Below are positions 1-64,000 of a stretch of 64,000 bases of DNA, piece after piece. Position 1 is the first letter of the stretch; every line of letters begins with the position of its first letter. The position numbers and the translations under genes are program-made. The notes beneath the pieces were generated by a model that worked only from the letters and a program-made list of their open reading frames with translations, was not told the origin of the DNA and ran no database searches. Source of the stretch: a virus; IMG/VR virus record IMGVR_UViG_3300043811_000050, positions 1-64,000 of that record; one strand, 5' to 3'.

Positions 1-495
1 CAGGACGTGCTGGTCGGCGTGCCGGGGGAGACAAACTTCAAGGGCCGCAAGGCCGGCGAACCATCTAATTCTGCTTTGGCCTACGTGCATGATAACGGCG
101 CACCCGAGGCCAGCATCCCGGCGCGTCCGTTCATGAGACCCGGAATAAGGGCGGCTAAGAAAGCGATCGTAGTACAGCTTCAGCTGGCCGGCAGGGCGGC
201 CATCGATGGCGACAGCACGAAGGTCATGGCGCGGTTGCACGCTGCCGGGCTCGCCGCCGTCGCCAGCATCCGCGCCGTTATTACCGCGGGCATCCCACCG
301 CCGCTGGCGCCGAGCACCGTAGAAAAGCGCATCGCGCGGCGGGCGAGCGGCACGTGGCGTCGTAAGCGACGCGCCGAGGTTGCGGCGAACGTTGCCGCTG
401 GCGCCGCCCCGGGCGAGGGCATTTTTACGCCGCTTATAGACACTGGAGCTTTGAGGGCGGCGATAACGCACGTTATCAGGCCAAAAGCAAGATGA
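1..495 (+). CDS. Tail-completion / virion-morphogenesis protein (5' partial)
   Basis: The reading frame is open from the first base, so the true start may lie upstream; a GTG at 7 is the first candidate inside the window. The protein has the pattern of small tail-completion proteins (Mu-type virion morphogenesis or HK97 gp10-like): an N-terminal VGVPGETNFKG motif, then ALAYVHDNGAPEASIPARPF, a basic middle part, and the C-terminal LIDTGALRAAITHVIR. These proteins cap or join the tail to the head during assembly. The stop overlaps the next start (ATGA). The family call rests on motif recall only. Confidence 0.75.
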   Translation, partial: QDVLVGVPGETNFKGRKAGEPSNSALAYVHDNGAPEASIPARPFMRPGIRAAKKAIVVQLQLAGRAAIDGDSTKVMARLHAAGLAAVASIRAVITAGIPPPLAPSTVEKRIARRASGTWRRKRRAEVAANVAAGAAPGEGIFTPLIDTGALRAAITHVIRPKAR

Positions 496-908
496 GCCTC
501 ATCGATGTAGACGACGTAATCTTCGACCCGTTCGTGGCGGGCCAGTTCGTAACGGTCGTGCGCCGCGAGCAGGAAGTCAACGAGCAAGGTGAAGGCGTCG
601 AAACCGATACCACGATCCCGAACGTCGTCGCCAGCGTCACGCCTACGGGGGACAATTCGCTTGTACGGGAAGAGGCGTTCAGCGCGCAGGCGCAGACTAT
701 TCGAGTCATTACGGCGTTTCGCCTGCGGGGTCAGACGAAAGACCCGAGCACAGGCAAGTCATTCTTGCCGGACATAGTCCTGTGGCATAGCGACAGCTAC
801 ATCGTCAAAATCGTCAACGACTATACGCCCTACGGCGCCGGGTTCATCGAGGCTGAGTGCGAGAGCATCGACTATCAGCAGGCTCCGGCGCGGTGGGGCC
901 AGGGTTAA
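492..908 (+). CDS. Head-tail junction / tail-completion type protein
   Basis: A 138-residue soluble protein whose start overlaps the stop of the preceding completion gene. It is rich in acidic and beta-forming residues and has no signal peptide or membrane segment. Its position between a completion protein and the first tail-surface protein fits a neck or head-completion role, but I see no diagnostic motif. The tight overlap indicates translational coupling with its neighbour. Function is inferred from position only. Confidence 0.6.
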   Translation: MSLIDVDDVIFDPFVAGQFVTVVRREQEVNEQGEGVETDTTIPNVVASVTPTGDNSLVREEAFSAQAQTIRVITAFRLRGQTKDPSTGKSFLPDIVLWHSDSYIVKIVNDYTPYGAGFIEAECESIDYQQAPARWGQG

Positions 909-923
909 TCAGGAGACGGACCG

Positions 924-1898
924 ATGATCATCAAGAGGGTTTCTGACGGCGTGACTCGTCGGCGATGGCCAAAGCACTTGCTGGCAGGCGCGAGCATGGC
1001 CGCGCTCTCGATGGCGATGCTGCAAGCGGGCTTCTCGGACTATGCGGCCAAGAACTTCCTGAACTCCGTCGTCGGCCTAACCGGCGTTCAGCCCGTCTAT
1101 CTTGCCCTGTTCACGACGGCGCCGACGAGCGACGCTGGAACCGGGGGGACTGAGGTGAGTGGTACGGACTATGCTCGCGTGCAGATCGCTGGCCAGGTTG
1201 CCGCCACGGCATCGTGGACGACGTCAACGACCAACATCACCATGACGTCGAACCCCGGCTGGGTGACGCCGGGGATGAACGTGTACGATGCCACCAACTC
1301 CCAGCAGATTGGCACCGTGCTGACCTACGTCGGAACGGCGCTCGTCTTGACCGCGAACGCGGCGCACGCTAGCGCGGGCTCGACCGACAGCCTCGCCTTC
1401 TGCGCGTTTGCGCCGGCCGTCGGATCGGCAAACAATCCCGAGCCAAACACGACTCCAGTCTCGTCGACCTCCACGAACACGACGATCACATTCGCAACAG
1501 CGGGATCGAATTGGGGTACGGCAACTTCATTCGGTCTCTACGACGCATTGACCAGTGGCAACCTGCTAGGATGGGATTATATTGGTATTTATAAGTGGAT
1601 ACCATTCACTTGCACGAATGCGTCTCCCGGTGTCATGACGGCTGATACCGCGGCTGACGCCCCTCCCAACGGGTCATCGATCGTTGTCACGCAGAAATAT
1701 GGTGGAACGTTACCGCCCACGGGTGGATCGTGGGCTGGCTTGTTGACGACGGCGGGGCTCTCCGGCGCTACTTTCAACGCCAGCGTGAGCACGACTGGCA
1801 TTGGCGGCGGTCAGTTTCGCCAGGTCGCCGTTCAATCCATTCCGAACAACGTGACGGCCAGCTTCGGGGCAGGCACATTGGCTTTAACGCTGGCGTAA
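924..1898 (+). CDS. Tail protein with Gp80-like domain and N-terminal leader
   Basis: 324 residues with a good Shine-Dalgarno (AGGAGACGG) before ATG 924. From about residue 36 it has the signature of phage Gp80-like tail or fibre proteins: FSDYAAKNFLNSVVG, then PVYLALFTTAPTSDAGTGGTEVSG, then an A-rich beta region ending in an ALTLA tail. Oddly, this domain follows a basic and hydrophobic leader (RRRWPKHLLAGASMAALSM) that resembles an export signal, where the family usually begins directly at the SDY segment. It is probably a virion surface or fibre-associated protein. The function of the leader is unknown. Confidence 0.7.
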   Translation: MIIKRVSDGVTRRRWPKHLLAGASMAALSMAMLQAGFSDYAAKNFLNSVVGLTGVQPVYLALFTTAPTSDAGTGGTEVSGTDYARVQIAGQVAATASWTTSTTNITMTSNPGWVTPGMNVYDATNSQQIGTVLTYVGTALVLTANAAHASAGSTDSLAFCAFAPAVGSANNPEPNTTPVSSTSTNTTITFATAGSNWGTATSFGLYDALTSGNLLGWDYIGIYKWIPFTCTNASPGVMTADTAADAPPNGSSIVVTQKYGGTLPPTGGSWAGLLTTAGLSGATFNASVSTTGIGGGQFRQVAVQSIPNNVTASFGAGTLALTLA

Positions 1899-1907
1899 GC
1901 TGACATC

Positions 1908-3734
1908 GTGGCGACCGTCCAAGTCATCCTCACGAGCGCCAACACGTCGCCTTGGCTCGTGCCGGCTAACTTCGGCGCGCTCGTTTCGGTTGAGTGCGTA
2001 GCCGGGGGAGGGAGCGGCGGTGCCGCGCGCGGCGGAGCTGGGGCCGGAGCGAGTGGCGGCGGTGGGGGCGAATACGCGAAATCGACTGGCGCTCAACTGA
2101 CGGGGAATATCGGCAGTGGCGGCACGCCATGGATCGGGTGGACCCGTGGCTTCACGACAGTACCTTTTTCGTGCCCTGCCGGGGTAGCTGGAGTAACAAC
2201 TACAGGGGTCGGGACGAGCGGGATACCAGGCGGCAATGCCATTTTCGGTGCCACCACGTTAGGTGGCATCACACTGACCACAGGTGTGGGCGCCGTCGGA
2301 GGATCGGGCGGCGGTGGCGTGACGTCCGGTAATACCATAGCCGGCGGAGCTGGTGGCACCGGCGGCGTAGGCTACACGCTCAGCAATGGCGGCGCCGGCG
2401 GCAATGTTACCGCTCGTGCCGGTTCCGGTGGCGGTGGAGCAGGTGGCCCGAGCGGAGCCGGCATCGCTGGTGTGGCTGGGGGCACTACGTCAATCGGAAC
2501 GAATGGCGGGGCAGGCGACGCGAATGCTTCCCTCACGGCCGGCGCCGGCGGAGTGGGCTCAACTACGAGTCCGGCCGGTGCTGGTGGGAATGGTACAGAA
2601 TGGGGCGCAGCCGGATGTGGGGGAGGCGGCGGAGGGCTCTTCGATACGAGCAGCGGAACGGCCGGTGCCGGCGGCCTATATGGCGGCGGCGGAGGTGGCT
2701 GCAATACAGCAACCAGTCCGGCCACATCCGGGGCCGCTGGCGGGGCACTCATCGTCATCACGTACATTACTGCGGTGGTAGCTCTCACGGGGCAGATGGG
2801 ATCGCAGTCTAAGGGCATTGGAATGGTAATGGCCGGAGCAGTTCTGCACGGCCGGGTGACTGGGGCAATGCAAGGGCGTGCGGCGCCCCATGGCGCGGTT
2901 TTGCTGACGGGGCAACTGACTACCCAGGCTAAAGGATCGGCGCATTCTTCGGGGGCGGCGATGCTCGCTGGGGTCATGACGATGATGGCTAAGGCTCGCG
3001 GAGCGATGGCGGGCGTCGTGCCACTGGCAGGTCGGCTGACCTCTCAGTTCAAGATCACCCCTGGTCTATTATCGATCAGCTTATTCGTGGCACTTACAGG
3101 TCGCATCTCCGGTCAGCTAAAGGCACGAGCGGCCCCGTCGGCGGCAGTAGCGCTATCCGGCACCATGACGACGCAGGCTCAGGGTTCAGCGCCACCCCCT
3201 ACGCTGCTCATCTTCCTGACGGGAAGGCTCGCTGCGCAGGCTAAGGGCGCTGCGACGGCGACTGCCAATGTCGCGTTGACCGGGTGTGCTACTATGATGG
3301 CTGCCGGTCGTGGCGTAGCCGGTGGCATCGTGCCGCTTTCGGGCGCATTGGCCGCGATGGTCAAGGCGACTGCCGGCCTAGCGGGGGATACTCTACTTAC
3401 CGGGCGACTGACGGCGATGGCCGCTGGAACTTCTCAGATTACGGCAATGGCTGCGCTCGTTGGTCGCGTGCAAGGCGCACTCAAGGCGACGGCTTCCATT
3501 GCGATAGTGGGTATGGTTCATCTTACCGGCCGCATGTCGGCCATGGCCACAGGGCGCGGCCTCATTACTGCTTATTCCAGTCTCGTCGGCCTCGTCGGAG
3601 GGATCAAGGGAATGATGACCGGGCGGGGATCACTGACGATGTACAACGCCCCGCACTCGGTCTCGCTCGTCGTCAACTCGTGGACGGTCAATCTCGGGGT
3701 CGCTCAGGCGACCGTCAATTTGGTGATTGAGTAA
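1908..3734 (+). CDS. Glycine-rich structural protein with 20-residue repeat array
   Basis: 608 residues starting at GTG 1908. The N-terminal third (about residues 30-285) is a glycine-rich low-complexity region (GGAGGTGGVG-type), typical of phage fibre tips and polyglycine-II bundles. From about residue 290 to 579 there is an array of roughly 14 degenerate 20-residue units with the core hydrophobic-LTGRLT-x-QAKG followed by a small-residue stretch. The C-terminus (LVVNSWTVNLGVAQATVNLVIE) ends in beta strands. It lies between the Gp80-like protein and the neck/terminator genes. A tail fibre or adhesin is the likely role; it could also be a virion decoration protein. Confidence 0.65.
   Translation: MATVQVILTSANTSPWLVPANFGALVSVECVAGGGSGGAARGGAGAGASGGGGGEYAKSTGAQLTGNIGSGGTPWIGWTRGFTTVPFSCPAGVAGVTTTGVGTSGIPGGNAIFGATTLGGITLTTGVGAVGGSGGGGVTSGNTIAGGAGGTGGVGYTLSNGGAGGNVTARAGSGGGGAGGPSGAGIAGVAGGTTSIGTNGGAGDANASLTAGAGGVGSTTSPAGAGGNGTEWGAAGCGGGGGGLFDTSSGTAGAGGLYGGGGGGCNTATSPATSGAAGGALIVITYITAVVALTGQMGSQSKGIGMVMAGAVLHGRVTGAMQGRAAPHGAVLLTGQLTTQAKGSAHSSGAAMLAGVMTMMAKARGAMAGVVPLAGRLTSQFKITPGLLSISLFVALTGRISGQLKARAAPSAAVALSGTMTTQAQGSAPPPTLLIFLTGRLAAQAKGAATATANVALTGCATMMAAGRGVAGGIVPLSGALAAMVKATAGLAGDTLLTGRLTAMAAGTSQITAMAALVGRVQGALKATASIAIVGMVHLTGRMSAMATGRGLITAYSSLVGLVGGIKGMMTGRGSLTMYNAPHSVSLVVNSWTVNLGVAQATVNLVIE
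2775..3644 (+). repeat. Array of about 14 degenerate 60-bp (20-aa) coding repeats
   Basis: Reading the protein in steps of 20 residues lines up the units V-x-LTG-(Q/R)-(L/M)-(T/S)-x-(Q/M)-(A/L)-K-G. Examples are VLLTGQLTTQAKGSAHSSGA and AALVGRVQGALKATASIAIV. The DNA copies have diverged, so the repeat is maintained at protein level. Confidence 0.7.
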
Positions 3735-4081
3735 TGTCGTTCCTGGACTACTATGGCCCGACGCCGTCATTCTTTCTGGGGGGGACTCTGTTCTTCTCAG
3801 CGTCGTTTCTCGATCAGAATGGCAACCCGACCAATCCGGCTTCAGTCATAGTCAACCTAGTATATCCGGCCCAGGGCGGCGGAACGAAATCGACAAGTAT
3901 CCCCATGATAGTTACCGGTTTTCAGTGGACGGCGAATTGGGTGGCTGATTCAGCTTCTCCTGTACTGGCGGCCGTAGGCCTGGTGTATGGCAGCCTGCAG
4001 AGCAATCCACCGCTTCCGGCTGTGAAAGATTTTCAACTGTTTTTATCAGCAAATCCCGCCAATCAGGCGCTTGACGTATGA
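3734..4081 (+). CDS. Small beta-rich virion-associated protein, function unknown
   Basis: 115 residues directly following the repeat protein. It contains the pattern FSASFLDQNGNPTNPASVIVNLVYP, typical of small Ig-like phage proteins, and has no membrane segment. Its stop overlaps the start of the neck-terminator gene by four bases, so it belongs to the tail operon. It may be an accessory to the upstream fibre-like protein, but no specific role can be read from the sequence. Confidence 0.6.
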   Translation: MSFLDYYGPTPSFFLGGTLFFSASFLDQNGNPTNPASVIVNLVYPAQGGGTKSTSIPMIVTGFQWTANWVADSASPVLAAVGLVYGSLQSNPPLPAVKDFQLFLSANPANQALDV

Positions 4082-4674
4082 CCGATTCATCGACAGGAGG
4101 ATATCTCGTCCCAGCAGCATTGCCCGCACCGCTGCAGGATCAGCAGCTTTACGAGGCGCTGCAGTCCATGGTCGTTGGCGTTACCGGCCTGGATGGAACA
4201 TTGGTACGCCCGCGCTGGCAGCCGGAACCGAGTCTCATCCCCGCAGCAGGGACGTGCTGGATCGCGATAGGCGTGACCGACCGCGAGGCCGATGTGTTCC
4301 CGTTCCTCGGGTTCTTTCCGAACGACACGACGAACTACCAGCTGCAACGTCACGAAGAGTTCACGATGCTCGCCAGCGTCTATGATCTCGGCTACAACGG
4401 CGAGGCCGATACCGTGGCAGCTGTACTGCGCGATGGTATCATGATTCCGCAGAACAACGACGCGCTCGCAGCCAACGGCATCTACGTGGTGGGAGACGCT
4501 GACCTTGCCGTAGCGCCGTCATTGTTCAAGCAGCGATGGATGTATCGAGTGGACTTGAAGATTCGGTTCCGTAGACAGATCACGCGGCAATACTCGGTTG
4601 ATCCGTTGGCGACGGTCGGAGTCGACCTGTATACTGACGATGGCCAGCCGCCGCGCGTCATATCTGGTTCTTGA
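4078..4674 (+). CDS. Tail terminator (neck) protein, LIC_12616-like
   Basis: 198 residues with the layout of the neck-terminator family: an N-terminal LQDQQLYEALQSMVVGVTGLD helix, then RPRWQPEP, the core W-IAIGVTDREADVFPF and the segment QLQRHEEFTMLASVYD. Proteins of this family close the tail tube and join it to the neck; they usually lie directly upstream of the sheath and tube genes, as here. It overlaps the preceding gene by four bases. Length is normal for the family. Confidence 0.75.
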   Translation: MTDSSTGGYLVPAALPAPLQDQQLYEALQSMVVGVTGLDGTLVRPRWQPEPSLIPAAGTCWIAIGVTDREADVFPFLGFFPNDTTNYQLQRHEEFTMLASVYDLGYNGEADTVAAVLRDGIMIPQNNDALAANGIYVVGDADLAVAPSLFKQRWMYRVDLKIRFRRQITRQYSVDPLATVGVDLYTDDGQPPRVISGS

Positions 4675-4675
4675 A

Positions 4676-4729
4676 ATGGCCAAATACAGCTTCATAAATG
4701 TTGATGCCTCTCTGAGGGGGCCTAGTAGG
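4676..4729 (+). pseudogene. Fragment resembling the 5' end of the tail-tube gene
   Basis: ATG 4676 opens a frame beginning MAKYSFINVDASLRGP, which matches the start of the tube protein at 6572 (MAAYSFINIAMSIVGP) at 10 of 16 residues. There is no Shine-Dalgarno before 4676. After the match the frame continues into the unrelated small gene that begins at 4730. It looks like a duplicated or displaced piece of the tube gene left at an insertion junction. Confidence 0.5.
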
Positions 4730-5014
4730 ATGGATGAGATGGAACCTCATGAAAAGCGTGCTGCCGAGATGGACTCACTGCTCGAGGAGCACAAGGCGCG
4801 CGTTGCGCTGTTGCCGCCACACATCTACGCCCATAACCTGATACCAATTGCCGAGATCCAGCGAGCAACGCAGAACAACCTGGTGCGGGCGCAGGGACTG
4901 GCAGCTTCGTGCAAGGCTTATGCTGCTGCCGTCGAAGCTATGTGGACGCGCCACGCCGCCGAGGAGGCCGAAGAGCGCGGCGGCGGAGTTCGCGAAGAGA
5001 TTAAGGAGCACTGA
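4730..5014 (+). CDS. Small hydrophilic protein of unknown function
   Basis: 94 residues if started at ATG 4730, which is preceded by the purine-rich GAGGGGG at suitable distance; an in-frame ATG at 4676 would add a fragment resembling the tube protein. The sequence is charged and alpha-helical (HEKRAAEMDSLLEEHKARV, later AEEAEERGGGVREEIKEH) with no known motif. It sits between the terminator and sheath genes, where related phages usually have no extra gene, so it may be a small insertion. Confidence 0.6.
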   Translation: MDEMEPHEKRAAEMDSLLEEHKARVALLPPHIYAHNLIPIAEIQRATQNNLVRAQGLAASCKAYAAAVEAMWTRHAAEEAEERGGGVREEIKEH

Positions 5015-5017
5015 GAC

Positions 5018-6556
5018 ATGACCACCGGCCTCCCCGTTGCCCTCATCGTCGCTGTCTCAGTCTCCATCACACCGAGCGGAACGCCGACGCCGAACTTTAA
5101 CACCGGCCTCGTCATGGGATCATCCAGCGTGATCGACGTAGTCACGCGGATGCGCACCTACTCGACGCTGACCGCTGTTGCCAATGACTTTGGCACATCG
5201 GCGCCGGAATATCTTGCGGCGCAGGCATGGTTCGGCCAGCTACCGCAGCCGACGTCCCTCAACATCGGGCGGTGGGCGCAGGCTGCTACACCCGGTCAGC
5301 TGTACTGTGGCGGACTCAGTGCGGCGAATACGCTCGTCTCGGCGTGGTCGAGTATCAGTAATGGCTCGTTCAAGATCAACGTGGACGGCGCGGGTCTCAT
5401 CGCCATCACCGGCCTTAACTTCTCGTCCGGCCCCGTCACTACCCTCAATGGCGTGGCGTCGGTCATCCAGACGGCCCTGCAAGCCATCGGTACCGGAGGC
5501 TATACGGCAGCGACCTGCGTCTACAACAGCGTCTACAATCGCTTCATCATCACGTCAGGGGTGACGGGTACTACGTCGACCGTCAGCTTCCTGCAGGGCG
5601 GCGGCGGTGGCACCGACATCTCGGCCCAGCTCGCCGGGCTCTCGACATCCTCGGGCGCTTACGTCGCCAACGGCATCACTGCCGAGACCTACCTTAGCGC
5701 GGTGACGACGCTCGACGTGAACTATGGCGGTCAGTGGTATGAGCTATTCACGACCAGCGCGGCGGACAGCGACGTAGAGGCCATCGCGCCCTACATCGAA
5801 GCCGCTGGAACCGCGCTGCATTATTACTTCGTCACCAGCCAGGAGGCTGCGACCATCACGACCGGCGACAGCACCAGCTTGGCTTACACGTTGAAGCAAA
5901 CCGGCTACAACCACACCGCCGTCATGTACAGCGGGCAGAGTGCCTACGCGGGCGTATCATTGGGCGCTCGCATCGTTACGGTCAATTGGTCCGGGCAGAA
6001 CACGACGCTGACATTGATGTTCAAGCAGTTGCCGGGCATCGCGGCGGACACATTGACCACGACGCAGCTCGGCCAGGCGCTCAGCAGCAATGCCAATGTC
6101 TATGTAAACTACAACAACGTTCAGGCGGCTGGCGTAACGCCGATCACGCAGCCGGGCGTCGCGACCAGTGGCATCTACATCGACAGCATCGTCGGCATCG
6201 ACGTGCTGGCGGCAACCATCCAGGCGAACTTGTTCAACGTGCTGGTGGGCACGCCGAAGGTCCCGCAAACCGATGCTGGTCAGGGTGTGCTCGCCAACTC
6301 GATCTCGGGCTCGGTCAAGGGCTTTGCCACTAATCCGGGCAACGGATTGCTCGGACCGGGTGTATGGAACGCAGCAGGTTTCGGCCAGCTGACGCAAGGC
6401 GCGTGGATGCCAACCGGCTACTACGTCTATCAGCCGCCGATCTCGGGTCAGTCTCAGAGCCAGCGGCAGGCGCGACAGTCGGTGCCGTTCCAGGTCGCGG
6501 CGAAACTTGCCGAAGCGACGCAGTCGGTCAGCGTGCTGCTGAGCGTCAACCAGTAA
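5018..6556 (+). CDS. Tail sheath protein (DUF3383 type)
   Basis: 512 residues, typical for the DUF3383 sheath family of contractile-tailed phages. It starts MTTGLPVALIVAVSVSITPS and contains FNTGLVMGSSSVIDV and FGTSAPEYLAAQAWF. The C-terminal half (GIYIDSIVGIDVLAATIQAN, later VPFQVAAKLAEATQSVSVLL) forms the conserved sheath core that polymerises round the tube and contracts during infection. Directly followed by the tube gene. This gene establishes the contractile tail. Confidence 0.9.
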   Translation: MTTGLPVALIVAVSVSITPSGTPTPNFNTGLVMGSSSVIDVVTRMRTYSTLTAVANDFGTSAPEYLAAQAWFGQLPQPTSLNIGRWAQAATPGQLYCGGLSAANTLVSAWSSISNGSFKINVDGAGLIAITGLNFSSGPVTTLNGVASVIQTALQAIGTGGYTAATCVYNSVYNRFIITSGVTGTTSTVSFLQGGGGGTDISAQLAGLSTSSGAYVANGITAETYLSAVTTLDVNYGGQWYELFTTSAADSDVEAIAPYIEAAGTALHYYFVTSQEAATITTGDSTSLAYTLKQTGYNHTAVMYSGQSAYAGVSLGARIVTVNWSGQNTTLTLMFKQLPGIAADTLTTTQLGQALSSNANVYVNYNNVQAAGVTPITQPGVATSGIYIDSIVGIDVLAATIQANLFNVLVGTPKVPQTDAGQGVLANSISGSVKGFATNPGNGLLGPGVWNAAGFGQLTQGAWMPTGYYVYQPPISGQSQSQRQARQSVPFQVAAKLAEATQSVSVLLSVNQ

Positions 6557-6571
6557 CCATAGGAGGGCGCC

Positions 6572-7027
6572 GTGGCGGCCTACAGCTTTATAAATATTGC
6601 CATGTCTATTGTGGGGCCAGGCGGCGCCTTCAATCTCGGCTATGGTTCTGGCGACGCTGAAGAGGGCATAACTATTGAGATGATCGACGACAAGAACAAG
6701 ATGGACGTCGGTGCAGATGGTTCCATCATGCACAGCCTACGCGCCAGCAACGCCGGGCGCATTACGGTGCGATTGCTCAAGACTGCGCCGACGAACTCAC
6801 TGCTCTCGGGTCTCTATAATTTTCAGCGGTTCAGCAGCGGTAACTGGGGTCAAAACTCTATTGTTACTACTGACACAGCGCGTGGTGACTTGGTCCTTGC
6901 CAGTCAGATGGCGTTCGTCAAGCAGAGCGACCTGACTTACGCTCAGGACGGCAACTACAACACGTGGGTCTTCATCGGCAGCATCGACAACGAGCTGCTG
7001 GGCACCGGCACACCGAGTGCGAACTGA
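6572..7027 (+). CDS. Tail tube protein (DUF3277 type)
   Basis: 151 residues, GTG start at 6572 with a strong AGGAGGG Shine-Dalgarno. The opening YSFINIAMSIVGPGGAFNLG and the segment GITIEMIDDKNKMDVGADGS are characteristic of the DUF3277 tube family (KPP10-like myoviruses). The protein forms the inner rigid tube inside the sheath. The stop overlaps the chaperone start (TGATG). Fragment 4676-4729 resembles its N-terminus. Confidence 0.88.
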   Translation: MAAYSFINIAMSIVGPGGAFNLGYGSGDAEEGITIEMIDDKNKMDVGADGSIMHSLRASNAGRITVRLLKTAPTNSLLSGLYNFQRFSSGNWGQNSIVTTDTARGDLVLASQMAFVKQSDLTYAQDGNYNTWVFIGSIDNELLGTGTPSAN

Positions 7028-7464
7028 TGCCTGACACCACTGAATATCTCGGCCACACCTACCGCGTCGAATCCATGACGGTGATGGTGGAACTCCACGT
7101 GGCGCGGCGCATGGGAGCGGCGATGGTGGAAGCTGTGGCGGAGAGCTATCGACGCGGCGACACGCAAATCCTGCTTCCTGAGGTGATCGCGTGGGGCAGC
7201 CTCAGCAACGAGGACGTCGAGTACATCGTCAATGCATGCATGGGCGCGTTGCGGCGGCACGATCCCAAGCGCGAGCAGTGGGCTCCGGTGTGGGCGGCGG
7301 GGCAACCAATGTTCCAGGACATCGACCGCCCGACAATGATGCACCTCGTCGGGGAGGTGCTGCGCTTGCGCATCGGCCCTTTCTCACCAGAGCCCGCCCC
7401 GAAGGCATCAAGCGACGCGAAGGTGGACGGTGGGCCAGCCTCCCCGGCGGGGAAGACTACTTGA
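7027..7464 (+). CDS. Tail assembly chaperone, short form
   Basis: 145 residues starting at ATG 7027, overlapping the tube stop. Position between tube and tape measure, small size and a second ORF in the -1 frame are the hallmarks of tail-assembly chaperone pairs (lambda G/GT type). The body (YLGHTYRVESMTVMVELHVA, NEDVEYIVNACMGALRR) is alpha-helical. The chaperone binds the tape measure and recruits tube subunits; it is absent from the mature virion. A slippery heptamer near its 3' end would produce a longer fusion form. Confidence 0.75.
   Translation: MPDTTEYLGHTYRVESMTVMVELHVARRMGAAMVEAVAESYRRGDTQILLPEVIAWGSLSNEDVEYIVNACMGALRRHDPKREQWAPVWAAGQPMFQDIDRPTMMHLVGEVLRLRIGPFSPEPAPKASSDAKVDGGPASPAGKTT
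7377..7383 (+). other. Candidate -1 frameshift site CCCTTTC in the tail chaperone gene
   Basis: In the phase of the chaperone gene the bases read C CCT TTC, a canonical X-XXY-YYZ slippery heptamer. A -1 slip continues in the frame that is open to 7604. A weaker alternative, G GGG AAG at 7449-7455, also precedes the zero-frame stop. Confidence 0.55.
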
Positions 7465-7604
7465 TGCGCCCAGTTATTGAAGGGTGCCTGTCGCTGGTTG
7501 ACTTGCACGATACGCGCATTGGGCTGCTGGACATTGGGCTGCTGAATGACGCACTCGACGTGCGTGCGGAGAACGAGCGGCGGGCAAATGAGAGAGACAA
7601 ATGA
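7383..7604 (+). CDS. Tail assembly chaperone, -1 frameshift extension
   Basis: The -1 frame is open through the end of the chaperone gene to 7604 and encodes WASLPGGEDYLMRPVIEG followed by LHDTRIGLLDIGLLNDALDV. This fits the second domain of chaperone pairs in DUF3383/DUF3277 phages. A frameshift at 7377-7383 would give a fusion of about 192 residues. Alternatively the 46-codon ORF beginning at ATG 7464, which overlaps the zero-frame stop, could be translated by coupling. The stop overlaps the next gene. Confidence 0.55.
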   Translation, partial: LTRARPEGIKRREGGRWASLPGGEDYLMRPVIEGCLSLVDLHDTRIGLLDIGLLNDALDVRAENERRANERDK

Positions 7605-7837
7605 CAGATAATGAAAAGCTTTATGATGCCTTGGTTGCTCAGATGGAGTATGTGCAGGCGCTTCAACGTCATCAGCTGCTGTGGTTAAAATGGGTACTGG
7701 CAACTTGCCCGGAGAAACTACCGAATACCGGCTTACCCACTGAAGATATTGCCAATGCCACCGCCGCCGTAAATAATGCACGGGATAACGCCATGACTGC
7801 ATATTATGCGGCAATACCAGGAATACTGCGACAGTGA
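7601..7837 (+). CDS. Small helical protein of unknown function
   Basis: 78 residues, overlapping both neighbours by four bases. The sequence has two helices (LYDALVAQMEYVQALQRHQL and DIANATAAVNNARDNAMTAY) and no known motif. It is more AT-rich than the surrounding tail genes. Between the chaperone and tape measure, a role as a third assembly factor is possible, but this is only positional. Confidence 0.55.
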   Translation: MTDNEKLYDALVAQMEYVQALQRHQLLWLKWVLATCPEKLPNTGLPTEDIANATAAVNNARDNAMTAYYAAIPGILRQ

Positions 7838-9117
7838 CTGCTCAGGTCCTACAAGAGTACCTCGTCTCACTTGGCTTCACCGTCAACCAGGCGCAGCTGC
7901 GCAGCTTCAGCGACGCGCTGAAGGGTACGGCGACGTCTGCCGCCAAGCTGGGGGCCGAGGTCGTGGCCACGAGCGTTTCGCTGACCGAGATGGTGAGCGC
8001 GGTGGCCAAGCAATTCGAAGACCTCTACTACATGAGCCAGCGCACGGGTTCCACAGTCACCAACTTGCAGGCGGTTAGCTTTGCTGCGACGCAGATAGGT
8101 GTTTCAGCAGATGAGGCCAAGGGTGCTATAGAGGGTTTTGCTTCGGCGATGCGTCGCCAGCCTGGCTTGCGCAATTTATTTGAAGGCGTTACTAAGCACA
8201 AGCTGACGGGCGATCCAGAAGTTGATATACGAACTTTTGTACGGTCTCAGCGTGGCGTTGCCGATTACATTGCTTTACAGTATGCAGATCAATTGCATAT
8301 TCCGGAGCATCTCTATTTGCAATATAAGAACAATAACAATCTTGAGCGAATGGAGGCTTCTAAAGCTGAGTACATCAAACGCTTGAAAGAGGCTAACCTT
8401 GATTATGGACCAGATGATCGTCGGTGGGTCGACTTTGAGAATACGCTCGGGCACCTCGCCAGTCAGTTTGGCATTGTTGGTAAACGCATTGCGGAGGATC
8501 TCCGACCGGAGATTCAGGGTGCTATTGAAGACCTCGATAAGATGGTTGGACGTTTTGGTCCAACGGATGTAACTAGCCAGGGTAAACTAGGTACCGCAGC
8601 TGGTTTGGCTGGAGGCGTTACGGCAGGTTCAGGAATAATGGCGGTTATAGGTAGAGTGCTTGGCTTTAGTGGCTGGAAAACAGGGCCGTATAGTTTAATA
8701 CCGATGATAATGCAGATGATAAAGGAGGATTCTGAAAATCCAGACCAACCGTTGAGGTCAGCTATACGCCAAGTGCTTGGCATTCACGATTATCATGAGC
8801 CAGCCATGTGGTCCCCGGGGGGCAGCTGGAAGCCTGGGACGGCCGCCTTTAGCAATCCTGAGAAGGGAGGGAGTGGCCTCCCGATGCCTCGTGGCTCGTT
8901 TACTATTCCCCAGGGTAACATAACTGCGGGAGACGTCGTTGGTGTCGATAGTGCTCCTGCCGTGGGTGCAAACAATTCGCGAACCAATACGATCAACGTC
9001 AGTCAAATCAACCATATGCCAAACGTCAAGAACGCTGCAGACGTTCAATATGAGATGAACGAGGCCAATAGGCGCATCGCTGATACCTTCAGAAGTCTCA
9101 GTCAGAAAATACAATGA
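7834..9117 (+). CDS. Tail tape measure protein
   Basis: 427 residues, GTG start overlapping the upstream stop. Directly follows the chaperone pair, as tape measures do. The N-terminus (VNQAQLRSFSDALKGTATSA) and MSQRTGSTVTNLQAVSFAAT are typical of phage tape measures with a tail-lysozyme-free core. A glycine-rich hydrophobic stretch lies at about residues 254-270 (GLAGGVTAGSGIMAVIG). Using about 0.15 nm per residue, the tail would be near 60-65 nm, a short contractile tail. The middle (about 8080-8800) uses much more AT-rich codons than the ends, suggesting exchange with another phage. Confidence 0.82.
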   Translation: MTAQVLQEYLVSLGFTVNQAQLRSFSDALKGTATSAAKLGAEVVATSVSLTEMVSAVAKQFEDLYYMSQRTGSTVTNLQAVSFAATQIGVSADEAKGAIEGFASAMRRQPGLRNLFEGVTKHKLTGDPEVDIRTFVRSQRGVADYIALQYADQLHIPEHLYLQYKNNNNLERMEASKAEYIKRLKEANLDYGPDDRRWVDFENTLGHLASQFGIVGKRIAEDLRPEIQGAIEDLDKMVGRFGPTDVTSQGKLGTAAGLAGGVTAGSGIMAVIGRVLGFSGWKTGPYSLIPMIMQMIKEDSENPDQPLRSAIRQVLGIHDYHEPAMWSPGGSWKPGTAAFSNPEKGGSGLPMPRGSFTIPQGNITAGDVVGVDSAPAVGANNSRTNTINVSQINHMPNVKNAADVQYEMNEANRRIADTFRSLSQKIQ

Positions 9118-9674
9118 GTCTTATACCTCTCGGCGTCTCCGTCGGCATCGCGGCCCTGGAGGGTCTGCTCAGCCCGGTGCTCATCCGCCCTCGCTCGATC
9201 GGCGGCTTCATTGCGGACGTGACCGTCGAGGAGAGCGCAGACGACGAAGTTGAGATCACGCAGATACCGGTTGAGAGCGGTGCCGCGGTCACTGACCATG
9301 CCTACAAGCGCCCGGCGCGGTTGACCATTCGAGCGGGCTGGTCGGACTCCTCGGCGCAGGCCGGCGGTAATCCGGTCTACGACCAGCAGGTCTATCAGGC
9401 GTTCCTGATGCTGCAGGCGTCACTCGTTCCGTTTCAGGTAATCACCGGCAAGCGCATCTACAACAACATGCTCGCGCGGCGTGTCAGCCAGACGACCAGC
9501 GAGAGCACCGAAAACGCGCTGATGATGACCGTCGAGTGCCAGGAGATTATCTTCGTCACGACCAGCACCACAACTGTTCCGCCGGCTGCGCAGCAGCAGA
9601 ATGCTGCCGCGACTGCGCCGGTCAATCCTGTTGGTCAAAAACCATTGCTACCCGCGCCGCTATTCAGGAGTTAA
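9114..9674 (+). CDS. Baseplate Dit-like protein
   Basis: 186 residues immediately after the tape measure, overlapping by four bases. The core IGGFIADVTVEESADDEVEI, then THIS-type hub contacts such as DHAYKRPARLTIRAGWS and the segment FQVITGKRIYNNML, match the Dit-like/GpP-type baseplate family. It would connect the distal tube end to the hub. The C-terminus is a Q/A/P-rich tail. Order tape measure, Dit-like protein, hub is conserved among myoviruses. Confidence 0.72.
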   Translation: MSLIPLGVSVGIAALEGLLSPVLIRPRSIGGFIADVTVEESADDEVEITQIPVESGAAVTDHAYKRPARLTIRAGWSDSSAQAGGNPVYDQQVYQAFLMLQASLVPFQVITGKRIYNNMLARRVSQTTSESTENALMMTVECQEIIFVTTSTTTVPPAAQQQNAAATAPVNPVGQKPLLPAPLFRS

Positions 9675-9676
9675 AG

Positions 9677-9739
9677 ATGTATGACATTGACAGGGCGATG
9701 GTCCTTGTAGCCGAGCTAGAGGGTGCGGAACATGAATGA
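9677..9739 (+). CDS. 20-residue ORF upstream of the MazG-like gene
   Basis: ATG 9677 is preceded by AGGAG at 9666-9670 and reads MYDIDRAMVLVAELEGAEHE before a TGA that overlaps the start region of the MazG-like gene. The good ribosome-binding site and the overlap suggest it is translated, possibly as a leader for coupling. Confidence 0.4.
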   Translation: MYDIDRAMVLVAELEGAEHE

Positions 9740-10022
9740 TTTTGAAGAGTACGTTAGCAAAAATTGGCGCGTGTGGGATGAGACTGGCCTCGTTAGTGCT
9801 GCGCTTGGCCTCGGTGGGTCGGTCGGCGAGTGTCAAGAGCGCGTCAATAAGCATATTCGCAGCATCACCGCAGCAATAAACGTTGACGCACTCAAGCTCG
9901 AATTGGGCGACGTTCTACACTACCTCGTTGTCTTGGCACAGTTCCATGGACTGACGCTCGCGGAAATCGCCGAGGCGAACATGCAGAAACTAGACAATCA
10001 ATATGAGAGGCGCCGTACGTGA
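9732..10022 (+). CDS. MazG-like nucleotide pyrophosphohydrolase
   Basis: 96 residues from ATG 9732 (a GTG at 9723 is also in frame). The single-domain MazG-like fold is suggested by ECQERVNKHIRSI followed by ALKLELGDVLHYLVVLAQF, which carries the acidic metal-binding ELGDVL motif. Such enzymes hydrolyse (d)NTPs or alarmones; phage copies are thought to lower ppGpp or clean nucleotide pools. Its location inside the baseplate operon is unusual and points to an inserted cargo gene expressed with late genes. Confidence 0.7.
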   Translation: MNDFEEYVSKNWRVWDETGLVSAALGLGGSVGECQERVNKHIRSITAAINVDALKLELGDVLHYLVVLAQFHGLTLAEIAEANMQKLDNQYERRRT

Positions 10023-10339
10023 CTCCGTACCTCATCCCGACACAGCCTCAGGCTCAGCAGATCCAGATCACGTTGGGCACCGTCGCCTATAATCTCGTCC
10101 TGCGCTGGAACGTGCCGAACGCGAGCTGGATGATGGACATCTTGGATGACAACGGCGACCAGATCGTCAGCGGCATTCCTGCGGTACCCGGCGAAGACCT
10201 GCTGACGCCATTCGCATATCTCGGCATCGGTGGCAGCGTCGGGGCAGGCGAGATACAGGTGCAGACGGCCAGCAACACGTTCGCGGTACCAACTTACGCC
10301 AACCTCGGTAGTGACGGCAATCTGTACTGGTTGCAATGA
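10019..10339 (+). CDS. Baseplate plug protein (Pam3 gp18-like)
   Basis: 106 residues, overlapping the MazG-like stop. The pattern LRWNVPNASWMMDILDDNGD, then GIPAVPGEDLLTPFAYLGIGG, is that of small baseplate proteins of the cyanophage Pam3 gp18 type (baseplate plug). They sit at the centre of simple contractile baseplates. Position between the Dit-like protein and the hub agrees with this role. Confidence 0.75.
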   Translation: MTPYLIPTQPQAQQIQITLGTVAYNLVLRWNVPNASWMMDILDDNGDQIVSGIPAVPGEDLLTPFAYLGIGGSVGAGEIQVQTASNTFAVPTYANLGSDGNLYWLQ

Positions 10340-10355
10340 TGCAAGGGGAGGTCCT

Positions 10356-10556
10356 ATGTCTAAAACCAAGATTGTAGTTGTGGTGACATCAGCTTTTATT
10401 AATTCAGATGGTGAGGCTGAACCGCACATTAAAACTGGACTCTTTTCTACAGAAGACGCGGCTAAGTCTTGGCTTGAGGGGGATGGAACGAAAGAAGAGG
10501 TCGACCATATCACGTATGCTCGGCACACCCATAGTCGCCTTCATGCGAAAGCTTAG
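10356..10556 (+). CDS. Small protein of unknown function
   Basis: 66 residues from ATG 10356, preceded by AAGGGGAGG. The sequence MSKTKIVVVVTSAFINSDGE and AEPHIKTGLFSTEDAAKSWL suggests a small alpha/beta fold. It is AT-rich and lies between two baseplate genes, like other cargo ORFs here. No function is recognised. Confidence 0.6.
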   Translation: MSKTKIVVVVTSAFINSDGEAEPHIKTGLFSTEDAAKSWLEGDGTKEEVDHITYARHTHSRLHAKA

Positions 10557-10607
10557 TCGGTCTATCGACGATAAGTTAAAAGTACCGTTGGCACAAGTAC
10601 CAGCCTA

Positions 10608-11651
10608 ATGGTCGACGCGCCCCCTAACCTCCCCGTCACGCTGCAGGCGCCTACGCCTCCGCCGAACTATCGCCAGTATCTGCGCAAGGTGGGGCTGGTG
10701 ATCTATAATAATTTGGCGGGAGTTCAAGGACCGACGCAGGGAGGGCCGCCGCTCGAATCCACGAATGCCAGCGGCATCGATGTCAGCAACATGCGCATCA
10801 CTTTCCAGGTGCGTCAGTTTGATACTGCGGTGCCTAATCTCGCGACGATTCGCGTGTACAACCTCAAGGATGAGACCGCTCTGAAGATACAGAAGGAGTT
10901 CCAGTACGTCGCGCTGCAGGCCGGATACGAGGGAGGCAACTACGGTCAAATATTCCAGGGCACCATCAAGCAGTTCAAGAAGGGGCGGGTCGACAACATC
11001 ACTACGTTCCTGGAGATGTTCTGCAGCGATGGCGACCAGGCGTGGAACTTCAACTACATCAATGCCGCTATTGCGGCCAATAGGACGTTTCAGCAGCAGG
11101 CTGATTTTATTCAGAATAAAATGAACCCAGATCTAAGCAACCCACAACCAGCACAGCTTCCCCAGGGAATCGGAGGTTTGACGCAGGCAAGAGGCCGCGT
11201 GCTGTTTGGCAATTCAGTAGCTAGTCTCAATGACATCGCATTGAGCACGAATACAACCTTCAAAATCGTCAATGGGCAGTTGATTTTTACGACAATGACT
11301 GGGTACGACCCCGGTGCTGTCATCCAGCTAAACGTCAAGACCGGCCTTGTGCTCGTACCTGAGGTCACGGATAACGGAATCATGGTCACTGCTCTTCTCA
11401 ATCCGTTTTTGAGATGTGGGCGGCGGGTGCAGATCAACAATCGCGATATCAATACGAACATTCTTACGGGCGCGGGTGCGCTGGTACAGCCGACCATTCT
11501 GGCATTCCCTGCCAGCACCGATGCAGATGGCTTCTACCGCGTCATTGTCGCCGACCATGAGGGCGACAGCCGCGGCGGGCCGTCGTGGTTCACTCGCATG
11601 ACCTGCTTAGCACTGACAAGTGAGGATGGTCAGGTGGCGACGGGGGGCTGA
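10608..11651 (+). CDS. Baseplate hub protein
   Basis: 347 residues. The region ISNMRITF-type strand (SGIDVSNMRITFQVRQFDTA) followed by VPNLATIRVYNLKDETALKI is typical of gpD/gp27-like hub proteins of simple contractile phages. The hub is a trimer that joins tube, spike and wedge. It lies before the spike gene, as expected, with a small ORF in between. No enzymatic motif is seen. Confidence 0.75.
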   Translation: MVDAPPNLPVTLQAPTPPPNYRQYLRKVGLVIYNNLAGVQGPTQGGPPLESTNASGIDVSNMRITFQVRQFDTAVPNLATIRVYNLKDETALKIQKEFQYVALQAGYEGGNYGQIFQGTIKQFKKGRVDNITTFLEMFCSDGDQAWNFNYINAAIAANRTFQQQADFIQNKMNPDLSNPQPAQLPQGIGGLTQARGRVLFGNSVASLNDIALSTNTTFKIVNGQLIFTTMTGYDPGAVIQLNVKTGLVLVPEVTDNGIMVTALLNPFLRCGRRVQINNRDINTNILTGAGALVQPTILAFPASTDADGFYRVIVADHEGDSRGGPSWFTRMTCLALTSEDGQVATGG

Positions 11652-11653
11652 CA

Positions 11654-11971
11654 GTGTTTCTCCACATTGGCGGACTCGTGTTCGACGCCACGCCCGAGCA
11701 GATTCAGAAGGTGATGAATCTGTACAACCGGCCAGGAACGCCGGGTGAGAAGCAGGCGGCAGAAGCAGCATTGCGGCGGATGGGCGTTGCGTCACGGTCT
11801 AAGAAGTATGAGGTCGAGGTTACTTTTGCTCAAGGAGGCAGATGGACCTGGGAAGGAGAAGCCTCCGATGAGTTAGACGCAGAACGCCAAGCCCGGGAAT
11901 ATTTTAAAAAGTATTTCAAGAAAGGAACTAAAATTCCTCAGTATCAGATGCAGCGAGCAAGGCGAATATAG
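11654..11971 (+). CDS. Small charged protein of unknown function
   Basis: 105 residues, GTG start at 11654. The first part is helical (ATPEQIQKVMNLYNRPGTPG) and the second has alternating aromatic and charged residues (KKYEVEVTFAQGGRWTWEGE). It shares no motif with baseplate proteins and may be another inserted cargo gene between hub and spike. Its stop overlaps the next start. Confidence 0.55.
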   Translation: MFLHIGGLVFDATPEQIQKVMNLYNRPGTPGEKQAAEAALRRMGVASRSKKYEVEVTFAQGGRWTWEGEASDELDAERQAREYFKKYFKKGTKIPQYQMQRARRI

Positions 11972-12798
11972 TGGACCGTCGCGAGCGAATGGGGGACCTG
12001 ACGCTGCTGTTCCAGGCAGCGCTGGACGGGCAGCAGTCGAACATCTGGACGGCACTGCCTGGATACTACATTGGTCCAGGCTCCAAGATCGGTACAGCGC
12101 AGGTGCAGATCACAGTGCAGGGGCGATTCCTCAACCAGGACGGTGAGACATGGGGGCCGTGGCAAAGCATCCAGCCGTGCCAGGACTGCCCGATCAGCTG
12201 GCCAGGCGGCAGCCGTGGCCGGCTGGTGTGGCCGTTGGCCACCGGCGACGAGGGCCTGATCGTGTTTGCTAGCCGGTGCATCGACAACTGGTGGCTGCAA
12301 GGTGGCCCGCAGCCTCCGGCCATGATTCGGATGCACGATCTCAGTGACGGCATCTTTATTCCGGGCATATTCAGCCAGCCTAATGCCCCCGCCGCCACGA
12401 CGCCACCCGCCAACATGCGGTTGACCAGTAATGATGGGCTGACCTACCTCGAGCTGAACGATGTTGGTCAGATCATTAACGTAGTGGCTCCGGGTGGCAT
12501 TAATCTCGACGGTCCAATGAACTTCACTGACAACGCCCAGCTCATGGGGAACGTGAAAATCACAGGCACCTTGGAGGTGACCGGCGCTGTCACCGCGGAC
12601 GCCGGAATGACCGTTACTGGCACTTTGGCTGCTAACGGGGGGGCTGCTGTCACAGGCGCGCTGACGGCTACCGGGGGCATTACTGCCGGCCAGGGCGGCG
12701 CCGACAGTGTGACGCTGCAGGGGCATACTCACTCGTACCAGGAGCCTACGGGCGCGAGCGCGCCGGCTCCGACTGCGGCGCCGAAGGCAGGAACATGA
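11971..12798 (+). CDS. Baseplate central spike protein (gpV/Gp138-like)
   Basis: 275 residues if started at GTG 11971; ATG 11989 (MGDLTLLFQAAL) is an alternative. The N-terminal half has an OB-fold layout (GTAQVQITVQGRFLNQDGET, LVWPLATGDEGLIVFASR) as in Gp138-type spikes. The C-terminal half is a series of short TGTLxVTGAVTA repeats forming a triple-stranded beta-helix. Near the end is LQGHTHSYQEP, the His-x-His pattern that binds iron at the tip of P2-type spikes. The tip punctures the outer membrane. Confidence 0.85.
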   Translation: MDRRERMGDLTLLFQAALDGQQSNIWTALPGYYIGPGSKIGTAQVQITVQGRFLNQDGETWGPWQSIQPCQDCPISWPGGSRGRLVWPLATGDEGLIVFASRCIDNWWLQGGPQPPAMIRMHDLSDGIFIPGIFSQPNAPAATTPPANMRLTSNDGLTYLELNDVGQIINVVAPGGINLDGPMNFTDNAQLMGNVKITGTLEVTGAVTADAGMTVTGTLAANGGAAVTGALTATGGITAGQGGADSVTLQGHTHSYQEPTGASAPAPTAAPKAGT

Positions 12799-13169
12799 GG
12801 GTCCGTGCTCTATCCGCGACTGGCGACTTCACCTGGGGCCAGGGCGGCGGCAACTACCTGGTCGACAGCCCGGCCGCCGTGGGCCAGCTGGTTGAAACTA
12901 CGCTGCAAATGTGGCAGGGTGAGTGGTTCCTTGATACGCTCTACGGCACCCCGTGGCTCCAGCAGATATTGGGCCAGTTCGGCGCCAAGAGCGTTGTGGA
13001 TATCATCATCCAGTCGGTTATCCTCAGCACCCAGCCAGCGGGATGCGTGACGCAGATAGTCGAGTACAGCTCGACGCTGAGCGGTAGGGCGCTGACCGTA
13101 CAGGCGACCATCGACACTCAGTTCAGTGCGGCTGGGCAGTCGACTACAGTGATCAACGTAGAGATATGA
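12795..13169 (+). CDS. Baseplate wedge protein, gp25/GPW-like
   Basis: 124 residues, overlapping the spike gene by four bases. The segment LVETTLQMWQGEWFLDTLYGTPWLQQILG and the order spike, gp25, gpJ are characteristic of the gp25-like wedge protein of contractile tails, which joins the wedge to the sheath and contains a lysozyme-like fold without activity. Length matches the family. Confidence 0.82.
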   Translation: MRVRALSATGDFTWGQGGGNYLVDSPAAVGQLVETTLQMWQGEWFLDTLYGTPWLQQILGQFGAKSVVDIIIQSVILSTQPAGCVTQIVEYSSTLSGRALTVQATIDTQFSAAGQSTTVINVEI

Positions 13170-13178
13170 AAGATAATA

Positions 13179-13367
13179 TTGGATCGTCAAAAACGATTCA
13201 TACGAGATGCTCCCGAGGTCCACGTAACCCAGCAAGGTTCGATGTGGAGGTATTATTATCTTCTCAAAGGTAAACTGCACCCGCACGAAATGTCCAAGCC
13301 CTACAAAACAAGACAAGAGGCTGAGATAGCTGGACGAATGAACACGGATAAACTGGACACAAAGTGA
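13179..13367 (+). CDS. Small protein between gp25 and gpJ genes, unknown
   Basis: The frame is open from TTG 13179 to 13367; an ATG at 13242 (MWRYYYLLKG) may be the real start. The C-terminal part KTRQEAEIAGRMNTDKLDTK is charged. The stop overlaps the gpJ-like start. A competing 35-codon ORF begins at ATG 13167 in another frame. The gene is AT-rich and looks like inserted cargo. Confidence 0.45.
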   Translation: MDRQKRFIRDAPEVHVTQQGSMWRYYYLLKGKLHPHEMSKPYKTRQEAEIAGRMNTDKLDTK

Positions 13368-14527
13368 CTATTCCCACTACCCAGATCACTTCTACCGGCG
13401 TCGTCGTTCCCGACTACGCCGACGTGCTCGCGGGCAGCCAGAACCTGTTCGGTTCCATCTATGGCGCCGACACGGTGCTGAATCCGAATACGCAGGACGA
13501 GCAGATGCTTGCCATCTTCGCGCAGGCCGTCTCCGCTCTCAACCAGCTCGCCGCCTCAGTCTACAATGCCTACTCGCCGGTCTACGCCCAAGGCGCTGGC
13601 CTCTCAGCGCTGGTGCTCATCAACGCGATCCGCCGGCTGGTGCCGACGTTCTCGACCTGCACCGTCACGCTGACTGGCACGGCGAATACCATCATTAACA
13701 ATGGCCAAGTTGGCGATAACCAGAACCTCAGCACGGTATGGAACCTGCCGCCGACCGTGACCATCGGGACCGGCGGTACCGTGACCGTTACTGCTACCTG
13801 TATCACACCGGGCGCTATCAACCTGAGCGCCGGTCAGCTCAGTGTCATTCTGACGCCGACGCTCAACTGGCAGTCGGTCACGAACGGATCAAACACGCCC
13901 GCAGTCGGATCGCCGGTCGAGAGCGATGCCGCGCTGCGCCAGCGCCAGGTGGTGAGCACGGCCGGGCCTGCTGTTACTCCGGCGGCATCGATCGCCGCAG
14001 CTGTTGCCAATGTGCCGGGCGTGACGAACGTGGCCTACGACAATAACGACACTGGATCGACGGACGGGAACGGAGTGCCGGGCCACACTATTTCAGTGAT
14101 CGTGGTCGGCGGCGCACAGTTAGACGTCGCTACCGCGATCTTCAACAAGAAGTCCGAGGGTACCGGCACCTACGGCAGCACCTCGCAAGTCGTAGTCGAC
14201 GAGAACGGTGTATCGGACACCATCAACTTCTACTATGCTTCGACGACTACGATCTCCGCAGTCTTTACCGTGACGCCGCTTACGGGGTACTCGCTCGCCA
14301 CGGCAGCGGCTATCCAGGCAGCGGCGCTGGCATATATCGAGGGGCTGGACATCGGCGAGCCCGTTGTCTATTTCACGCTTGCTGGCATCGCCACGCTGCA
14401 GGGTACTCAGTATGCCAGCCAATTCAAGCTCGAGTCCGTGACCCTAAACACGGGCACCTCCGACATCACCATCGCCTTCAACGCCATCGCCGTCTCCGCG
14501 ACGGCCGACCTGGTCGTAGTCAGCTAA
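13364..14527 (+). CDS. Baseplate J-like wedge protein (gp47/gpJ family)
   Basis: 387 residues with the usual opening TQITSTGVVVPDYADVLAGS, then QDEQMLAIFAQAVSALNQLA and the SPVESDAALRQRQVVSTAGP signature of baseplate_J proteins. It forms the wedge with gp25 and the DUF2612 protein. It starts at GTG 13364, overlapping the small ORF upstream. A strand-rich middle domain follows residue 90. Length is normal. Confidence 0.88.
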   Translation: MTIPTTQITSTGVVVPDYADVLAGSQNLFGSIYGADTVLNPNTQDEQMLAIFAQAVSALNQLAASVYNAYSPVYAQGAGLSALVLINAIRRLVPTFSTCTVTLTGTANTIINNGQVGDNQNLSTVWNLPPTVTIGTGGTVTVTATCITPGAINLSAGQLSVILTPTLNWQSVTNGSNTPAVGSPVESDAALRQRQVVSTAGPAVTPAASIAAAVANVPGVTNVAYDNNDTGSTDGNGVPGHTISVIVVGGAQLDVATAIFNKKSEGTGTYGSTSQVVVDENGVSDTINFYYASTTTISAVFTVTPLTGYSLATAAAIQAAALAYIEGLDIGEPVVYFTLAGIATLQGTQYASQFKLESVTLNTGTSDITIAFNAIAVSATADLVVVS

Positions 14528-15190
14528 ATGCCGCTCGATTACACTCAGCCACCGTTCCCGGACAACTGGCTGGCGCTCGTCACCAGCGAGTATAACCAGC
14601 AGCCGAACTTCATGGCGATGATGGCGGGGCTTCTGCAGCCGCTCGCTGACCTATATGCAACGATCGAATCGATACCTTCCCTGTTTGACCTCGACACCGC
14701 CGTAGGCGACCAGCTCGACAAGACAGGGCAATGGATCGGCGTCACACGGTACCTGTCCGAGCCGCTGACCGGCGTTTACTTCAGCTGGGGCATCGCGGGC
14801 GTCGGCTGGGGCCAAGGCGTGTGGCATGCTCCCGGCACGCCGACGACGGAGTTAGTGGCGCTCAATGACGCCGACTATCGCATCCTGCTCTACGCCACCG
14901 CGGCGGCGAACAATTGGGATGGCACTATCCCCGGCGCCTATGACGTGTGGAACACCTTGTTCGCCAGCACCGGGCTTACCCTGCTGATATTCGACTTCCA
15001 GGACATGACGATAGGGCTGGCGCTGGTCGGCTCCCCGACCGCGGTCCAGCAGGCGCTGTTCCAGGGCGGTTACCTGAACCTTGTGCCCGCAGGCGTAGGC
15101 GTCAGATGGTACGCCATAAACCCGACGCAACCATACTTCTACTGGGGCGTTTCAGGCTCTGGATGGGGCCAGGGCTACTGGCTAGGATGA
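14528..15190 (+). CDS. Baseplate wedge/tail protein, DUF2612 type
   Basis: 220 residues starting at the base after the gpJ-like stop. DLDTAVGDQLDKTGQWIGVT is the DUF2612 signature, and a tandem aromatic motif (YFSWGIAGVGWGQGVW near residue 78 and YFYWGVSGSGWGQGYW at the C-terminus) is repeated, suggesting two similar hairpins. The family follows gpJ and links the wedge to the tail fibre. Confidence 0.82.
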   Translation: MPLDYTQPPFPDNWLALVTSEYNQQPNFMAMMAGLLQPLADLYATIESIPSLFDLDTAVGDQLDKTGQWIGVTRYLSEPLTGVYFSWGIAGVGWGQGVWHAPGTPTTELVALNDADYRILLYATAAANNWDGTIPGAYDVWNTLFASTGLTLLIFDFQDMTIGLALVGSPTAVQQALFQGGYLNLVPAGVGVRWYAINPTQPYFYWGVSGSGWGQGYWLG

Positions 15191-15197
15191 GGAAAGC

Positions 15198-16415
15198 ATG
15201 ACCGCAGAAATCGACTATATTCCGTTTGCCAATACTCTTGTGCCTCCAGCGGTGATGCCTCTATCCAGCTATGCGACCATAGCCGCCAGCGGGCTGTCTG
15301 TGGAGTTGGCTGACCCTACTCAGGCCAATAGATCATGGCGCCAGAGCAGCATGTTCGCTGCCGCGCTGGCGAACATCATCAGCACGCAGCTCGGCGGTAT
15401 CAATGTTCTCGACGACGGCAACCTGACTACGCTCATCACTAACCTGACCGCCGCGCTGCAGACACTCGGTGCGAGCGGCATCAGTCTCGGGTTCAATGCA
15501 CCGGTCAACCTGTCGATAGGCGCCTCGGTCGGGTCCAACCAGCTGACCGTCAGCATCCTCGGTACCAACGGATCGGCGCCGAGCGCAACCAACCCCGTGA
15601 CCATTCCGTTCCGTGACAGCACCATCGCCAACGGCGAGCTGGTAGCGGAAACCGTAACGGCGGCTACAACCCTCGTCATAGCATCCGGCGACACCATGGG
15701 TGCCCCCAGCGGCGTTCCGTTCCGCTTGTGGGTGGTGGCGTTCAACAACGCCAGCACCGTCGCGCTCGGTCTCATCAATTGCTCAACACCGACGACACCG
15801 ATCTTCCCCCTTAACGAGGACGCTCCGCAGACCTCAGTCGCCTCTGGCTATAGCACGGCCGGCGTCTACTATACGACGAGTGTCGTCTCCGCCAAGTCAA
15901 TTCGCATCCTCGGCTACATGGAGTGGGGGTCCGGTCTGACGACTGCTGGCACCTGGGCGACTGGTCCCACTAAGATTCAGCTATTCGGCCCTGGCCAGCG
16001 CAAACCGGGGGAACCGGTTCAGGGTCCAATAATCGGCAGCGGAACTACCCAGGGGACAACGGGAACTGTGAGCGTGTTTTCTCCGTTCTCGAATCCCATC
16101 ACCGCCTCCATAACGCCAACTGCATCAATGAATTTCATTAGAGTCCGCGTGGACGGCGTTACTGAATCCAATGGGTCGGGAAGTGTGTACCAAATCGCTC
16201 GAGGATCAACCCTGATCGGAACTATTCAGGCAGCTGATGGTGCGCTCATCTCGATCTCCGTGCCCGCCCTGGATGCGCCTGGTGTCGTTACGTCGGTTAC
16301 CTATCAATTATACGGTAAGCCAACATCCGGAAGTGGTCCCACTTTGTTCCCGTACACGAACGCCGGGGCGTTATCAACCGGAGGTCAGATCGAACTGGTG
16401 GAACTCATGGGGTAA
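15198..16415 (+). CDS. Tail fibre / collar-type protein
   Basis: 405 residues directly downstream of the DUF2612 gene. The N-terminus (YIPFANTLVPPAVMPLSSYA) and the following SWRQSSMFAAALANIISTQL match the start of many phage tail proteins that follow the baseplate wedge. The rest is beta-rich with Gly, Ser and Thr and has no catalytic motif. It ends GQIELVELMG. Probably fibre or fibre-attachment; receptor specificity cannot be read. Confidence 0.65.
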   Translation: MTAEIDYIPFANTLVPPAVMPLSSYATIAASGLSVELADPTQANRSWRQSSMFAAALANIISTQLGGINVLDDGNLTTLITNLTAALQTLGASGISLGFNAPVNLSIGASVGSNQLTVSILGTNGSAPSATNPVTIPFRDSTIANGELVAETVTAATTLVIASGDTMGAPSGVPFRLWVVAFNNASTVALGLINCSTPTTPIFPLNEDAPQTSVASGYSTAGVYYTTSVVSAKSIRILGYMEWGSGLTTAGTWATGPTKIQLFGPGQRKPGEPVQGPIIGSGTTQGTTGTVSVFSPFSNPITASITPTASMNFIRVRVDGVTESNGSGSVYQIARGSTLIGTIQAADGALISISVPALDAPGVVTSVTYQLYGKPTSGSGPTLFPYTNAGALSTGGQIELVELMG

Positions 16416-16421
16416 TTGCGT

Positions 16422-16436
16422 TATAACACTGTTATA
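16422..16436 (+). promoter_or_regulatory. Inverted repeat upstream of the lysis genes
   Basis: TATAACA-C-TGTTATA is a perfect inverted repeat with 7-base arms in the 60-base gap between the fibre and the holin-like gene. It is followed by TATGAT at 16446-16451, a possible -10 element without a clear -35. This may be an operator for separate control of lysis. Confidence 0.4.
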
Positions 16437-16475
16437 TAGTGGGCTTATGATACAATTCAAAAAGGAGCTGTAGCA

Positions 16476-16811
16476 ATGAACCCGAACACAAACACTTGGC
16501 TCAGTTGGATTACGACCGGGATCGGCCTTGCCGGCTCCGCTGCCGCCACCAAGGGCCTGATCGATCAGAGCACGGCGACTTCGATTGCCGGCGCGGCGGC
16601 GACGCTCGTGCCGCTGCTGTGGGGGTTGTTCATTCACCGGGACAGCAAGGTCGTTGAGACGGCGAGCGAGATCAAAGGCGTTGCGCCGATCCAGATCCAG
16701 CCTACCGCCGCACCCGCGCTCCAGACGATGGCCAAGGATGACTCGATCAAGACCGTCGTCGAGGCCGCGCCGCCGCCTTCCCCCTATGCCACCAGCAGAC
16801 AGAGGCTGTAA
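16476..16811 (+). CDS. Holin-like membrane protein
   Basis: 111 residues with a strong AAAGGAG Shine-Dalgarno. Two hydrophobic segments lie at about residues 8-25 and 32-50 (AGAAATLVPLLWGLFI), followed by a hydrophilic tail. Size, two membrane spans and position two genes before the endolysin fit a class II holin that opens the inner membrane at lysis. No specific family motif is recognised. Confidence 0.6.
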   Translation: MNPNTNTWLSWITTGIGLAGSAAATKGLIDQSTATSIAGAAATLVPLLWGLFIHRDSKVVETASEIKGVAPIQIQPTAAPALQTMAKDDSIKTVVEAAPPPSPYATSRQRL

Positions 16812-17173
16812 TGGACTGGACATCAATTCTAAATCTGCTCCCTATCGTGGTCCGGCTCGAGCCTGTCATCGCCAAGTACGGGCCGGCCGCGATTGCGCTC
16901 TACAAGGCAGACGAGCCGACCGCGCTGCAGCTGTTCTCAGACGTGGCGGCTACGGTTGGCGATTCGAGCCCCATCGCGTGGATCAATCTGGCGATCAAAT
17001 GGGGGCCGACCTTGGCAACGTTCGTCCAGACCGAGGGACCGGTGGTGCAGCAGTTCATCGCGGACGTTAAGGCGGCGATCGGCACCATGCCGGTTCCGTC
17101 GATCGCGCCGGCTCCAGTTGTGGTGCCGACGGCGCCTGTGCCTCAACTGCCAGCCGGAGGCTTCACCTCGTGA
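16811..17173 (+). CDS. Lysis-region protein of unknown function
   Basis: 120 residues, overlapping the holin-like stop and the endolysin start. It is an alpha-helical protein (LLPIVVRLEPVIAKYGPAAI, INLAIKWGPTLATFVQTEGP) with a proline-rich C-terminus. The helices are amphipathic rather than clear membrane spans. It could be a lysis accessory factor. Confidence 0.55.
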   Translation: MDWTSILNLLPIVVRLEPVIAKYGPAAIALYKADEPTALQLFSDVAATVGDSSPIAWINLAIKWGPTLATFVQTEGPVVQQFIADVKAAIGTMPVPSIAPAPVVVPTAPVPQLPAGGFTS

Positions 17174-18447
17174 ACCTCGATCCCACGCAAATCATGCTGC
17201 TCATGCTCCTTGTGAGCGTGGGCGCGGATAAGGCGCTCATATTCTATCAGGCAATCCTGCTAGCGAGGAAGAACGGTGCGCCAGCCACACAACCTGCCCT
17301 TCCTGTTGGGCCTATCCCTGCTGGGCCTGTGCCAGTTTCTCCTGGTGGTGGCGGTGTTCAATCGCCCACCGGTCCCGCTCCTCCGGCCCCGCCCGCCGTT
17401 ATTCCTCCAGTCATTGTTCTCCCTCCCGCACCACCAGCGCCCCCGGTGGTTGTCAAACCAGCCCCTGTCCCCTCCCCTGCTGCCGGCCTCCCGCGATTTA
17501 CCAACATCACCACAACCAGCTTTGCCGGCGTCGGAGACAGCGAAGTCTCAAAAGAGTCCGCTTACTACCCGGAACACTACCCAAAAAAGTACGTCGAAAG
17601 CGATGACCCCGGAGCGGCCCTCCCCTACCGTTTCCCCGGAACGCCTCCTGTCATCCGAGTCTTCTTCCGCGGCAAGACCGTTGACTGCCCCGTCGTCGAT
17701 GTTGGCCCTTGGAACACCCATGATCCCTACTGGGATCACGGTGCCCGTCCCCAGGCCGAGACCGGAACCGATACGACTGGCCGACATACAAATCTGGCCG
17801 GACTCGACATCACGCCCGGAGCATGGAAAGCACTCGGCAAGACCGGCAATCTCGATGATGTCAAGGACATCACGTCATGGGATTTCGTGTCGGTGCTCGA
17901 CAAAGGTAATGTACCGGCGCCAGCACCGCCAATCACACCATCGGCGCCAGTAACTGGTGCGATCCCAGGCATCACGCACACCACCTATCCGAGCCAAGAT
18001 GAAGCTTATTCATACTTCGGTGAGCCTGGATCGAACCTTGTCAAGGTGACGTGCCCATGGGTGCTGACCGTTGAGGGAACGCACGCGCAGTGGATCGCAA
18101 TTAACGCGAAGTGCGCGGCTAGTCTTACAATGATCCTCAACGCCATCTGGAACCATCCAGCGATCGGGCAGAGCCAGGACAAGATCAATGAATTCGGATA
18201 CAACATCTTCGATGGTTCATATAATGATAGAAATATCGGCGGGACTGGAACACTATCGCAGCACGCGTGGGGAGCGGCAATTGACTGGAATGCTGCGGCT
18301 AATCCGCAGCACGCCACGGCCAGCCAAACCAAGTTCAAAGAAGACAGCCTAATCGTCGTTGCGTTCAAGCAGGCCGGATGGACCTGGGGCGGCGATTGGA
18401 GTGCGAAATATAGGGACGCAATGCACACTCAAATGTTAAGGGCCTGA
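17170..18447 (+). CDS. Endolysin with membrane anchor, DPBB domain and M15 peptidase domain
   Basis: 425 residues, GTG start at 17170. Residues about 7-28 form a signal-anchor (IMLLMLLVSVGADKALIFY), about 35-105 a Pro/Gly/Val-rich linker, and about 110-225 a double-psi beta-barrel-like domain with VDVGPWNTHDPYW and ITPGAWKALGKTG. The C-terminal 150 residues are an M15-type D-Ala or L-Ala-D-Glu peptidase: LSQHAWGAAIDWN supplies H and D, and GWTWGGDW with MHTQM supplies the last zinc ligand. The N-terminal anchor suggests export by the host Sec system as in SAR endolysins. Confidence 0.85.
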   Translation: MNLDPTQIMLLMLLVSVGADKALIFYQAILLARKNGAPATQPALPVGPIPAGPVPVSPGGGGVQSPTGPAPPAPPAVIPPVIVLPPAPPAPPVVVKPAPVPSPAAGLPRFTNITTTSFAGVGDSEVSKESAYYPEHYPKKYVESDDPGAALPYRFPGTPPVIRVFFRGKTVDCPVVDVGPWNTHDPYWDHGARPQAETGTDTTGRHTNLAGLDITPGAWKALGKTGNLDDVKDITSWDFVSVLDKGNVPAPAPPITPSAPVTGAIPGITHTTYPSQDEAYSYFGEPGSNLVKVTCPWVLTVEGTHAQWIAINAKCAASLTMILNAIWNHPAIGQSQDKINEFGYNIFDGSYNDRNIGGTGTLSQHAWGAAIDWNAAANPQHATASQTKFKEDSLIVVAFKQAGWTWGGDWSAKYRDAMHTQMLRA

Positions 18448-18450
18448 TCA

Positions 18451-18867
18451 ATGCCACCCAAGCGCTGTATACATTTTGACAATCCGAGAGATGCGTTCGA
18501 AAGCATGTTTATGCCAGAACCAAATTCAGGCTGCTGGATTTGGTTGGGACCGATCTTTGAAAAACGCGGCGGCTATGGCTGTTTCACAATGCGGCCTGCC
18601 GGAATAATCATGCAGCGCGCGCATCGTGTCTCATGGAAACTGTATCGACGTGCTGATCTTCCCAAGGAAGTCCACATCCTGCATCACTGCGACAATGTGC
18701 TTTGCGTCAATCCTGACCATCTATTTGAAGGTGATCAAGCCGCCAATATGCGGGACAAGTCATTGAAAGGACGTCAATTGCGCGGCAAGAACCATCCAAA
18801 ATATAAGCACGGGCTCTATGTTGGTGACAAAGCCAATCCAGAATATACACAGCCGAGGGACCGATGA
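18451..18867 (+). CDS. HNH homing-type endonuclease
   Basis: 138 residues. CWIWLG near residue 27, AHRVSWKLYRR, and HHCDNVLCVNPDHLFEGDQ followed by AANMRDKS are the signature of free-standing HNH_3 phage endonucleases; the HH, N and H residues form the beta-beta-alpha metal site. They cut DNA at intronless alleles and promote their own spread. Its location directly after the endolysin, in a region of small genes, supports mobility. Confidence 0.88.
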   Translation: MPPKRCIHFDNPRDAFESMFMPEPNSGCWIWLGPIFEKRGGYGCFTMRPAGIIMQRAHRVSWKLYRRADLPKEVHILHHCDNVLCVNPDHLFEGDQAANMRDKSLKGRQLRGKNHPKYKHGLYVGDKANPEYTQPRDR

Positions 18868-18932
18868 CTATCTTTTGGACCATATGGCTGTTCATCCTGA
18901 TCCCGGTATCCTTCCAGATGCTGAAGGCATAA
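18864..18932 (+). CDS. 22-residue membrane microprotein
   Basis: ATG 18864 overlaps the HNH stop (ATGA). The product MTIFWTIWLFILIPVSFQML plus two residues is almost entirely one hydrophobic segment. Such small coupled ORFs recur in this phage. Expression is inferred from overlap only. Confidence 0.4.
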   Translation: MTIFWTIWLFILIPVSFQMLKA

Positions 18933-18935
18933 CCA

Positions 18936-19127
18936 ATGTTCGAAATCATCTTCACCTGTATCGGCCTGTACTGTGGAGATGGAGTTTCATTTCCAAACCC
19001 TGTCGCGCATTTCTTGACGCTCAAAATGTGCGACGACTTTGGGAGACTAATGGTCAGCGAGCACGTCCCGATCAAGGGGATGACAATCAAGTTCCAGTGC
19101 CTTCGTCTCGACGGAGAAGACCTGTGA
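18936..19127 (+). CDS. Small protein of unknown function
   Basis: 63 residues. The pattern EIIFTCIGLYCGDGVSFPNP, then LMVSEHVPIKGMTIKFQCL, resembles small proteins found in many rhizobial genomes and phages, but I know no function. It follows the 22-codon ORF by three bases. Confidence 0.55.
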   Translation: MFEIIFTCIGLYCGDGVSFPNPVAHFLTLKMCDDFGRLMVSEHVPIKGMTIKFQCLRLDGEDL

Positions 19128-19146
19128 CAAACGGAGAAATATCACC

Positions 19147-20280
19147 ATGGCAGTTAAGACAGTAACACATCCAGACGGCCGCACCGCCCGCTTCGGCCGC
19201 AAGCACAGGGTCGGCGGTCGCGTTACCCTGAAGCTGAAGAACTATATGATCCCAGGCGTGACGCCGCCGGCCTCAACCAATTATGCGGCAGCGGCGACGC
19301 CAGCGCTCGCGGAGATGTACGAAAACGACAGCCTTGGAGATTGCGTGATCGCCGGCATCCAGCACGTCGAGGGTGTGATGACCGGCAATGAGCCGGCTAC
19401 CCCGCTGATCTACACCACGGCACAGACTACGGCATTTTACAGCGGCGCATGCGGCTATGTTCCCGGCAATCCAAATACTGACGAGGGGTGCGATATTGAG
19501 ACCACCATTGCTTGGTGGATGAAGAATGGAGCTCCCTCCGGCAGCGCGCATAAGCCCCTCGCGTACCTCGAAGTCGACCCTACTAATCAGGCCGAGGTGC
19601 AAACCGCAATATGGCTGTTTGAGAACCTGATCATCGGTCTTGACCTGCCGGATGCATGGATCACACCGTTCCCGTCCGCGAGCGGATTCACTTGGGATGT
19701 GGCTGGCCCGCCTGATCCCGAGAACGGACACTGTCCGCCGGGCATCGACTACAACTCCAATGGCATTATCATTTCCACTTGGGCAATGACCGGGCTGATG
19801 ACATACGCCGCTCTGGCGTTCTACTGTGCGGCGGCTCAAGAGGGGGAATGCTATGTCGTCTTCTCGCAGGATACGCTGAATGCGGCGACCGGCCTTGCGC
19901 CAACTGGGCTCAACTACGCTCAAATGATCGCGGACTGGAACGCTATGGGGGGCAATCTAACCCCTCCCGTCACCCCGCCTCCGCCGTCCCCGCCTCCGCC
20001 GTCCCCGCCGCCTCCCCCCGGCACGGTACCCAGCCACGCCGCGCTCGATCAAGCATTGACGGCCCTTGGCCGCGTCATCAATGAAATCCAGAACCCCAAC
20101 GTGCGCAGCGACGTGCAGAGAGAGTTCCGGGTAGTCAGCAGCCAGGCGGCAGCCTATGAGACTGCGGTTACGGCTGGCTGGGGGACGACAGCTCCGTCTC
20201 GGCCACCCCAGCAGGGCAATCCGCAGCCCCAGCCGCCTCGACGCCCCGGCCGCGACCCACTGATAGGTAGAACAAGCTAG
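19147..20280 (+). CDS. Putative cysteine-peptidase-like protein with proline-rich linker
   Basis: 377 residues. The first 260 residues contain YENDSLGDCVIAGIQHVEG near residue 58 and GHCPPGIDYNSNGIIIST near residue 194, a Cys ... His ... Asn arrangement reminiscent of papain-fold (C1/C39-like) proteins. A linker of PPPPSP repeats (about residues 275-295) follows, then a short helical segment and a basic C-terminus. Related unannotated proteins are common in rhizobia as I recall. The role after the endolysin is unclear; it could act on peptidoglycan or on host surface proteins. The peptidase assignment is tentative. Confidence 0.5.
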   Translation: MAVKTVTHPDGRTARFGRKHRVGGRVTLKLKNYMIPGVTPPASTNYAAAATPALAEMYENDSLGDCVIAGIQHVEGVMTGNEPATPLIYTTAQTTAFYSGACGYVPGNPNTDEGCDIETTIAWWMKNGAPSGSAHKPLAYLEVDPTNQAEVQTAIWLFENLIIGLDLPDAWITPFPSASGFTWDVAGPPDPENGHCPPGIDYNSNGIIISTWAMTGLMTYAALAFYCAAAQEGECYVVFSQDTLNAATGLAPTGLNYAQMIADWNAMGGNLTPPVTPPPPSPPPPSPPPPPGTVPSHAALDQALTALGRVINEIQNPNVRSDVQREFRVVSSQAAAYETAVTAGWGTTAPSRPPQQGNPQPQPPRRPGRDPLIGRTS

Positions 20281-20378
20281 CTATGAGAGCGCCCCCCATC
20301 TTCAAGCTACCGGCCTACGTCGTCTTCCGGGTTAACGGCGTAGGCATCTTCCTTCACCCAAACATGGAGAATCTCGTC

Positions 20379-20696
20379 ATGCTAAATCTGACGGTGGGCC
20401 ACACCGCAACTCTTGGCATCGAATATCTCGACCAGAACGGAAATCCAATGCTTACGGCTCCCGTACCGGATAGCCCGCCGACTTGGACAAACAACCCATC
20501 AGCCCCAGGTGTTGACACATTCACTCCGTCCCCGGACGGGACATCTGCGACTCTGGTTGCGGACGCGGCAGGCAGTGACTCGGTTAGCCTGAGTGTGATC
20601 GTTGGCAGCCAGACGTTTCCGGCATCGCTTGCGATTACGATTAGTGCGGAGGCACAGGTCTTGACCTCCGTCGCGATCACGTCGACCGTGAGTTGA
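20379..20696 (+). CDS. Ig-like domain protein
   Basis: 105 residues if started at ATG 20379, which has GGAGA at good spacing; an upstream in-frame ATG at 20283 lacks a ribosome site. The pattern GIEYLDQNGNPMLTAPVPDS, TATLVADAAGSDSVSLSV is a bacterial Ig-like (Big-type) beta sandwich. Such domains decorate phage virions and bind carbohydrate weakly. It lies outside the structural module, so it may be secreted or cytosolic. Confidence 0.55.
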   Translation: MLNLTVGHTATLGIEYLDQNGNPMLTAPVPDSPPTWTNNPSAPGVDTFTPSPDGTSATLVADAAGSDSVSLSVIVGSQTFPASLAITISAEAQVLTSVAITSTVS

Positions 20697-20703
20697 TCGA
20701 CCT

Positions 20704-20895
20704 TTGAACGGCGGCACCAAATGGCCGCTCAATCTCGACCGGGATCGGGGGATAAAAATCACCATCGATCTCGGTCGCGCGCCTGACGATCCGGGGCGAC
20801 GGGCGGACATTTATCATGCCCTGCGCATCCTCGCGGACAATGATATGATCGAAGGGCTTGAATGTGACCGGGGAGGGCTGAAGATCGTGAAATAG
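20704..20895 (+). CDS. Small protein of unknown function
   Basis: 63 residues from TTG 20704; no ATG or GTG start is available upstream. The sequence (RDRGIKITIDLGRAPDDPGR, DIYHALRILADNDMIEGLEC) looks like a real folded protein with two strands and a helix. The start codon is uncertain. Confidence 0.45.
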   Translation: MNGGTKWPLNLDRDRGIKITIDLGRAPDDPGRRADIYHALRILADNDMIEGLECDRGGLKIVK

Positions 20896-20904
20896 GAGGC
20901 GAAA

Positions 20905-21156
20905 ATGGTCTGTGTACTAAATCCGGCATTCTGGGTCTACATCGTTGTTCTAATTGGCGGAATAATGCTGATTCGTCTGCTGGTTCCATGGTTTGTAAAC
21001 TTCTTTGGATTTCCGGCCCCGATCCCGCAAGCGATCATGATCATCCTCTGGATTGTCATTGCATGCGCCGGCATCTACTTCCTGTTTGAGCTCTTGAGTT
21101 GTGTGTTCAGTTCGGGAGGCGGCCTTAGCTTTCCGACATTTCCGCGCGGCAGATGA
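20905..21156 (+). CDS. Two-span membrane protein, possible holin
   Basis: 83 residues with AGGAGG before ATG 20905. Hydrophobic segments at about residues 8-27 (WVYIVVLIGGIMLIRLL) and 42-66 (IMIILWIVIACAGIYFLF) make it an integral membrane protein. It starts a run of small membrane ORFs and could be a second holin or antiholin. Confidence 0.6.
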   Translation: MVCVLNPAFWVYIVVLIGGIMLIRLLVPWFVNFFGFPAPIPQAIMIILWIVIACAGIYFLFELLSCVFSSGGGLSFPTFPRGR

Positions 21157-21160
21157 TACG

Positions 21161-21265
21161 ATGCACCGCGACCACTCCGACCGGATGCGTGCCGCCGCCC
21201 GGATTGTAGTCCCTATCCTGATCGCTGCGGCGCTCTTCTTCGTGATCTGGTTGGTGACGCTATGA
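21161..21265 (+). CDS. 34-residue single-span membrane protein
   Basis: MHRDHSDRMRAAARIVVPIL is followed by a hydrophobic segment (IAAALFFVIWLVTL). The basic N-terminus and one C-terminal span suggest an inner-membrane peptide. It overlaps the next ORF by four bases. Confidence 0.5.
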   Translation: MHRDHSDRMRAAARIVVPILIAAALFFVIWLVTL

Positions 21266-21351
21266 TGCGAGCGCTCTGCGCCCTGACCCTCGGCATGGCG
21301 GGAGGCTATGCGGTCCACATGACGTTCGTCGTCATGGGCTGGTCGCCGTGA
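21262..21351 (+). CDS. 29-residue hydrophobic microprotein
   Basis: Starts at ATG 21262, overlapping the upstream stop. The product MMRALCALTLGMAGGYAVHM plus nine residues looks like a signal or membrane peptide. It overlaps the following GTG ORF, so translation would be coupled. Confidence 0.4.
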   Translation: MMRALCALTLGMAGGYAVHMTFVVMGWSP

Positions 21352-21452
21352 TCCCCGCCGTCCCCATGGCGGTCTACTTCAGCAAGTTCGGGGTGCTGAT
21401 ATACAATCCGGTGGCGTGGTACACAATCCCGCTCTGGTGGTACTTCCCATGA
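21348..21452 (+). CDS. 34-residue aromatic-rich microprotein
   Basis: GTG 21348 overlaps the preceding stop. The product contains MAVYFSKFGVLIYNPVAWYT and ends LWWYFP. It is unusually rich in Trp and Tyr and could bind membranes. It overlaps the next ORF. Confidence 0.4.
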   Translation: MIPAVPMAVYFSKFGVLIYNPVAWYTIPLWWYFP

Positions 21453-21655
21453 TGGAATGGATGCTGATATCTGTGGTCGCGACGGCAACTGGGATTGCCC
21501 CGCTTCCAGGTTATCAGCCGCTTTACTTCCGCACATACCTTGCCTGCAACGAGGTCGCGCTGGAATTCACCCCACCAGGGAAGCCGCGCATAGGGACGCG
21601 ATTCGCGATATGCAGGAAACTGGGAGACGAGCCGGAGGACGGCAATGGCCGATAA
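21449..21655 (+). CDS. Small protein with hydrophobic N-terminus
   Basis: 68 residues. MMEWMLISVVATATGIAPLP resembles a short signal sequence, followed by a small domain with two cysteines (TYLACNEVALEF, FAICRKLGDEPE). It may be exported to the periplasm. It overlaps the next gene by 11 bases in another frame. Confidence 0.5.
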   Translation: MMEWMLISVVATATGIAPLPGYQPLYFRTYLACNEVALEFTPPGKPRIGTRFAICRKLGDEPEDGNGR

Positions 21656-22298
21656 TACCGGCACCGGATCGGATCGCGCCGAAAGCCCACCTCGTGGTTA
21701 TCAGGCGAGCGGGGGGCTAGTCCCCGTCCCCGATCCCACCCTGCTCACAACTCAGAGCCTGCAGCGTGAAATAGCCGCGTTGAAGGAGCTGTTCACCACC
21801 GAGCTCAAGTCGATCGATCAGCGCATTTCAGAGGTGTCCGCCTACAGTCGAGCCCGGAACGAAGACATCAGGTCGGCCTCAACCACTCTGCAGGCGCTGC
21901 TGGAAGAGAAGATCGACAAGCTGTCGGCGGTCTGCATCGAGAAGTTCGCTGGCGTTGGTGCGCAATTCGCGGAACGCGACACCAGAACCGACCAGCGCGC
22001 AGGCGACACCAAGCTAGCGGTCGACGCGGCCTTTGCCGCGGCGAAGGAGGCAACGGCCAAGATCGAAGCCGGGTTCACCAAGCAGATCGACGGGATGACG
22101 CAGATCCTCGACTCGAAGACGGCTAACCTTGGCGGCAACATTGACGACCTAAAGCAGCGCATGACGGCGGTTGAGAGCCGATCTGGAACTCAAACGGAAG
22201 GTCGCAGGGATAATCGGGATAACGTAGGGCTGATTGTGGCCATAATCGCAGCCGGATTGGCGGCGGGTTCTCTGTTTTTGCATTTTCCGGCACACTGA
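21645..22298 (+). CDS. Coiled-coil protein with C-terminal membrane anchor
   Basis: 217 residues. About residues 35-180 are helical with heptad-like spacing (LQREIAALKELFTTELKSID, QALLEEKIDKLSAV, NIDDLKQRMTAVESR), followed by a hydrophobic C-terminal span (VGLIVAIIAAGLAAGSLFL). A tail-anchored rod of this kind could bridge membrane and envelope, as i-spanins do in reverse orientation, but no known family is recognised. Confidence 0.6.
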   Translation: MADNTGTGSDRAESPPRGYQASGGLVPVPDPTLLTTQSLQREIAALKELFTTELKSIDQRISEVSAYSRARNEDIRSASTTLQALLEEKIDKLSAVCIEKFAGVGAQFAERDTRTDQRAGDTKLAVDAAFAAAKEATAKIEAGFTKQIDGMTQILDSKTANLGGNIDDLKQRMTAVESRSGTQTEGRRDNRDNVGLIVAIIAAGLAAGSLFLHFPAH

Positions 22299-22350
22299 AC
22301 AGCAGCGCCGCACGTCAAGCGGCTAGACTAGAACGGACGAGAACTGTGAA

Positions 22351-22728
22351 GTGGAACGTACGCGGGGTGGACGGCGTGAGCCCGAGGAGGAGGCCGGGCG
22401 CAGCGTCGACCAGTCTCCGCTCGAGCTCCTAGCGGAAGTCGTCAAGGGGCTCGGGGCTAGGCTTGACGTCGTCCGGGGGCAGTCCGAAGAACTCCTGGAA
22501 GCGATACGGAGCCACGAAAGTCTACGCCCGGACGAGGTGCTGGAACTTCGCAATTTCGTGAAGGAGACGCTCCCGCAGATACAGGAAATCCTGGAGAACA
22601 GGAGGAACCAGAAGTGGTTCTGGAAGCGTGTTGGGCTGATGTTTGTTGGCGGTCCCGCCCTGGTGACGATGGGCGCGGCGCTTTGGCAACTCGGCATCAA
22701 GCTGATCGAATGGATACGCAGCCAGTAA
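22351..22728 (+). CDS. Coiled-coil / C-terminal membrane protein
   Basis: 125 residues, GTG start. The N-terminal half is charged and helical (SPLELLAEVVKGLGARLDVV, LRNFVKETLPQIQEILENRR), and a hydrophobic segment lies near residue 95-115 (VGLMFVGGPALVTMGAALW). Its architecture resembles the upstream gene 21645-22298. The two may act together at the inner membrane during lysis. Confidence 0.55.
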   Translation: MERTRGGRREPEEEAGRSVDQSPLELLAEVVKGLGARLDVVRGQSEELLEAIRSHESLRPDEVLELRNFVKETLPQIQEILENRRNQKWFWKRVGLMFVGGPALVTMGAALWQLGIKLIEWIRSQ

Positions 22729-23189
22729 GGCGGCTCTGCGGCTGGATCTGGAGGAACCCATCGACGGTCGGGTCGGTTCTGATCGGCGCGGTGCTCTTCT
22801 TCATACCCGCCTCCATGCTGTGGGACCGCTCGCCGGCCGGGGAAACGCATCTGTGGATCGATCCGCCCGTCGTGGCGCCGGGCCAGCACTTCCAGGCGGT
22901 GTGGACCTACCACGTGCTGCGGCCCAATTGCGTTGGGAGAGTCCACCCAGTGCTGGAGGACAGTGCCCATCAGGTGTTCGCCTTCGCCTCCGTCGACTCG
23001 GTGGTCCATGGCCCGGTCGGCACCACGGGGACCTATCATTCCAACTGGAGGGCACCCAACGGGATTGCCCCCGGACCCGTCACGATGCGGCGCTACACGG
23101 ACCGCGGATGCAACCCCTTGCAGTTCTGGCTCTGGCCCATGAAGGAGGTCCATGAGGCGAAGTTTACCGTTGCCCTCGCCCCCAGATAA
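22710..23189 (+). CDS. Membrane-anchored extracytoplasmic protein
   Basis: 159 residues from ATG 22710, overlapping the upstream gene by 19 bases. A membrane span at about residues 17-36 (VGSVLIGAVLFFIPASMLW) is followed by a beta-rich domain with four cysteines (RPNCVGRVHPVLEDS, YTDRGCNPLQFWLWP). It probably faces the periplasm. It is the last + strand gene before the terminator. Function unknown. Confidence 0.6.
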   Translation: MDTQPVRRLCGWIWRNPSTVGSVLIGAVLFFIPASMLWDRSPAGETHLWIDPPVVAPGQHFQAVWTYHVLRPNCVGRVHPVLEDSAHQVFAFASVDSVVHGPVGTTGTYHSNWRAPNGIAPGPVTMRRYTDRGCNPLQFWLWPMKEVHEAKFTVALAPR

Positions 23190-23240
23190 AGCGACAATGG
23201 GTTCGTGAGCGATCCCTCTCAGGATGCTCCTCCCAGACTT

Positions 23241-23270
23241 GACCCCGCGGCGCAAGCTGCGGGGTCTTTT
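23241..23270 (+). terminator. Strong intrinsic terminator ending the tail/lysis operon
   Basis: GACCCCGC (23241-23248) pairs perfectly with GCGGGGTC (23259-23266) across a 10-base loop, followed by TTTT. It separates the rightward lysis genes from the leftward gene ending at 23270, so it marks the end of the late unit. Confidence 0.9.
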
Positions 23271-23512
23271 CAATTTATTCTCCTGTCGCTCTTTTCGGTC
23301 GACGCTGCGCTAATATCCTTTTGCGTCTGGTGCACCTGACCCAGCGCCGCGCCGAGCAGCCGGTGCAGCTCCTCGGCGGTCTCGTAGGTCAATGCCACGT
23401 CGGCGTGGACTTGCCAGCGCGTATTAGCCCCGAAGGCGCCCGTGCTGAACTGCAGCCGGACGAGCGGCAGCTTGGCCAGGATTGCAACTTGGATCTTGTC
23501 GATGACGTTCAT
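23270..23512 (-). CDS. Small protein of unknown function
   Basis: 80 residues from ATG 23512. It contains IDKIQVAILAKLPLVRLQFS, then VHADVALTYETAEELHRLLG, like small phage proteins with one beta-hairpin and helices. Its start overlaps the stop of the upstream 31-codon ORF. It is the last gene of the leftward unit and runs up to the shared terminator. Confidence 0.6.
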   Translation of the reverse strand: MNVIDKIQVAILAKLPLVRLQFSTGAFGANTRWQVHADVALTYETAEELHRLLGAALGQVHQTQKDISAASTEKSDRRIN

Positions 23513-23604
23513 TTCTTCGGATTCCACAGAACAACCGCCAGGACCAGAATGCTCGGCGTCCACGACAGCATGATCCCAAGCAGTATCGCTTCAAGTGTGG
23601 TCAA
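23509..23604 (-). CDS. 31-residue membrane microprotein
   Basis: TTG 23604 follows GGAGGAG-like purines and overlaps the clamp stop (TTGA). The product is TTLEAILLGIMLSWTPSILV plus a hydrophobic tail ending NPKK, i.e. one membrane span. It overlaps the following gene as well. Confidence 0.4.
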   Translation of the reverse strand: MTTLEAILLGIMLSWTPSILVLAVVLWNPKK

Positions 23605-24560
23605 GCTCTCCTCCCCACCACGTACCCTGACACCACTGGTCCCTTGAATACCACCGGCTTGGGCCAGACCCCCGGCGACCAGTGAGTTGCCCCATCCATT
23701 ATGGGGGCAAGGTACTTTGCCCCCCAGATGGAAGCCGGCGCACCCTGGGGCACCTCGCACTCGGCCTCCCCTGATATAACCGCTTTGCCAAATGTGCTCT
23801 CAATCCGATCCGCATAGACCAGGATGGTGTCCTCGGCCAGGGCTGCTATTTCAAGGAAGGCTGAGCGGAAATCTGGCTCTATCTTCTGTGTCGGTTGCTC
23901 GTCCAGCGCCGACCGCACCAGGGCTGCGGCCTTGGCAGGGAACTCCCCGACCACCAGCTGGCTGCGCATCCACGCACCGTTGCGCCAGCGGAAGGCCACA
24001 TAGTGGTCGGTCCAGGCCCAGGCGTCCAGCCCTTCTTCCCGATCGATGATGAAATCCACGGCCCAGACGGGAAGCATGGCCTGGACGTCTCCTAGCTCCG
24101 GGCAGGGAGCACCCCCAAGCGCAATGTTATTGGTCGCGTAGCACCAGCCCTGCTGAAGTGCGATGCACATGGCCCATTGTTGTCCGGTATTGTCTGATAT
24201 GAATGGCCGAAGTGCCTTCAGTATACCGGGCAAGCCGGCAGGCATGGGTAGCCACTCAACATCCACACCGGGAAAGTTCCAATCGGTCATCGGCAACGTC
24301 TGAATGGTTCCGCGAAATCGCCCGGATTTAATGGTGATCGACCCATCATTGACTGTAATCGACACTTCTCCGGGCATCCTTGCCAAAACCTTTTCGAACT
24401 CCATGCCGGGAACCAGGAATTGCTGTCCAGTCGGCCACGGATGACCGGCAGTCAAGTTTATATTGGTTGCTTTGATGATGCCGTTGTCAACGCAGTAAAA
24501 GTTCATGCCGAACGACTTGACGCTCATGGCGTCGTGAATCCATTTCAGGGCTTGTTTCAT
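23601..24560 (-). CDS. Sliding-clamp-like protein (DNA polymerase III beta fold)
   Basis: 319 residues. VPGMEFEKVLARMPGEVSIT, NDGSITIKSGRFRGTIQTLP and DWNFPGVD reproduce the spacing of beta-clamp domain 1 (an L/V-x-IxSGRxRxTLxTLP-x-x-FP pattern). Later strands (GQQWAMCIALQQGWCYATNN, ILVYADRIESTFGKAVI) fit domains 2 and 3 in shortened form; bacterial clamps have about 370 residues. A phage clamp would increase processivity of the phage polymerase. It lies downstream of the methyltransferase in the leftward operon. Alternative: an unrelated beta protein. Confidence 0.6.
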   Translation of the reverse strand: MKQALKWIHDAMSVKSFGMNFYCVDNGIIKATNINLTAGHPWPTGQQFLVPGMEFEKVLARMPGEVSITVNDGSITIKSGRFRGTIQTLPMTDWNFPGVDVEWLPMPAGLPGILKALRPFISDNTGQQWAMCIALQQGWCYATNNIALGGAPCPELGDVQAMLPVWAVDFIIDREEGLDAWAWTDHYVAFRWRNGAWMRSQLVVGEFPAKAAALVRSALDEQPTQKIEPDFRSAFLEIAALAEDTILVYADRIESTFGKAVISGEAECEVPQGAPASIWGAKYLAPIMDGATHWSPGVWPKPVVFKGPVVSGYVVGRRA

Positions 24561-24574
24561 TTACGCCCACCTTT

Positions 24575-25249
24575 TCAAAATAGCCCCGGCTGCTTGATCG
24601 CATCCGAGATGCGCTTACATGCGATATCGAAGTATTTAGGCTCTTTTTCAATGCCGATGAATTTCCTTCCCAGGCCAACGGCAGCGACTCCCGTCGTACC
24701 GGAGCCCATGAACGGGTCTATTATGCTGTGCACATCATCGGGAAGCTGCCCTATACACCATTCCATGACTTGAACCGGCTTTTGCGTCGGATGCTGGCGA
24801 GTAATGGAATCTCCTTGCCGCAGCATGCCGTTCCACATCCAGCGAAAAATGCGCACGGCTTTTGGAAGATTGGTCCAGGCAAGCTCACAATCGGCAAAGT
24901 TGCTTTCACCGTTTACCTTATCCCACACCAGCCAGCATGGCGTTGGTCCGAGTCCTTGAAAATAGTTGCCGCCGAAAATAATCTGCCATTTTGACGACGC
25001 GAGTAGCATTGCTACACATTCAGTGCTGATTGGTTCCTTGTCCCATGACACTTCGCCATAATCAATAGCAGCTGCATAACGCAGGTTATTGCCAGCACCT
25101 CTGGCGGCTCCATATCCGCCACGAGACGCAATCTTTTTATCGTTTTCATTAATCCCATATGGCGGATCGGTAACGCAGGCGTCAACGCGAGGAAGCGTTG
25201 GCAAAATAGCTCGACAGTCTCCAAGATAGAGGGAGACGTATTCAGACAA
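24575..25249 (-). CDS. DNA methyltransferase (beta-class, N6-adenine or N4-cytosine)
   Basis: 224 residues from TTG 25249; the longer in-frame extension runs antisense to the upstream nuclease gene and is not coding. Motif IV DPPYGIN is at residues 28-34, followed by a target-recognition region, and motif I DPFMGSGTTG is at about 178-187. The order IV then I marks the beta class. It starts VSLYLGDCRAILPTLPRVDA, typical of this family. Phage methyltransferases protect DNA from host restriction or regulate transcription. It lies downstream of a PD-(D/E)XK nuclease and a methyltransferase remnant. Confidence 0.88.
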   Translation of the reverse strand: MSEYVSLYLGDCRAILPTLPRVDACVTDPPYGINENDKKIASRGGYGAARGAGNNLRYAAAIDYGEVSWDKEPISTECVAMLLASSKWQIIFGGNYFQGLGPTPCWLVWDKVNGESNFADCELAWTNLPKAVRIFRWMWNGMLRQGDSITRQHPTQKPVQVMEWCIGQLPDDVHSIIDPFMGSGTTGVAAVGLGRKFIGIEKEPKYFDIACKRISDAIKQPGLF

Positions 25250-25253
25250 TTGC

Positions 25254-25715
25254 TCACGCCGGACCCAGCAATTCCCCGATGACTGTGGCGAAGGGATATT
25301 GTTCAAAGATTTTCCCCGCCTTGCCGCCGCGCGCGGAGGGCGCGGAACTGTCGTGCGTGCGAATATGCACTGTCTGAATACGAAGCGACGGCGGCAAATA
25401 TGCAATGCGACGACAATCGAGGGCGACGCATGCAAGCGCATCGAAATCGTGCGGTTGATAAACGCGCTGGCCGCCCTTCCCCGCGCGCCGGACGTGCCAT
25501 AGATAGGCCGGAAAATGGCCCTTGCGTTGCGGAATTGCCTTGGGGGCACGAGTGGCTTTGACCTGAATGCGAATTAGTCGCCCGCCCACATCGACGGCCA
25601 CATCGTAAGGACAGTTTTGATCGGTTAGAAAGGCCCGATATCCCTGTAAAATAAGGTCCGCGCAGACAAGATGCTCGCCCGCCACCCCAGCCGCTAAATC
25701 GCTGATATTTTCCAT
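25254..25715 (-). CDS. PD-(D/E)XK nuclease, group-I-intron endonuclease-like
   Basis: 153 residues. The start GVAGEHLVCADLILQGYRAF with DVAVDVGGRLIRIQVKAT carries the E ... D ... QVK arrangement of the PD-(D/E)XK fold, close to the family of I-Ssp6803I, a homing endonuclease of about 150 residues. Such enzymes cut DNA and spread their own gene. It lies between the remnant of one methyltransferase and a complete one, which is what an insertion by a homing endonuclease would leave. No intron splice evidence is seen. Confidence 0.75.
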   Translation of the reverse strand: MENISDLAAGVAGEHLVCADLILQGYRAFLTDQNCPYDVAVDVGGRLIRIQVKATRAPKAIPQRKGHFPAYLWHVRRAGKGGQRVYQPHDFDALACVALDCRRIAYLPPSLRIQTVHIRTHDSSAPSARGGKAGKIFEQYPFATVIGELLGPA

Positions 25716-25736
25716 GCGAAAATTTTAACACAAAAA

Positions 25737-25848
25737 CCGTATGGAGTCCAGTAACCACCGCGTCGACCTTCCCCAGCATCGGCAACACATCGCGACAATC
25801 CGCGTTGTACACCACGGCTCCTTCGGCGAGTTCCTTCTTAATAATCAC
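25737..25848 (-). pseudogene. Truncated N-terminus of a second DNA methyltransferase
   Basis: GTG 25848 has a strong GGGAGGGG ribosome site and overlaps the upstream stop. It encodes IIKKELAEGAVVYNADCRDV, then LPMLGKVDAVVT, which aligns with the N-terminus of the methyltransferase at 25249. At the DPPY position the frame is lost, although the DNA still reads ...ACTCCATACGG, close to a Pro-Tyr-Gly coding sequence. Translation would continue out of family into the nuclease gene to 25303. It is a remnant cut off near the DPPY motif. Confidence 0.7.
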
Positions 25849-26120
25849 TTGGTCCCCTCCCGCCGATAGTACACGCGTCCACGGGACTCGCTGATGATCT
25901 TGTGGGTAGCGTGCAGGTTGGCCTGACATTTCGCCGTTGTGGCCATGGACTCCGGCCGGCGCTCGGGGAACTTCTTGGCCAGGATGCCGATCAGCTCCGA
26001 AATGCTGGCTCCGCTTTTGCGGGATATGGCCTCAATGATCGTCGTGCAGACGCCGCTGCGCTGGGTAAGCGGCGGTCGCGACTTGTCAGGCACGACTATA
26101 GATTTTGCTGACTTTGACAT
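25845..26120 (-). CDS. Small protein with winged-helix-like features
   Basis: 91 residues from ATG 26120 with GGAG upstream; a TTG at 26126 is an alternative. The segment GVCTTIIEAISRKSGASISE, then LIGILAKKFPERRPESMATT, suggests a winged-helix-type DNA-binding fold, similar in theme to the C-terminus of the next gene upstream. Its stop overlaps the start of the methyltransferase remnant. Confidence 0.55.
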   Translation of the reverse strand: MSKSAKSIVVPDKSRPPLTQRSGVCTTIIEAISRKSGASISELIGILAKKFPERRPESMATTAKCQANLHATHKIISESRGRVYYRREGTK

Positions 26121-26122
26121 GG

Positions 26123-27052
26123 TCAACGCTCCCCAAAATACTTCGTGACGCTGCCGGCTTCCTTTTCCTTACGGAGAGTCAGTCCGCACGCCTTGGCCAT
26201 TGCCGGCATTGACACAGCAGTCCATCCAGTAGCTGCGAGAACATCGGCAGTGGTGCAGCCGCTCTTTCTCGTCAGCAATTCGGCAATGAGCTGAGTCTTG
26301 GCACCACAGGTGCCTGCGCCGTTGCCATTTCTGACTTTGGCAGCCTTAGCCTTGGCGGTCTTAGCCTTAATAACCTTCGCTTTGGCCTTACTGGCCTTCT
26401 TTGATTTGCTCGCCACAATAGTCTCCTTTTCATCGTTAGAAACTTCGTTGGGAATCTCGGGAGCATTGTCCAGCGCCGACTGCATCTGCACCGACGGTGG
26501 AGAAACACATATCAACTTGTCATTCACAAGGTGCCATTCTGCCAAGGCCGGCCGATCAGGCTGGTCCTCGGTGGTCACCCAGACAAAGGCCACCTTTTTG
26601 CCGCCGCGACCGGCAGCATATCCAACCTTGTCTGCGATCTCATTGACAGTGGCGCCCGGAGCCAGGGACGTCTTGCCCCGGGCGATTACCTTCATATCCT
26701 GATCGAGTGGAAGAATCAACAACTTGGCCATGATGGCTACACTCCCGTGAAGAGGCTGGATCAGGCTTTCCCATCGACCGGTTCGCGGGTTCCAGCGTTG
26801 TCCGCGTCGATCTGTCTTAACAGATTTGATGCCGGTTTTAGGTCCAGCCGGCTTGACCTGAGATTTCTGCGCAGCACTAATTTTCATTTGTTTTTCAACG
26901 TTATGGTCGATGAAGATCGCTTGCTTAACCGGCCGATTGGCCCAGGCCTCGAAGCGATCGTCGGTGCCCATGAACAGAAAGTCCGGGGCGCCATCCTCGA
27001 CCATCTGCATGATATGTCGGGGCAACTCATGGGGTCCGTCGGATGGGTTCAT
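26123..27052 (-). CDS. DUF3489-like C-terminal domain with Lys/Ala-rich linker
   Basis: 309 residues. The N-terminus (IMQMVEDGAPDFLFMGTDDR) is unrelated to known folds. A histone-like linker rich in KAKAKVIKAKTAKAKAAK lies around residue 230, followed by LIAELLTRKSGCTTADVLAA with TGWTAVSMPAMAKACGLTLR, which matches the DUF3489 winged-helix pattern (ATGW motif). A DNA-binding regulator is likely. A palindromic promoter-like site lies at 27079-27107, just upstream. Confidence 0.6.
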   Translation of the reverse strand: MNPSDGPHELPRHIMQMVEDGAPDFLFMGTDDRFEAWANRPVKQAIFIDHNVEKQMKISAAQKSQVKPAGPKTGIKSVKTDRRGQRWNPRTGRWESLIQPLHGSVAIMAKLLILPLDQDMKVIARGKTSLAPGATVNEIADKVGYAAGRGGKKVAFVWVTTEDQPDRPALAEWHLVNDKLICVSPPSVQMQSALDNAPEIPNEVSNDEKETIVASKSKKASKAKAKVIKAKTAKAKAAKVRNGNGAGTCGAKTQLIAELLTRKSGCTTADVLAATGWTAVSMPAMAKACGLTLRKEKEAGSVTKYFGER

Positions 27053-27078
27053 TGGTAGTGCCTCCTGTGTGGATAATC

Positions 27079-27107
27079 AGCTTACGTTGGATTGATACAA
27101 AAATCAA
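27079..27107 (-). promoter_or_regulatory. Palindromic promoter/operator site 3
   Basis: On the - strand TTGATT is followed after 17 bases by TAAGCT, with the palindrome TTGAT-ACAAAA-ATCAA (27092-27107) covering the -35. It resembles sites 1 and 2, with a poorer -10. It lies 27 bases upstream of the gene starting at 27052. Confidence 0.45.
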
Positions 27108-27517
27108 GGCTCTTGTTTCACCCCCAGCTTGACGATCATTTTCTGCAAGTCCTTTCTTACCTGATCCTGGGATTTCCTATAGACATCAACCACAATGGAA
27201 GCCGCGGCGGTGAGATCGCCGCCCTGCAACCAGTCATTATCATCATGCTTGGCGAGCAATTCTAAGGCTTGCTTGTAGTTAATATATTTTGGATCACGTT
27301 TCTGTTTCCTCCTGTACTTGAGGTAAGCGGTCCAGACCAAGTGTGCCGGGACTGACACATACCTCATTCCGAGTTTCCTCAAGAGGTTTTCAAGTTCGAC
27401 CAGTCGGGTCACCTCTTCGAGCTGAGCAGATGTGGCACACTTGAGTGCAGATGTTGCCTCAACGGCTTCCTGTCTTCTTGGCTGGTATCGTCTCACCCAT
27501 TCATAGAACAAATCCAT
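27104..27517 (-). CDS. Protein of unknown function in the leftward accessory operon
   Basis: 137 residues from ATG 27517 with GGGAGGGG upstream. It is basic and helical (MDLFYEWVRRYQPRRQEAVE, VWTAYLKYRRKQKRDPKYIN) and lacks known motifs. The start overlaps the stop of the upstream gene. Confidence 0.6.
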   Translation of the reverse strand: MDLFYEWVRRYQPRRQEAVEATSALKCATSAQLEEVTRLVELENLLRKLGMRYVSVPAHLVWTAYLKYRRKQKRDPKYINYKQALELLAKHDDNDWLQGGDLTAAASIVVDVYRKSQDQVRKDLQKMIVKLGVKQEP

Positions 27518-27729
27518 CACCCCCTCCCGCACGCCTGCGCCACCAGCACCACGGCATGCATGCACAGCCAGGCCTCGTGTACATCCGCCGGCAGCCGGCG
27601 CATCTTGTTGGCAAGGGCCAGGGCGCGGACCCGCGGCACCAGCTCGTGGACCGGCAGCGAGCGCCAGCTCTTGACCAGCGCGCGGGCGCGGGCGTCGGGG
27701 TCGATATAAAGGATATTGCTGATGGTCAT
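27517..27729 (-). CDS. Small protein of unknown function
   Basis: 70 residues. The sequence (ILYIDPDARARALVKSWRSL, LALANKMRRLPADVHEAWLC) is helical and basic. It overlaps the pentapeptide gene upstream and the gene downstream, so it is translated from the same message. Confidence 0.55.
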   Translation of the reverse strand: MTISNILYIDPDARARALVKSWRSLPVHELVPRVRALALANKMRRLPADVHEAWLCMHAVVLVAQACGRG

Positions 27730-28262
27730 ATCAGCCCCCTCGCTTTGGCCAATGCTTCGAGACTGTCAAGAATAGCAAAGGTCTCGAGGCCAAGCTGTGT
27801 TCCGCCGCGGGTTTGTCGCCAGTGCTTATGCGCCTCTGGCAGGGTGAAATAACGGCACCCCGCCTTTACCATGGGTTCGGAATCCTGGGTCAACTTTTGT
27901 AGTAGAAAGTGATAGCCGTCTGAGCGAACGCCACCTTGAATAATCCATTGATCCCTAAGGTAGACCCCGCTGAGATAGGCCCCGCTAAGATTGGCCCCGC
28001 TAAGATTGGCCCCGCTGAGATTGGCCCCGCTAAGATTGGCCCAGCCGAGATTGGCCCCGCTAAGATTGGCCCAGTCGAGGTCAGCCCCTCTAAGGTTGGC
28101 CCCCCTAAGGTCGGCTCCGGTGAGATCGGCCACGTTGAGATCGGCCCCGGTGAGGTCGGCCCCAGTGAGGTCGGCCCCGTTGAGGTCAGCTCCGGTGAGG
28201 TCGGCCCCACCAAAATTTCGCCGGCCGCTTTCATACGCTGCTAACAGTTCATCTCTTGTCAT
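27726..28262 (-). CDS. Pentapeptide-repeat protein
   Basis: 178 residues from ATG 28262, which follows AGGAGG. About residues 18-105 are some 18 pentapeptides of the form A(D/N)L(S/T)G, giving a right-handed quadrilateral beta-helix. A separate alpha/beta C-terminal region (WIIQGGVRSDGYHFLLQKLT, AHKHWRQTRGGTQLG) follows. Some pentapeptide proteins mimic DNA and inhibit gyrase; whether this one does is unknown. It is part of the leftward operon. Confidence 0.85.
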   Translation of the reverse strand: MTRDELLAAYESGRRNFGGADLTGADLNGADLTGADLTGADLNVADLTGADLRGANLRGADLDWANLSGANLGWANLSGANLSGANLSGANLSGAYLSGVYLRDQWIIQGGVRSDGYHFLLQKLTQDSEPMVKAGCRYFTLPEAHKHWRQTRGGTQLGLETFAILDSLEALAKARGLI

Positions 28263-28328
28263 AATTCCTCCTACGCCCCGCATGTCGCGGCTGGAGGCCC
28301 CCGGCATGGCCGAGGGCCTCGGGTCGCT

Positions 28329-28520
28329 TCAGTCCCCCGTCATTACGGCCAGCGCCTGCGACATGCGGTAGTGGACCGCCTGCACGAGCTGCAGCTCGAA
28401 GGCCTCGCGCGCGGCGCGCAGCGCCTCGGCGTGGACGTCCTGGGTAGCCGCCTGGGCGGCGTCCAGTTTCTCCAGCAGCGTGCGAAGGCTCTGCGTCTTG
28501 GTTTTGACTAGCTGGTTCAT
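28329..28520 (-). CDS. Small helical protein
   Basis: 63 residues from ATG 28520 with CAGGAGAA upstream. It is a helical protein (KTQSLRTLLEKLDAAQAATQ, ALRAAREAFELQLVQAVHYR), possibly a coiled coil. It lies right below promoter site 1 (28565-28592), so it is probably the first gene of a short unit. Confidence 0.55.
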   Translation of the reverse strand: MNQLVKTKTQSLRTLLEKLDAAQAATQDVHAEALRAAREAFELQLVQAVHYRMSQALAVMTGD

Positions 28521-28564
28521 GGTGATTCTCCTGTGATGCCGGGGTCCCATCCCCGACAATTCCG

Positions 28565-28592
28565 ATAATACGCCTCTTGATAAAAATATCAA
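28565..28592 (-). promoter_or_regulatory. Palindromic promoter/operator site 1
   Basis: On the - strand TTGATA (28587-28592) is followed after 16 bases by TATTAT (28565-28570). The perfect palindrome TTGATA-AAAA-TATCAA (28577-28592) overlaps the -35 and spacer. Site 2 at 29219-29246 shares the layout, including GGGC before and GAGG after the palindrome. Confidence 0.7.
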
Positions 28593-28621
28593 GCCCTTTG
28601 ATGCTGATTTTTTAAAAAAGT

Positions 28622-28795
28622 TCAGCCATAACCATGGTGCTGCCGGCTGAGGTCCCAGTCAACCTGCCACCGCGCCTCAAGGTCGCGACGGGCCGCTGCT
28701 TCGGTGGCGAAAGTGCCGTAGACGCGGCCCCGGACGACCAGAAACCAGCCCTCGAGGAGCTGGAACACTTGGTCTTGGACGTGGAGAGGTTCCAT
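28622..28795 (-). CDS. Small protein of unknown function
   Basis: 57 residues from ATG 28795. The sequence VFQLLEGWFLVVRGRVYGTF, then ATEAAARRDLEARWQVDWDL, has an antiparallel strand pair and helix like small phage proteins in alphaproteobacteria. No ribosome site is evident. An overlapping frame (28612-28800) is its shadow. Confidence 0.5.
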   Translation of the reverse strand: MEPLHVQDQVFQLLEGWFLVVRGRVYGTFATEAAARRDLEARWQVDWDLSRQHHGYG

Positions 28796-28832
28796 AACAT
28801 TCGTTATCCAGTTTCGGTTCCCGCTGTCGCGG

Positions 28833-28928
28833 CTAGGACTTGTTGTGGCTCCGCCATAAGGCATGAGCCCGCCCAAAACAGTACCCTCCGATAAAGAACA
28901 ACGCGGCGATCACTATGAGCCCAATCAT
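28833..28928 (-). CDS. 31-residue membrane microprotein
   Basis: MIGLIVIAALFFIGGYCFGR is one hydrophobic span, followed by AHALWRSHNKS. GGAGGA precedes ATG 28928. It is the third of three overlapping small ORFs running from 29190. Confidence 0.5.
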   Translation of the reverse strand: MIGLIVIAALFFIGGYCFGRAHALWRSHNKS

Positions 28929-29032
28929 ATTGGCAGTCCTCCCGTCGTCAGCATCATCCAGAACCCGCCTGCGGCGAGGAAGCCGCTTATCGCGGCCACC
29001 TCGATCGCTGTGATGAGGGCCTCGCGGATCAT
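28925..29032 (-). CDS. 35-residue membrane microprotein
   Basis: ATG 29032 overlaps the upstream stop and its stop overlaps the next start. The product MIREALITAIEVAAISGFLA continues AGGFWMMLTTGGLPI, one membrane span. Overlap on both sides suggests real coupling. Confidence 0.45.
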   Translation of the reverse strand: MIREALITAIEVAAISGFLAAGGFWMMLTTGGLPI

Positions 29033-29190
29033 TTGGATGGCACCGTAGGCATGATGCGCAGATCGCCACAATTGCCAGGACCAATGTATTCAACGTTCGA
29101 TCCGGCACCGAGATAGGCCGCGCGGCCTACAATCGCGAATAGGTAGCCATGGTTGGCTGCGGTCTGAAGGTTGATTTCGATCCGTGTCAT
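29029..29190 (-). CDS. 53-residue protein of unknown function
   Basis: MTRIEINLQTAANHGYLFAI continues GRAAYLGAGSNVEYIGPGNC and a short tail. It lies just below promoter site 2 (29219-29246) and overlaps the next two small ORFs, forming a three-gene cascade. No family is recognised. Confidence 0.5.
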   Translation of the reverse strand: MTRIEINLQTAANHGYLFAIVGRAAYLGAGSNVEYIGPGNCGDLRIMPTVPSK

Positions 29191-29218
29191 TTCTGTATTC
29201 CCCGTTGCTGATGACTGG

Positions 29219-29246
29219 ACTATACACCTCTTGATATTTTTATCAA
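29219..29246 (-). promoter_or_regulatory. Palindromic promoter/operator site 2
   Basis: On the - strand TTGATA (29241-29246) is followed after 16 bases by TATAGT (29219-29224). The perfect palindrome TTGATA-TTTT-TATCAA spans 29231-29246. It would drive the small ORFs from 29190 leftward and is nearly identical to site 1. Confidence 0.7.
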
Positions 29247-29251
29247 GCCCC

Positions 29252-29653
29252 TCACTGATCTTTTTTCAAAATTCTTTCCACTGCCTCCCAGTCCCACCGC
29301 CCCGGCCACCCTTCCTCCCGCAGCATCGGCCTTATGGCCTTGAGCCCCCCGGTCTTGAGCCCTTTGGCGTCCTTGCCACGGTACAGCCACAGCTCATCTA
29401 TCCGCCGGACGGCAATGAACACCCGTCCACCCAACCGCGCCCGCCGGTCAATCCATGCAACCTGGAACGGCCAGGACTTGGTCTTTGGGATCACCCATCC
29501 TTTGGTCTGCTTGTATTCAATCCATCCCTGGATGCCACCGGGAAAACAGAACTCGCTGTCTGGTATCCCACGCTCTGTCTGCCCGGACTCGATTGAAGTC
29601 CACTGCGCGGACTTGATGTGCTTGCGGAACAGCTGGCGGAGTCCACCGTCCAT
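29252..29653 (-). CDS. VRR-NUC-like endonuclease
   Basis: 133 residues. ESGQTERGIPDSEFCFPGGI followed by GWIEYKQTKGW has the E ... GIPD ... E-x-K motif of the VRR-NUC/PD-(D/E)XK nucleases. RARLGGRVFIAVRRIDEL completes the fold. Phage members act on branched DNA during recombination or packaging. It is the first gene of the leftward unit, divergent from the replication module. Length is normal for a stand-alone domain. Confidence 0.8.
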   Translation of the reverse strand: MDGGLRQLFRKHIKSAQWTSIESGQTERGIPDSEFCFPGGIQGWIEYKQTKGWVIPKTKSWPFQVAWIDRRARLGGRVFIAVRRIDELWLYRGKDAKGLKTGGLKAIRPMLREEGWPGRWDWEAVERILKKDQ

Positions 29654-29685
29654 TGTGAGGTCCTTTAGGCCATTTAAGCAGGGGC

Positions 29686-29714
29686 TTGCTTTTTTATTTT
29701 ACCCGTTTTATCCT
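29686..29714 (+). promoter_or_regulatory. Candidate promoter for the rightward replication module
   Basis: TTGCTT (29686-29691) and TATCCT (29709-29714) are separated by 17 bases in the 84-base gap between divergent genes. A good AGGAGG ribosome site follows. No palindrome of the leftward type is present. Confidence 0.5.
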
Positions 29715-29737
29715 ATGGGTCCACACAGGAGGTTAGC

Positions 29738-29941
29738 ATGGAAAAAAAACCGTACTGCCTTCGCGGCCCGATGTACCGACTTAGACATGGTGATGAAGTC
29801 CGCACGACCTATGACATGGTCGGACGCGTTGTTGAATTTCCAAAGAGCGCCCCCGGATTGGTCCTTCTCCAATTCCCCGACGGGAAAAAGGCCCTCCATC
29901 ATATTGACTATTTAAGATTTGAGCATAGGGGGCAGGCATGA
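29738..29941 (+). CDS. First early gene, small protein of unknown function
   Basis: 67 residues with AGGAGG upstream. The beta-rich sequence MYRLRHGDEVRTTYDMVGRV, then LVLLQFPDGKKALHHIDYLR, suggests an SH3-like barrel. It overlaps the next gene by four bases and opens the rightward unit. Confidence 0.6.
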   Translation: MEKKPYCLRGPMYRLRHGDEVRTTYDMVGRVVEFPKSAPGLVLLQFPDGKKALHHIDYLRFEHRGQA

Positions 29942-30531
29942 ACACCCCCAGCGCGGCCTTGGCCGCAGCAATAACAAACGCCAGACTTGCCCTCAACCCG
30001 GATAAGCTCGACCGCCTGCGCGAGGCCACGAAACACTTACGTAACCTGACACTCGAGGCCAACGACCTCGAAGTCCAGCTCAAGTCCCGCAAGGGCGAAA
30101 TCGACACCATGACCAAGTCGACCCTTCCCGCCCTATTCGAGGAAGCCGGCGTCACATCCATCGGCATCGAGGCCGAGGGCAATATGCCGGCCTATGAGGC
30201 CAGGACGCAGCCCTATTATCACGCTAATATCAAAGCGGACTGGGAGCCGGAAAAGAAGAACGAGGCATTCACCTGGCTGACGGACCACGGGCACGGTGAC
30301 CTTATCAAAGCGGTCATCACCGTTGAGTTCGGCCGTGGTGAATATGGCACCATGAAGAAGGTCGAGGATTGGCTCAGGGAGTCCAAGGTGGTTTACACCA
30401 ACGACCGTGCGGTTCCCTGGGCCACCTTAACCGCATTCGTGAAAGAACAGATCACAAAGCACAATACCATTCCGCCCTTGGAAACCTTGGGAGCGACAGT
30501 GGGGAAAGTGGTTAAGTTAAAGCAGCTATAA
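29938..30531 (+). CDS. Early protein with coiled-coil N-terminus, unknown function
   Basis: 197 residues. Residues about 20-60 form a coiled coil (KLDRLREATKHLRNLTLEAN), then a mixed alpha/beta part (YEARTQPYYHANIKADWEPE) and a C-terminal winged-helix-like region (TLTAFVKEQITKHNTIPPLE). It precedes the SSB-like gene in many phages as I recall, so a role in DNA replication or recombination is possible. No catalytic motif is seen. Confidence 0.6.
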   Translation: MNTPSAALAAAITNARLALNPDKLDRLREATKHLRNLTLEANDLEVQLKSRKGEIDTMTKSTLPALFEEAGVTSIGIEAEGNMPAYEARTQPYYHANIKADWEPEKKNEAFTWLTDHGHGDLIKAVITVEFGRGEYGTMKKVEDWLRESKVVYTNDRAVPWATLTAFVKEQITKHNTIPPLETLGATVGKVVKLKQL

Positions 30532-30572
30532 GTATAATGCGATGGCGTAACTATCAAGAATGGAGAGATGAG

Positions 30573-30689
30573 ATGATCTTTATAGGACCACTATTATCGC
30601 TTATAGGATTATGCATAGCGATATCTTCCGGGCAGACATGGTCGATTGTTTTTTGCTCAGAACAGACTGGACATGCAGGAATTGGTTGA
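30573..30689 (+). CDS. 38-residue membrane microprotein
   Basis: ATG 30573 is preceded by GGAGAGATGAG. The product begins MIFIGPLLSLIGLCIAISSG and ends in a hydrophilic SEQTGHAGIG. It has one hydrophobic span and lies in the 229-base gap between two early genes. The remainder of that gap holds no clear signal. Confidence 0.4.
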   Translation: MIFIGPLLSLIGLCIAISSGQTWSIVFCSEQTGHAGIG

Positions 30690-30760
30690 GAGGCCAATCT
30701 TGAGCCAGCCGGAGACGTGACAGCCCGGAGAGACGGGGCACAATTTAACAGGAGGTACCA

Positions 30761-31555
30761 ATGGCAAGTGCAAAGGTAAAGGAACGTCAGGAACCCGTAC
30801 CCATCAAGCACGTCGGCCCCCCGGCCGAGCTCGCCAACCGCTTTGCCGCCGACGCTGGCAAGGGGCTGTCGACCGATCAAGCGGACAATATGGTTCCGTT
30901 GATCTATTTGTTGCAGGCCGGCAGCCCGCAAGTCAAAAAGGGCGACCCCAACCGCATTGAAGGGGCCGAGGCCGGCGACTTCTGGCTGCGCAACGCGACT
31001 GATCCTATTATCAAGGGCGAAGACGGGCTGCTGTTTCAGCCTTGCTACTTTGAGAAAGATTTTGTTGAATGGCAGCCCAACCGCCAAGGCCTCGTGGCCC
31101 GTCATCGGGATATTCCCAACGATGTCACCGAAGAACCACACCCGAAAAATCCAAACCGAAAGATCCTGGTCAGGGAAAATGGCAACGAGATAGCCGAAAC
31201 CCGTTACCATATCGGCCGGATTCTTAACCGTGACCCTCCATTGTCCTACATCATTACTTTCACCTCTACCGGCCATACAGTCTCCCGCAACTGGATGTTC
31301 ATGATGAACAGCAAGCAGTACCGGGGGGTCAAAGTTCCGTCATTTGCCCGCAGCTATTGGCTCAACACCTTGGTCAAGACCAAAGGGCCGGACAGCTGGT
31401 TCATGGTAACGGTCAAGGACGGGGATTGGGTATCGGCCGAGGACTATGCGGCGGGAGAGGCGCTGTACAATGCCTTCAACACCGGGGCCAAGGTGGCCGA
31501 GGCGCCGGCGGCGACCGAACCGGGGGCGGTGGAGCGGGACGAGGTGCCGTTTTAA
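30761..31555 (+). CDS. Putative single-stranded DNA-binding protein
   Basis: 264 residues with a strong AGGAGG. It is rich in beta strands (DGLLFQPCYFEKDFVEWQPN, LSYIITFTSTGHTVSRNWMF) and ends in an acidic stretch DEVPF, which mimics the DDIPF tail by which SSB binds its partners. The glycine- and proline-free tail before it is acidic. Early position next to the primase fits an SSB role. I do not recognise an OB-fold motif, so this is an inference from the C-terminus and context. Confidence 0.5.
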   Translation: MASAKVKERQEPVPIKHVGPPAELANRFAADAGKGLSTDQADNMVPLIYLLQAGSPQVKKGDPNRIEGAEAGDFWLRNATDPIIKGEDGLLFQPCYFEKDFVEWQPNRQGLVARHRDIPNDVTEEPHPKNPNRKILVRENGNEIAETRYHIGRILNRDPPLSYIITFTSTGHTVSRNWMFMMNSKQYRGVKVPSFARSYWLNTLVKTKGPDSWFMVTVKDGDWVSAEDYAAGEALYNAFNTGAKVAEAPAATEPGAVERDEVPF

Positions 31556-31603
31556 CTGTTAAAACAGTTTCAAACTTCCAGCCCTGGCTAATAAAGCCAG
31601 GGC
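31554..31603 (+). promoter_or_regulatory. Inverted repeat and hairpin between early genes
   Basis: AACTGTT-AA-AACAGTT (31554-31569) overlaps the upstream stop. GCCCTGGCT (31581-31589) pairs with AGCCAGGGC (31595-31603) over a 5-base loop. No T-run follows, so it is probably an mRNA-stability or processing element rather than a full terminator. Confidence 0.55.
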
Positions 31604-31621
31604 ATTCACAGGAGAACAAAA

Positions 31622-32122
31622 ATGGAAATGATGGCTGCTAGACAAGGACAGACCAAGGTGACCGGAGACGCCAAGGCGGCCGGGGACCAGGGCCCAGTGT
31701 TTATTGACGAAGACATTGTCAAGGGAAACGAGAACTTGACCCTTGGCCCAGGCTACTTTTCTGCCCGTCGTTTTGCCCAGAAAGTCACGGCTGATTTTCA
31801 GGCCGAGTTCTTTGAGCCCTTGCTCAAGGACTTCGAAACCCGATTTATCATGCGCCTGTGGGACGCGGTTACTGACAGTCTGATCAAGGATACCGAGTAT
31901 AATATTCAGAGCCATGTTTGGCGCACCGTCGATGACATTATAAAGGGGCTACTTTCCGGCGAAACCTGGATCATGCGCAAGTATGTCCTGGGGGAGAAGT
32001 ATGATTGTGAAAAGGTGCGCGCTACGGTGGCTCATTACGTGCCGGCAGAGCTGCAGGACAAGAGAATAGCCGAGCTGGAGGAAGAAATCCAAGAGCTGCG
32101 AAAGCGGCTGGATTATAAATAA
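31622..32122 (+). CDS. Early protein of unknown function
   Basis: 166 residues with CAGGAG upstream. The middle is helical and aromatic (DFQAEFFEPLLKDFETRFIM, WRTVDDIIKGLLSGETWIMR) and the C-terminus is a coiled coil (IAELEEEIQELRKRLD). No known family. It lies between the SSB-like gene and a structured gap. Confidence 0.6.
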   Translation: MEMMAARQGQTKVTGDAKAAGDQGPVFIDEDIVKGNENLTLGPGYFSARRFAQKVTADFQAEFFEPLLKDFETRFIMRLWDAVTDSLIKDTEYNIQSHVWRTVDDIIKGLLSGETWIMRKYVLGEKYDCEKVRATVAHYVPAELQDKRIAELEEEIQELRKRLDYK

Positions 32123-32130
32123 ACACGCGG

Positions 32131-32240
32131 TCCAAGTGCGGCCTTGAATGCCCGGAGCCTGGCATTCTAAGAAGTGGGCGCCCGCCCCCTCCTGTGGGGT
32201 CAGTACTTGGGGAAACTCCGGCGCGGAGCCGCATTTTATT
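32131..32240 (+). ncRNA. Candidate structured RNA in the gap before 32258
   Basis: The 135-base gap can fold: CCAAGT (32132-32137) with ACTTGG (32205-32210) as an outer stem, GAATGCC/GGCATTC (32146-32152 with 32161-32167), CCCC/GGGG near 32186-32199, and CTCCG/CGGAG (32216-32228) followed by ATTTTATT. It could be a 5' regulatory leader, a small RNA or a processed spacer. Confidence 0.4.
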
Positions 32241-32257
32241 AAGAAAGAGCCACGGGT

Positions 32258-32440
32258 ATGGCACTAATTGCTTTTACTGTGAGTAAAGACGATGTGGCAC
32301 TAATTGCTGCCGCGCCGGATATGCTGGCAGCACTGCGAATTGTCACGGCTCAATTAACTACAATAGATAACGAGGAAGCGTGCAACGCAGTACGCATCGC
32401 CATCAGCAAAGCGGAAGGAAAAGCCTGCCATGGACCATAA
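32258..32440 (+). CDS. Small protein of unknown function
   Basis: 60 residues. The sequence VSKDDVALIAAAPDMLAALR, TIDNEEACNAVRIAISKAEG, resembles the short helical proteins (AAPDMLAAL motif) found near the start of phage early operons. It overlaps the primase start by 11 bases. Confidence 0.6.
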   Translation: MALIAFTVSKDDVALIAAAPDMLAALRIVTAQLTTIDNEEACNAVRIAISKAEGKACHGP

Positions 32441-33104
32441 ACCATTCATCTGGGACCTCTTCGCCGGCTACACCAAGGCCTACGGCCGCTATGACCTTAG
32501 CAAGCAACGCACCAACGACCGGGGCAAGGTGGAAGGCAAGGCGCTCACAATCAAGGAACCGGTAACACAGGCGCTATGGGAGGCCCATTTGGCAGGACAT
32601 GGACCAGGGCTCGGAATCATTCCGCTGCGGACGGACAATACCGTCATCTGGGCCTGTATTGATATTGATATTTATAATCTTGACCTCGCAGCCCTTGAGG
32701 CCAAAATCCATAAGCTCCAACTGCCGCTGGTCATAGTGCGAACCAAAAGTGGTGGCGCCCATTGCTTCCTGTTCCTGGAGAAACCAACGCCGGCCAAGGA
32801 CGTCCGCAATACCATGGAATCCTGGGCCGCCGCCCTCGGGCATGGAGGTTGCGAAATCTTTCCCAAGCAGACTAGCCGCTACGATGAGGACCACGATCTC
32901 GGCAACTGGTTAAATATGCCATATTACTATGCCGAAAAGACCTTGCGTTATGGGATTCGGGATGGGCAGCGGCTGTCACTGGATGAGTTTGTGGAGTATG
33001 CATGGGGGAAGCGGGTTGATCTGGAAACCATTCCAAGCCCTTTAGCTCAGAGGAGGACAGCTCAAATAATTTCAATGAAGGCCCACCCTGTCTTCAGCAC
33101 CTAG
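32430..33104 (+). CDS. AEP-type primase, catalytic domain (zero-frame product)
   Basis: 224 residues in the zero frame. The archaeo-eukaryotic primase fold of the TOTE type is indicated by DNTVIWACIDIDIYN (the metal-binding DxD), LVIVRTKSGGAHCFLFLEKP and EIFPKQTSRYDEDHDLGNWL. The enzyme makes primers for the phage polymerase. The zero frame stops at 33104 with an unrelated tail (AQRRTAQIISMKAHPVFST). The family's C-terminal part continues in the -1 frame, reached at the slippery heptamer 33038-33044, giving a protein of about 510 residues. Confidence 0.82.
   Translation: MDHKPFIWDLFAGYTKAYGRYDLSKQRTNDRGKVEGKALTIKEPVTQALWEAHLAGHGPGLGIIPLRTDNTVIWACIDIDIYNLDLAALEAKIHKLQLPLVIVRTKSGGAHCFLFLEKPTPAKDVRNTMESWAAALGHGGCEIFPKQTSRYDEDHDLGNWLNMPYYYAEKTLRYGIRDGQRLSLDEFVEYAWGKRVDLETIPSPLAQRRTAQIISMKAHPVFST
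33038..33044 (+). other. Candidate programmed -1 frameshift site CCCTTTA in the primase gene
   Basis: In the primase phase the bases are C CCT TTA, a canonical X-XXY-YYZ heptamer. After 8 spacer bases GAGGACAG (33053-33060) can pair with CTGTCTTC (33088-33095). The -1 frame is open only from 33020, and the zero frame ends at 33104, so the site sits inside the 85-base overlap. Confidence 0.75.
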
Positions 33105-33961
33105 AACGTATGGGCGGTTTCCCGGAACATCGCAACGACGGCATGTACAACGTGGCAGTCTACCTGCGCAAGCGGTTCCCGGATGACTGGCAGGACAGAA
33201 TCCAAGAGTATAATGTCAGAATGTGCACCCCGCCGCTGACCCTTTCCGAACTAAACACAATAGTAAAATCTGTTGGCAGCAAGGCTTATGGCTACCGTTG
33301 CAAGCATCAACCCATTGCTGCCCATTGCCATCGACGCTCTTGCCTGGGCCGCACCTATGGGGTCGGGGAAACTGGGGAAGGCGGCACCCAGCCAGAAATA
33401 GGGTCCATTACCAAATATGTCGGGGACCCCGTGCTGTGGTTCCTGGAAATCAGCAACACCAGGATTATGCTGACGACGGAGGAGCTGCTTAACCAGAACC
33501 TGTTCAAGAAAAAAGTGGTCGACAGCAACATCAATAGAATTCCCGCCACTCTGCCCCCGGCCCGCTGGGGCAAGTTCGTGGATGAGAAGCTGCGGTCATG
33601 CGAGATCGTAGAAGTACCAGTCGACGCCAGTCCCACCGGGCAGTTCCAGATGCTGGTCGAGCAATTTGCCACCGGACAGGCCCAGGCCACCTCAAAAGAG
33701 GAACTGGTTCATCGCCATTCACCGTTCAAGGCCGGGGATGGCGAAGTATGGTTCCGCTCCCGCGGCCTGCTGGAATACCTGGCGCTCCATAGTTTCAAAT
33801 ACAAATCCGAGCACCATGTCTGGCAAATGCTGCGCGACATGAAGGGGGAAAGCCGGCTGGTCAAGATCAAGGGAAAAAACTATAATATATGGGTGATACC
33901 GGAGCCGGAGCGGGGAGCTGAGGACACGCCGCTGCCGGAGTTCGGGACGAAGGAGTTTTGA
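33044..33961 (+). CDS. AEP-type primase, PriCT/zinc C-terminal part (-1 frame)
   Basis: In the -1 frame the sequence runs SSEEDSSNNFNEGPPCLQHL, then ERMGGFPEHRNDGMYNVAVY, which is the expected continuation of TOTE-type primases (GPPCL and RND motifs of the PriCT domain). A cysteine/histidine cluster (YRCKHQPIAAHCHRRSCLGR) looks like a zinc site. A second half (EIVEVPVDASPTGQFQMLVE) may be a winged-helix module. The first in-frame ATG at 33110 has no ribosome site and would remove the GPPCL motif, so a frameshift fusion is favoured over re-initiation. Confidence 0.7.
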   Translation, partial: SSEEDSSNNFNEGPPCLQHLERMGGFPEHRNDGMYNVAVYLRKRFPDDWQDRIQEYNVRMCTPPLTLSELNTIVKSVGSKAYGYRCKHQPIAAHCHRRSCLGRTYGVGETGEGGTQPEIGSITKYVGDPVLWFLEISNTRIMLTTEELLNQNLFKKKVVDSNINRIPATLPPARWGKFVDEKLRSCEIVEVPVDASPTGQFQMLVEQFATGQAQATSKEELVHRHSPFKAGDGEVWFRSRGLLEYLALHSFKYKSEHHVWQMLRDMKGESRLVKIKGKNYNIWVIPEPERGAEDTPLPEFGTKEF

Positions 33962-33965
33962 AACA

Positions 33966-34163
33966 ATGAGACAGTTTGACCATGTAAGATTAGTGAAAAT
34001 AAAAATACCGCCTAATGAGTATCAATTATCCGATATCTATATTGGATGCACTGGGTACATAATAGAAGTTAAGGAAGGATTAGGCCGCCTTGTTTTGGAC
34101 GCTGGGCCATCTTTATGGTGCGACGATGAAATGATAGAAACCGTAGAGGACGGCAAGCTATGA
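33966..34163 (+). CDS. Small AT-rich gene, possible SH3-like protein
   Basis: 65 residues. The alternation FDHVRLVKIKIPPNEYQLSD, then VKEGLGRLVLDAGPSLWCDD, suggests a small beta-barrel as in the first early gene. It is clearly more AT-rich than its neighbours. It overlaps the next gene. Confidence 0.55.
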   Translation: MRQFDHVRLVKIKIPPNEYQLSDIYIGCTGYIIEVKEGLGRLVLDAGPSLWCDDEMIETVEDGKL

Positions 34164-34387
34164 ACGACTTGGGGGACGCGGACGTGCAGATTTTCATCTT
34201 GATCGTCGCCGCCATGGCATACGTTGGAGCCGCTGCTGGTTTTTACAGCGTGTTGGAAGAGGTCCATCTTAACATGGCAAAGAAATATACAAGTTGGCAA
34301 GTGCAGTTCGGGCGCGTCACCGTCGCAATGTGCTGGCCCGCCATTGCGGCCTATGTTTGGGCTAAAGAATACTTAGGTCGCCGATAA
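34160..34387 (+). CDS. Two-span membrane protein
   Basis: 75 residues. Hydrophobic segments at about 10-28 (IFILIVAAMAYVGAAAGFY) and 49-67 (FGRVTVAMCWPAIAAYVW) suggest an inner-membrane protein. It sits between DNA metabolism genes; function unknown. Confidence 0.55.
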   Translation: MNDLGDADVQIFILIVAAMAYVGAAAGFYSVLEEVHLNMAKKYTSWQVQFGRVTVAMCWPAIAAYVWAKEYLGRR

Positions 34388-34402
34388 CTCAGGAGACAAG
34401 CC

Positions 34403-34945
34403 ATGAACATCATGCTCGATTTGGAGACTTGGGGGATGCGGCCGGGGTGTGCGATTCGCAGCATCGGCGCCATAGCGTTCGATTTTAATATTGCTGGTGA
34501 GGCTGCAGTATTCTACCGCAATATTGACGAACTGAGCTGCAGGGAAGCGGGGCTTGTATTCGAGAAAAGCACAATCGATTGGTGGAACCAGCAATCGAAA
34601 GAGTCGATAGACGCCCTGGGCGTCGCCCCGAAGCCACTGCTGATCATCGTGCGAGAGTTCAAGGGATGGTGGGCGAAGCTCGCCGCCGACAAGGTATGGT
34701 CGCAAGGGGCCAACTTCGACTCAGTCCTGTGGGAGTTCGCATGCCGTGCCGTAGGCCTTGAGGCACCATGGCGATTCTTCAACGTGCGTGACACCAGGAC
34801 GCTCTACGATGCTGCTGGGCTCAATTACCAAGCAGTTCCTCGTGAAGGCATCGAACACCACGCCCTCGACGATTGCCGACACCAGATCATGCTCTGCCGC
34901 ATGGCGTGGCAGACAATCAAGAGCAGGACAAAGGCGCCAGCATGA
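34403..34945 (+). CDS. 3'-5' exonuclease (DEDD, Rv2179c-like)
   Basis: 180 residues. MLDLETWGMRPGCAIRSIGA carries the first DxE motif; FEKSTIDWWNQQSKE, VWSQGANFDSVLWEFACRAV (second D) and EHHALDDCRHQIMLC (last H and D) complete the DEDDh set. It is of the Rv2179c-like class of 3'-5' exonucleases, acting on RNA or DNA ends. It could proof-read or recycle nucleic acids. Its stop overlaps the helicase start. Confidence 0.82.
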   Translation: MNIMLDLETWGMRPGCAIRSIGAIAFDFNIAGEAAVFYRNIDELSCREAGLVFEKSTIDWWNQQSKESIDALGVAPKPLLIIVREFKGWWAKLAADKVWSQGANFDSVLWEFACRAVGLEAPWRFFNVRDTRTLYDAAGLNYQAVPREGIEHHALDDCRHQIMLCRMAWQTIKSRTKAPA

Positions 34946-36417
34946 GAACCCACATCATCTACGGTCCTCCCGGCACTGGCAAAACCACGACTCTGCTTGA
35001 CGAAGTGGATGCTGCCCTGCAGGTCGGAGTCGACCCCAGTCGCATCGGATTCTTCACCTTCACCCGCAAGGCGGCCAATGAGGCCATTACGCGGGCAACC
35101 AGTCGTTTCCCCTATACCCAGGACGATTTCCTCTGGTTCCGCACGCTGCATTCGGCCGCCTTCAAGCTGCTGGGTCTGCGGCGTGACGAAGTCATGGGAA
35201 CCAGCCATTACCGCGAGCTGGGGGCAGCGCTGGGATGCTTTACCTTCCGGCACAGCTATGGGGCAACAATCGAGCGTCCACCCCAGGACGGTGGCCTTGG
35301 TGACCGTGCCCTGTCCATCTATTCCCTGGCCAGGGCCAAGCAGGTCTCCGTCGAGCAGGCCTGGCGCGAAGCAGTCGATCCGCGCATCAGCCTACAGGAC
35401 GTCCTGCGGTTTTCCAGCGCACTGAACGAATACAAAAAAGCCATGGCCATCTTGGACTTTAACGATTTCATGGATCACGAAAGCCACGGCCCGCTTGATC
35501 TCGACCTCATGATCCTTGATGAAGGCCAGGACTTTACACATCAGCAATGGGAGTTCGCCCGCCGCATCGGAGCCATGGCAAAGCGCATCATTATCGCGGG
35601 CGACGATGACCAGACCATATTTGAATGGTCGGGCGCCGACTTGCAAAGTTTTCTGAGTTTCAAGGGCGAAATGAAGGTGCTGCCGCGGTCGTGGCGCCTG
35701 CCACAGAAGATATGGCTGAAGGTCGAGAGCATTTCCCGGCAGATCAAGGTCAGGCGGCCGAAGAGTTGGCAGGCCAAGAGCAATGAGCAAGGGGAAGTCC
35801 ATTACCTCGACCACTTCGACCAGATACCACTGCGTGGGGTGTCCTCGTGGCTGCTGCTGACCCGTAATGTCTACCAATTGCCGGCTCTAGTCAAAGCGTG
35901 CCGAGACCAGGGCGTGGTCTACCAGCACGAGGGGGAGTGGTCAAACCGGGCTGCCTCAGTGCGCGCGGTTGTGGCCTATGAGCGTTTGCGGCGGGGCGAG
36001 ACGCTCAGCGGAATCGAAGCCGGACTGGTGGTGCGGCATATCAGCGGCATGGAGCCACTGGCCGAGCCGCAAAAGAAATTCGCCTGGAACGATCTGACAT
36101 TCCCATTCCAAGGCCGGCCGGACTGGATGGCCGCCCTGACGGCACTGGGGACCGACGAGCGCGAATACATACGCCGCCTGCGGCGCGAGGGCGAACCACT
36201 CAGCAAGCCAGGGCGAGTGGTCATAAGCACCATCCATGGCGCCAAGGGGGGCGAAGCCGACTGCGTCATGGTTAGCCCCGACATCACCAAGCGCGTCATG
36301 ATGGGAATGCAGCACGATCGCGACCAGGAGATGCGGGTGTGGTATGTTGCGGCGTCGCGGGCTCGGGAGCGGCTGTACTTGGCAAAGCCGCAGACGACAA
36401 GGTTTGTGGAGCTATAG
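34942..36417 (+). CDS. UvrD/Rep-like superfamily 1 helicase
   Basis: 491 residues from ATG 34942. Motif I GPPGTGKTT is at residues 8-16, motif Ia FTFTRKAANEAI near 34, motif II ILDEGQDF near 192, motif III AGDDDQTIFEWSGA near 218, motif V STIHGAKGGEAD near 430 and motif VI YVAASRARERLYL near 467. It unwinds DNA 3'-5' using ATP and would act in replication or recombination. It is shorter than UvrD (about 720) because 1B/2B insertions are reduced. Confidence 0.9.
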   Translation: MRTHIIYGPPGTGKTTTLLDEVDAALQVGVDPSRIGFFTFTRKAANEAITRATSRFPYTQDDFLWFRTLHSAAFKLLGLRRDEVMGTSHYRELGAALGCFTFRHSYGATIERPPQDGGLGDRALSIYSLARAKQVSVEQAWREAVDPRISLQDVLRFSSALNEYKKAMAILDFNDFMDHESHGPLDLDLMILDEGQDFTHQQWEFARRIGAMAKRIIIAGDDDQTIFEWSGADLQSFLSFKGEMKVLPRSWRLPQKIWLKVESISRQIKVRRPKSWQAKSNEQGEVHYLDHFDQIPLRGVSSWLLLTRNVYQLPALVKACRDQGVVYQHEGEWSNRAASVRAVVAYERLRRGETLSGIEAGLVVRHISGMEPLAEPQKKFAWNDLTFPFQGRPDWMAALTALGTDEREYIRRLRREGEPLSKPGRVVISTIHGAKGGEADCVMVSPDITKRVMMGMQHDRDQEMRVWYVAASRARERLYLAKPQTTRFVEL

Positions 36418-36430
36418 TGAGGAGTTCATA

Positions 36431-36874
36431 ATGGGCTGGTGGCATAATATCGCCGATGGCAGACTCCCTGACTTCATAATTGGGGATAAGGATAATCCAT
36501 ATCTTCGCCGCTGGTGGATCATCCCACGCAACAATTTTGCCAATGCCTATTTGCATCAGTTCCTGCGATCGGACGATGAGCCGCTACATGACCATATGTA
36601 TATTAACCTGAGCTACCTGCTTGAGGGCGCTTATGTAGAACACACAATTGCCCAAGGTGGCGTGCACCATGCACAGCGTTATTCGGCCGGCGACTTCCGC
36701 TTCCGCTTGCCTTGGACAGCACATCGTATTGAAATCAAGGAGCCATGCTGGTCTCTCTTTCTGACTGGCCCTCGTGTCCGGGAGTGGGGCTTCCATTGTC
36801 CAAAAGGCTGGCGCCACTGGCGCGAATTTACTGATGAACGTGACGCTGGGGCAATTGGGAAAGGATGCGAATAA
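36431..36874 (+). CDS. Cupin-fold protein
   Basis: 147 residues from ATG 36431. HDHMYINLSYLLEGAYVEH, a Gly turn, and RYSAGDFRFRLPWTAHRIEI give the two cupin motifs with metal-binding histidines. WSLFLTGPRVREWGFHCP ends the barrel. Similar cupins occur in many phages of rhizobia, with unknown substrate. It lies between two helicase genes and overlaps the next start (TAATG). Confidence 0.75.
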   Translation: MGWWHNIADGRLPDFIIGDKDNPYLRRWWIIPRNNFANAYLHQFLRSDDEPLHDHMYINLSYLLEGAYVEHTIAQGGVHHAQRYSAGDFRFRLPWTAHRIEIKEPCWSLFLTGPRVREWGFHCPKGWRHWREFTDERDAGAIGKGCE

Positions 36875-38589
36875 TGGACAGCCGCATCACCTACCAACCC
36901 AAAACCGCCCCACGCGCCCATCAGGCCGAGGCGCTGCGCCGGCTTGACAACATGATCGTCTTCGCCCTCCTAATGGACATGGGCACCGGCAAGTCTAAGG
37001 TCATCCTCGACAAGTTCGGCGCCCTCGAGCTGACCGGACAAGCCCACGACCTCGGAATCATTGCTCCAGCCGGCTCCATCACCAATTGGTATGAGGACAA
37101 GAGCGACCTGCAGCTGTCGCAGCTCAAGACCCATCTGTCGGAGGACCTGTACAAGCGGCTGGCATGGGCAGTATGGACGTCGAAGCAGACCAGGAAACAG
37201 CAGGAGCGGCTGGAGTGGCTGCTGACCGTGACCAACAGGCCACGGGCGTTGTTTGTTAATATCGAGGCGCTGTCGCGGAAGATTAAGGTCAATCAGGCAT
37301 ATCAATACTGTGCAAAGTTCCTTGATACGAACCGTAAAAGCATTCTTGCAGTTGATGAATCAACTGGCATCCGCAACACCAGCCTACGTACCGAAGCGGT
37401 CCAGCAGCTCGGACGATTTGCAGACATCCGCTACATCCTGACTGGACTGATCACACCAAAGAACCCCCTGGACCTCTACCGCCAATTCGAGTTCCTCGAT
37501 CCCAGAATCCTCGGCTATTCCAACTTCGCCACCTTCCGTGCCCGCTATGCCATTGTCGAGCGGATATGCATGCTGCCACAAGAGCAAATCCGTAATACTT
37601 TCCTGGCCTGCGTCGGCATCAAGCGGGGGCAATGCCTGCTATCGGACGGACTGCTGAGAAACAAATATGCCAAGGTCTACCCAAGACAAGACCCCTCCAG
37701 AATGCCGCGCAGCGAGCTGGTGGAGGGATTGCTAATTGCCGCCGACGGCATGAAGCGAGCTGATCTTGTCGAGGCCATCCTGGCCATGGGCGGGTACATC
37801 CAAAACGTCCCGCAGATCAAAGGCTATCAGAATATCGAGGAGCTGCAGCAGAAAATTGCTCCTTGGTCCTACCGCGTCACCAAGGATCAGGCCCTCGATC
37901 TGCCGCCCAAGATCTACCAAATACGGGAAGTGGCCCTGACAACCGAGCAGAAGAAGGCTTATGGGGAGCTGCTGGAGTTTGCCACTACGGCACTTGCCGG
38001 AGAGGAAACGGATACCGGACATGTTACCGCGTCTTCCGCAATTACCCAAATTGTCAAGCTGCATCAGCTGGTTTGTGGATACGGGGTGGATGAGCATGGT
38101 GGCATCAATCCGGTTAGATTTAACCGGATTGATGCCCTGATAGAATTATTGGACGAATGCGAAGGCAAGGTTATAATATGGGCCGAATACCTGTATTCGA
38201 TCTACCAGATCGTCGAGGCGCTGGAGAAAGAATATGGCAAGGAATCCGTTGCCACCTTCAGCGGGGCAAACAAGGCAACTCGAGGCCAGGATGAGCGACG
38301 TTTCCTTTCCGATCCGCTATGCCGGTTCATGGTTGCCAGCTATGCCGGATCGCTGGGTAATACTTGGATCAATGCAAATACCATTGTTTACTTTGCCAAC
38401 ACCTATGACCTGGAAAAACGCATGCAAAGCGAGGACCGCTCGCATCGCGATGGCCTGCGCCATTCGGTCACCTATGTTGACCTGATGGCAATGGGAACGG
38501 TGGATGAGAAAATTGTCAAGGCGTTGCGGAACAAGATCAACATGGCAACGGCCATAACCGGAGAAGGGTGGAAACAATGGCTGATCTAA
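36874..38589 (+). CDS. SNF2/DEAD-like DNA helicase
   Basis: 571 residues from ATG 36874. HQAEALRRLDNMIVFALLMD followed by MGTGKSKVIL holds motif I; LAVDESTGIRN is the DEAH-like motif II; ILTGLITPKNPLDLYRQFEF is motif III. The C-terminal helicase lobe has VIIWAEYLYSIYQIVEAL and SEDRSHRDGLRHSV (motif VI arginines). SNF2-like phage helicases remodel DNA-protein complexes or serve branch migration. A 16-bp perfect inverted repeat lies within the gene at 38101-38136. Confidence 0.85.
   Translation: MDSRITYQPKTAPRAHQAEALRRLDNMIVFALLMDMGTGKSKVILDKFGALELTGQAHDLGIIAPAGSITNWYEDKSDLQLSQLKTHLSEDLYKRLAWAVWTSKQTRKQQERLEWLLTVTNRPRALFVNIEALSRKIKVNQAYQYCAKFLDTNRKSILAVDESTGIRNTSLRTEAVQQLGRFADIRYILTGLITPKNPLDLYRQFEFLDPRILGYSNFATFRARYAIVERICMLPQEQIRNTFLACVGIKRGQCLLSDGLLRNKYAKVYPRQDPSRMPRSELVEGLLIAADGMKRADLVEAILAMGGYIQNVPQIKGYQNIEELQQKIAPWSYRVTKDQALDLPPKIYQIREVALTTEQKKAYGELLEFATTALAGEETDTGHVTASSAITQIVKLHQLVCGYGVDEHGGINPVRFNRIDALIELLDECEGKVIIWAEYLYSIYQIVEALEKEYGKESVATFSGANKATRGQDERRFLSDPLCRFMVASYAGSLGNTWINANTIVYFANTYDLEKRMQSEDRSHRDGLRHSVTYVDLMAMGTVDEKIVKALRNKINMATAITGEGWKQWLI
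38101..38136 (+). repeat. 16-bp perfect inverted repeat with 4-base loop
   Basis: GGCATCAATCCGGTTA (38101-38116) and its exact complement TAACCGGATTGATGCC (38121-38136) flank GATT inside the helicase gene. No T-run follows. The coding constraint makes a perfect repeat of this length unlikely by chance. Confidence 0.85.
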
Positions 38590-38804
38590 CAGACAGCATA
38601 CTAAAAACTGCCCTCGATGAGGCTAAGAAGTTAGCTGTTTCTCTTCTTCAGCGCTGCAAGTCAGAAGAAGAAGTGATAGCTGTATCCATTGCTTTTGCTC
38701 TTGAAGCCAAGGTGCTATGGACCCATTTCGGCGGGTCGCGTTACGCAGCCGCCCAGTTTTATCGTTTGGCTGATAAATGCGTTGAGGAAGGAGACCCGCC
38801 ATGA
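38577..38804 (+). CDS. Small helical protein
   Basis: 75 residues from ATG 38577, overlapping the helicase gene. Helical throughout (LKTALDEAKKLAVSLLQRCK, FALEAKVLWTHFGGSRYAAA) with no known motif. It overlaps the next gene by four bases. Confidence 0.55.
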   Translation: MADLTDSILKTALDEAKKLAVSLLQRCKSEEEVIAVSIAFALEAKVLWTHFGGSRYAAAQFYRLADKCVEEGDPP

Positions 38805-39211
38805 GCCGCTCCGGTTACTCCGACGATGGTGATCACTGGGCAATGATCCGCTGGCGCGGTGCCGTCACGTCCGCATTCCGCGGCCGACGCGGTCAGGCCT
38901 TTCTACAGGAGATGCTAACGGCGCTGGATGCGATGCCGGAGAAGCGGCTGGTGGCGGAAGAGCTGGCCACCTATAGCGGCGAGGTCTGCGCTCTCGGCGC
39001 GGTGGGAGTGGCACGTGGCCTTGGGATGGGGGTGGTCGACCCTGAGGACTACGAGGGCGTCGCTGAGCTATTCCGGGTGCCTCGCGCGCTGGCCCAGGAG
39101 GTCATGTGGATGAATGATGAGGGCGCATACCGAATCGAGACGCCCGAGCAGCGGTGGGTCCGCATGCGGGCATGGGTGGCAAGCCAAATCAAGCACGCGG
39201 AGAAGGAGTGA
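38801..39211 (+). CDS. Conserved phage protein of unknown function
   Basis: 136 residues. WAMIRWRGAVTSAFRGRRGQ followed by FLQEMLTALDAMPEKRLVAE and EVCALGAVGVARGLGM is a pattern I recall from many rhizobial and burkholderial phages as a hypothetical protein. It is helical without catalytic motif. Stop overlaps the GcrA start. Confidence 0.65.
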   Translation: MSRSGYSDDGDHWAMIRWRGAVTSAFRGRRGQAFLQEMLTALDAMPEKRLVAEELATYSGEVCALGAVGVARGLGMGVVDPEDYEGVAELFRVPRALAQEVMWMNDEGAYRIETPEQRWVRMRAWVASQIKHAEKE

Positions 39212-39681
39212 TGAGCGGTCCATGGCCCGAACAGGATATCGCCCTACTGAAACGCCGATGGGAGGAAGGTGCCACTGATTCCCAAATCGCTCACGAGCTG
39301 AACGGGCGGTACACGCGAAATGCAGTCATTGGCCAGCGCCACCGGGCCGGATGGATCGGACGCCCAGCCGGTGCCAAGGTCAGGCATGCACTTAGCCAGT
39401 CCAAGCGGACCGACCACGCCAGGCCGGTGCCATACGCGCCGCCGGTCATTGCCGCTGCTCTAGGAGAGGAGTGCCCAATCGTCGAGATTACCGTGGCCGA
39501 ATCCGATCCCGGTAATATTGCCATTGTCGATCTCGAACCGCATCACTGCCGCTGGCCAACCTGGACCAGCGCGGAGAAAGGGGGTATGTATTGCGGCGCC
39601 AAGCGCCTGGAGGGCCACCCATACTGCGGGCCGCACTGCAGCGTTGCATATACCACCAAGACATGGCCGCAACGACTGTAG
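39211..39681 (+). CDS. GcrA-family cell cycle regulator homologue
   Basis: 156 residues from ATG 39211. The N-terminus WPEQDIALLKRRWEEGATDS, then IAHELNGRYTRNAVIGQRHR, is the GcrA DNA-binding domain; the C-terminus HHCRWPTW ... YCGAKRLEGHPYCGPHCSVAY is its cysteine-rich sigma70-contacting part. In Caulobacter GcrA activates sigma70 promoters carrying methylated GANTC sites. A phage copy could redirect host or phage promoters during infection and places the host among Alphaproteobacteria. Confidence 0.88.
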   Translation: MSGPWPEQDIALLKRRWEEGATDSQIAHELNGRYTRNAVIGQRHRAGWIGRPAGAKVRHALSQSKRTDHARPVPYAPPVIAAALGEECPIVEITVAESDPGNIAIVDLEPHHCRWPTWTSAEKGGMYCGAKRLEGHPYCGPHCSVAYTTKTWPQRL

Positions 39682-39693
39682 AAGGTGAGAACA

Positions 39694-39903
39694 ATGGACG
39701 AACTAATAGACTCGATCCTCGGCGAAAACAAGGGCCGGTTTGAGCGGCGCTCTTGTTTTCGGTGCGAGGGAACTGGCCGGCTGAAGGGTATCCGGGACAA
39801 GCGTATTAGGTCTCACGATAGACGTCGGCGAGCGTCGTGTCCGAACTGTGGCGGGTATGGGTTCATCGAAGTGTGCACACTTTTGCCGAGGAAAAGGAGC
39901 TAA
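39694..39903 (+). CDS. DnaJ-type zinc-finger-like small protein
   Basis: 69 residues. CFRCEGTGRL and CPNCGGYGFI form two CxxCxGxG-type motifs as in the DnaJ zinc domain. Basic residues between them (RDKRIRSHDRRRRAS) suggest nucleic-acid contact. Probably binds one zinc ion; the partner is unknown. Confidence 0.65.
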   Translation: MDELIDSILGENKGRFERRSCFRCEGTGRLKGIRDKRIRSHDRRRRASCPNCGGYGFIEVCTLLPRKRS

Positions 39904-39996
39904 CCCGAGATTGTCTGCACAATCCAATATTGGGCGAGTGGAGAGTGAATATGGTCTGCATTACAAGCAACGCATCCCACTAAGAAGGATACACCA

Positions 39997-40251
39997 ATGT
40001 CAAACGCACTGAAAGAGGCCCAGTTCAGGCTTTGTGAGCAGCTTAACTGGCGTGGCCCTAGCGGAAAATGTATGGGCATTGTGACTCTTACCCGCGACCA
40101 GGCCGTGGCCATCCTCGACGGCCCCACCGATCCGGTCGCAGTGCTGGACGAAATTGCCCGGCTGGCGATGTCCATTTCCAGGAAAGAAATTGAAAAATAT
40201 GCCGAAGCCGGAGGGATGTGGAGCGCGCTCGGCAAGTGCAAGGGAGAATGA
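39997..40251 (+). CDS. Small protein of unknown function
   Basis: 84 residues with GAAGGA upstream. LKEAQFRLCEQLNWRGPSGK, AVLDEIARLAMSISRKEIEK is helical. No known family. It overlaps no upstream gene; the 93-base gap before it shows no signal. Confidence 0.55.
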   Translation: MSNALKEAQFRLCEQLNWRGPSGKCMGIVTLTRDQAVAILDGPTDPVAVLDEIARLAMSISRKEIEKYAEAGGMWSALGKCKGE

Positions 40252-40253
40252 TT

Positions 40254-40490
40254 ATGAACGAGGAAACCTTGGGCCGGGCTCGCCAGTTGATTGATGCCGA
40301 ATTTGGCGACGGCTACGCAATGCGGCATCCTGAACTTGTTGGCGCTTGGTTACAGGCCGAAGCCTCACACCGTATCGCAGATCAATTGAAATGGCTTGGC
40401 GTCGGCGACGCGGCTACCACAATGGGCGCGTTGGAATTCGTTGGCGTGGCGCTCGAAAAGATTGCGGCGGCTATCCTTGAGAGTACATGA
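40254..40490 (+). CDS. Small protein of unknown function
   Basis: 78 residues from ATG 40254, chosen because AAGGGAG is well placed for it; ATG 40248 overlaps the upstream stop. Helical (LGRARQLIDAEFGDGYAMRH, EFVGVALEKIAAAILEST), no known family. Confidence 0.55.
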   Translation: MNEETLGRARQLIDAEFGDGYAMRHPELVGAWLQAEASHRIADQLKWLGVGDAATTMGALEFVGVALEKIAAAILEST

Positions 40491-40518
40491 TGCGTACCGA
40501 CAACTAAGGATAAAGCAG

Positions 40519-40716
40519 ATGTGCAACTGCATAGACAAAGTTAATGCTGACCTTTATCGCTCGTGGCAGACTGCCCCGTTACCATCCTGGGCGAAAGAAG
40601 GAAGTGGGCCACGAAGTATCCAGGCTCCGCCAGTGCGCTATGAAGACCTCATTCGTACTTTTGACGTCTGCCCTTTCTGCGGCACGAAGTATCCGTTAAG
40701 TCCTGAAAGTACGTGA
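40519..40716 (+). CDS. Small zinc-ribbon-like protein
   Basis: 65 residues. MCNCIDKVNADLYRSWQTAP at the N-terminus and VCPFCGTKYPL at the C-terminus provide two CxC/CxxC pairs that could bind zinc. The stop overlaps the polymerase start. No function is recognised. Confidence 0.55.
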   Translation: MCNCIDKVNADLYRSWQTAPLPSWAKEGSGPRSIQAPPVRYEDLIRTFDVCPFCGTKYPLSPEST

Positions 40717-42677
40717 TGCGCACCGACAGCTACGGCCTGTTCTGGGAAGACGCGCCCCCCGAGCGCCGTAGCGCCGTCACCGGCCCGCGGCCGCTGCCAC
40801 CTATCCCTGCGACTTCGTGGCAGTTGCCAGACGGCCCCGACGCCTACCCACGACTCAGCGGCCAGGGCTTCATTGCCATCGACGTGGAAACCTACGATCC
40901 CCAGCTGGCAACCCGCGGCATGGGTGCTTGGCGCGATGGGCGCTTGGTCGGGGTGGCAGTGGGAACCCAGGCTGGGTTTCGCGGCTATTACCCGATCGCC
41001 CACGAGATCGGTCCAAACCTGCCACGGGAATACGTGCTGGAGTGGCTGGACCGAGAGCTGCGGACACCAGTTCCGAAGGTCGGGGCGAATCTGCTGTATG
41101 ACTTAAGCTATTTGCAGGCCAATGGGGTCATGGTCGAAGGGCCATTTTATGATATCCAGATCGCGGAGCCGTTGTTGGATGAGACGCAGTTGTCTTATTC
41201 GCTGGAGAGCATTGCTCGCCGGAGACTGAATGAAGGCAAGGTCGAGGACGAAATGTCCAAGTGGCTTACCAAGGCATTTGGAGACGAGCATGGGATTAAG
41301 AATAACATCTGGCGCGCTCCGCCAGCGATAGTCGGACCCTATGCCGAAGGCGACGTCGATCTGCCTCTGCGGATATTCGAAAAGCAGAAGCTCGAGCTGG
41401 AATCTCAGGGCCTGTGGGGCTTGTTCATTATGGAATCCAAATTGATTCCGATGCTGGTTGCCATGCACCGCCGCGGAGTGCGCGTGGATATCCCACGTGC
41501 CGAGGAACTCTATGAGTATATGTCACGCAAGCAGGCCGCGGCACTTGATAAAATCAAGCTAGTCTCCGGGTTGGTTCCCGACCTGTGGGCCGCGGCCAGC
41601 CTTGCCAAAGTCTTCGACAAGGCCGGCGTCTCCTACCCGCGCACCGCCAAGACCAATGCGCCATCCTTCACCAAGGAGTGGCTGGCCCACTGCGAGCACC
41701 CGGTTGCTGGCCTCATACGTGAAGCCAGGGAGCTGGATAAGCTTAAGGAAACATTCGTCAAGGGTTTTATCCTGGAGGGGCACACCAATGAGCGCATACA
41801 CTGCCAATTCAACCAGCTGCGGTCGGATGAGGGGGGGACTGTCAGCGGCCGGCTCAGCTCATCAAAACCGAATTTGCAGCAGGTCCCGATCAGAGGAGCA
41901 GAAGCCAAAATAATCCGGCAAGCTTTCATAGCGGAAATGGATCAGGACTGGTGGAAACTCGATTGGAGTCAGATTGAGTACAGGCTCATTGTCCACTACG
42001 CCGCCATGCTTCGCCTTCGTGGCGCAGAAGAAGTGGTTAATAAATATAACAACGACCCCAGCACCGATTATCACCAAGCTGTCGCCGATATGACCGGACT
42101 GTCCAGGAACCATGCAAAAGGCTTGAACTTCGGTCTCGCCTACGGGCAAGGCCTATGGCTGCTATGCCATAACCTTGGTGTCGACCAGCAAGAGGGCGAG
42201 CGCATCATTGAGGAGTATCACAGCAAAGCGCCTTACATACGCTTGCTTTCTCAACAGGTCATGGCCAAAGCGGCCAGGATCGGCGAAATACGGACCATGA
42301 TGGGCCGAAAGCGCCGGTTCAACATGTGGGAGCGTACCGAGTGGAAGGATGGGCAGAAAAAGGCCATCTATTACAAGCAGCGTGAACCCGGAACTAAACG
42401 GGCCTTTATCCATGCGTCCCTCAACGCCCTGATCCAGGGTTCCGCTGCCGACATCATGAAACTAGCCATGGTGCGGATATGGGAATCCGGAGTCTGTGGT
42501 GTCCTGGGGGCGCCGCACCTAACCGTACACGACGAGCTGGATGGCAGCGCGCCCAAAACGGCCCAGGGACAGGACGCGCTGGCCGAAGTGCGGCGTATCA
42601 TGGAAAACGTCGTCACGCTGCAAGTGCCGTTGCGGGCTGATGGCGGAGTGGGGGCGAATTGGGGGTCGGTTGTTTAA
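40716..42677 (+). CDS. DNA polymerase I-like (family A) with 3'-5' exonuclease domain
   Basis: 653 residues from ATG 40716 (GTG 40713 also in frame). The exonuclease motif FIAIDVETYD is near residue 50; the polymerase motifs are A (WWKLDWSQIEYRLIVHY near 410), B (RNHAKGLNFGLAYGQG near 465) and C (LTVHDELDG near 605). There is no 5'-3' exonuclease domain, as in T7-type replicases. This is the phage replicative polymerase. It acts with the primase, SSB-like protein and clamp-like protein encoded nearby. Confidence 0.95.
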   Translation: MRTDSYGLFWEDAPPERRSAVTGPRPLPPIPATSWQLPDGPDAYPRLSGQGFIAIDVETYDPQLATRGMGAWRDGRLVGVAVGTQAGFRGYYPIAHEIGPNLPREYVLEWLDRELRTPVPKVGANLLYDLSYLQANGVMVEGPFYDIQIAEPLLDETQLSYSLESIARRRLNEGKVEDEMSKWLTKAFGDEHGIKNNIWRAPPAIVGPYAEGDVDLPLRIFEKQKLELESQGLWGLFIMESKLIPMLVAMHRRGVRVDIPRAEELYEYMSRKQAAALDKIKLVSGLVPDLWAAASLAKVFDKAGVSYPRTAKTNAPSFTKEWLAHCEHPVAGLIREARELDKLKETFVKGFILEGHTNERIHCQFNQLRSDEGGTVSGRLSSSKPNLQQVPIRGAEAKIIRQAFIAEMDQDWWKLDWSQIEYRLIVHYAAMLRLRGAEEVVNKYNNDPSTDYHQAVADMTGLSRNHAKGLNFGLAYGQGLWLLCHNLGVDQQEGERIIEEYHSKAPYIRLLSQQVMAKAARIGEIRTMMGRKRRFNMWERTEWKDGQKKAIYYKQREPGTKRAFIHASLNALIQGSAADIMKLAMVRIWESGVCGVLGAPHLTVHDELDGSAPKTAQGQDALAEVRRIMENVVTLQVPLRADGGVGANWGSVV

Positions 42678-42691
42678 TGGAGGGATCGGAA

Positions 42692-42916
42692 ATGACTGTG
42701 GTAAAGCTGGAACACAAAGATTCAAACGGTATCGTTAAAATGTTTGAGGAGCTTACGGAAAAAGCCCGCGCCGGTGAATTTTTGACGGCCGTTTCCGTTT
42801 GTCTCATGCCTGGAAACAAATACGTTGTCCGTTTCAGCAGCTACAAGAACGGGATGGAACTCGTTGGTGCCTGCGAGTGCGCGAAGGCGGCGCTTCTAGA
42901 AGACATGAATCAATAG
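42692..42916 (+). CDS. Small protein of unknown function
   Basis: 74 residues from ATG 42692, preceded by GGAGGG at 7 bases; ATG 42677 overlapping the polymerase stop is an alternative. The pattern GIVKMFEELTEKARAGEFLT, YVVRFSSYKNGMELVGACEC is a small alpha/beta protein. Confidence 0.6.
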   Translation: MTVVKLEHKDSNGIVKMFEELTEKARAGEFLTAVSVCLMPGNKYVVRFSSYKNGMELVGACECAKAALLEDMNQ

Positions 42917-42933
42917 CGATGAAGGAGGCGACG

Positions 42934-43593
42934 ATGAATAGGGCAAGCATAGCGTTTCTGTTGATGACAACCGCAGCGTGGGCGGATGTGATCCGCCCAC
43001 AATGTCAGACTGAAGAATCACGTGGTCTGCGGTTCACTTCGATTGCCATGTACAAGGCGGCAGATGACTCCGACCCATGGCGTAGCTGTTCCAACTGCTC
43101 GCTGCCATCTTCAGTCGTTGATACTGGTCGAGCTACGCAGGAACGCTTTCGAGCGGAAGGACACGCCGCACTATTGAAAGCACGGGCACTGGAGGCCGCG
43201 CATTGCCCTGAGATCGCCGACGCGATCATGAACAACATTCCAGCGACGGATGAAGAGAAAGCATCCATCACCACTGAATTCTCTGCATTGATGCAGAAGG
43301 AATATGAGCACACTCATAAGCTTCGAGTCTGGCAGAGAGAGCATCCGCAATGCGAACATGTCACTTGGTGGTGGGGCAGCAGAGGTGGATCGAAGGAAGA
43401 TTTTGAGGGGAAAAACGGGCAATGTTCGGCCGATGGAGCAGGCGAACAATGGCGTGGTACCAAAGACGACATGAAGATGTTCGACCCGGTGACCAATGAA
43501 CTGATAGCGAAAGTATCGTGTGCCAACGCATTACGGAAACACGGTTTTGGCGATGGCTCCTACGCCGATCCCAAGCTGTGCAGTGAAAAATGA
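42934..43593 (+). CDS. Secreted cysteine-rich protein
   Basis: 219 residues from ATG 42934 with AAGGAGG. A signal peptide (NRASIAFLLMTTAAWA, cut after AWA) is followed by a periplasmic-type domain with about ten cysteines (SCSNCSLP, PQCEHVTWWWGS, SCANALRKHGFGDGSYADPK). It would be oxidised in the periplasm. Function unknown; a secreted protein in the early region could affect envelope or superinfection. Confidence 0.65.
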   Translation: MNRASIAFLLMTTAAWADVIRPQCQTEESRGLRFTSIAMYKAADDSDPWRSCSNCSLPSSVVDTGRATQERFRAEGHAALLKARALEAAHCPEIADAIMNNIPATDEEKASITTEFSALMQKEYEHTHKLRVWQREHPQCEHVTWWWGSRGGSKEDFEGKNGQCSADGAGEQWRGTKDDMKMFDPVTNELIAKVSCANALRKHGFGDGSYADPKLCSEK

Positions 43594-43895
43594 CTAGTCA
43601 CCGCGTCACCCGTTGCCCCCACGGCCATCCCTACACCCCGGAAAACACGATCTGGGTCACCAAGACCATTCGCCGCGGTGCCAAGGTCTTTGGTCCTTAC
43701 CGACTGCGCGAATGTCGGACCTGCCGAAGCTTAGCCACCCTGATTGGGTATTATTACAAGGGGAGATCCAGGCACCGGCGCGCGGCGTTGGCCAGGAATC
43801 CGGACCTGTGGGTGCCGCCGCATGAAGTGCTGGTGCGGGCGGCGGCTTCCGTACAGCGAAGAAAGCTTCTCCGAGGCGCATGCCATGGACAGTAA
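43590..43895 (+). CDS. Zinc-binding HNH-like small protein
   Basis: 101 residues. TRCPHGHPYTPENTIWVTKT, then LRECRTCRSLATLIGYYYKG provide C-x2-H ... C-x2-C zinc ligands in the layout of short HNH or zinc-finger phage proteins, with a basic tail. No complete HNH active site is visible, so nuclease activity is doubtful. Overlaps both neighbours. Confidence 0.6.
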   Translation: MTSHRVTRCPHGHPYTPENTIWVTKTIRRGAKVFGPYRLRECRTCRSLATLIGYYYKGRSRHRRAALARNPDLWVPPHEVLVRAAASVQRRKLLRGACHGQ

Positions 43896-44244
43896 AACCA
43901 GGTTCCTGCTCGGAAAGATGGTAGGTTTGCTCGGGAGCGACCATGACGGCGAAGTTGTTGCTGCGGCTAGGCAAATCCGGCGCTTGTTGGAATCCAAAAG
44001 GCTCACGTTTGGCGATTTGGTGGCGTTGGTTGGCGGGCCGGAGAGCGTGAAGGGTCGAGCCGCCACTGTGAAGAACGGCACATGGGAGATGGCCGAAAGG
44101 ATCCTCGAAAATGAATTGATGATGCGCCCGCACGAAATACGTTTCGTAAAAGATGTTGCGGCGCGGTCGCAGGCTTGGGCGCATTTTAGGATGACGCCCA
44201 AGCAGTCCGGCTGGTTTTCGTACCTTTATGCGCGGTACGGCTAA
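43885..44244 (+). CDS. Conserved phage/prophage protein of unknown function
   Basis: 119 residues from ATG 43885. SKTRFLLGKMVGLLGSDHDG, EVVAAARQIRRLLESKRLTF and GWFSYLYARYG make up a protein type that I recall as widespread in rhizobial genomes and phages. It is the last gene of the rightward early module. No function is known. Confidence 0.65.
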   Translation: MDSKTRFLLGKMVGLLGSDHDGEVVAAARQIRRLLESKRLTFGDLVALVGGPESVKGRAATVKNGTWEMAERILENELMMRPHEIRFVKDVAARSQAWAHFRMTPKQSGWFSYLYARYG

Positions 44245-44286
44245 AAAGCGCTTGCGCGCCGACCCGGTCCCATGTATAAGGGCATT

Positions 44287-44381
44287 CGACACACATCCTT
44301 AATTGGATGAGTCGACGCCTGCCGGGGTTACACCCCACGGCTGACATAGGTGGCGCGACCTGGACCCCCAGGCGCGCCACC
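44287..44381 (+). promoter_or_regulatory. Three consecutive hairpins after the early module
   Basis: CGAC-CATCC pairs with GGATG-GTCG (44287-44314); GCCGGGG with CCCCACGGC (44321-44341); and GGTGGCGCG with CGCGCCACC plus inner CCTGG/CCAGG (44349-44381), the last very stable. No T-run follows. They may end early transcription, stabilise mRNA or form part of an origin. Confidence 0.5.
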
Positions 44382-45069
44382 TGCCGTTAGAGGGAAAAGA
44401 GGCACATAGCTACCATACCCCGGCCATAGGTTACCCAATTCCCACACGGTAAAAAATATCTAGGTTTGTCAATGGGTTACCAAGGGGGTACCATGTCTCT
44501 TTTATGCCACATAGATTTTGTAATTTTCTTACAATTTATTGAAATTGTTAGGTTTTTTGGCACAATTCCCCTATACTACTAGCACATAGCACCAGCGTGA
44601 TGTAAGAATAAAAAAAACAAAAATCGTAAAAAAGCTATGGTAGGTATGGTGTGTCCGAATAGCACCTTAGTAAGTATTGAAGAAAAAAAGGGCATGTGGT
44701 AAAAATGTGACATATGGTAGTAGTATAGCCGGTATGGTAGGGTACCGTAGGTTGTAGTGTTTTTAGCGATTATGCTTAATTGCCCGCGCGCAAAGGTCGG
44801 AAAATATAATGATCTCAATTACCTGGGTGCTATGGTAAATAGTAGTAGTATATGGGAATTTGGCGTTTTTCTGTAATGATTTCAATGGGTGTGGTATTTA
44901 GGTGCGCTGGGGTCGAGGTAATGGCGGTGTTTAGGTGTGGGATGGTGCTAATCCGCCGCTGGAGCGGTCAGGGTGCGATTTAAGATGGGGTAGGGTGGTG
45001 GGAGGCGCCTGGCTGGTTGAGCGCACCACGGGCCACGGCTCGCAGGCCACGGGGCTGTTAAAACAAAAC
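44382..45069 (+). other. Gene-free AT-rich region with repeated motifs
   Basis: No credible gene in about 690 bases. ATGGTA occurs at 44637, 44714, 44734 and 44832 and inverted at 44411 and 44489. AGTAGTATA occurs near 44718 and 44841 and inverted near 44571. A 16-base repeat (GTGGTATTTAGGTGCG / GCGGTGTTTAGGTGTG) lies at 44891 and 44924. The composition and repeats suggest a replication origin or late-promoter control region. Confidence 0.5.
44780..44810 (+). promoter_or_regulatory. Candidate promoter in the gene-free region
   Basis: A perfect TATAAT (44805-44810) follows TTGCCC (44780-44785) after 19 bases, longer than ideal. It points toward the NusG-like and terminase genes. Confidence 0.4.
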
Positions 45070-45098
45070 TTGTAGACGCTGTGGTTTTGCCATATATG
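45070..45098 (+). promoter_or_regulatory. Candidate promoter of the NusG-like gene
   Basis: TTGTAG (45070-45075) and TATATG (45093-45098) are 17 bases apart, 24 bases before ATG 45122. It would start the late unit. Confidence 0.5.
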
Positions 45099-45121
45099 GG
45101 TTTGACCCCTTGGGAGCGCTC

Positions 45122-45625
45122 ATGCCCTGGATTGTCGCCCGCACTGTACCCGGAGCCGAGAGCAAGGCCCTGCTGCATGTCGAGCGCGGGACGGGCGGCG
45201 AATGCTATCTCCCAAGGTTCAGGCAGGCTCGAGTGGTCTGTCACCGGCGCGTGCTGCGAATGCAGGTCTTGTTCCCCGGCTACTTGTTCGTGGCTGCCAT
45301 GAAGCGTTGGCACTGGCTGCTTGGGACTATTGGTGTTCGGGGGGTGCTGATGAACGGCGATCGCCCAGGCACCATTACCGACGAAGAGGTAGACCGGTTG
45401 AAGTCAGCCCACGATGAGGATGGCTTTGTGGTGCTACCTGGCCGCCCGGATATCTCCCGCTTTGCATCCAATGAGCCGGTGCGTGCCATCAATGGACCGT
45501 TTCGTGATCTGATAGGGTTGCATGAAGGCCTCGGGCCGCATGGGCGCTGCCAGATTCTGTTCGACCTGCTGGGTAGAAAAGTGCGTGTGGCGATTCCTGA
45601 GGAAGACTTGGTTTCGGCTGCTTGA
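45122..45625 (+). CDS. NusG/RfaH-like transcription elongation factor
   Basis: 167 residues from ATG 45122 (GGGAG upstream; TTG 45110 also in frame). The N-terminal NGN domain reads WIVARTVPGAESKALLHVER, VLFPGYLFV, WLLGTIGVRGVLMNGDRPGT; the C-terminal KOW region reads NEPVRAINGPFRDLIGLHEG, CQILFDLLGRKVRVAIPEED. NusG paralogues bind RNA polymerase and suppress termination or pausing. It is the first gene before the terminase, with a hairpin and T-run right after it, which fits control of the late operon by antitermination. Confidence 0.85.
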   Translation: MPWIVARTVPGAESKALLHVERGTGGECYLPRFRQARVVCHRRVLRMQVLFPGYLFVAAMKRWHWLLGTIGVRGVLMNGDRPGTITDEEVDRLKSAHDEDGFVVLPGRPDISRFASNEPVRAINGPFRDLIGLHEGLGPHGRCQILFDLLGRKVRVAIPEEDLVSAA

Positions 45626-45630
45626 CGCAG

Positions 45631-45646
45631 CGCCTCGGGCGTTTTT
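45631..45646 (+). terminator. Weak intrinsic terminator after the NusG-like gene
   Basis: CGCC-TCG-GGCG followed by TTTTT starts six bases after the NusG-like stop. The stem is short, so termination would be partial. It may set the ratio of NusG-like product to late genes or be overcome by that product. Confidence 0.5.
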
Positions 45647-45703
45647 CTTGTGCAGCTCCTTGGCCCGATGCTGGCGAGGGAGAGATGCGGAGCGTTTGAC
45701 AAC

Positions 45704-46255
45704 ATGGAAAGGGGTCGACCATCAGCGTACAAGGCGGAATATGCTCAGGTTGCAAAAGAGATGTGCAAGCTGGGGGCAACTGATGCTGACTTGGCAGATG
45801 CATTTGATGTTGCCATTGCTACCATTACAAATTGGAAAAACACCCGCCCGAATTTTTTGGCAGCCTTAAAGGGCGGAAAGCATGAGGTTGATAATCTCGT
45901 CGAGCGGTCGCTGCTCAATCGAGCATTGGGTTATTCCTTTGATGCTGTTAAGATTTTTTGCCATGATGGTGAGATAATCAAGGTCCCATATCGCGAGCAC
46001 ATTCCACCGGACACCACGGCTTGTATCTTCTGGCTCAAGAACCGGCGCCCGCAGGAATGGCGCGACAAGCACGATCTGAACGTCAATGGAAGAGTCAACG
46101 TTAACCACAGCCTCGTCCCCTCTGATATCGCAGCCCTCGCCGCCGGCGACCTCGATGAACTTCAGAGAAAGTATTCTGAGACGCTTGATCTGGTCGCTGA
46201 AGTGCAGCAAATCCCAGCCGCTTCGGATGATCGAACGCGAGAAGAGCCGGCGTGA
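45704..46255 (+). CDS. terS: Terminase small subunit
   Basis: 183 residues from ATG 45704. ERGRPSAYKAEYAQVAKEMC, KLGATDADLADAFDVAIATI and NWKNTRPNFLAALKGG form the DNA-binding helix-turn-helix of small terminase proteins; YREHIPPDTTACIFWLKNRR and QEWRDKHDL follow as in that family. It recognises the packaging site, which may lie in the gene-free region upstream. Overlaps the large subunit by 29 bases. Confidence 0.85.
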   Translation: MERGRPSAYKAEYAQVAKEMCKLGATDADLADAFDVAIATITNWKNTRPNFLAALKGGKHEVDNLVERSLLNRALGYSFDAVKIFCHDGEIIKVPYREHIPPDTTACIFWLKNRRPQEWRDKHDLNVNGRVNVNHSLVPSDIAALAAGDLDELQRKYSETLDLVAEVQQIPAASDDRTREEPA

Positions 46256-47771
46256 CATCTTTTATTGGCTCGACACTTGGGTCTGGACGTCGGACCCGAG
46301 GCTCAGCGAGAAGGGCCTGCTGGCTAATGTGCCTTTTGACTTGTTCGAAAGTCAGCGCGAGCTGGTAACCTTCCTGATGGACCGGCTGGCTGCCAAGCAG
46401 GATAATGCGATAGCCAAGAGCCGCGATATGGGGTTCAGCTGGATTGCTGCTGCCGTTGCCGTTTGGCACTGGCTCTATGTGCCGGGGTTCAAGACGACTT
46501 ACAGCAGTTACGAGCAATCCAAGGTTGATCACCTTGGCAATCCGGATAGCTTCTTCGAGAAATGTCGTATCTTGCTGCGTCTCTTGCCGACCTGGATGCT
46601 GCCGCCAGGTTATACTCCGTCGCGTCACGATAATTTCATGCGCTTGGTCAACCCGGAGAATGGTAATGTCATCTCGGGTGAGGTCGGTGACCAGATGGGC
46701 CGCGGTGGGCGGTCGTCGTGGTATTTGCTGGACGAGTGCGCATTCATGGATCACCCTGATGCAGTGGATGCCGCGACTGCCGCGAACACACGCTGTCGCA
46801 CGTTCGGTTCGACAGTCAGCGGCCTCGGCAACCTGTTTGCGCGCAAGTGGTTCAGCTTGGCGGAGGGCCAGAAGTTCCGGTTCCACTGGTCGAGCGACCC
46901 GCGCAAGACAACGCTGGACCCCGGCTGGGAGGCCCGCGAGCGCGGGCGCCTTGAGGGATGGAAGTTTGCGAGTGAGTACGACATCGACTTCTCGGCCTCG
47001 GTCGAGGGCGTGTTTATCCCGGCAGCTTGGGTGCAGAGTTGCGTGAGGTTGGCGGAGTTCGCAAATTATGAGACAGTTCCCCCCTCAGTGCATGGCGTTG
47101 CCGGAATGGACGTCGGTGGCGGGGGGGACGGTCTCAGCACTTACGTTTCCCGTTTTGGCCCTTGGGTACGAACCATTGCCTCCCGTGGTGACCCTGATAC
47201 CATCGGCACTGCTCATTGGGGCGTCGAGTGCGCCCGTGCCGACAGCTTCACGCGACCTGATGGATGGGATTGCCGAGTGACTCGGCTGCACTACGACGAG
47301 ATTGGTATCGGTACCGCAGTCCGCTCGACCTTCTTGCGTCACGAGGTCATTGGCCTCAACACCACCGGCGTCAACGTCGGCAAGCCCCCAAGCGAGACGC
47401 AGTGGGAAGATGGCGAGTCCAGCGAGGAGAAGTTCGGAAACATGAAGGCCGAGCTGTGGGCGATGGTTCGCGAGCGTGTCAAGTGCGGCCACGAGCTGTA
47501 TCTCCATTTGACCGGGCAGCCCGGTGGCGTCGAGCACCCGTGGGCGAATGTGCTGATCCTGCCGAACAAAACCAAGGATGACATGACCTTGCAGGAGCAG
47601 ATGAGCTATCCGCGCCGGCTGACGGACGAGAAGGGTCGTGTGATTGTGGAGAAGAAGAAGGATATGCTAGAGAAGCGTGGGCTCAAGTCGCCTGACCACG
47701 CCGAGGCGCTGGTGTTGACTGTGGCGCAGCCGGACCTCGACGTGTGGGAAAAGCTGGGGGCGGCAGCGTGA
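46227..47771 (+). CDS. terL: Terminase large subunit
   Basis: 514 residues from ATG 46227. The ATPase part has AKSRDMGFSWIAAAVAVWHW (Walker A variant near residue 62) and SSWYLLDECAFMDHP (Walker B near 165). The nuclease part has GMDVGGGGDGLSTYV (first Asp), YDEIGIGTAV and SPDHAEALVLT (last Asp near 488). It pumps DNA into the prohead and cuts it. Its last 25 bases are duplicated at 47909-47933. Confidence 0.93.
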   Translation: MIEREKSRRDIFYWLDTWVWTSDPRLSEKGLLANVPFDLFESQRELVTFLMDRLAAKQDNAIAKSRDMGFSWIAAAVAVWHWLYVPGFKTTYSSYEQSKVDHLGNPDSFFEKCRILLRLLPTWMLPPGYTPSRHDNFMRLVNPENGNVISGEVGDQMGRGGRSSWYLLDECAFMDHPDAVDAATAANTRCRTFGSTVSGLGNLFARKWFSLAEGQKFRFHWSSDPRKTTLDPGWEARERGRLEGWKFASEYDIDFSASVEGVFIPAAWVQSCVRLAEFANYETVPPSVHGVAGMDVGGGGDGLSTYVSRFGPWVRTIASRGDPDTIGTAHWGVECARADSFTRPDGWDCRVTRLHYDEIGIGTAVRSTFLRHEVIGLNTTGVNVGKPPSETQWEDGESSEEKFGNMKAELWAMVRERVKCGHELYLHLTGQPGGVEHPWANVLILPNKTKDDMTLQEQMSYPRRLTDEKGRVIVEKKKDMLEKRGLKSPDHAEALVLTVAQPDLDVWEKLGAAA

Positions 47772-47933
47772 CTGAACAAGAAACAGCTGAGGAACTCAAG
47801 GAACGCCTCCATCGTGAGTTTGTTGATAGTATGGTTGTAATGATTGCGGCATATGCTTCTGGGTTTATTTTATTTTTGGAGTGGATTAGTGGCTAAGTGC
47901 GCTACGATGGAAAAGCTGGGAGCGGCAGCGTGA
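47747..47933 (+). repeat. Direct repeat of the terL 3' end flanking a small ORF
   Basis: GGAAAAGCTGGGGGCGGCAG plus CGTGA at 47747-47771 recurs at 47909-47933 with one mismatch in 25. Each copy ends with the stop/start overlap GTGA that serves the next ORF. The repeat looks like the trace of an insertion or tandem duplication of the junction. Confidence 0.8.
47768..47896 (+). CDS. 42-residue membrane protein
   Basis: GTG 47768 overlaps the terL stop. A charged N-terminus (TEQETAEELKERLHREFVD) precedes a hydrophobic segment (MVVMIAAYASGFILFLEW). It is a single-span membrane protein located between the two terL-end repeats, and may have been inserted. It is AT-rich. Confidence 0.5.
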   Translation: MTEQETAEELKERLHREFVDSMVVMIAAYASGFILFLEWISG

Positions 47934-47998
47934 GTATTATTGGCCCGATCTTCTTGGCTGTCATTGTCGTGATGCTCTTGGCAACGTGTTTTATTTGA
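47930..47998 (+). CDS. 22-residue membrane microprotein
   Basis: GTG 47930 follows the second copy of the terL-end repeat and reads SIIGPIFLAVIVVMLLATCFI, one span. The stop overlaps the next start. Its translation would rest on the duplicated stop/start junction. Confidence 0.35.
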   Translation: MSIIGPIFLAVIVVMLLATCFI

Positions 47999-48213
47999 TG
48001 GGCGTTGTTCTCCCGTTCAAGCGGCCGGAGTGGCGGATAGTAACCAACCCAGCTGATATGAATGGCTATCAATGTCTAGTCTGCGGCTTATTTTTTTATT
48101 TTGATTATAACTATCGATGCTCGGTCTGCGGCTTATCGTTTTATGTTGATGATGGCATCCGCATGGAAACTGACACTGAATATGCAGCTCGCATTAAGAG
48201 GCTCGAGTCGTAG
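47998..48213 (+). CDS. Zinc-ribbon-like small protein
   Basis: 71 residues from ATG 47998. GYQCLVCGLFFYFDYNYRCS and VCGLSFYVDDG repeat the motif CxVCGLxFYxD twice and provide four cysteines for one zinc ion. It is AT-rich and overlaps the portal start. The internal duplication is notable; function unknown. Confidence 0.55.
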   Translation: MGVVLPFKRPEWRIVTNPADMNGYQCLVCGLFFYFDYNYRCSVCGLSFYVDDGIRMETDTEYAARIKRLES

Positions 48214-50306
48214 TGGCTAAGCGTCAGGGTATCACGCGCAAGACACTGACGCAGGCGCAGCGCGATGAGCGCAAGCACGTCCGCGCCCTTGCGCGCACCA
48301 AGCGCGGCGGGTTTGATAGCTTTAACAACTGGTCGATCAACCTGGGGATGGGCACGAACAACGCCCTCTCCGGTGGCACCTATGGCTTCAACCCAATTAC
48401 GCGCATCCGCACCTTGTTGGAGTGGATGTATCGCGGCAACTGGCTCAGCCTCGTGGCAGTCGACGGCATTGCCAAGGACATGACGCGCGAGGGTTATACT
48501 ATCAAGGCCGAGGATCTCGAGCCCGAGGACACGAAGAAGATCTACACGCGCCTGGCGCGCACGCAGACGATGTCGTGCCTCTGTACTGTCATCAGTTGGG
48601 CGCGACTCTACGGCGGCGCTTGCGGATATATTCAAGTCTACGGGCAGGATCCGGCGACGCCGCTGCGGCCGGAGACGGTGCCGGTCGGCGGCTACCGCGG
48701 GCTAATGGTGCTTGATCGCTGGATGTTGGAGCCGCAGCTCAACGATCTCGTCGAAGAAGGACCAGAAGCTGGATTACCGCGTTTTTACCGCGTGACCAGT
48801 GACGCGCCGGGGCTCAAGGGGCGCCTCGTCCACCACAGCCGCATGATACGCTTGATCGGCGTCAAGCTGCCGTACTGGCAGGCAATGATGGAGAATTACT
48901 GGGGGCTCAGCATCTTCGAGCCGCTGTATGATCGCATGGTGGCGTTCGATTCCGCGACCATGGGCGCGGCGCAATTGGCCTATAAGGCGCATGTCCGCAC
49001 GCTCAAGATCGGCAACTATCGCCAGATCTTAGCGCAGGGCGGCCCGACGTTCAATGGCTTGATGAAGATGCTGGAGCTCGTGCGTACCGGGCAGAGCGTC
49101 GAGGGCTTGACGGTCATCGACGGTCAGGACGAGATGGAGACGCAGCAGACCGGCGCGTTGACCGGTATTGGCGAGATCGTACTCAAACTTGGCGAGCAGA
49201 TTGGCGGCGGGCTCGGTGTGCCGATGACCAAGCTGTTTGGCCAGTCGCCGGGCGGCCTCAACTCGACCGGCGAGAGCGACATCCGTGGTTACTATGATGG
49301 CATCGAGCAGAAGCAGAAGGACGAGCTGTCCGAGCCGATGCACGGCTTGACGCGCGTGGTCGCCTACAGCGAGGGCGTTGGTGACAAGCTCGGTGACGAT
49401 TTTGACATCGAATGGAATCCGCTGTGGCAGATGACCGATGCAGAGCGCGGCGAGATTGATGAGAAGAACACTGGCTCTGCGCTGGCGCTGTTCGAGTCAG
49501 GTAATATTAGTGCCCAGCAGTTGCTTAAGGAGGTCGTGCATCGTGGTCAGGCGACGAACACTTGGCAGACGAGCATCACGGCCGAGGACATCGAGGCAGC
49601 TGACGATGAGCTGCCAGAGCCCGAGATGCCAGCGATGCCTGCCGATCCAAACGCTGCACCGGGGAGTGTGACCGGCGCGACGTTCGGCGCCGGCGGGCAG
49701 CAGACGGGCCAGGTGAAGCCCGGCGGCGCGCTGCGGAAGGAGCTGCGCAAGTCGGGGGATCGCAAGGTGACATGGGGTGTGCACCAATGGGCTCGTGACC
49801 TAGACCCTAAATTATTATCGTCGTGGGCGGTTGATCGCGATTCCGATGGTTATAAGAGATATTCGCGCTATGATATCGATCCCGTGCTTGCGTCGCAGCC
49901 AGGCTCATTTATGGGACTGCCCGTCGTCGTGGAGCACAGTAAGGGCACTCAGCGCTGGGAAGGCGCCCCGCGCCTGCCGGCGCACTACGGCTACATTCCT
50001 GGCGTCGGGTCGGCTGAGGGCGAGACTGAGTGGATGGACTGCATGGTGGGCGACGCGACGGACGCGCCTTACGCATTTGTTCTCGACCACTATGATCGCG
50101 ACGGTAAGTTCGAAGAGCACAAAATCATGATTGGGTTCCATCGCCTCGAAGACGCTTTACGCGCCCACCGTGTCGCCTATGACGGCACCGGGTGCGCGGC
50201 GCGCGGTGTGTGTCAGATGACTATTCCGCAGGTGCAGCAGTGGATGGCGCGCGACCGCAACCAGCGGATTGAGGCGATGGTGCCGATGGATCGGAGGGCG
50301 GCGTGA
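48213..50306 (+). CDS. Portal protein (DUF1073) fused to pyrophosphatase-like domain
   Basis: 697 residues, GTG start overlapping the upstream stop. The first 480 residues are a DUF1073-type portal (FDSFNNWSINLGMGTNNALS, LFGQSPGGLNSTGESDIRGY). After a Pro/Gly linker, the last 180 residues (LSSWAVDRDSDGYKRYSRYD, LPAHYGYIPGVGSAEGETEW, EEHKIMIGFHRLEDALRAHR) resemble the inorganic-pyrophosphatase-like fold seen at the end of some phage portal and head proteins. The portal forms the DNA channel at the capsid vertex. Confidence 0.85.
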   Translation: MAKRQGITRKTLTQAQRDERKHVRALARTKRGGFDSFNNWSINLGMGTNNALSGGTYGFNPITRIRTLLEWMYRGNWLSLVAVDGIAKDMTREGYTIKAEDLEPEDTKKIYTRLARTQTMSCLCTVISWARLYGGACGYIQVYGQDPATPLRPETVPVGGYRGLMVLDRWMLEPQLNDLVEEGPEAGLPRFYRVTSDAPGLKGRLVHHSRMIRLIGVKLPYWQAMMENYWGLSIFEPLYDRMVAFDSATMGAAQLAYKAHVRTLKIGNYRQILAQGGPTFNGLMKMLELVRTGQSVEGLTVIDGQDEMETQQTGALTGIGEIVLKLGEQIGGGLGVPMTKLFGQSPGGLNSTGESDIRGYYDGIEQKQKDELSEPMHGLTRVVAYSEGVGDKLGDDFDIEWNPLWQMTDAERGEIDEKNTGSALALFESGNISAQQLLKEVVHRGQATNTWQTSITAEDIEAADDELPEPEMPAMPADPNAAPGSVTGATFGAGGQQTGQVKPGGALRKELRKSGDRKVTWGVHQWARDLDPKLLSSWAVDRDSDGYKRYSRYDIDPVLASQPGSFMGLPVVVEHSKGTQRWEGAPRLPAHYGYIPGVGSAEGETEWMDCMVGDATDAPYAFVLDHYDRDGKFEEHKIMIGFHRLEDALRAHRVAYDGTGCAARGVCQMTIPQVQQWMARDRNQRIEAMVPMDRRAA

Positions 50307-50683
50307 TCTTTCGCACAATCGTCTTTGCTGCTGTTTTGTGCGCTGGCGCTGCTCATGCGAAGTGGCAAAACGTCGCCGGAGAATGGGACCAGTATCGTCT
50401 CAACGAGACGCAAAAGCAGTGGTTCAAGGGTGTGCACCCAAAGCGGTCAGGGCTGGCCTGCTGTGACATAGCAGATGGCCACCCGACGGCTGACTAGCAT
50501 CGCGCTGATGGCTGGTATATCCCAAATCCGTTTCATCCTGATTGGGACTGGGTGCGCGTGCCCGACGAGGCGATGACTGTGCCTGGAACTAATCCGATTG
50601 GCGTCGCGACGGTCTGGTTCGGGACGCAGCAGGCTGACGGAACACCATATATTCGTTGCTTCGTGCCGGAAGCCGAAACATGA
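50303..50683 (+). pseudogene. Secreted conserved phage protein interrupted by an in-frame amber codon
   Basis: GTG 50303 opens a frame with a signal peptide (IFRTIVFAAVLCAGAAHA). The frame meets TAG at 50495-50497 after GLACCDIADGHPTAD. It then continues without any change of frame to TGA 50681-50683 with RADGWYIPNPFHPDWDWVRV, PDEAMTVPGTNPIGVATVWF and PYIRCFVPEAET, which are exactly the rest of a protein type known from many phages (CCD...DGH, VPDEA, IRCFVP). Either the gene carries a nonsense mutation or TAG is read through. Confidence 0.8.
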
Positions 50684-50889
50684 GCGAGCGTTCTGTAGTT
50701 TACACCAACAAGTCTGTTGCCGACGATTTTGCCCCATATGTTCACTTTTCATTGGATGAGGATGGTAGGTTGTTTATTCGAGTTCGAGCGGTTGGTTCCG
50801 GACCGGGTAAGATAGGGCCGAGGTCTGTTACGACTTTATCCAAGGATGAGGTCAAGGAGTTGACGAGAGCGTTGAGGAAGATCAAGTGA
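50680..50889 (+). CDS. Small protein of unknown function
   Basis: 69 residues from ATG 50680, overlapping the TGA of the interrupted gene; this overlap suggests that translation normally reaches 50683. Sequence SERSVVYTNKSVADDFAPYV and LSKDEVKELTRALRKIK, no known family. Confidence 0.55.
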   Translation: MSERSVVYTNKSVADDFAPYVHFSLDEDGRLFIRVRAVGSGPGKIGPRSVTTLSKDEVKELTRALRKIK

Positions 50890-51335
50890 GCCAAGCGATG
50901 CGCTTCGGCGCCGACGTCCGTACCGAGGAAGATCAGCGCCTCGCGTATTGGACGGGTCGGCTCCAAAAAATGTTGGAGCGTCGCTGGCGCGGGATTGTGA
51001 CGCGACAGCTGTTAGACGAGTGCAAGGAGCTGGTCGAGGACTTCAGAACCCGCTTGCGCCTCCATGGGGGCCTGAACTACCCCGAGGTCGTGCTTGTCTA
51101 CATCCGCGAGGTCGGCGCGCTGGAAGTCGTGCGCGCGGACATTGACGAGGCGAACTTGCAGCGCTGGATCGTCAATTTGACGGTCAAGTATCGGCACGTT
51201 ACGGCGCGCGGAATCGCGGAATCGCTGGCGGAGCACTTTCCTGGCTATCGGCCAGGGCAGATGGAGTTCCGTCGCCGCGAGCCGACGACCAATGGTGGTG
51301 TGCATCCGGTGCGGATGACGGGGGTGCCGGTATGA
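50886..51335 (+). CDS. Helical protein of unknown function in the head module
   Basis: 149 residues, GTG start. The helical sequence RRWRGIVTRQLLDECKELVE, IAESLAEHFPGYRPGQMEFR resembles head-morphogenesis accessory proteins, and its position next to the Mu-F-like gene fits, but no family is certain. Confidence 0.55.
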   Translation: MSQAMRFGADVRTEEDQRLAYWTGRLQKMLERRWRGIVTRQLLDECKELVEDFRTRLRLHGGLNYPEVVLVYIREVGALEVVRADIDEANLQRWIVNLTVKYRHVTARGIAESLAEHFPGYRPGQMEFRRREPTTNGGVHPVRMTGVPV

Positions 51336-51424
51336 GTTTTGCCAGCACTGGTGGCTATGATCTGCACATTCGTAGGTGCGGGGAATGTGTCCCGTTCGAT
51401 TCGGGGCAGCTGGCACCAATATGA
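51332..51424 (+). CDS. 30-residue ORF
   Basis: ATG 51332 overlaps the upstream stop and its stop overlaps the next start. Product MSFASTGGYDLHIRRCGECV plus ten residues. Expression is inferred from the overlaps only. Confidence 0.35.
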   Translation: MSFASTGGYDLHIRRCGECVPFDSGQLAPI

Positions 51425-51561
51425 CTAAACGGATATCTGGTAAGTATTTCGCCCTGTACTTGGGGTCGAAGAGTCATCCGTACTGGGTGAGATACAGCTG
51501 GAAGCACCTGTTTCGTGGACTGCCTACTCCCGCGATGAGGGCGTGGATAGATGCCTCGTGA
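51421..51561 (+). CDS. 46-residue basic protein
   Basis: ATG 51421 overlaps the preceding stop. Product TKRISGKYFALYLGSKSHPY, then WVRYSWKHLFRGLPTP, basic and aromatic, possibly binding DNA. It overlaps the Mu-F-like gene by 11 bases. Confidence 0.4.
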   Translation: MTKRISGKYFALYLGSKSHPYWVRYSWKHLFRGLPTPAMRAWIDAS

Positions 51562-52321
51562 CGAGGCTTCCCGCCACCAGCGCGCCAAGCAGCGCCGCAA
51601 GGAGCAATCCGTGTTTGGTCGCGTGCGGCGCGCCGAGATGCAGTATTCGCGTCAGCTGCGCGCCATCGCCCGCAACTGCGGCCTGCTTGCTCATCACTAC
51701 GATCCCGACAAGCCTGAAACGGCACACTGGCTGGTGGGTGCGTTGCGACAGTATGCGGAGACGGTGCGGAATTGGGCGACTGCCAGCGGCGCGCGGATGC
51801 TGGCCGAGGTTGAGCATCGTGATGCGCAGGCGTGGGCGAAGCACAGCAGGAATATGAGCGAGGGGTTGCAGCGCGAGATTGCGACGGCGCCGACGGGAGA
51901 GCTTCTTCGTGCGCTATTGGCTGAGCAGGTGGATCTCATAACTTCAATTCCGCGCGAGGCTGCCGTTCGAGTGCAGGAACTGGCTGTACGCGGGATGGAA
52001 GGAAGCGAACGCCCGGCGCACATCGCCGAGGAGATAATGCGTACGGGCGAGGTCACGGAATCTCGTGCTCGACTCATCGCACGCACCGAAGTCGCTCGGG
52101 CGTCAAGCAAAATGACGGAGAGCCGGGCGCGCTATATCGGTTCTGAGGGCTATATCTGGCGCACCGCCGAGGATCGCGACGTGCGACCTGAGCATCGCAA
52201 GCTCAACGGCAAGTACTTCAGCTGGGACGATCCGCCGATCGCAGGGAGCAATGGCGAACGCGCGCACGCAGGTCAAATCTATAATTGCCGATGCGTCTGC
52301 GAGCCCGTGGTGCCCGAGTGA
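51551..52321 (+). CDS. Minor head protein, Mu gpF-like
   Basis: 256 residues. IARTEVARASSKMTESRARY, then YIWRTAEDRDVRPEHRKLNG, KYFSWDDPP and HAGQIYNCRCVCEPV is the C-terminal signature of the Mu gpF/SPP1 gp7 head-morphogenesis family, which enters the prohead and helps assemble or eject DNA. The N-terminal half is helical. Order portal then gpF is typical. Confidence 0.9.
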   Translation: MPRDEASRHQRAKQRRKEQSVFGRVRRAEMQYSRQLRAIARNCGLLAHHYDPDKPETAHWLVGALRQYAETVRNWATASGARMLAEVEHRDAQAWAKHSRNMSEGLQREIATAPTGELLRALLAEQVDLITSIPREAAVRVQELAVRGMEGSERPAHIAEEIMRTGEVTESRARLIARTEVARASSKMTESRARYIGSEGYIWRTAEDRDVRPEHRKLNGKYFSWDDPPIAGSNGERAHAGQIYNCRCVCEPVVPE

Positions 52322-52344
52322 CTTCAACAAGAGGAGTGACCGCA

Positions 52345-53640
52345 ATGAAGAAGCTATGGACTCTGATGGCGGGCGCTCTCGCTCTCGCTGCTGCGTGGAT
52401 CAAAAACCCGGCGGTCGCCCTGTTGGCGTGCGCGCCGGCGTGCGCCTTGGTGCTGTGTACGGCGGTCGCCCCCCGGCTGGGGGCACAGCCCTATCCAATC
52501 AACTCGCCATTCTACATCCCTAGCGCGATCCTTGGCCAACAGACCATCACGGTCGCCGCCGGGTCGAGCTACGTGTTCCAGACCAACGGCCAAGGCACGT
52601 TATACATGCGCGTCTCGGGCTCGCCGGTTGGCCTGTCGGCCCAGGTGCAAGTGACGGAAGGACGCGCGACGCAGACGGTCGCGCAGACGCTCACTTCTTT
52701 CACGCAGGCGAATCCTGGCGTGTTCACGCTCGCCAATCACGGCCTGTCGATCAATCAGCCGGTCGTCTTTACGTCGGCACAATCGACGCTGCCGACGCTG
52801 ATCGTGTCGGGTACCACGTATTACGTGGTTGCGGGCGGATTTACGTCCAGCACGTTCGAGCTGGCGGCCACGCCGGGTGGCACTGCAATCAATACCACCG
52901 CGGGCTCCCCGAGTGGTACGGTGACATTCTCGAGCACGTCGCTGCTGTGGAATAATGCAGCTGTCGACCAGGTCGGGGGATGGCGCGTCTCCAGCCCGAT
53001 TACTGCCACCGGACTCTATAAGCTCAATGTGTCGGGCGCTGCCGCGGTGCGGCTGAACGTCTCGGCGCTGACGAGCGGTGTCACTTATGTCGACTTCAGT
53101 GCTTCTCCTGGTGAAGAGTTCGTTCGCACCAATCCAATGACGCGGGCGACATATCGAGCCTCTGCGTCGATTGGCACAGGTGCGACGACCAACTTCCTGG
53201 TGCTCGCCGGCAGCGCCACCAAGAACGTCATTATCACTCATGCCGACTGCTCTGGCCGTGCGACCGCGGCCATTGTGGTCGGGATTGAGGCTGATTTGCG
53301 TTCCACGGCAGACAGCGGCGACGCGGGCACCGCCGTAACTGCGACCCCACTTGACAGTAGCATGGGCGCGGCGACGGCCACCGTGGTCAGCCATACCACG
53401 AGCCCAACACCGGGCACGCTGACGGGTGCTGTGGCTGTCGGCCAGCTCGGCATTGTGGTTGCTGCGCCGAGCGTGACCGATTTCCCGATGCCGAACGTGC
53501 TCAACTTCGAGTTCGCACGCTGGCCGGGTTCGTCCCAGGTCGTCCTTCACGGTGTCGCTCAGGAGTTCTCGCTGACGACCAGCGCAGCGTTCGGCACGGC
53601 CGCCGCGGTGACCTGCAATCTTGAATGGCAGGAAGATTGA
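52345..53640 (+). CDS. Secreted-type structural protein
   Basis: 431 residues from ATG 52345 with AGAGGAG upstream. A signal-like N-terminus (KKLWTLMAGALALAAAWI, later LLACAPACALVLCTAVAP) is followed by a beta-rich protein (GQQTITVAAGSSYVFQTNGQ, VIITHADCSGRATAAIVVGI). A repeated-strand domain near residue 120 (ANHGLSINQPVVFTSAQSTL) is of the kind seen in phage surface proteins. It starts the run of exported-type genes. Confidence 0.6.
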   Translation: MKKLWTLMAGALALAAAWIKNPAVALLACAPACALVLCTAVAPRLGAQPYPINSPFYIPSAILGQQTITVAAGSSYVFQTNGQGTLYMRVSGSPVGLSAQVQVTEGRATQTVAQTLTSFTQANPGVFTLANHGLSINQPVVFTSAQSTLPTLIVSGTTYYVVAGGFTSSTFELAATPGGTAINTTAGSPSGTVTFSSTSLLWNNAAVDQVGGWRVSSPITATGLYKLNVSGAAAVRLNVSALTSGVTYVDFSASPGEEFVRTNPMTRATYRASASIGTGATTNFLVLAGSATKNVIITHADCSGRATAAIVVGIEADLRSTADSGDAGTAVTATPLDSSMGAATATVVSHTTSPTPGTLTGAVAVGQLGIVVAAPSVTDFPMPNVLNFEFARWPGSSQVVLHGVAQEFSLTTSAAFGTAAAVTCNLEWQED

Positions 53641-53666
53641 GCAATGTCTAGCGAGGGAGACAGGCC

Positions 53667-54089
53667 GTGCTGAAAATAAGGGTGGTCCTTGTCGTGGCGA
53701 TGCTGAGCCTTCTCAGCGTCTCTCTCGCCTGCGCCCAGTCTTTCCCGCGCGGGTATCTAAGCGCGGCTAACCTCAACCCCACGCTCGTCAACGGCGGACC
53801 GACGCTCATCAAGATGCTCGTGCTGGTTAATACCACTACGACGCTCTACTATCTCAAGTTCTACAACAAGGCGACAGCGCCGACGTGCGGTACCGACACG
53901 CCGCTTTGGACGGTGCCGGTGCCGTTTGGGGCCTCTAACTCCGGGAGCGGAGCTGTGATCCCCGTTCTTGACGGCCTGCAGTTTCCCCTTGGTCTCGGCT
54001 TCTGCCTGACGGGTGGCATCGCCGCGAACGACACTACGAACGCTGCCACGGGCGTTGCGATCAATCTCGGGATCACGAGTTATCAGTGA
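53667..54089 (+). CDS. Secreted small beta-rich protein
   Basis: 140 residues, GTG start. Signal peptide LKIRVVLVVAMLSLLSVSLA with cut near ACAQ. The mature part NTTTTLYYLKFYNKATAPTC, PFGASNSGSGAVIPVLDGLQ and FCLTGGIAANDTTNAATG is a common pattern in phage and prophage proteins. It is probably a surface or virion component. The stop overlaps the next GTG. Confidence 0.7.
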   Translation: MLKIRVVLVVAMLSLLSVSLACAQSFPRGYLSAANLNPTLVNGGPTLIKMLVLVNTTTTLYYLKFYNKATAPTCGTDTPLWTVPVPFGASNSGSGAVIPVLDGLQFPLGLGFCLTGGIAANDTTNAATGVAINLGITSYQ

Positions 54090-54502
54090 GATATGCCCTG
54101 GTGGCGGCCTTCGCTCTTCTCGCGAGCAGCGCGTGGGCGCAGCTCACGACCATGGGCATCGGGGGTGGCGGGGGAGGCGTCTTCAATGGTCCATCGGTTA
54201 TCGCGGTCACGCCGAACACTGGGCCTACCGCGGGTGGAACGCCAGTCGTCATCAGCGGGACAAACTTCACTGGAGTCACTGCCGTCAGCTTCGGCGGCAC
54301 GCCGGCGGCTTCTTTCATGTTTATCAATGGAACGACGATCGACGCGACGTCCCCGGCGGGATCATCCGGCGTCGTTGACGTGCGCGTTACTACGCCAGTC
54401 GGCATGAGCGGGATAAACGTTGGAGATCGGTTTACCTACGGAACGGTGTGCTCGAACTCAATGGACTTTAGCCAGCCATGCAATACGCAATATGGATTTT
54501 AG
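54086..54502 (+). CDS. Secreted IPT/TIG-domain protein
   Basis: 138 residues, GTG start. Signal peptide RYALVAAFALLASSAWAQ, then a glycine run (GIGGGGGGVF) and one IPT/TIG immunoglobulin-like domain (VIAVTPNTGPTAGGTPVVIS, VSFGGTPAASFMFINGTTID, VVDVRVTTPVGMS). TIG domains bind sugars or proteins on cell surfaces. Confidence 0.75.
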   Translation: MRYALVAAFALLASSAWAQLTTMGIGGGGGGVFNGPSVIAVTPNTGPTAGGTPVVISGTNFTGVTAVSFGGTPAASFMFINGTTIDATSPAGSSGVVDVRVTTPVGMSGINVGDRFTYGTVCSNSMDFSQPCNTQYGF

Positions 54503-54771
54503 CAGTTTTTCTCGCGTCCGCGCTGTCGGCGCTTGCGCAGGAGCGCACGTTCACGTGGACGCTCACCGAATCCGAAATGAATTACATTGGGGCGCTGATT
54601 GATATTGAGAAGGCTAAGCCATCAGGGCAGCTTGTCCAGCACCTTGCGGACAAGATCCAAGCCCAAATAACGCAGCAAGTGCAGACGGGCCAGAAGGCGG
54701 CGCTGGACGCGATCGAAAAGCAGGTGCGTGACAGGGTTGAGGCCGAGAAGCATAAGGAACCGCCGCCGTGA
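54478..54771 (+). CDS. Secreted helical protein
   Basis: 97 residues, overlapping the TIG gene by 25 bases. Signal peptide QYAIWILAVFLASALSALAQ; the mature part is helical (LTESEMNYIGALIDIEKAKP, QHLADKIQAQITQQVQTGQK) and may form a coiled coil. Stop overlaps the next start. Confidence 0.65.
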   Translation: MQYAIWILAVFLASALSALAQERTFTWTLTESEMNYIGALIDIEKAKPSGQLVQHLADKIQAQITQQVQTGQKAALDAIEKQVRDRVEAEKHKEPPP

Positions 54772-55940
54772 TAAAGCTCCTTCGTCTTTTGGCGTGCAGT
54801 CTCGTGCTCGCGTGGGGTGCGCCTGCGTCGGCGAATTGGCTGTATACGCCTGGTGCCGGACCTTCCAACTTTAGATCATTCAATAGCGGCACGACTCCTG
54901 CTGGGACGTCTGCGTGCGCCGCGACGAATACTGACTGCATGGCGTTTGTTCCTATAGATATCACGGGGACGCCACTCTTTTCCTCCGGTAATCCTGGTGT
55001 CGTGTCAGGTGGACCTTTTGCGGTCACAGGGACATTTTGGCAGGCCACTCAGCCGGTGAGCGGCACCTTTTGGCAGGCCACTCAGCCGGTCAGTGGTACA
55101 TTCTGGCAGGCAACACAACCGATCAGCGCCGCGGCATTACCATTGCCCACTGGCGCTGCTACTCAAACGACGCTGGCCGCCGTCCTGTCAGCGCTTGGTT
55201 CGCCCTTTCAGGCCGGTGCGTCGATCGGTAATACGACATTCGGATCAACACAGGGTACGTCGCCGTGGGTCATTGGTGGCGCGGCTGCGGCGGGCGCGGT
55301 TCCGGTCGGCAATCCGTTGTTCACCGGAATGTTTGACGGGACCGACATCCGCCGCGTGATGGGCGATGAAACGAACGGCCTATGGGTCAACATCAAGGCG
55401 GGCGCGGGTTCCGGTGGGACGGCACTCGCTGACGAGGCGCCGTTCACGCAGGGTGCGACGAACACGACGCCGCTCGGGTGTTTCTATACTACCTCTGTGA
55501 CCAATTTGCTCACCGGCCAGGCTGGCGTGGGCCGCTGCACTAATGATCGTCAGCAAATGACGTCGGACGCGGCGGTGTTGGCGCAGCTCGTCACACTGAA
55601 CGCGACGGCACTCACGCCGGTCCCGTTTCCGGTTAACATCACATGGACACCGTGCACAGGGGCGACCAGCGCGAATACAATTGCAGCCGGTGGAACGGCG
55701 CAAGTCGCGCTGCCAGCAAGTGCAACGGTTCACGGCTTTGCTATTGCAAATAACTCTGCCGACCCGATGTGGTTGAGCTTTACTACGACAGCAACGATCG
55801 GCAGTGATTTTTTATTGCCTGCGGGGTCGTCAACGGTGTCCGGTGGTAGTTTCTTCGGCCCTCCTGGGTCTGGGTTTAATGGAAACTTGTCAGTGATAGC
55901 GGCCACGACTGGGGATAAGTTTTCGTGCACAAAATTCTGA
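54768..55940 (+). CDS. Secreted structural protein with FWQATQP repeats
   Basis: 390 residues. Signal peptide IKLLRLLACSLVLAWGAPAS with cut near ASAN. Residues about 86-118 repeat VSGTFWQATQP three times; the rest (GGTALADEAPFTQGATNTTP, MWLSFTTTATIGSDFLLPAG) is beta-rich. The repeat and C-terminal domain are of a type found in phage tail and virion proteins. Probably surface-exposed. Confidence 0.7.
   Translation: MIKLLRLLACSLVLAWGAPASANWLYTPGAGPSNFRSFNSGTTPAGTSACAATNTDCMAFVPIDITGTPLFSSGNPGVVSGGPFAVTGTFWQATQPVSGTFWQATQPVSGTFWQATQPISAAALPLPTGAATQTTLAAVLSALGSPFQAGASIGNTTFGSTQGTSPWVIGGAAAAGAVPVGNPLFTGMFDGTDIRRVMGDETNGLWVNIKAGAGSGGTALADEAPFTQGATNTTPLGCFYTTSVTNLLTGQAGVGRCTNDRQQMTSDAAVLAQLVTLNATALTPVPFPVNITWTPCTGATSANTIAAGGTAQVALPASATVHGFAIANNSADPMWLSFTTTATIGSDFLLPAGSSTVSGGSFFGPPGSGFNGNLSVIAATTGDKFSCTKF
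55023..55121 (+). repeat. Three tandem 33-bp repeats
   Basis: Units at 55023, 55056 and 55089 each encode V-(S/T)-GTFWQATQP; the first two share most bases in CACTCAGCCG and TTTTGGCAGGC. Unit number could change by slippage or recombination. Confidence 0.85.
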
Positions 55941-57574
55941 CCATAGTCGCATTTTTGTTGCTCGGTCTCCTGGCACCCCGCGAGGCGTCGGCGCAGCTTG
56001 TGCCGCACGGTTTTCCATCAGCGTTTAGCGGTGGAGGCGGCCTAACCCAGACGAGCTATTACGTCAACAACAGCGGTAGTGATTCTAGCCCTGGTACCGT
56101 TGGCAGCCCATGGCAGACACTCACCAAGGTCAATGGCTTCACGTTTCCAACGAATTCGACCATTTTTTTCGCGGGTGGTCAGTCATTCTCCGGCACGCTT
56201 GAGATAGGAACCGGGTTCGTAACGGGGGCGCAGTTCAGCGGCACTTTAACGGTCGATTCCTATGGCACTGGACGGGCTACCATAAATGCCGGAACCGGCG
56301 ACGGCTTCTATATTATAAATGTTGGAAACGTGACTATTCAAGACCTGATCTTTACGGCATCGGGAGGCGCGAACAATCTCGGAGGGTATGTCACCAATTC
56401 TCAGGCCGGCAACACGCAACTTAGTAACGTCCTGCTAAACAACCTTGATGTGAGCGGATTCGACAAGGCACAGATAGTCCTTGGCGGCGATGCTGGGACT
56501 TCTGGGTTTACGAACTTCTCGCTGACAAACAGCGTTCTGCACGGCGCGGGGAATAGTGGATTCCAATCCTACGGCAGCGTAAGCGGAAGCTACTCGCACT
56601 ACAATGTCACGCTCACGAATGTCACCACGTATGATATCCCTGGCCACAGCGGAGTTGGCTCCGGAAGCGGAATAGTGTTGGGAGAGGTCGATGGCGCGAC
56701 CGTCCAAAACAGCCTGTCCTATGGCAACGGCACTATTGGTTTAGGGGGCGTCGGCATCTGGACCTATGACTCGAACAACATCCATTTCGTCGAGAACGAG
56801 TCACATCACAATACTAGCACCAGCGGCGACGGCGACGGGTTCGACTTCGATGGTGGAATAACTAACTCTCTTATGGAGAAAAACTATTCTCATGATAACA
56901 AGGGCAGTGGTTTCTTGCTATATGCGTATGCTGGTTTGCCATGGAGCAGTAACACTCTTCGGGATAATATCTCTCAGAATGATGGTTCTGGGGGAGCTAG
57001 CGGCATATATATTGGAAATGATGGCACGGCGGTTCAGACGGGCGCGTCGATCTACAATAATACGGTATACAATTCGAGTGGCCGCGAATGTCTTGCGATT
57101 GGCGTAGGTACCTCTTCCAATAACATCACCGCCCTTATCGCAAACAACATTTTCAATTGCGATTCAACTCCGCTGGTCGCCACTGCAGCGACATTGACAG
57201 GATCGTCAGTATCTCTACTCACCAACGACTATTATGCGCCGACATCGTTTTCCATTACGTGGTTGGGAGCGACCTATACCAGTTTTGCCTCATGGCAGAC
57301 GGCTACAGGGCAAGAGAAGATCAGTGGGACGAACGTCGGGCTTACGTCGAACCCATTGTTGTCCGGTGCCGGGAGCGGCGGAACGTGCGGGGGATGGTCG
57401 GCGACATGCCCGTCGCAGTACGAGCTGACCTCCGGTTCGCCAATGATTGGCACCGGGCTCAACCTGACATTGTCTCCCTATAGTCTGGTAGTTGGGACAA
57501 GTGACTACTACACTAATACGATCCCGAATGGGACTGGCACTGGCTATAATGTCGGCGCATACGGGGCACCATGA
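55925..57574 (+). CDS. Secreted right-handed parallel beta-helix protein
   Basis: 549 residues, GTG start. Signal peptide HKILTIVAFLLLGLLAPREA with cut near ASAQ. The mature protein begins YYVNNSGSDSSPGTVGSPWQ, the start of pectate-lyase-like helices, followed by PbH1-type rungs (NVTIQDLIFTASGGANNLGG, GFLLYAYAG, ASIYNNTVYNSSGR). Such helices form phage tailspikes that bind or cleave surface polysaccharide. No catalytic residues are assigned. Confidence 0.75.
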   Translation: MHKILTIVAFLLLGLLAPREASAQLVPHGFPSAFSGGGGLTQTSYYVNNSGSDSSPGTVGSPWQTLTKVNGFTFPTNSTIFFAGGQSFSGTLEIGTGFVTGAQFSGTLTVDSYGTGRATINAGTGDGFYIINVGNVTIQDLIFTASGGANNLGGYVTNSQAGNTQLSNVLLNNLDVSGFDKAQIVLGGDAGTSGFTNFSLTNSVLHGAGNSGFQSYGSVSGSYSHYNVTLTNVTTYDIPGHSGVGSGSGIVLGEVDGATVQNSLSYGNGTIGLGGVGIWTYDSNNIHFVENESHHNTSTSGDGDGFDFDGGITNSLMEKNYSHDNKGSGFLLYAYAGLPWSSNTLRDNISQNDGSGGASGIYIGNDGTAVQTGASIYNNTVYNSSGRECLAIGVGTSSNNITALIANNIFNCDSTPLVATAATLTGSSVSLLTNDYYAPTSFSITWLGATYTSFASWQTATGQEKISGTNVGLTSNPLLSGAGSGGTCGGWSATCPSQYELTSGSPMIGTGLNLTLSPYSLVVGTSDYYTNTIPNGTGTGYNVGAYGAP

Positions 57575-60150
57575 GAAAAATCGCCATAGCTATTATTTTC
57601 TTTCTCGCTGTTTTCGGCGCGTTGCCGTCACATGCGCAGTTCAACGGCTGCGCGCCGGGGTTCTGTGGCTCGTATCCGCTTTCCACGGCAGGATGCACGT
57701 CAGCTTCTACATATATCGGCCCTGGAGACAAACAGGCTTACGCTATTTGGGCAGGGGTACGGGCCTACTCGCACGCGACGTGTGGAAAGCCGGCGCTGAA
57801 TGTCTGCGACAGCACGGGCGGCTCGGACGTGTCTTGCGCTGATCTGGTAACCGACACCACGACAGGACTGATCGTCGCCAAGGCGATGCCGCCGCCTAGC
57901 TCGATCACATGCGGAGCCGTGCACAATCCTAACTGCACCGTGAAGATCATCTATGATCAGACGGGCAACAACGCCTGCGGCGGCCCGTGCAATGCCACTC
58001 AGAACACGGTGGCGAATAGATACTACATTGACAGCTACTCTAGCTGCAGCGGGCTCTCGGCGACCATTTGCCTGTACAGCAACGTGGCGACGTCCGGCGG
58101 GTACACCATGCCTGGCTCTGCCACGTTCTCGCAGCCCTATGCGATTGAGATAATCGCATACACCGCGAACGCTAGCGCTCTCAATATCTTCATGCAGGTT
58201 AACGATACTAGGTTGTATTTTCAGACTTCATCCTCCGGCGACATCATCAGCGCGTGCGACTATACGAGTTTCGCGACGACTAATATCTACTCGAACGTGC
58301 CGACTGACTTGGTATCAACCTGCGTCGGGGGGGTAAATTCCCTGTATCAGCAGGGCGTCGTGAGCGGCAATACTGGCTCGGGCGGCGCGACGACTCAGGC
58401 AGGGACGCCGTCCGTCCTGCAAAACTCGTCGTCGCCGGTTAACTTCTGGGAGTACGGGTTTATCAACGGCAACCCGATTTCGAATATCCCAACGATACAT
58501 ATGGCTGCTTGTACGTTCTATGGATACACTTGTGGCGGTTCGGGATGTACTGCGGCTACTGCTTGGCTGGCGCGCACGTCTGGGCTCAGTATGACCGAGA
58601 CCAATGCCTATACTACCATGATCTGTGGCATGATTGCGGATGGAAACGGATGTGCGGCATGGAGCGGCAGCAGTGGCACTATGGACCTGCTTTACGTTTT
58701 TGCCACGAACACGACGACTACGGCAAATTTGAATCTGTGCGGGACCGGAAATACTCTGACTCAATCAGGAACCGTTACGTTCCTTGCCGATAACTATTAT
58801 CAAGGGAACGGGTCTACGGGATACTTTGATACCGGCCTGATACTTCCATCGACCGACTTCACCCAAAACAGTGCATCACTTGGAACCTATGTTCTCAACA
58901 ACAGAACCAGCACGAGCCTTTCGTACTGCGAAATTGGACATCCGACGGGGATATTTATAGCGCCGGACAACAACGCGGGCGGATATGAACAGTCCTTGCT
59001 AGAGGTAACAGGTGACTCGGCTGCAGGTCAAACTTCTGCGCAGGGCGCGTGGATTGCAACAAGAACTGCAAGTAATGCAGTTGCTGGATATAAAAATGGA
59101 AGTTCCACGCCGATTTTGACAGGAACAACTGCGAGCGTGAGTTTTAGTGGGTCATACAGCATCTACGTTTCTTCTTGTCGCTTTGGTGCTGGCCAAACCG
59201 CGTCCAATTGGTCTGCCGATCAGATCGCTGCCACCTTTGTCGGTGGAGCACTCACCGCAACCCAAGCTGTGGCTATCAATAATCGAATTAACGCCTACAT
59301 GACTGCGCTCGGGATCAACGTGTATTCGGCGAGTTGCAGTGGCTACCAGGGTGCTGGAGATATAATTCCGTCTGCATCGGCCGGGTTCTCAGTACAGGCG
59401 TGGTCGGTGGCGACATGCGGCAGCAAGGTTGCAAATGTATGCGTGTCCGGGGTTTGCGCGGACATGTTGTCTAGTGCGATAAATGGACAGCTTGTTTCGC
59501 AGAACATCAACGGGACTGTGTGCCCGGCCACGAGTACGACTGCGTGCGTCGTTGAAAAGTGGTACGACCAGACGGCGAGTGGGCAGTGCTCGGGAAGCTG
59601 CGATCTTGGCCAATACATGACCAACCCATATATGGTCCTGACGACAGCATGTCCGAGCCCGATTACTGTTTGCTTGATAAGCAACAGCACTGGGACTGCT
59701 GCAATTAATGCAGCGGCCGGAAACATAACCTTGCCGGTTCCGGTCACAACCATGGTCGCTGGAGCCATAGCTAGCACCGGAGCGGGAAGTTTCAATCAAT
59801 ACTTTGCCGTGAGCAATGGCGCACAAATAACCGCTGATGGCGGGGCAGCCAACACCGTCGATTTTAGTTGTAACGCCTTTGGGACTTCGCATTCAAATCC
59901 CACGACCGATGGCGTATTTCATTCCCTTCTTTTGGAATGCGATAGCACGACATATGGCATTTGGGTAAACGGGTCAGCTGGGACCTCATCGTCATGGACA
60001 TCAGCTTCAGAAACCGGATTTCCATACGCTGGATACACTGCCACACCAAGTCAAGCGGTGTATCTTGTCGAAGCAGGCATTTGGAAAAGTGGCGCGTCCG
60101 CTAGCGCAGCGGCTTTATACACCAACCAGCACACAAGGTTCGGGTTCTGA
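57571..60150 (+). CDS. Secreted protein with two arabinofuranosidase-like modules
   Basis: 859 residues. Signal peptide RKIAIAIIFFLAVFGALPSH with cut after SHAQ. Two modules, near residues 50-290 and 610-855, contain the pattern AxSxATCGxKxANVC ... VC-ADM ... YDQT-G-C, e.g. CGKPALNVCDSTGG, KIIYDQTGNNAC and CGSKVANVCVSGVCADM, KWYDQTASGQCSGSC. This matches the arabinofuranosidase-B-like or LamG-type fold found in phage proteins. A lectin-like domain lies between. It is probably a surface glycan-binding protein. Confidence 0.65.
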   Translation: MRKIAIAIIFFLAVFGALPSHAQFNGCAPGFCGSYPLSTAGCTSASTYIGPGDKQAYAIWAGVRAYSHATCGKPALNVCDSTGGSDVSCADLVTDTTTGLIVAKAMPPPSSITCGAVHNPNCTVKIIYDQTGNNACGGPCNATQNTVANRYYIDSYSSCSGLSATICLYSNVATSGGYTMPGSATFSQPYAIEIIAYTANASALNIFMQVNDTRLYFQTSSSGDIISACDYTSFATTNIYSNVPTDLVSTCVGGVNSLYQQGVVSGNTGSGGATTQAGTPSVLQNSSSPVNFWEYGFINGNPISNIPTIHMAACTFYGYTCGGSGCTAATAWLARTSGLSMTETNAYTTMICGMIADGNGCAAWSGSSGTMDLLYVFATNTTTTANLNLCGTGNTLTQSGTVTFLADNYYQGNGSTGYFDTGLILPSTDFTQNSASLGTYVLNNRTSTSLSYCEIGHPTGIFIAPDNNAGGYEQSLLEVTGDSAAGQTSAQGAWIATRTASNAVAGYKNGSSTPILTGTTASVSFSGSYSIYVSSCRFGAGQTASNWSADQIAATFVGGALTATQAVAINNRINAYMTALGINVYSASCSGYQGAGDIIPSASAGFSVQAWSVATCGSKVANVCVSGVCADMLSSAINGQLVSQNINGTVCPATSTTACVVEKWYDQTASGQCSGSCDLGQYMTNPYMVLTTACPSPITVCLISNSTGTAAINAAAGNITLPVPVTTMVAGAIASTGAGSFNQYFAVSNGAQITADGGAANTVDFSCNAFGTSHSNPTTDGVFHSLLLECDSTTYGIWVNGSAGTSSSWTSASETGFPYAGYTATPSQAVYLVEAGIWKSGASASAAALYTNQHTRFGF

Positions 60151-62804
60151 TGAATAGGGTCATTGCTCTCATCGTCTGTGCGCTGTTTGTCCTGGGCGCT
60201 GCGGCCCATGCGCAGTTTAACCCCGGCGGCAGCGGTGGAGGCGGAGGCGGAGGCGGAGGCAGCAGCACCCCCTTTGGGAACTTCATTGATCCGACCGTAC
60301 TGTTCAATGCTGACACGACCGGTACAGCCACCACCGGGACGATCACGAACGGTACTAACTCGCTGAGCGTCGCGAGCGCCACTACATGGCTCAATGGGCA
60401 AGGCATCGCGATCGCCAATGCAGGTCCGAGCGCCACCTTCACCGGGACGGCGGGGATTACGACCATCACGGCCGCTGGTGAGTCGGTTACGGTGCCCTCC
60501 CTTACCGTGTCGGCTGTGACCGGTACAATAACAGCGGGGATGCTAGTCTCCGGGACGGGGGTGCCTGCTGGAACCTACATCGGTCAGCAGACGAGTGGCA
60601 CGACCGGAGGGGCCGGTGTCTACGTCGTAAGTGCGACGACGACGGCCAGCGCCGCAAGCTTGGCCGGAAAGACAGAACTGATTGGCTGCGTCGGATCGAT
60701 ATCTGGGACCACGTTCACCATCGTCACTTGCGGCACAACCACAGCGCTCAACGCCTCGGCCACGGCGACGACACAGGCAGTCAACCACGACGACACCTAT
60801 GCGCTCGGGCAGGCTATAGCGCTGGCGGCCCCTGGACCACCCAAGCGCCCGATCAATCTCCCCTGTGGCACCTATAATGTGACCAGCACGCTCGTACTTG
60901 CTTATCCGATAAACATATTCGGAGAGGGAAGGGTGTGCGCCACCATACAGAATCGCGGCACGACAGATGATGTTTTGAAATTGACTAATAACTACACCAC
61001 CGGCGGCGGCCTGACGCTGCGAGATTTTGCTGTCTCCCAGGCTTCCGGGATTACCCCGACCAACGGGTACGGAATAAATCTGGCAGCCGCCGGGGGAGAT
61101 TGCATGTCTCAGGCACAGCCGCAGACGCACATATTCGATATGTATATCAGCGGCACATATGGGGGGATGAACATGGGGCCGGGTGTGTTAAATAGTTGGT
61201 TCAAGGACATGACTATTTATGGCTTGGGCCTTGGTCAGGCTATTTTTTATAATAATCCTCCACCATGCGGTGACAATGTTGTTGATGGTGTGTTCATGGG
61301 GGGTAACACTACATCCGGCCTTATTATAGCTACAGCCGACACCATATCATTTGTCAACAATAAAATCCTCAATTCTCAGTTGAAATTTGTGGCCGCCACT
61401 AGTTCCATCAGCGCCGCTATGCCGATCATAGACCGAGTACGAGTGGAAAACTTAAGCATTGAGGTAAACCCCGGTGGTCCGTCCTGTCTGATCGATTTTG
61501 GCACAAACGGTGTTTACCAAGTCATACTCATTGGAGGTGAGGCTGGCGGATCGGACGGCCAGTCGGCGCTGTTCTGCAACGCCAACAACAATATGAATGG
61601 CTATGTTTCAGGAATGGTCTCTGCTGGAACCAGCGATTATGCGGAAGGCGCCGTTAACGCGGAGTGGCCTGCCCCCATATTCCAAGGCTGTGGTACCAAT
61701 GGCACAGCCGTGGGAAGCGCCCTGAGCGGCACTGTCACCATGACGTGCTCGATGGGCAGCAACATGGCGATGCGGTTTGGTGTTCCAGCGACCACCAGTA
61801 ATGGAGCGACCATTGTAGTCCCAACGGTGAACTCAGGGTGGACATGCAGCGTCCAAGATGCGACTACCCCGGCCAATAGTTTTGTCCAGACTGGATGGAC
61901 GATTAATATAGCGTTCTTCAAGAACATAACGGCAGGTAGCGGCGATCAACTAACGTATGCCTGTCACCGGGGTGGGCCAAATCTACCTCCTTCGTGCTGG
62001 GGCCCTGGCGATATTGCTCCTGCTCTCGCTTGGCATGGGCTGCGGGCTTATTCGTCGGCTACTTGTGGCGCTCGGTTTGCCAACGTGTGCGTTAGCGGCG
62101 TGTGCGCGGACATGGTGACAAGTTCGACCACGGGTGCGGTGGTGCCCCAGGTGATCAACAGTGTCACTTGTCCAAATTCGTCCGGCACCTGCAAGGTGGC
62201 GAAATTGTACGATCAGACTCTCGGGAGCCAGTGCACCGGGTCGTGCGATCTAGCTCAGTCCGTCACAGCGGACCAATTTGAATTTATTACTTCGACGCCT
62301 CCTTCTGGAATCTGTAAGAGTGCATCACTGTGCCTTTATGACCCAGGGACGGCCGGAACTATCAATATGCTAAGTGCCGGGTCGGCTAGTATGTCGTTGC
62401 CATTCTCACTTGAATATGTCGGGTATATGAACACGACATCTGCAGCTCCCACACTAATTTCGATAGGAAGCGCTGGGATAGTCAATGATGGGGTCAACGC
62501 AAATCACTACTATTACTCGTGTAATTTTACCAATGGTAATGGAGCGCTCGATCTGCTGTCCACTCAGTTGTACCCTTTTATACTTACCTGTCCAGAGGCT
62601 AACACGAGCACACTGACCGCTTATGGTGTCATTATGCAGACTGTGGCATTTGGATCGGCTGGTACACAGAGCGGTCAGCTGGTGCTGGGGTCGGCGAATA
62701 ATGTGCCCAAGATTGTCGTGGAGGACGGCTTCTGGAACAGCGATCAAACTATTAACACGCCATTGCTCGGGTCCAATACGACTGCGTTCTGGGGCATCCT
62801 ATGA
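60150..62804 (+). CDS. Secreted tailspike-like beta-helix with arabinofuranosidase-like module
   Basis: 884 residues. Signal peptide NRVIALIVCALFVLGAAAHA, then a glycine run encoded by GGAGGC repeats (near 60234-60270). Residues about 220-520 form a pectate-lyase-like helix starting with INLPCGTYNVTSTLVLAYPI and TLRDFAVSQASGI. The C-terminal third (LRAYSSATCGARFANVCVSG, VCADMVTSS, AKLYDQTLGSQCTGSC) is a third copy of the module found twice in the preceding protein. Probable polysaccharide-binding spike. Confidence 0.7.
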   Translation: MNRVIALIVCALFVLGAAAHAQFNPGGSGGGGGGGGGSSTPFGNFIDPTVLFNADTTGTATTGTITNGTNSLSVASATTWLNGQGIAIANAGPSATFTGTAGITTITAAGESVTVPSLTVSAVTGTITAGMLVSGTGVPAGTYIGQQTSGTTGGAGVYVVSATTTASAASLAGKTELIGCVGSISGTTFTIVTCGTTTALNASATATTQAVNHDDTYALGQAIALAAPGPPKRPINLPCGTYNVTSTLVLAYPINIFGEGRVCATIQNRGTTDDVLKLTNNYTTGGGLTLRDFAVSQASGITPTNGYGINLAAAGGDCMSQAQPQTHIFDMYISGTYGGMNMGPGVLNSWFKDMTIYGLGLGQAIFYNNPPPCGDNVVDGVFMGGNTTSGLIIATADTISFVNNKILNSQLKFVAATSSISAAMPIIDRVRVENLSIEVNPGGPSCLIDFGTNGVYQVILIGGEAGGSDGQSALFCNANNNMNGYVSGMVSAGTSDYAEGAVNAEWPAPIFQGCGTNGTAVGSALSGTVTMTCSMGSNMAMRFGVPATTSNGATIVVPTVNSGWTCSVQDATTPANSFVQTGWTINIAFFKNITAGSGDQLTYACHRGGPNLPPSCWGPGDIAPALAWHGLRAYSSATCGARFANVCVSGVCADMVTSSTTGAVVPQVINSVTCPNSSGTCKVAKLYDQTLGSQCTGSCDLAQSVTADQFEFITSTPPSGICKSASLCLYDPGTAGTINMLSAGSASMSLPFSLEYVGYMNTTSAAPTLISIGSAGIVNDGVNANHYYYSCNFTNGNGALDLLSTQLYPFILTCPEANTSTLTAYGVIMQTVAFGSAGTQSGQLVLGSANNVPKIVVEDGFWNSDQTINTPLLGSNTTAFWGIL

Positions 62805-64000
62805 GCCGCAAGCGCTGTCCTTACGGGCCGACGAGCGAGGCTGACGCCGCCGCGCTGCGGGCGGCAAAGGAAAAGCGTTTTCTCGACGAGCGCCTCGCAC
62901 ATTTAATGTGGGGGCAAAAAGTTCTGACTGCGGCGAAGGCCACGGCGCTGGGCGCACTCGCGCTTGCCAGTGTGGCGTTCGTTGCGTTGCCGTCCGACAG
63001 GGTTTCCCGAAGAACGGCGCTGGGCGCACTCGCCAGTGTGGCGCTCATTGCGTTGCCGTCCGACAGGGCCGAGGCTTGGTTTCCTCACGGTACAGCCAGC
63101 GGCCCGCCTCCGATGACGCCGCAGTGGCCCGTGGCCCTGGGCGGATATACTAACTATTGGGTCGCTGATCCAAGCGCCGGGGGGAATGATACCACCAATA
63201 CCGGAACAAGCATGTCGTCGCCGTGGGCGACTGTTTCTAAGGTTAACACCGCGCTGGCTGGAGCAACGGGGAACGTTGCTGTAAACTTTCTTAGCACGTT
63301 TACCTATCAATGCCCGCTCAACGGGGCCGTACTCACTCCGTCCGGGACGACTAACTTTGCGTATCGTGGGTTGGTCGGCGCGACGACCCCTCCGATAATC
63401 TCAGCCAACGGCGTGGCCAGCAATCTCGGGATGGTTCGCACCGGAAGTGGTGTGCTTTTGGAGGGCATATCATTCCAAGGAAACTCAAACTCGTATGGGG
63501 TAGTGACAGGCGGGTCTGGTCTGGAAATTTCCCATTGCTGGGTTCAGAGTTTCCCTGTGGCAGGCGGCGGTGGGGTCGCTATTGCGGTTAACAACACGAA
63601 TACAAACATTCATGACTCTGTAATAGGTGGTCTAAGCCCGACCGACCAAACCAGTGTTGGTGTCATATATAACGCTGTCAGTGGTTCGGTTCTAAAGAAC
63701 AATACCATAGGGTATTGTGGTGGTAACCAAGCTAATCCAACACAGTATGGATTTGGCGTCCACACAACGGACAGCACGCTCACAGGAGTCCCCGGATTTA
63801 CATATTCCGGTGGCGTTCCTACCAACGCCCTTTTGGAAATAGCCTTTAACATAGTTCATGACTGCGGGGGGAATCTTACTTCGACGTTCGGTGGCGGCCC
63901 CAGCGGGATTGAGCTGGGCGGCGGTAATCGTCTATGGTGCCACGACAACATCGTTTATAACATACAGTCTGTGTCGTCGTTTACGGGTGGAACTGACTTT
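62801..64000 (+). CDS. Beta-helix protein with duplicated Tat/Sec-like leader (3' partial)
   Basis: ATG 62801 overlaps the preceding stop, and the frame is open for 400 codons to the window end. A charged start (SRKRCPYGPTSEADAAALRA) is followed by two hydrophobic segments in tandem, TALGALALASVAFVALPSDR and SRRTALGALASVALIALPSD, the second with a twin-arginine and an AEAW cut-like end. The rest begins YWVADPSAGGNDTTNTG, then shows beta-helix rungs (GVLLEGISFQGNSNSYG, NIHDSVIGGLSPTDQTSVG). The gene is incomplete. Confidence 0.65.
   Translation, partial: MSRKRCPYGPTSEADAAALRAAKEKRFLDERLAHLMWGQKVLTAAKATALGALALASVAFVALPSDRVSRRTALGALASVALIALPSDRAEAWFPHGTASGPPPMTPQWPVALGGYTNYWVADPSAGGNDTTNTGTSMSSPWATVSKVNTALAGATGNVAVNFLSTFTYQCPLNGAVLTPSGTTNFAYRGLVGATTPPIISANGVASNLGMVRTGSGVLLEGISFQGNSNSYGVVTGGSGLEISHCWVQSFPVAGGGGVAIAVNNTNTNIHDSVIGGLSPTDQTSVGVIYNAVSGSVLKNNTIGYCGGNQANPTQYGFGVHTTDSTLTGVPGFTYSGGVPTNALLEIAFNIVHDCGGNLTSTFGGGPSGIELGGGNRLWCHDNIVYNIQSVSSFTGGTDF
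62942..63068 (+). repeat. Tandem duplication encoding the leader segment
   Basis: ACGGCGCTGGGCGCACTCG begins copies at 62942 and 63014, both ending in TTGCCGTCCGACAGGG. The first copy has six extra bases (GCGCTT). The duplication doubles the hydrophobic segment of the leader. Confidence 0.8.

Follow-up and report, generated by a model that had tools for sequence, protein, structure and literature searches.

A run of genes with candidate export leaders between the MuF and DUF2213 genes of a phage

IMG/VR record IMGVR_UViG_3300043811_000050 (73,133 bp) carries nine successive genes with N-terminal leaders that occupy the gap between the Mu-F-like (MuF) head gene and the DUF2213 capsid gene (52345 to 64945 of the record). 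We analysed the first 64,000 bases of this record (the window) and refer to genes by their first base; the block genes, the MuF gene, and the gene at 50303 lie on the plus strand. With moderate confidence, we propose that the block encodes late proteins of adhesin, decoration, and beta-helix type that are exported through Sec and often disulphide-bonded. They would fold in the periplasm and work extracellularly, most likely on virions.

A nine-gene block within the head genes

The gene content points to a contractile-tailed phage with a Pam3/E217-type myophage head. The record encodes a portal protein (PF06381), MuF, DUF2213, cement, and capsid (PF09950) proteins, a sheath, and a baseplate, and also DUF4054, an endolysin, a family A polymerase, and a Pam3 gp34-like protein. 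The portal protein (48213-50306) has an inorganic-pyrophosphatase-like domain (InPase, PF18823) fused at its C-terminus. The phage has a tail fibre gene of its own at 15198, with a PHROG tail-fibre match and no leader. The record yielded neither a tyrosine integrase nor a large serine recombinase. In the part of the record labelled L002, which runs to the record's end, an HNH endonuclease gene (6652-7428 of L002) is inserted directly behind the major capsid gene. The final ~124 bases of the record recur near 493-616, and the 490 bases before them are a ~85%-alike copy of the record start. Thus, the genome (~72.5 kb) is probably complete or near complete, and permuted. An HK97-gp10-like gene is present as two 85-100% alike copies at the contig ends (record bases 1-616 and the last 613), which reflects a tandem duplication unless the assembly closed on a diverged strain. 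The alphaproteobacterial host group that had been assumed for this phage was not supported.

The left border of the block is the leaderless MuF gene (51551-52321, PF04233, E=2e-18). From 52345 through DUF2213, the intergenic distances are +26, -4, -25, -4, -16, -4, -1, -4, and -4 bases: from 53667 onward, all neighbours overlap by 1-25 bases, and the ninth gene overlaps DUF2213 by 4. This arrangement suggests that the block is translationally coupled, including to the capsid genes. No promoter or terminator signal in the block rose above chance, promoter matches being at chance level. Together with the overlaps, this indicates that the block probably shares the head transcript.

Leaders were scored with a home-made heuristic (n-region charge, h-region hydropathy, and the -3/-1 rule), which is not SignalP. 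Six of the nine leaders were clear, that of 54478 was weak, and those of 52345 and 62801 were atypical. The six clear genes show the features of Sec/SPase I substrates: a basic n-region, a hydrophobic h-region, and small residues at -3 and -1. Just three of the 82 other genes of the 73-kb record reach a score of 4.9, the value of the weak leader. We then randomised the first 44 residues in 2000 trials per gene. The real score was reached by 0-3 shuffles for the six clear genes and for 50303 (see below), by 7 for 62801, by 26 for 54478, and by 423 (21%) for 52345. Controls show the error rate of the score: ~4% of genes of at least 90 aa in MuF-related control loci reach 6.0; the longest run of leader genes in 77 such loci was two. 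A score of 6.0 was reached by 0 of 560 core virion homologues (a raw count, relatives not collapsed), drawn from TerL, portal, MuF, DUF2213, cement, capsid, DUF4054, and presumed tape measure, sheath, tube, and baseplate genes.

These results bear out the original prediction on two points: the run of leader genes in a structural locus is real by this heuristic score, with every open reading frame present where it had been placed, and virion proteins normally lack export signals. A cut-like site of the AxA-Q kind that it described (the last hyphen marks the cut, here and below) is present by eye, as A-Q, in seven of the nine genes. The glycine run that it noted after several leaders is present in three genes (54086, 55925, and 60150). 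Glycine runs are enriched yet infrequent: 8 of 224 leader genes have one, three being window genes, versus 8 of 2611. We therefore rejected them as a general companion of leaders.

The block combines surface and polysaccharide modules (TIG, beta-helix, pectate-lyase-like, and tail repeat). The first gene (52345-53640, score 6.8) has an atypical leader with two hydrophobic stretches and an LGA-Q site. Residues ~116-194 of its product resemble a repeat of tail fibre and collar proteins, with matches in Rhizobium and Sinorhizobium phage tail proteins; three other loci (L084-L086) have homologues with clean leaders, and L007 has one, identified by eye, at the corresponding site. The second gene (53667-54089, ACA-QS, score 9.1) is decoration-like. 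The third (54086-54502, AWA-QL, score 7.5) encodes the TIG domain that had been foreseen (PF01833, E=6e-12), and the fourth (54478-54771, score 4.9) has a weak leader with no basic residue in its n-region. The fifth (54768-55940, score 8.1) encodes an FWQATQPVSGT repeat protein with 80 related loci. The product of the sixth (55925-57574, ASA-QL, score 8.2) is modelled by AF2 as a right-handed beta-helix (mean pLDDT 71), in line with the fold first proposed; Foldseek matched the model to GH136 lacto-N-biosidase, alginate epimerase, and phage tailspikes.

Two large cysteine-rich proteins follow. The seventh gene (57571-60150, SHA-QF, score 8.6) has 34 cysteines in its mature part and contains two copies of a cysteine-rich domain. 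The eighth (60150-62804, AHA-QF, score 9.1) contains a third copy and a pectate-lyase-like part, whose match to PF12708 (E=9e-6, 26.0 bits) falls just below the cut-off of 27. Ten cysteines are invariant among these three window copies (alignment A1). We claim no fold for it because its AF2 model has a pLDDT of 43. The domain gave no credible PDB-sequence match, and 57571 matched no Pfam or PHROG family. The ninth gene (62801-64000, on to 64945 of the record; AEA-WF, score 7.0 from an internal start) has an SRR motif and an N-terminal region of ~95 residues with a duplicated leader and, as in 52345, two hydrophobic stretches. An imperfect tandem duplication of ~55-60 bases is visible by eye in its leader DNA (62940-63070). 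The links between the block proteins and known tail families come down to the tail-repeat stretch of 52345, weak matches to PHROGs of unknown function, and predicted folds. The arabinofuranosidase-like protein that had been suggested found no Pfam, PHROG, or PDB match.

Upstream from MuF, 50303 (50303-50497) also has the leader ascribed to it (score 8.0). It belongs to a CC-x-x-ADG family (alignment A2) and is interrupted by an in-frame TAG at 50495; the remainder stays open to 50683 and still matches the family. The TAG is either a nonsense mutation or a sequencing variant. Recoding of the codon was rejected because TAG is the ordinary stop of 13 genes here. In this family, 69 of 76 relatives score at least 4, and some leaders have no good cut site. 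The family is widespread, with 123 relatives in viral contigs. Outside the block, near the replication genes, 42934-43593 has a leader score of 5.7, 8 cysteines, and no Pfam match. In the mature parts of the block proteins and 50303, we counted 92 cysteines in 3973 residues (2.32%), versus 0.63% for other structural-side genes.

Leader genes in other phages

In most other MuF relatives, MuF adjoins DUF2213 with no block between them, which identifies the gap as an insertion site. The nearest MuF relatives that have extra genes at this site (L005, L007, and L008, 49% identity) carry leader genes there. By position and by eye, their insert holds 52345-like and 53667-like genes, and a 50303 relative lies between portal and MuF. 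The 50303 relative is syntenic after the portal gene in L007 and L008, and L008 has, in the position of 53667, a leader gene of weak similarity to it.

Runs of leader genes also recur in unrelated phages, again at structural loci. Six viral loci with differing neighbours carry the cysteine-rich domain of 57571 and 60150, each with three to seven successive leader genes. A different phage (L350) has four leader genes with short Lys-rich leaders, one of them a relative of 55925, so the leader habit may reach a distant host group. A cultured phage collection gave no protein match for 57571, 60150, 54768, or two CC-x-x-ADG relatives. In bacterial genome contigs, short patterns, which provide weak evidence, detected nothing related to the cysteine-rich proteins.

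Leaders and cysteines in tail-protein families

A tail-collar fibre family found outside the window (A4, 74 non-redundant members) contains 11 leader-bearing and 63 leaderless members, with scores all either ≥7.0 or ≤1.9. Four cysteine columns are occupied in 11/11, 10/11, 11/11, and 10/11 of the members with a leader versus 0/63 of those without. The leader-bearing members form one clade (SH-aLRT 98). Thus, the association of leader and cysteines has a single origin: one event, kept over deep divergence and long branches. The gene is single-copy in all ten leader-bearing records examined and, in records whose flanks were read, has neighbours similar to those in leaderless phages. Across the leader divide, the first 50 mature residues share 62% identity (21-42% elsewhere), so the likely docking segment is retained. 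Within the leader clade, the leaders are 37% identical among themselves, versus 69% for the next 50 residues: the leader is conserved in kind, not in letters. A tyrosine integrase was absent from 6/6 leader-bearing records and present in 3/3 leaderless ones; the numbers are small and the records are fragments. Among cultured phages, a leader-bearing query matched only Bradyrhizobium phage ppBeUSDA76-2, whose relative is leaderless and without the extra cysteines, and one Microcystis phage.

Leader-plus and leader-minus pairs occur in at least four further structural families. In PHROG_8763 tail proteins, the leader is prepended exactly ahead of the mature start. A leader-bearing relative of the window's 15198 tail fibre, in L083, has 6 cysteines versus 1. 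In the FWQATQP-repeat family of 54768, 15 of the 80 loci are leader-bearing and 65 clearly leaderless, with a median cysteine content of 0.9% versus 0 (raw counts, relatives not collapsed). In the beta-helix family of 55925, the leader comes and goes and leaderless members have equal or more cysteines; cysteines are therefore not a universal mark of the leader. No leader-bearing member was found among the cultured phages examined.

Export, site of action, and known systems

Export of the block proteins through their leaders is, as far as sequence can tell, well supported by the cysteine enrichment, the A4 cysteine columns, the 0/560 core homologues, and the recurrence in unrelated phages. The block, the leaders, the coupling, the cysteine pattern, and the occurrence of leaders on recognised tail-protein families are all read from the DNA; cleavage, disulphides, virion attachment, and a glycan target are what we infer from it. 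In the model that we favour, a late, translationally coupled nine-gene block inside the head operon would supply proteins to the Sec machinery of the host, with Tat perhaps serving 62801. Each leader would be cleaved off, the mature protein would fold in the periplasm, and disulphides would form there on the cysteine-rich products. The products would be adhesin, decoration, and beta-helix proteins akin to tail fibre and tail spike modules. The burst would release them, and their extracellular role would most likely begin with binding to virions during lysis or later; lysis is the sole occasion that we can offer for proteins from the periplasm to reach particles made in the cytoplasm. Bound proteins may help virions to bind or trim polysaccharide of the envelope or the environment. 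A broader proposal is more tentative: scattered uncultivated tailed phages would export fibre and decoration proteins by Sec, disulphide-bond them in the periplasm, and attach them at or after lysis, and leader and cysteine pairs would have been gained together, separately in several tail-protein families.

The proteins could instead be exported and never join the virion, serving before or after lysis as free decoys, as enzymes that degrade polysaccharide, or as a coating on the surface of the infected cell. We consider this less likely overall, yet a serious rival in the window phage, because that phage keeps a conventional leaderless fibre (15198); for the same reason its exported set is accessory. 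The predicted glycan-active beta-helix fold of 55925 and the insertion of the block at a site that is empty in most relatives also agree with free secretion. However, the block is positioned and coupled within capsid genes, and in A4 the fibre gene that bears the leader has no second copy and keeps its N-terminal segment. The original prediction had offered either exported surface-modifying or decoy proteins or fibres matured across the membrane. That the leaders mark export is supported, and membrane-matured fibres fit better than decoys since elsewhere the leader occurs on a single-copy tail-collar gene, in its usual place, with the N-terminal segment kept; between virion attachment and free secretion, the window proteins themselves are undecided.

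Two other readings concern the leaders. That they are uncleaved anchors, holding proteins in the inner membrane for assembly or lysis, is improbable: the imperfect cut sites of some CC-x-x-ADG relatives and the double hydrophobic stretches of 52345 and 62801 would suit anchors, but most leaders have AxA-Q-type sites, the A4 leaders keep their pattern and not their sequence, and the mature parts are large and beta-rich. We give very little weight to functionless leaders, either passive leftovers from host genes for secreted proteins or N-termini that are hydrophobic by chance. The score is a heuristic and shuffles of 52345 often match it, yet such leaders would hardly form a run of nine, recur in unrelated phages, or be kept across the diverged A4 clade along with four clade-specific cysteines.

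The prevailing view is that tailed phages fold and assemble their tail fibre and decoration proteins in the cytoplasm. A leader on the sole tail-collar copy with new cysteine columns would mean two-compartment assembly or a secreted arm of lytic phages. Secreted glycan-active "auxiliary" virome genes may then be virion parts, which would affect annotation and bear on the discovery of receptor-binding proteins. Full-text searches of open-licence papers turned up no account of tailed phages whose tail fibres or decoration proteins carry signal peptides.

Known phage genes with export signals include lambda-type tail-operon morons such as Lom and lipoprotein morons (Cor, Llp). Those are single small outer-membrane proteins, whereas the window block comprises nine late, coupled genes whose domains are of tail-fibre type, in a record that yielded no integrase. 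A lysogenic-conversion moron was rejected on account of the coupling to capsid genes, the chance-level promoter matches, and the failure to find a tyrosine integrase or large serine recombinase, which make lysogenic conversion unlikely. In filamentous phages (Inoviridae), the coat proteins pIII and pVIII are virion proteins with cleaved Sec leaders, assembled by extrusion through the membrane; the window phage has candidate leaders of this kind but differs in having a predicted contractile tail and an endolysin. Beta-helix tailspikes and depolymerases (Pam1, CBA120 TSP3) share the modelled fold of 55925, which has a leader; to our knowledge, known tailspikes are made without one. In other phages, not among the window proteins, the mature parts of leader-bearing relatives are near-full-length members of the PHROG_8763 tail protein family and of the ppBeUSDA76-2 tail-collar fibre family; the cultured ppBeUSDA76-2 member differs from them in having neither the leader nor the extra cysteines. 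With Pam3/E217-type myophages, the window shares the cement protein, portal, capsid, and Pam3 gp34-like protein, but most MuF-related loci examined have no block between MuF and DUF2213. The component parts are of known kinds, and their combination appears undescribed.
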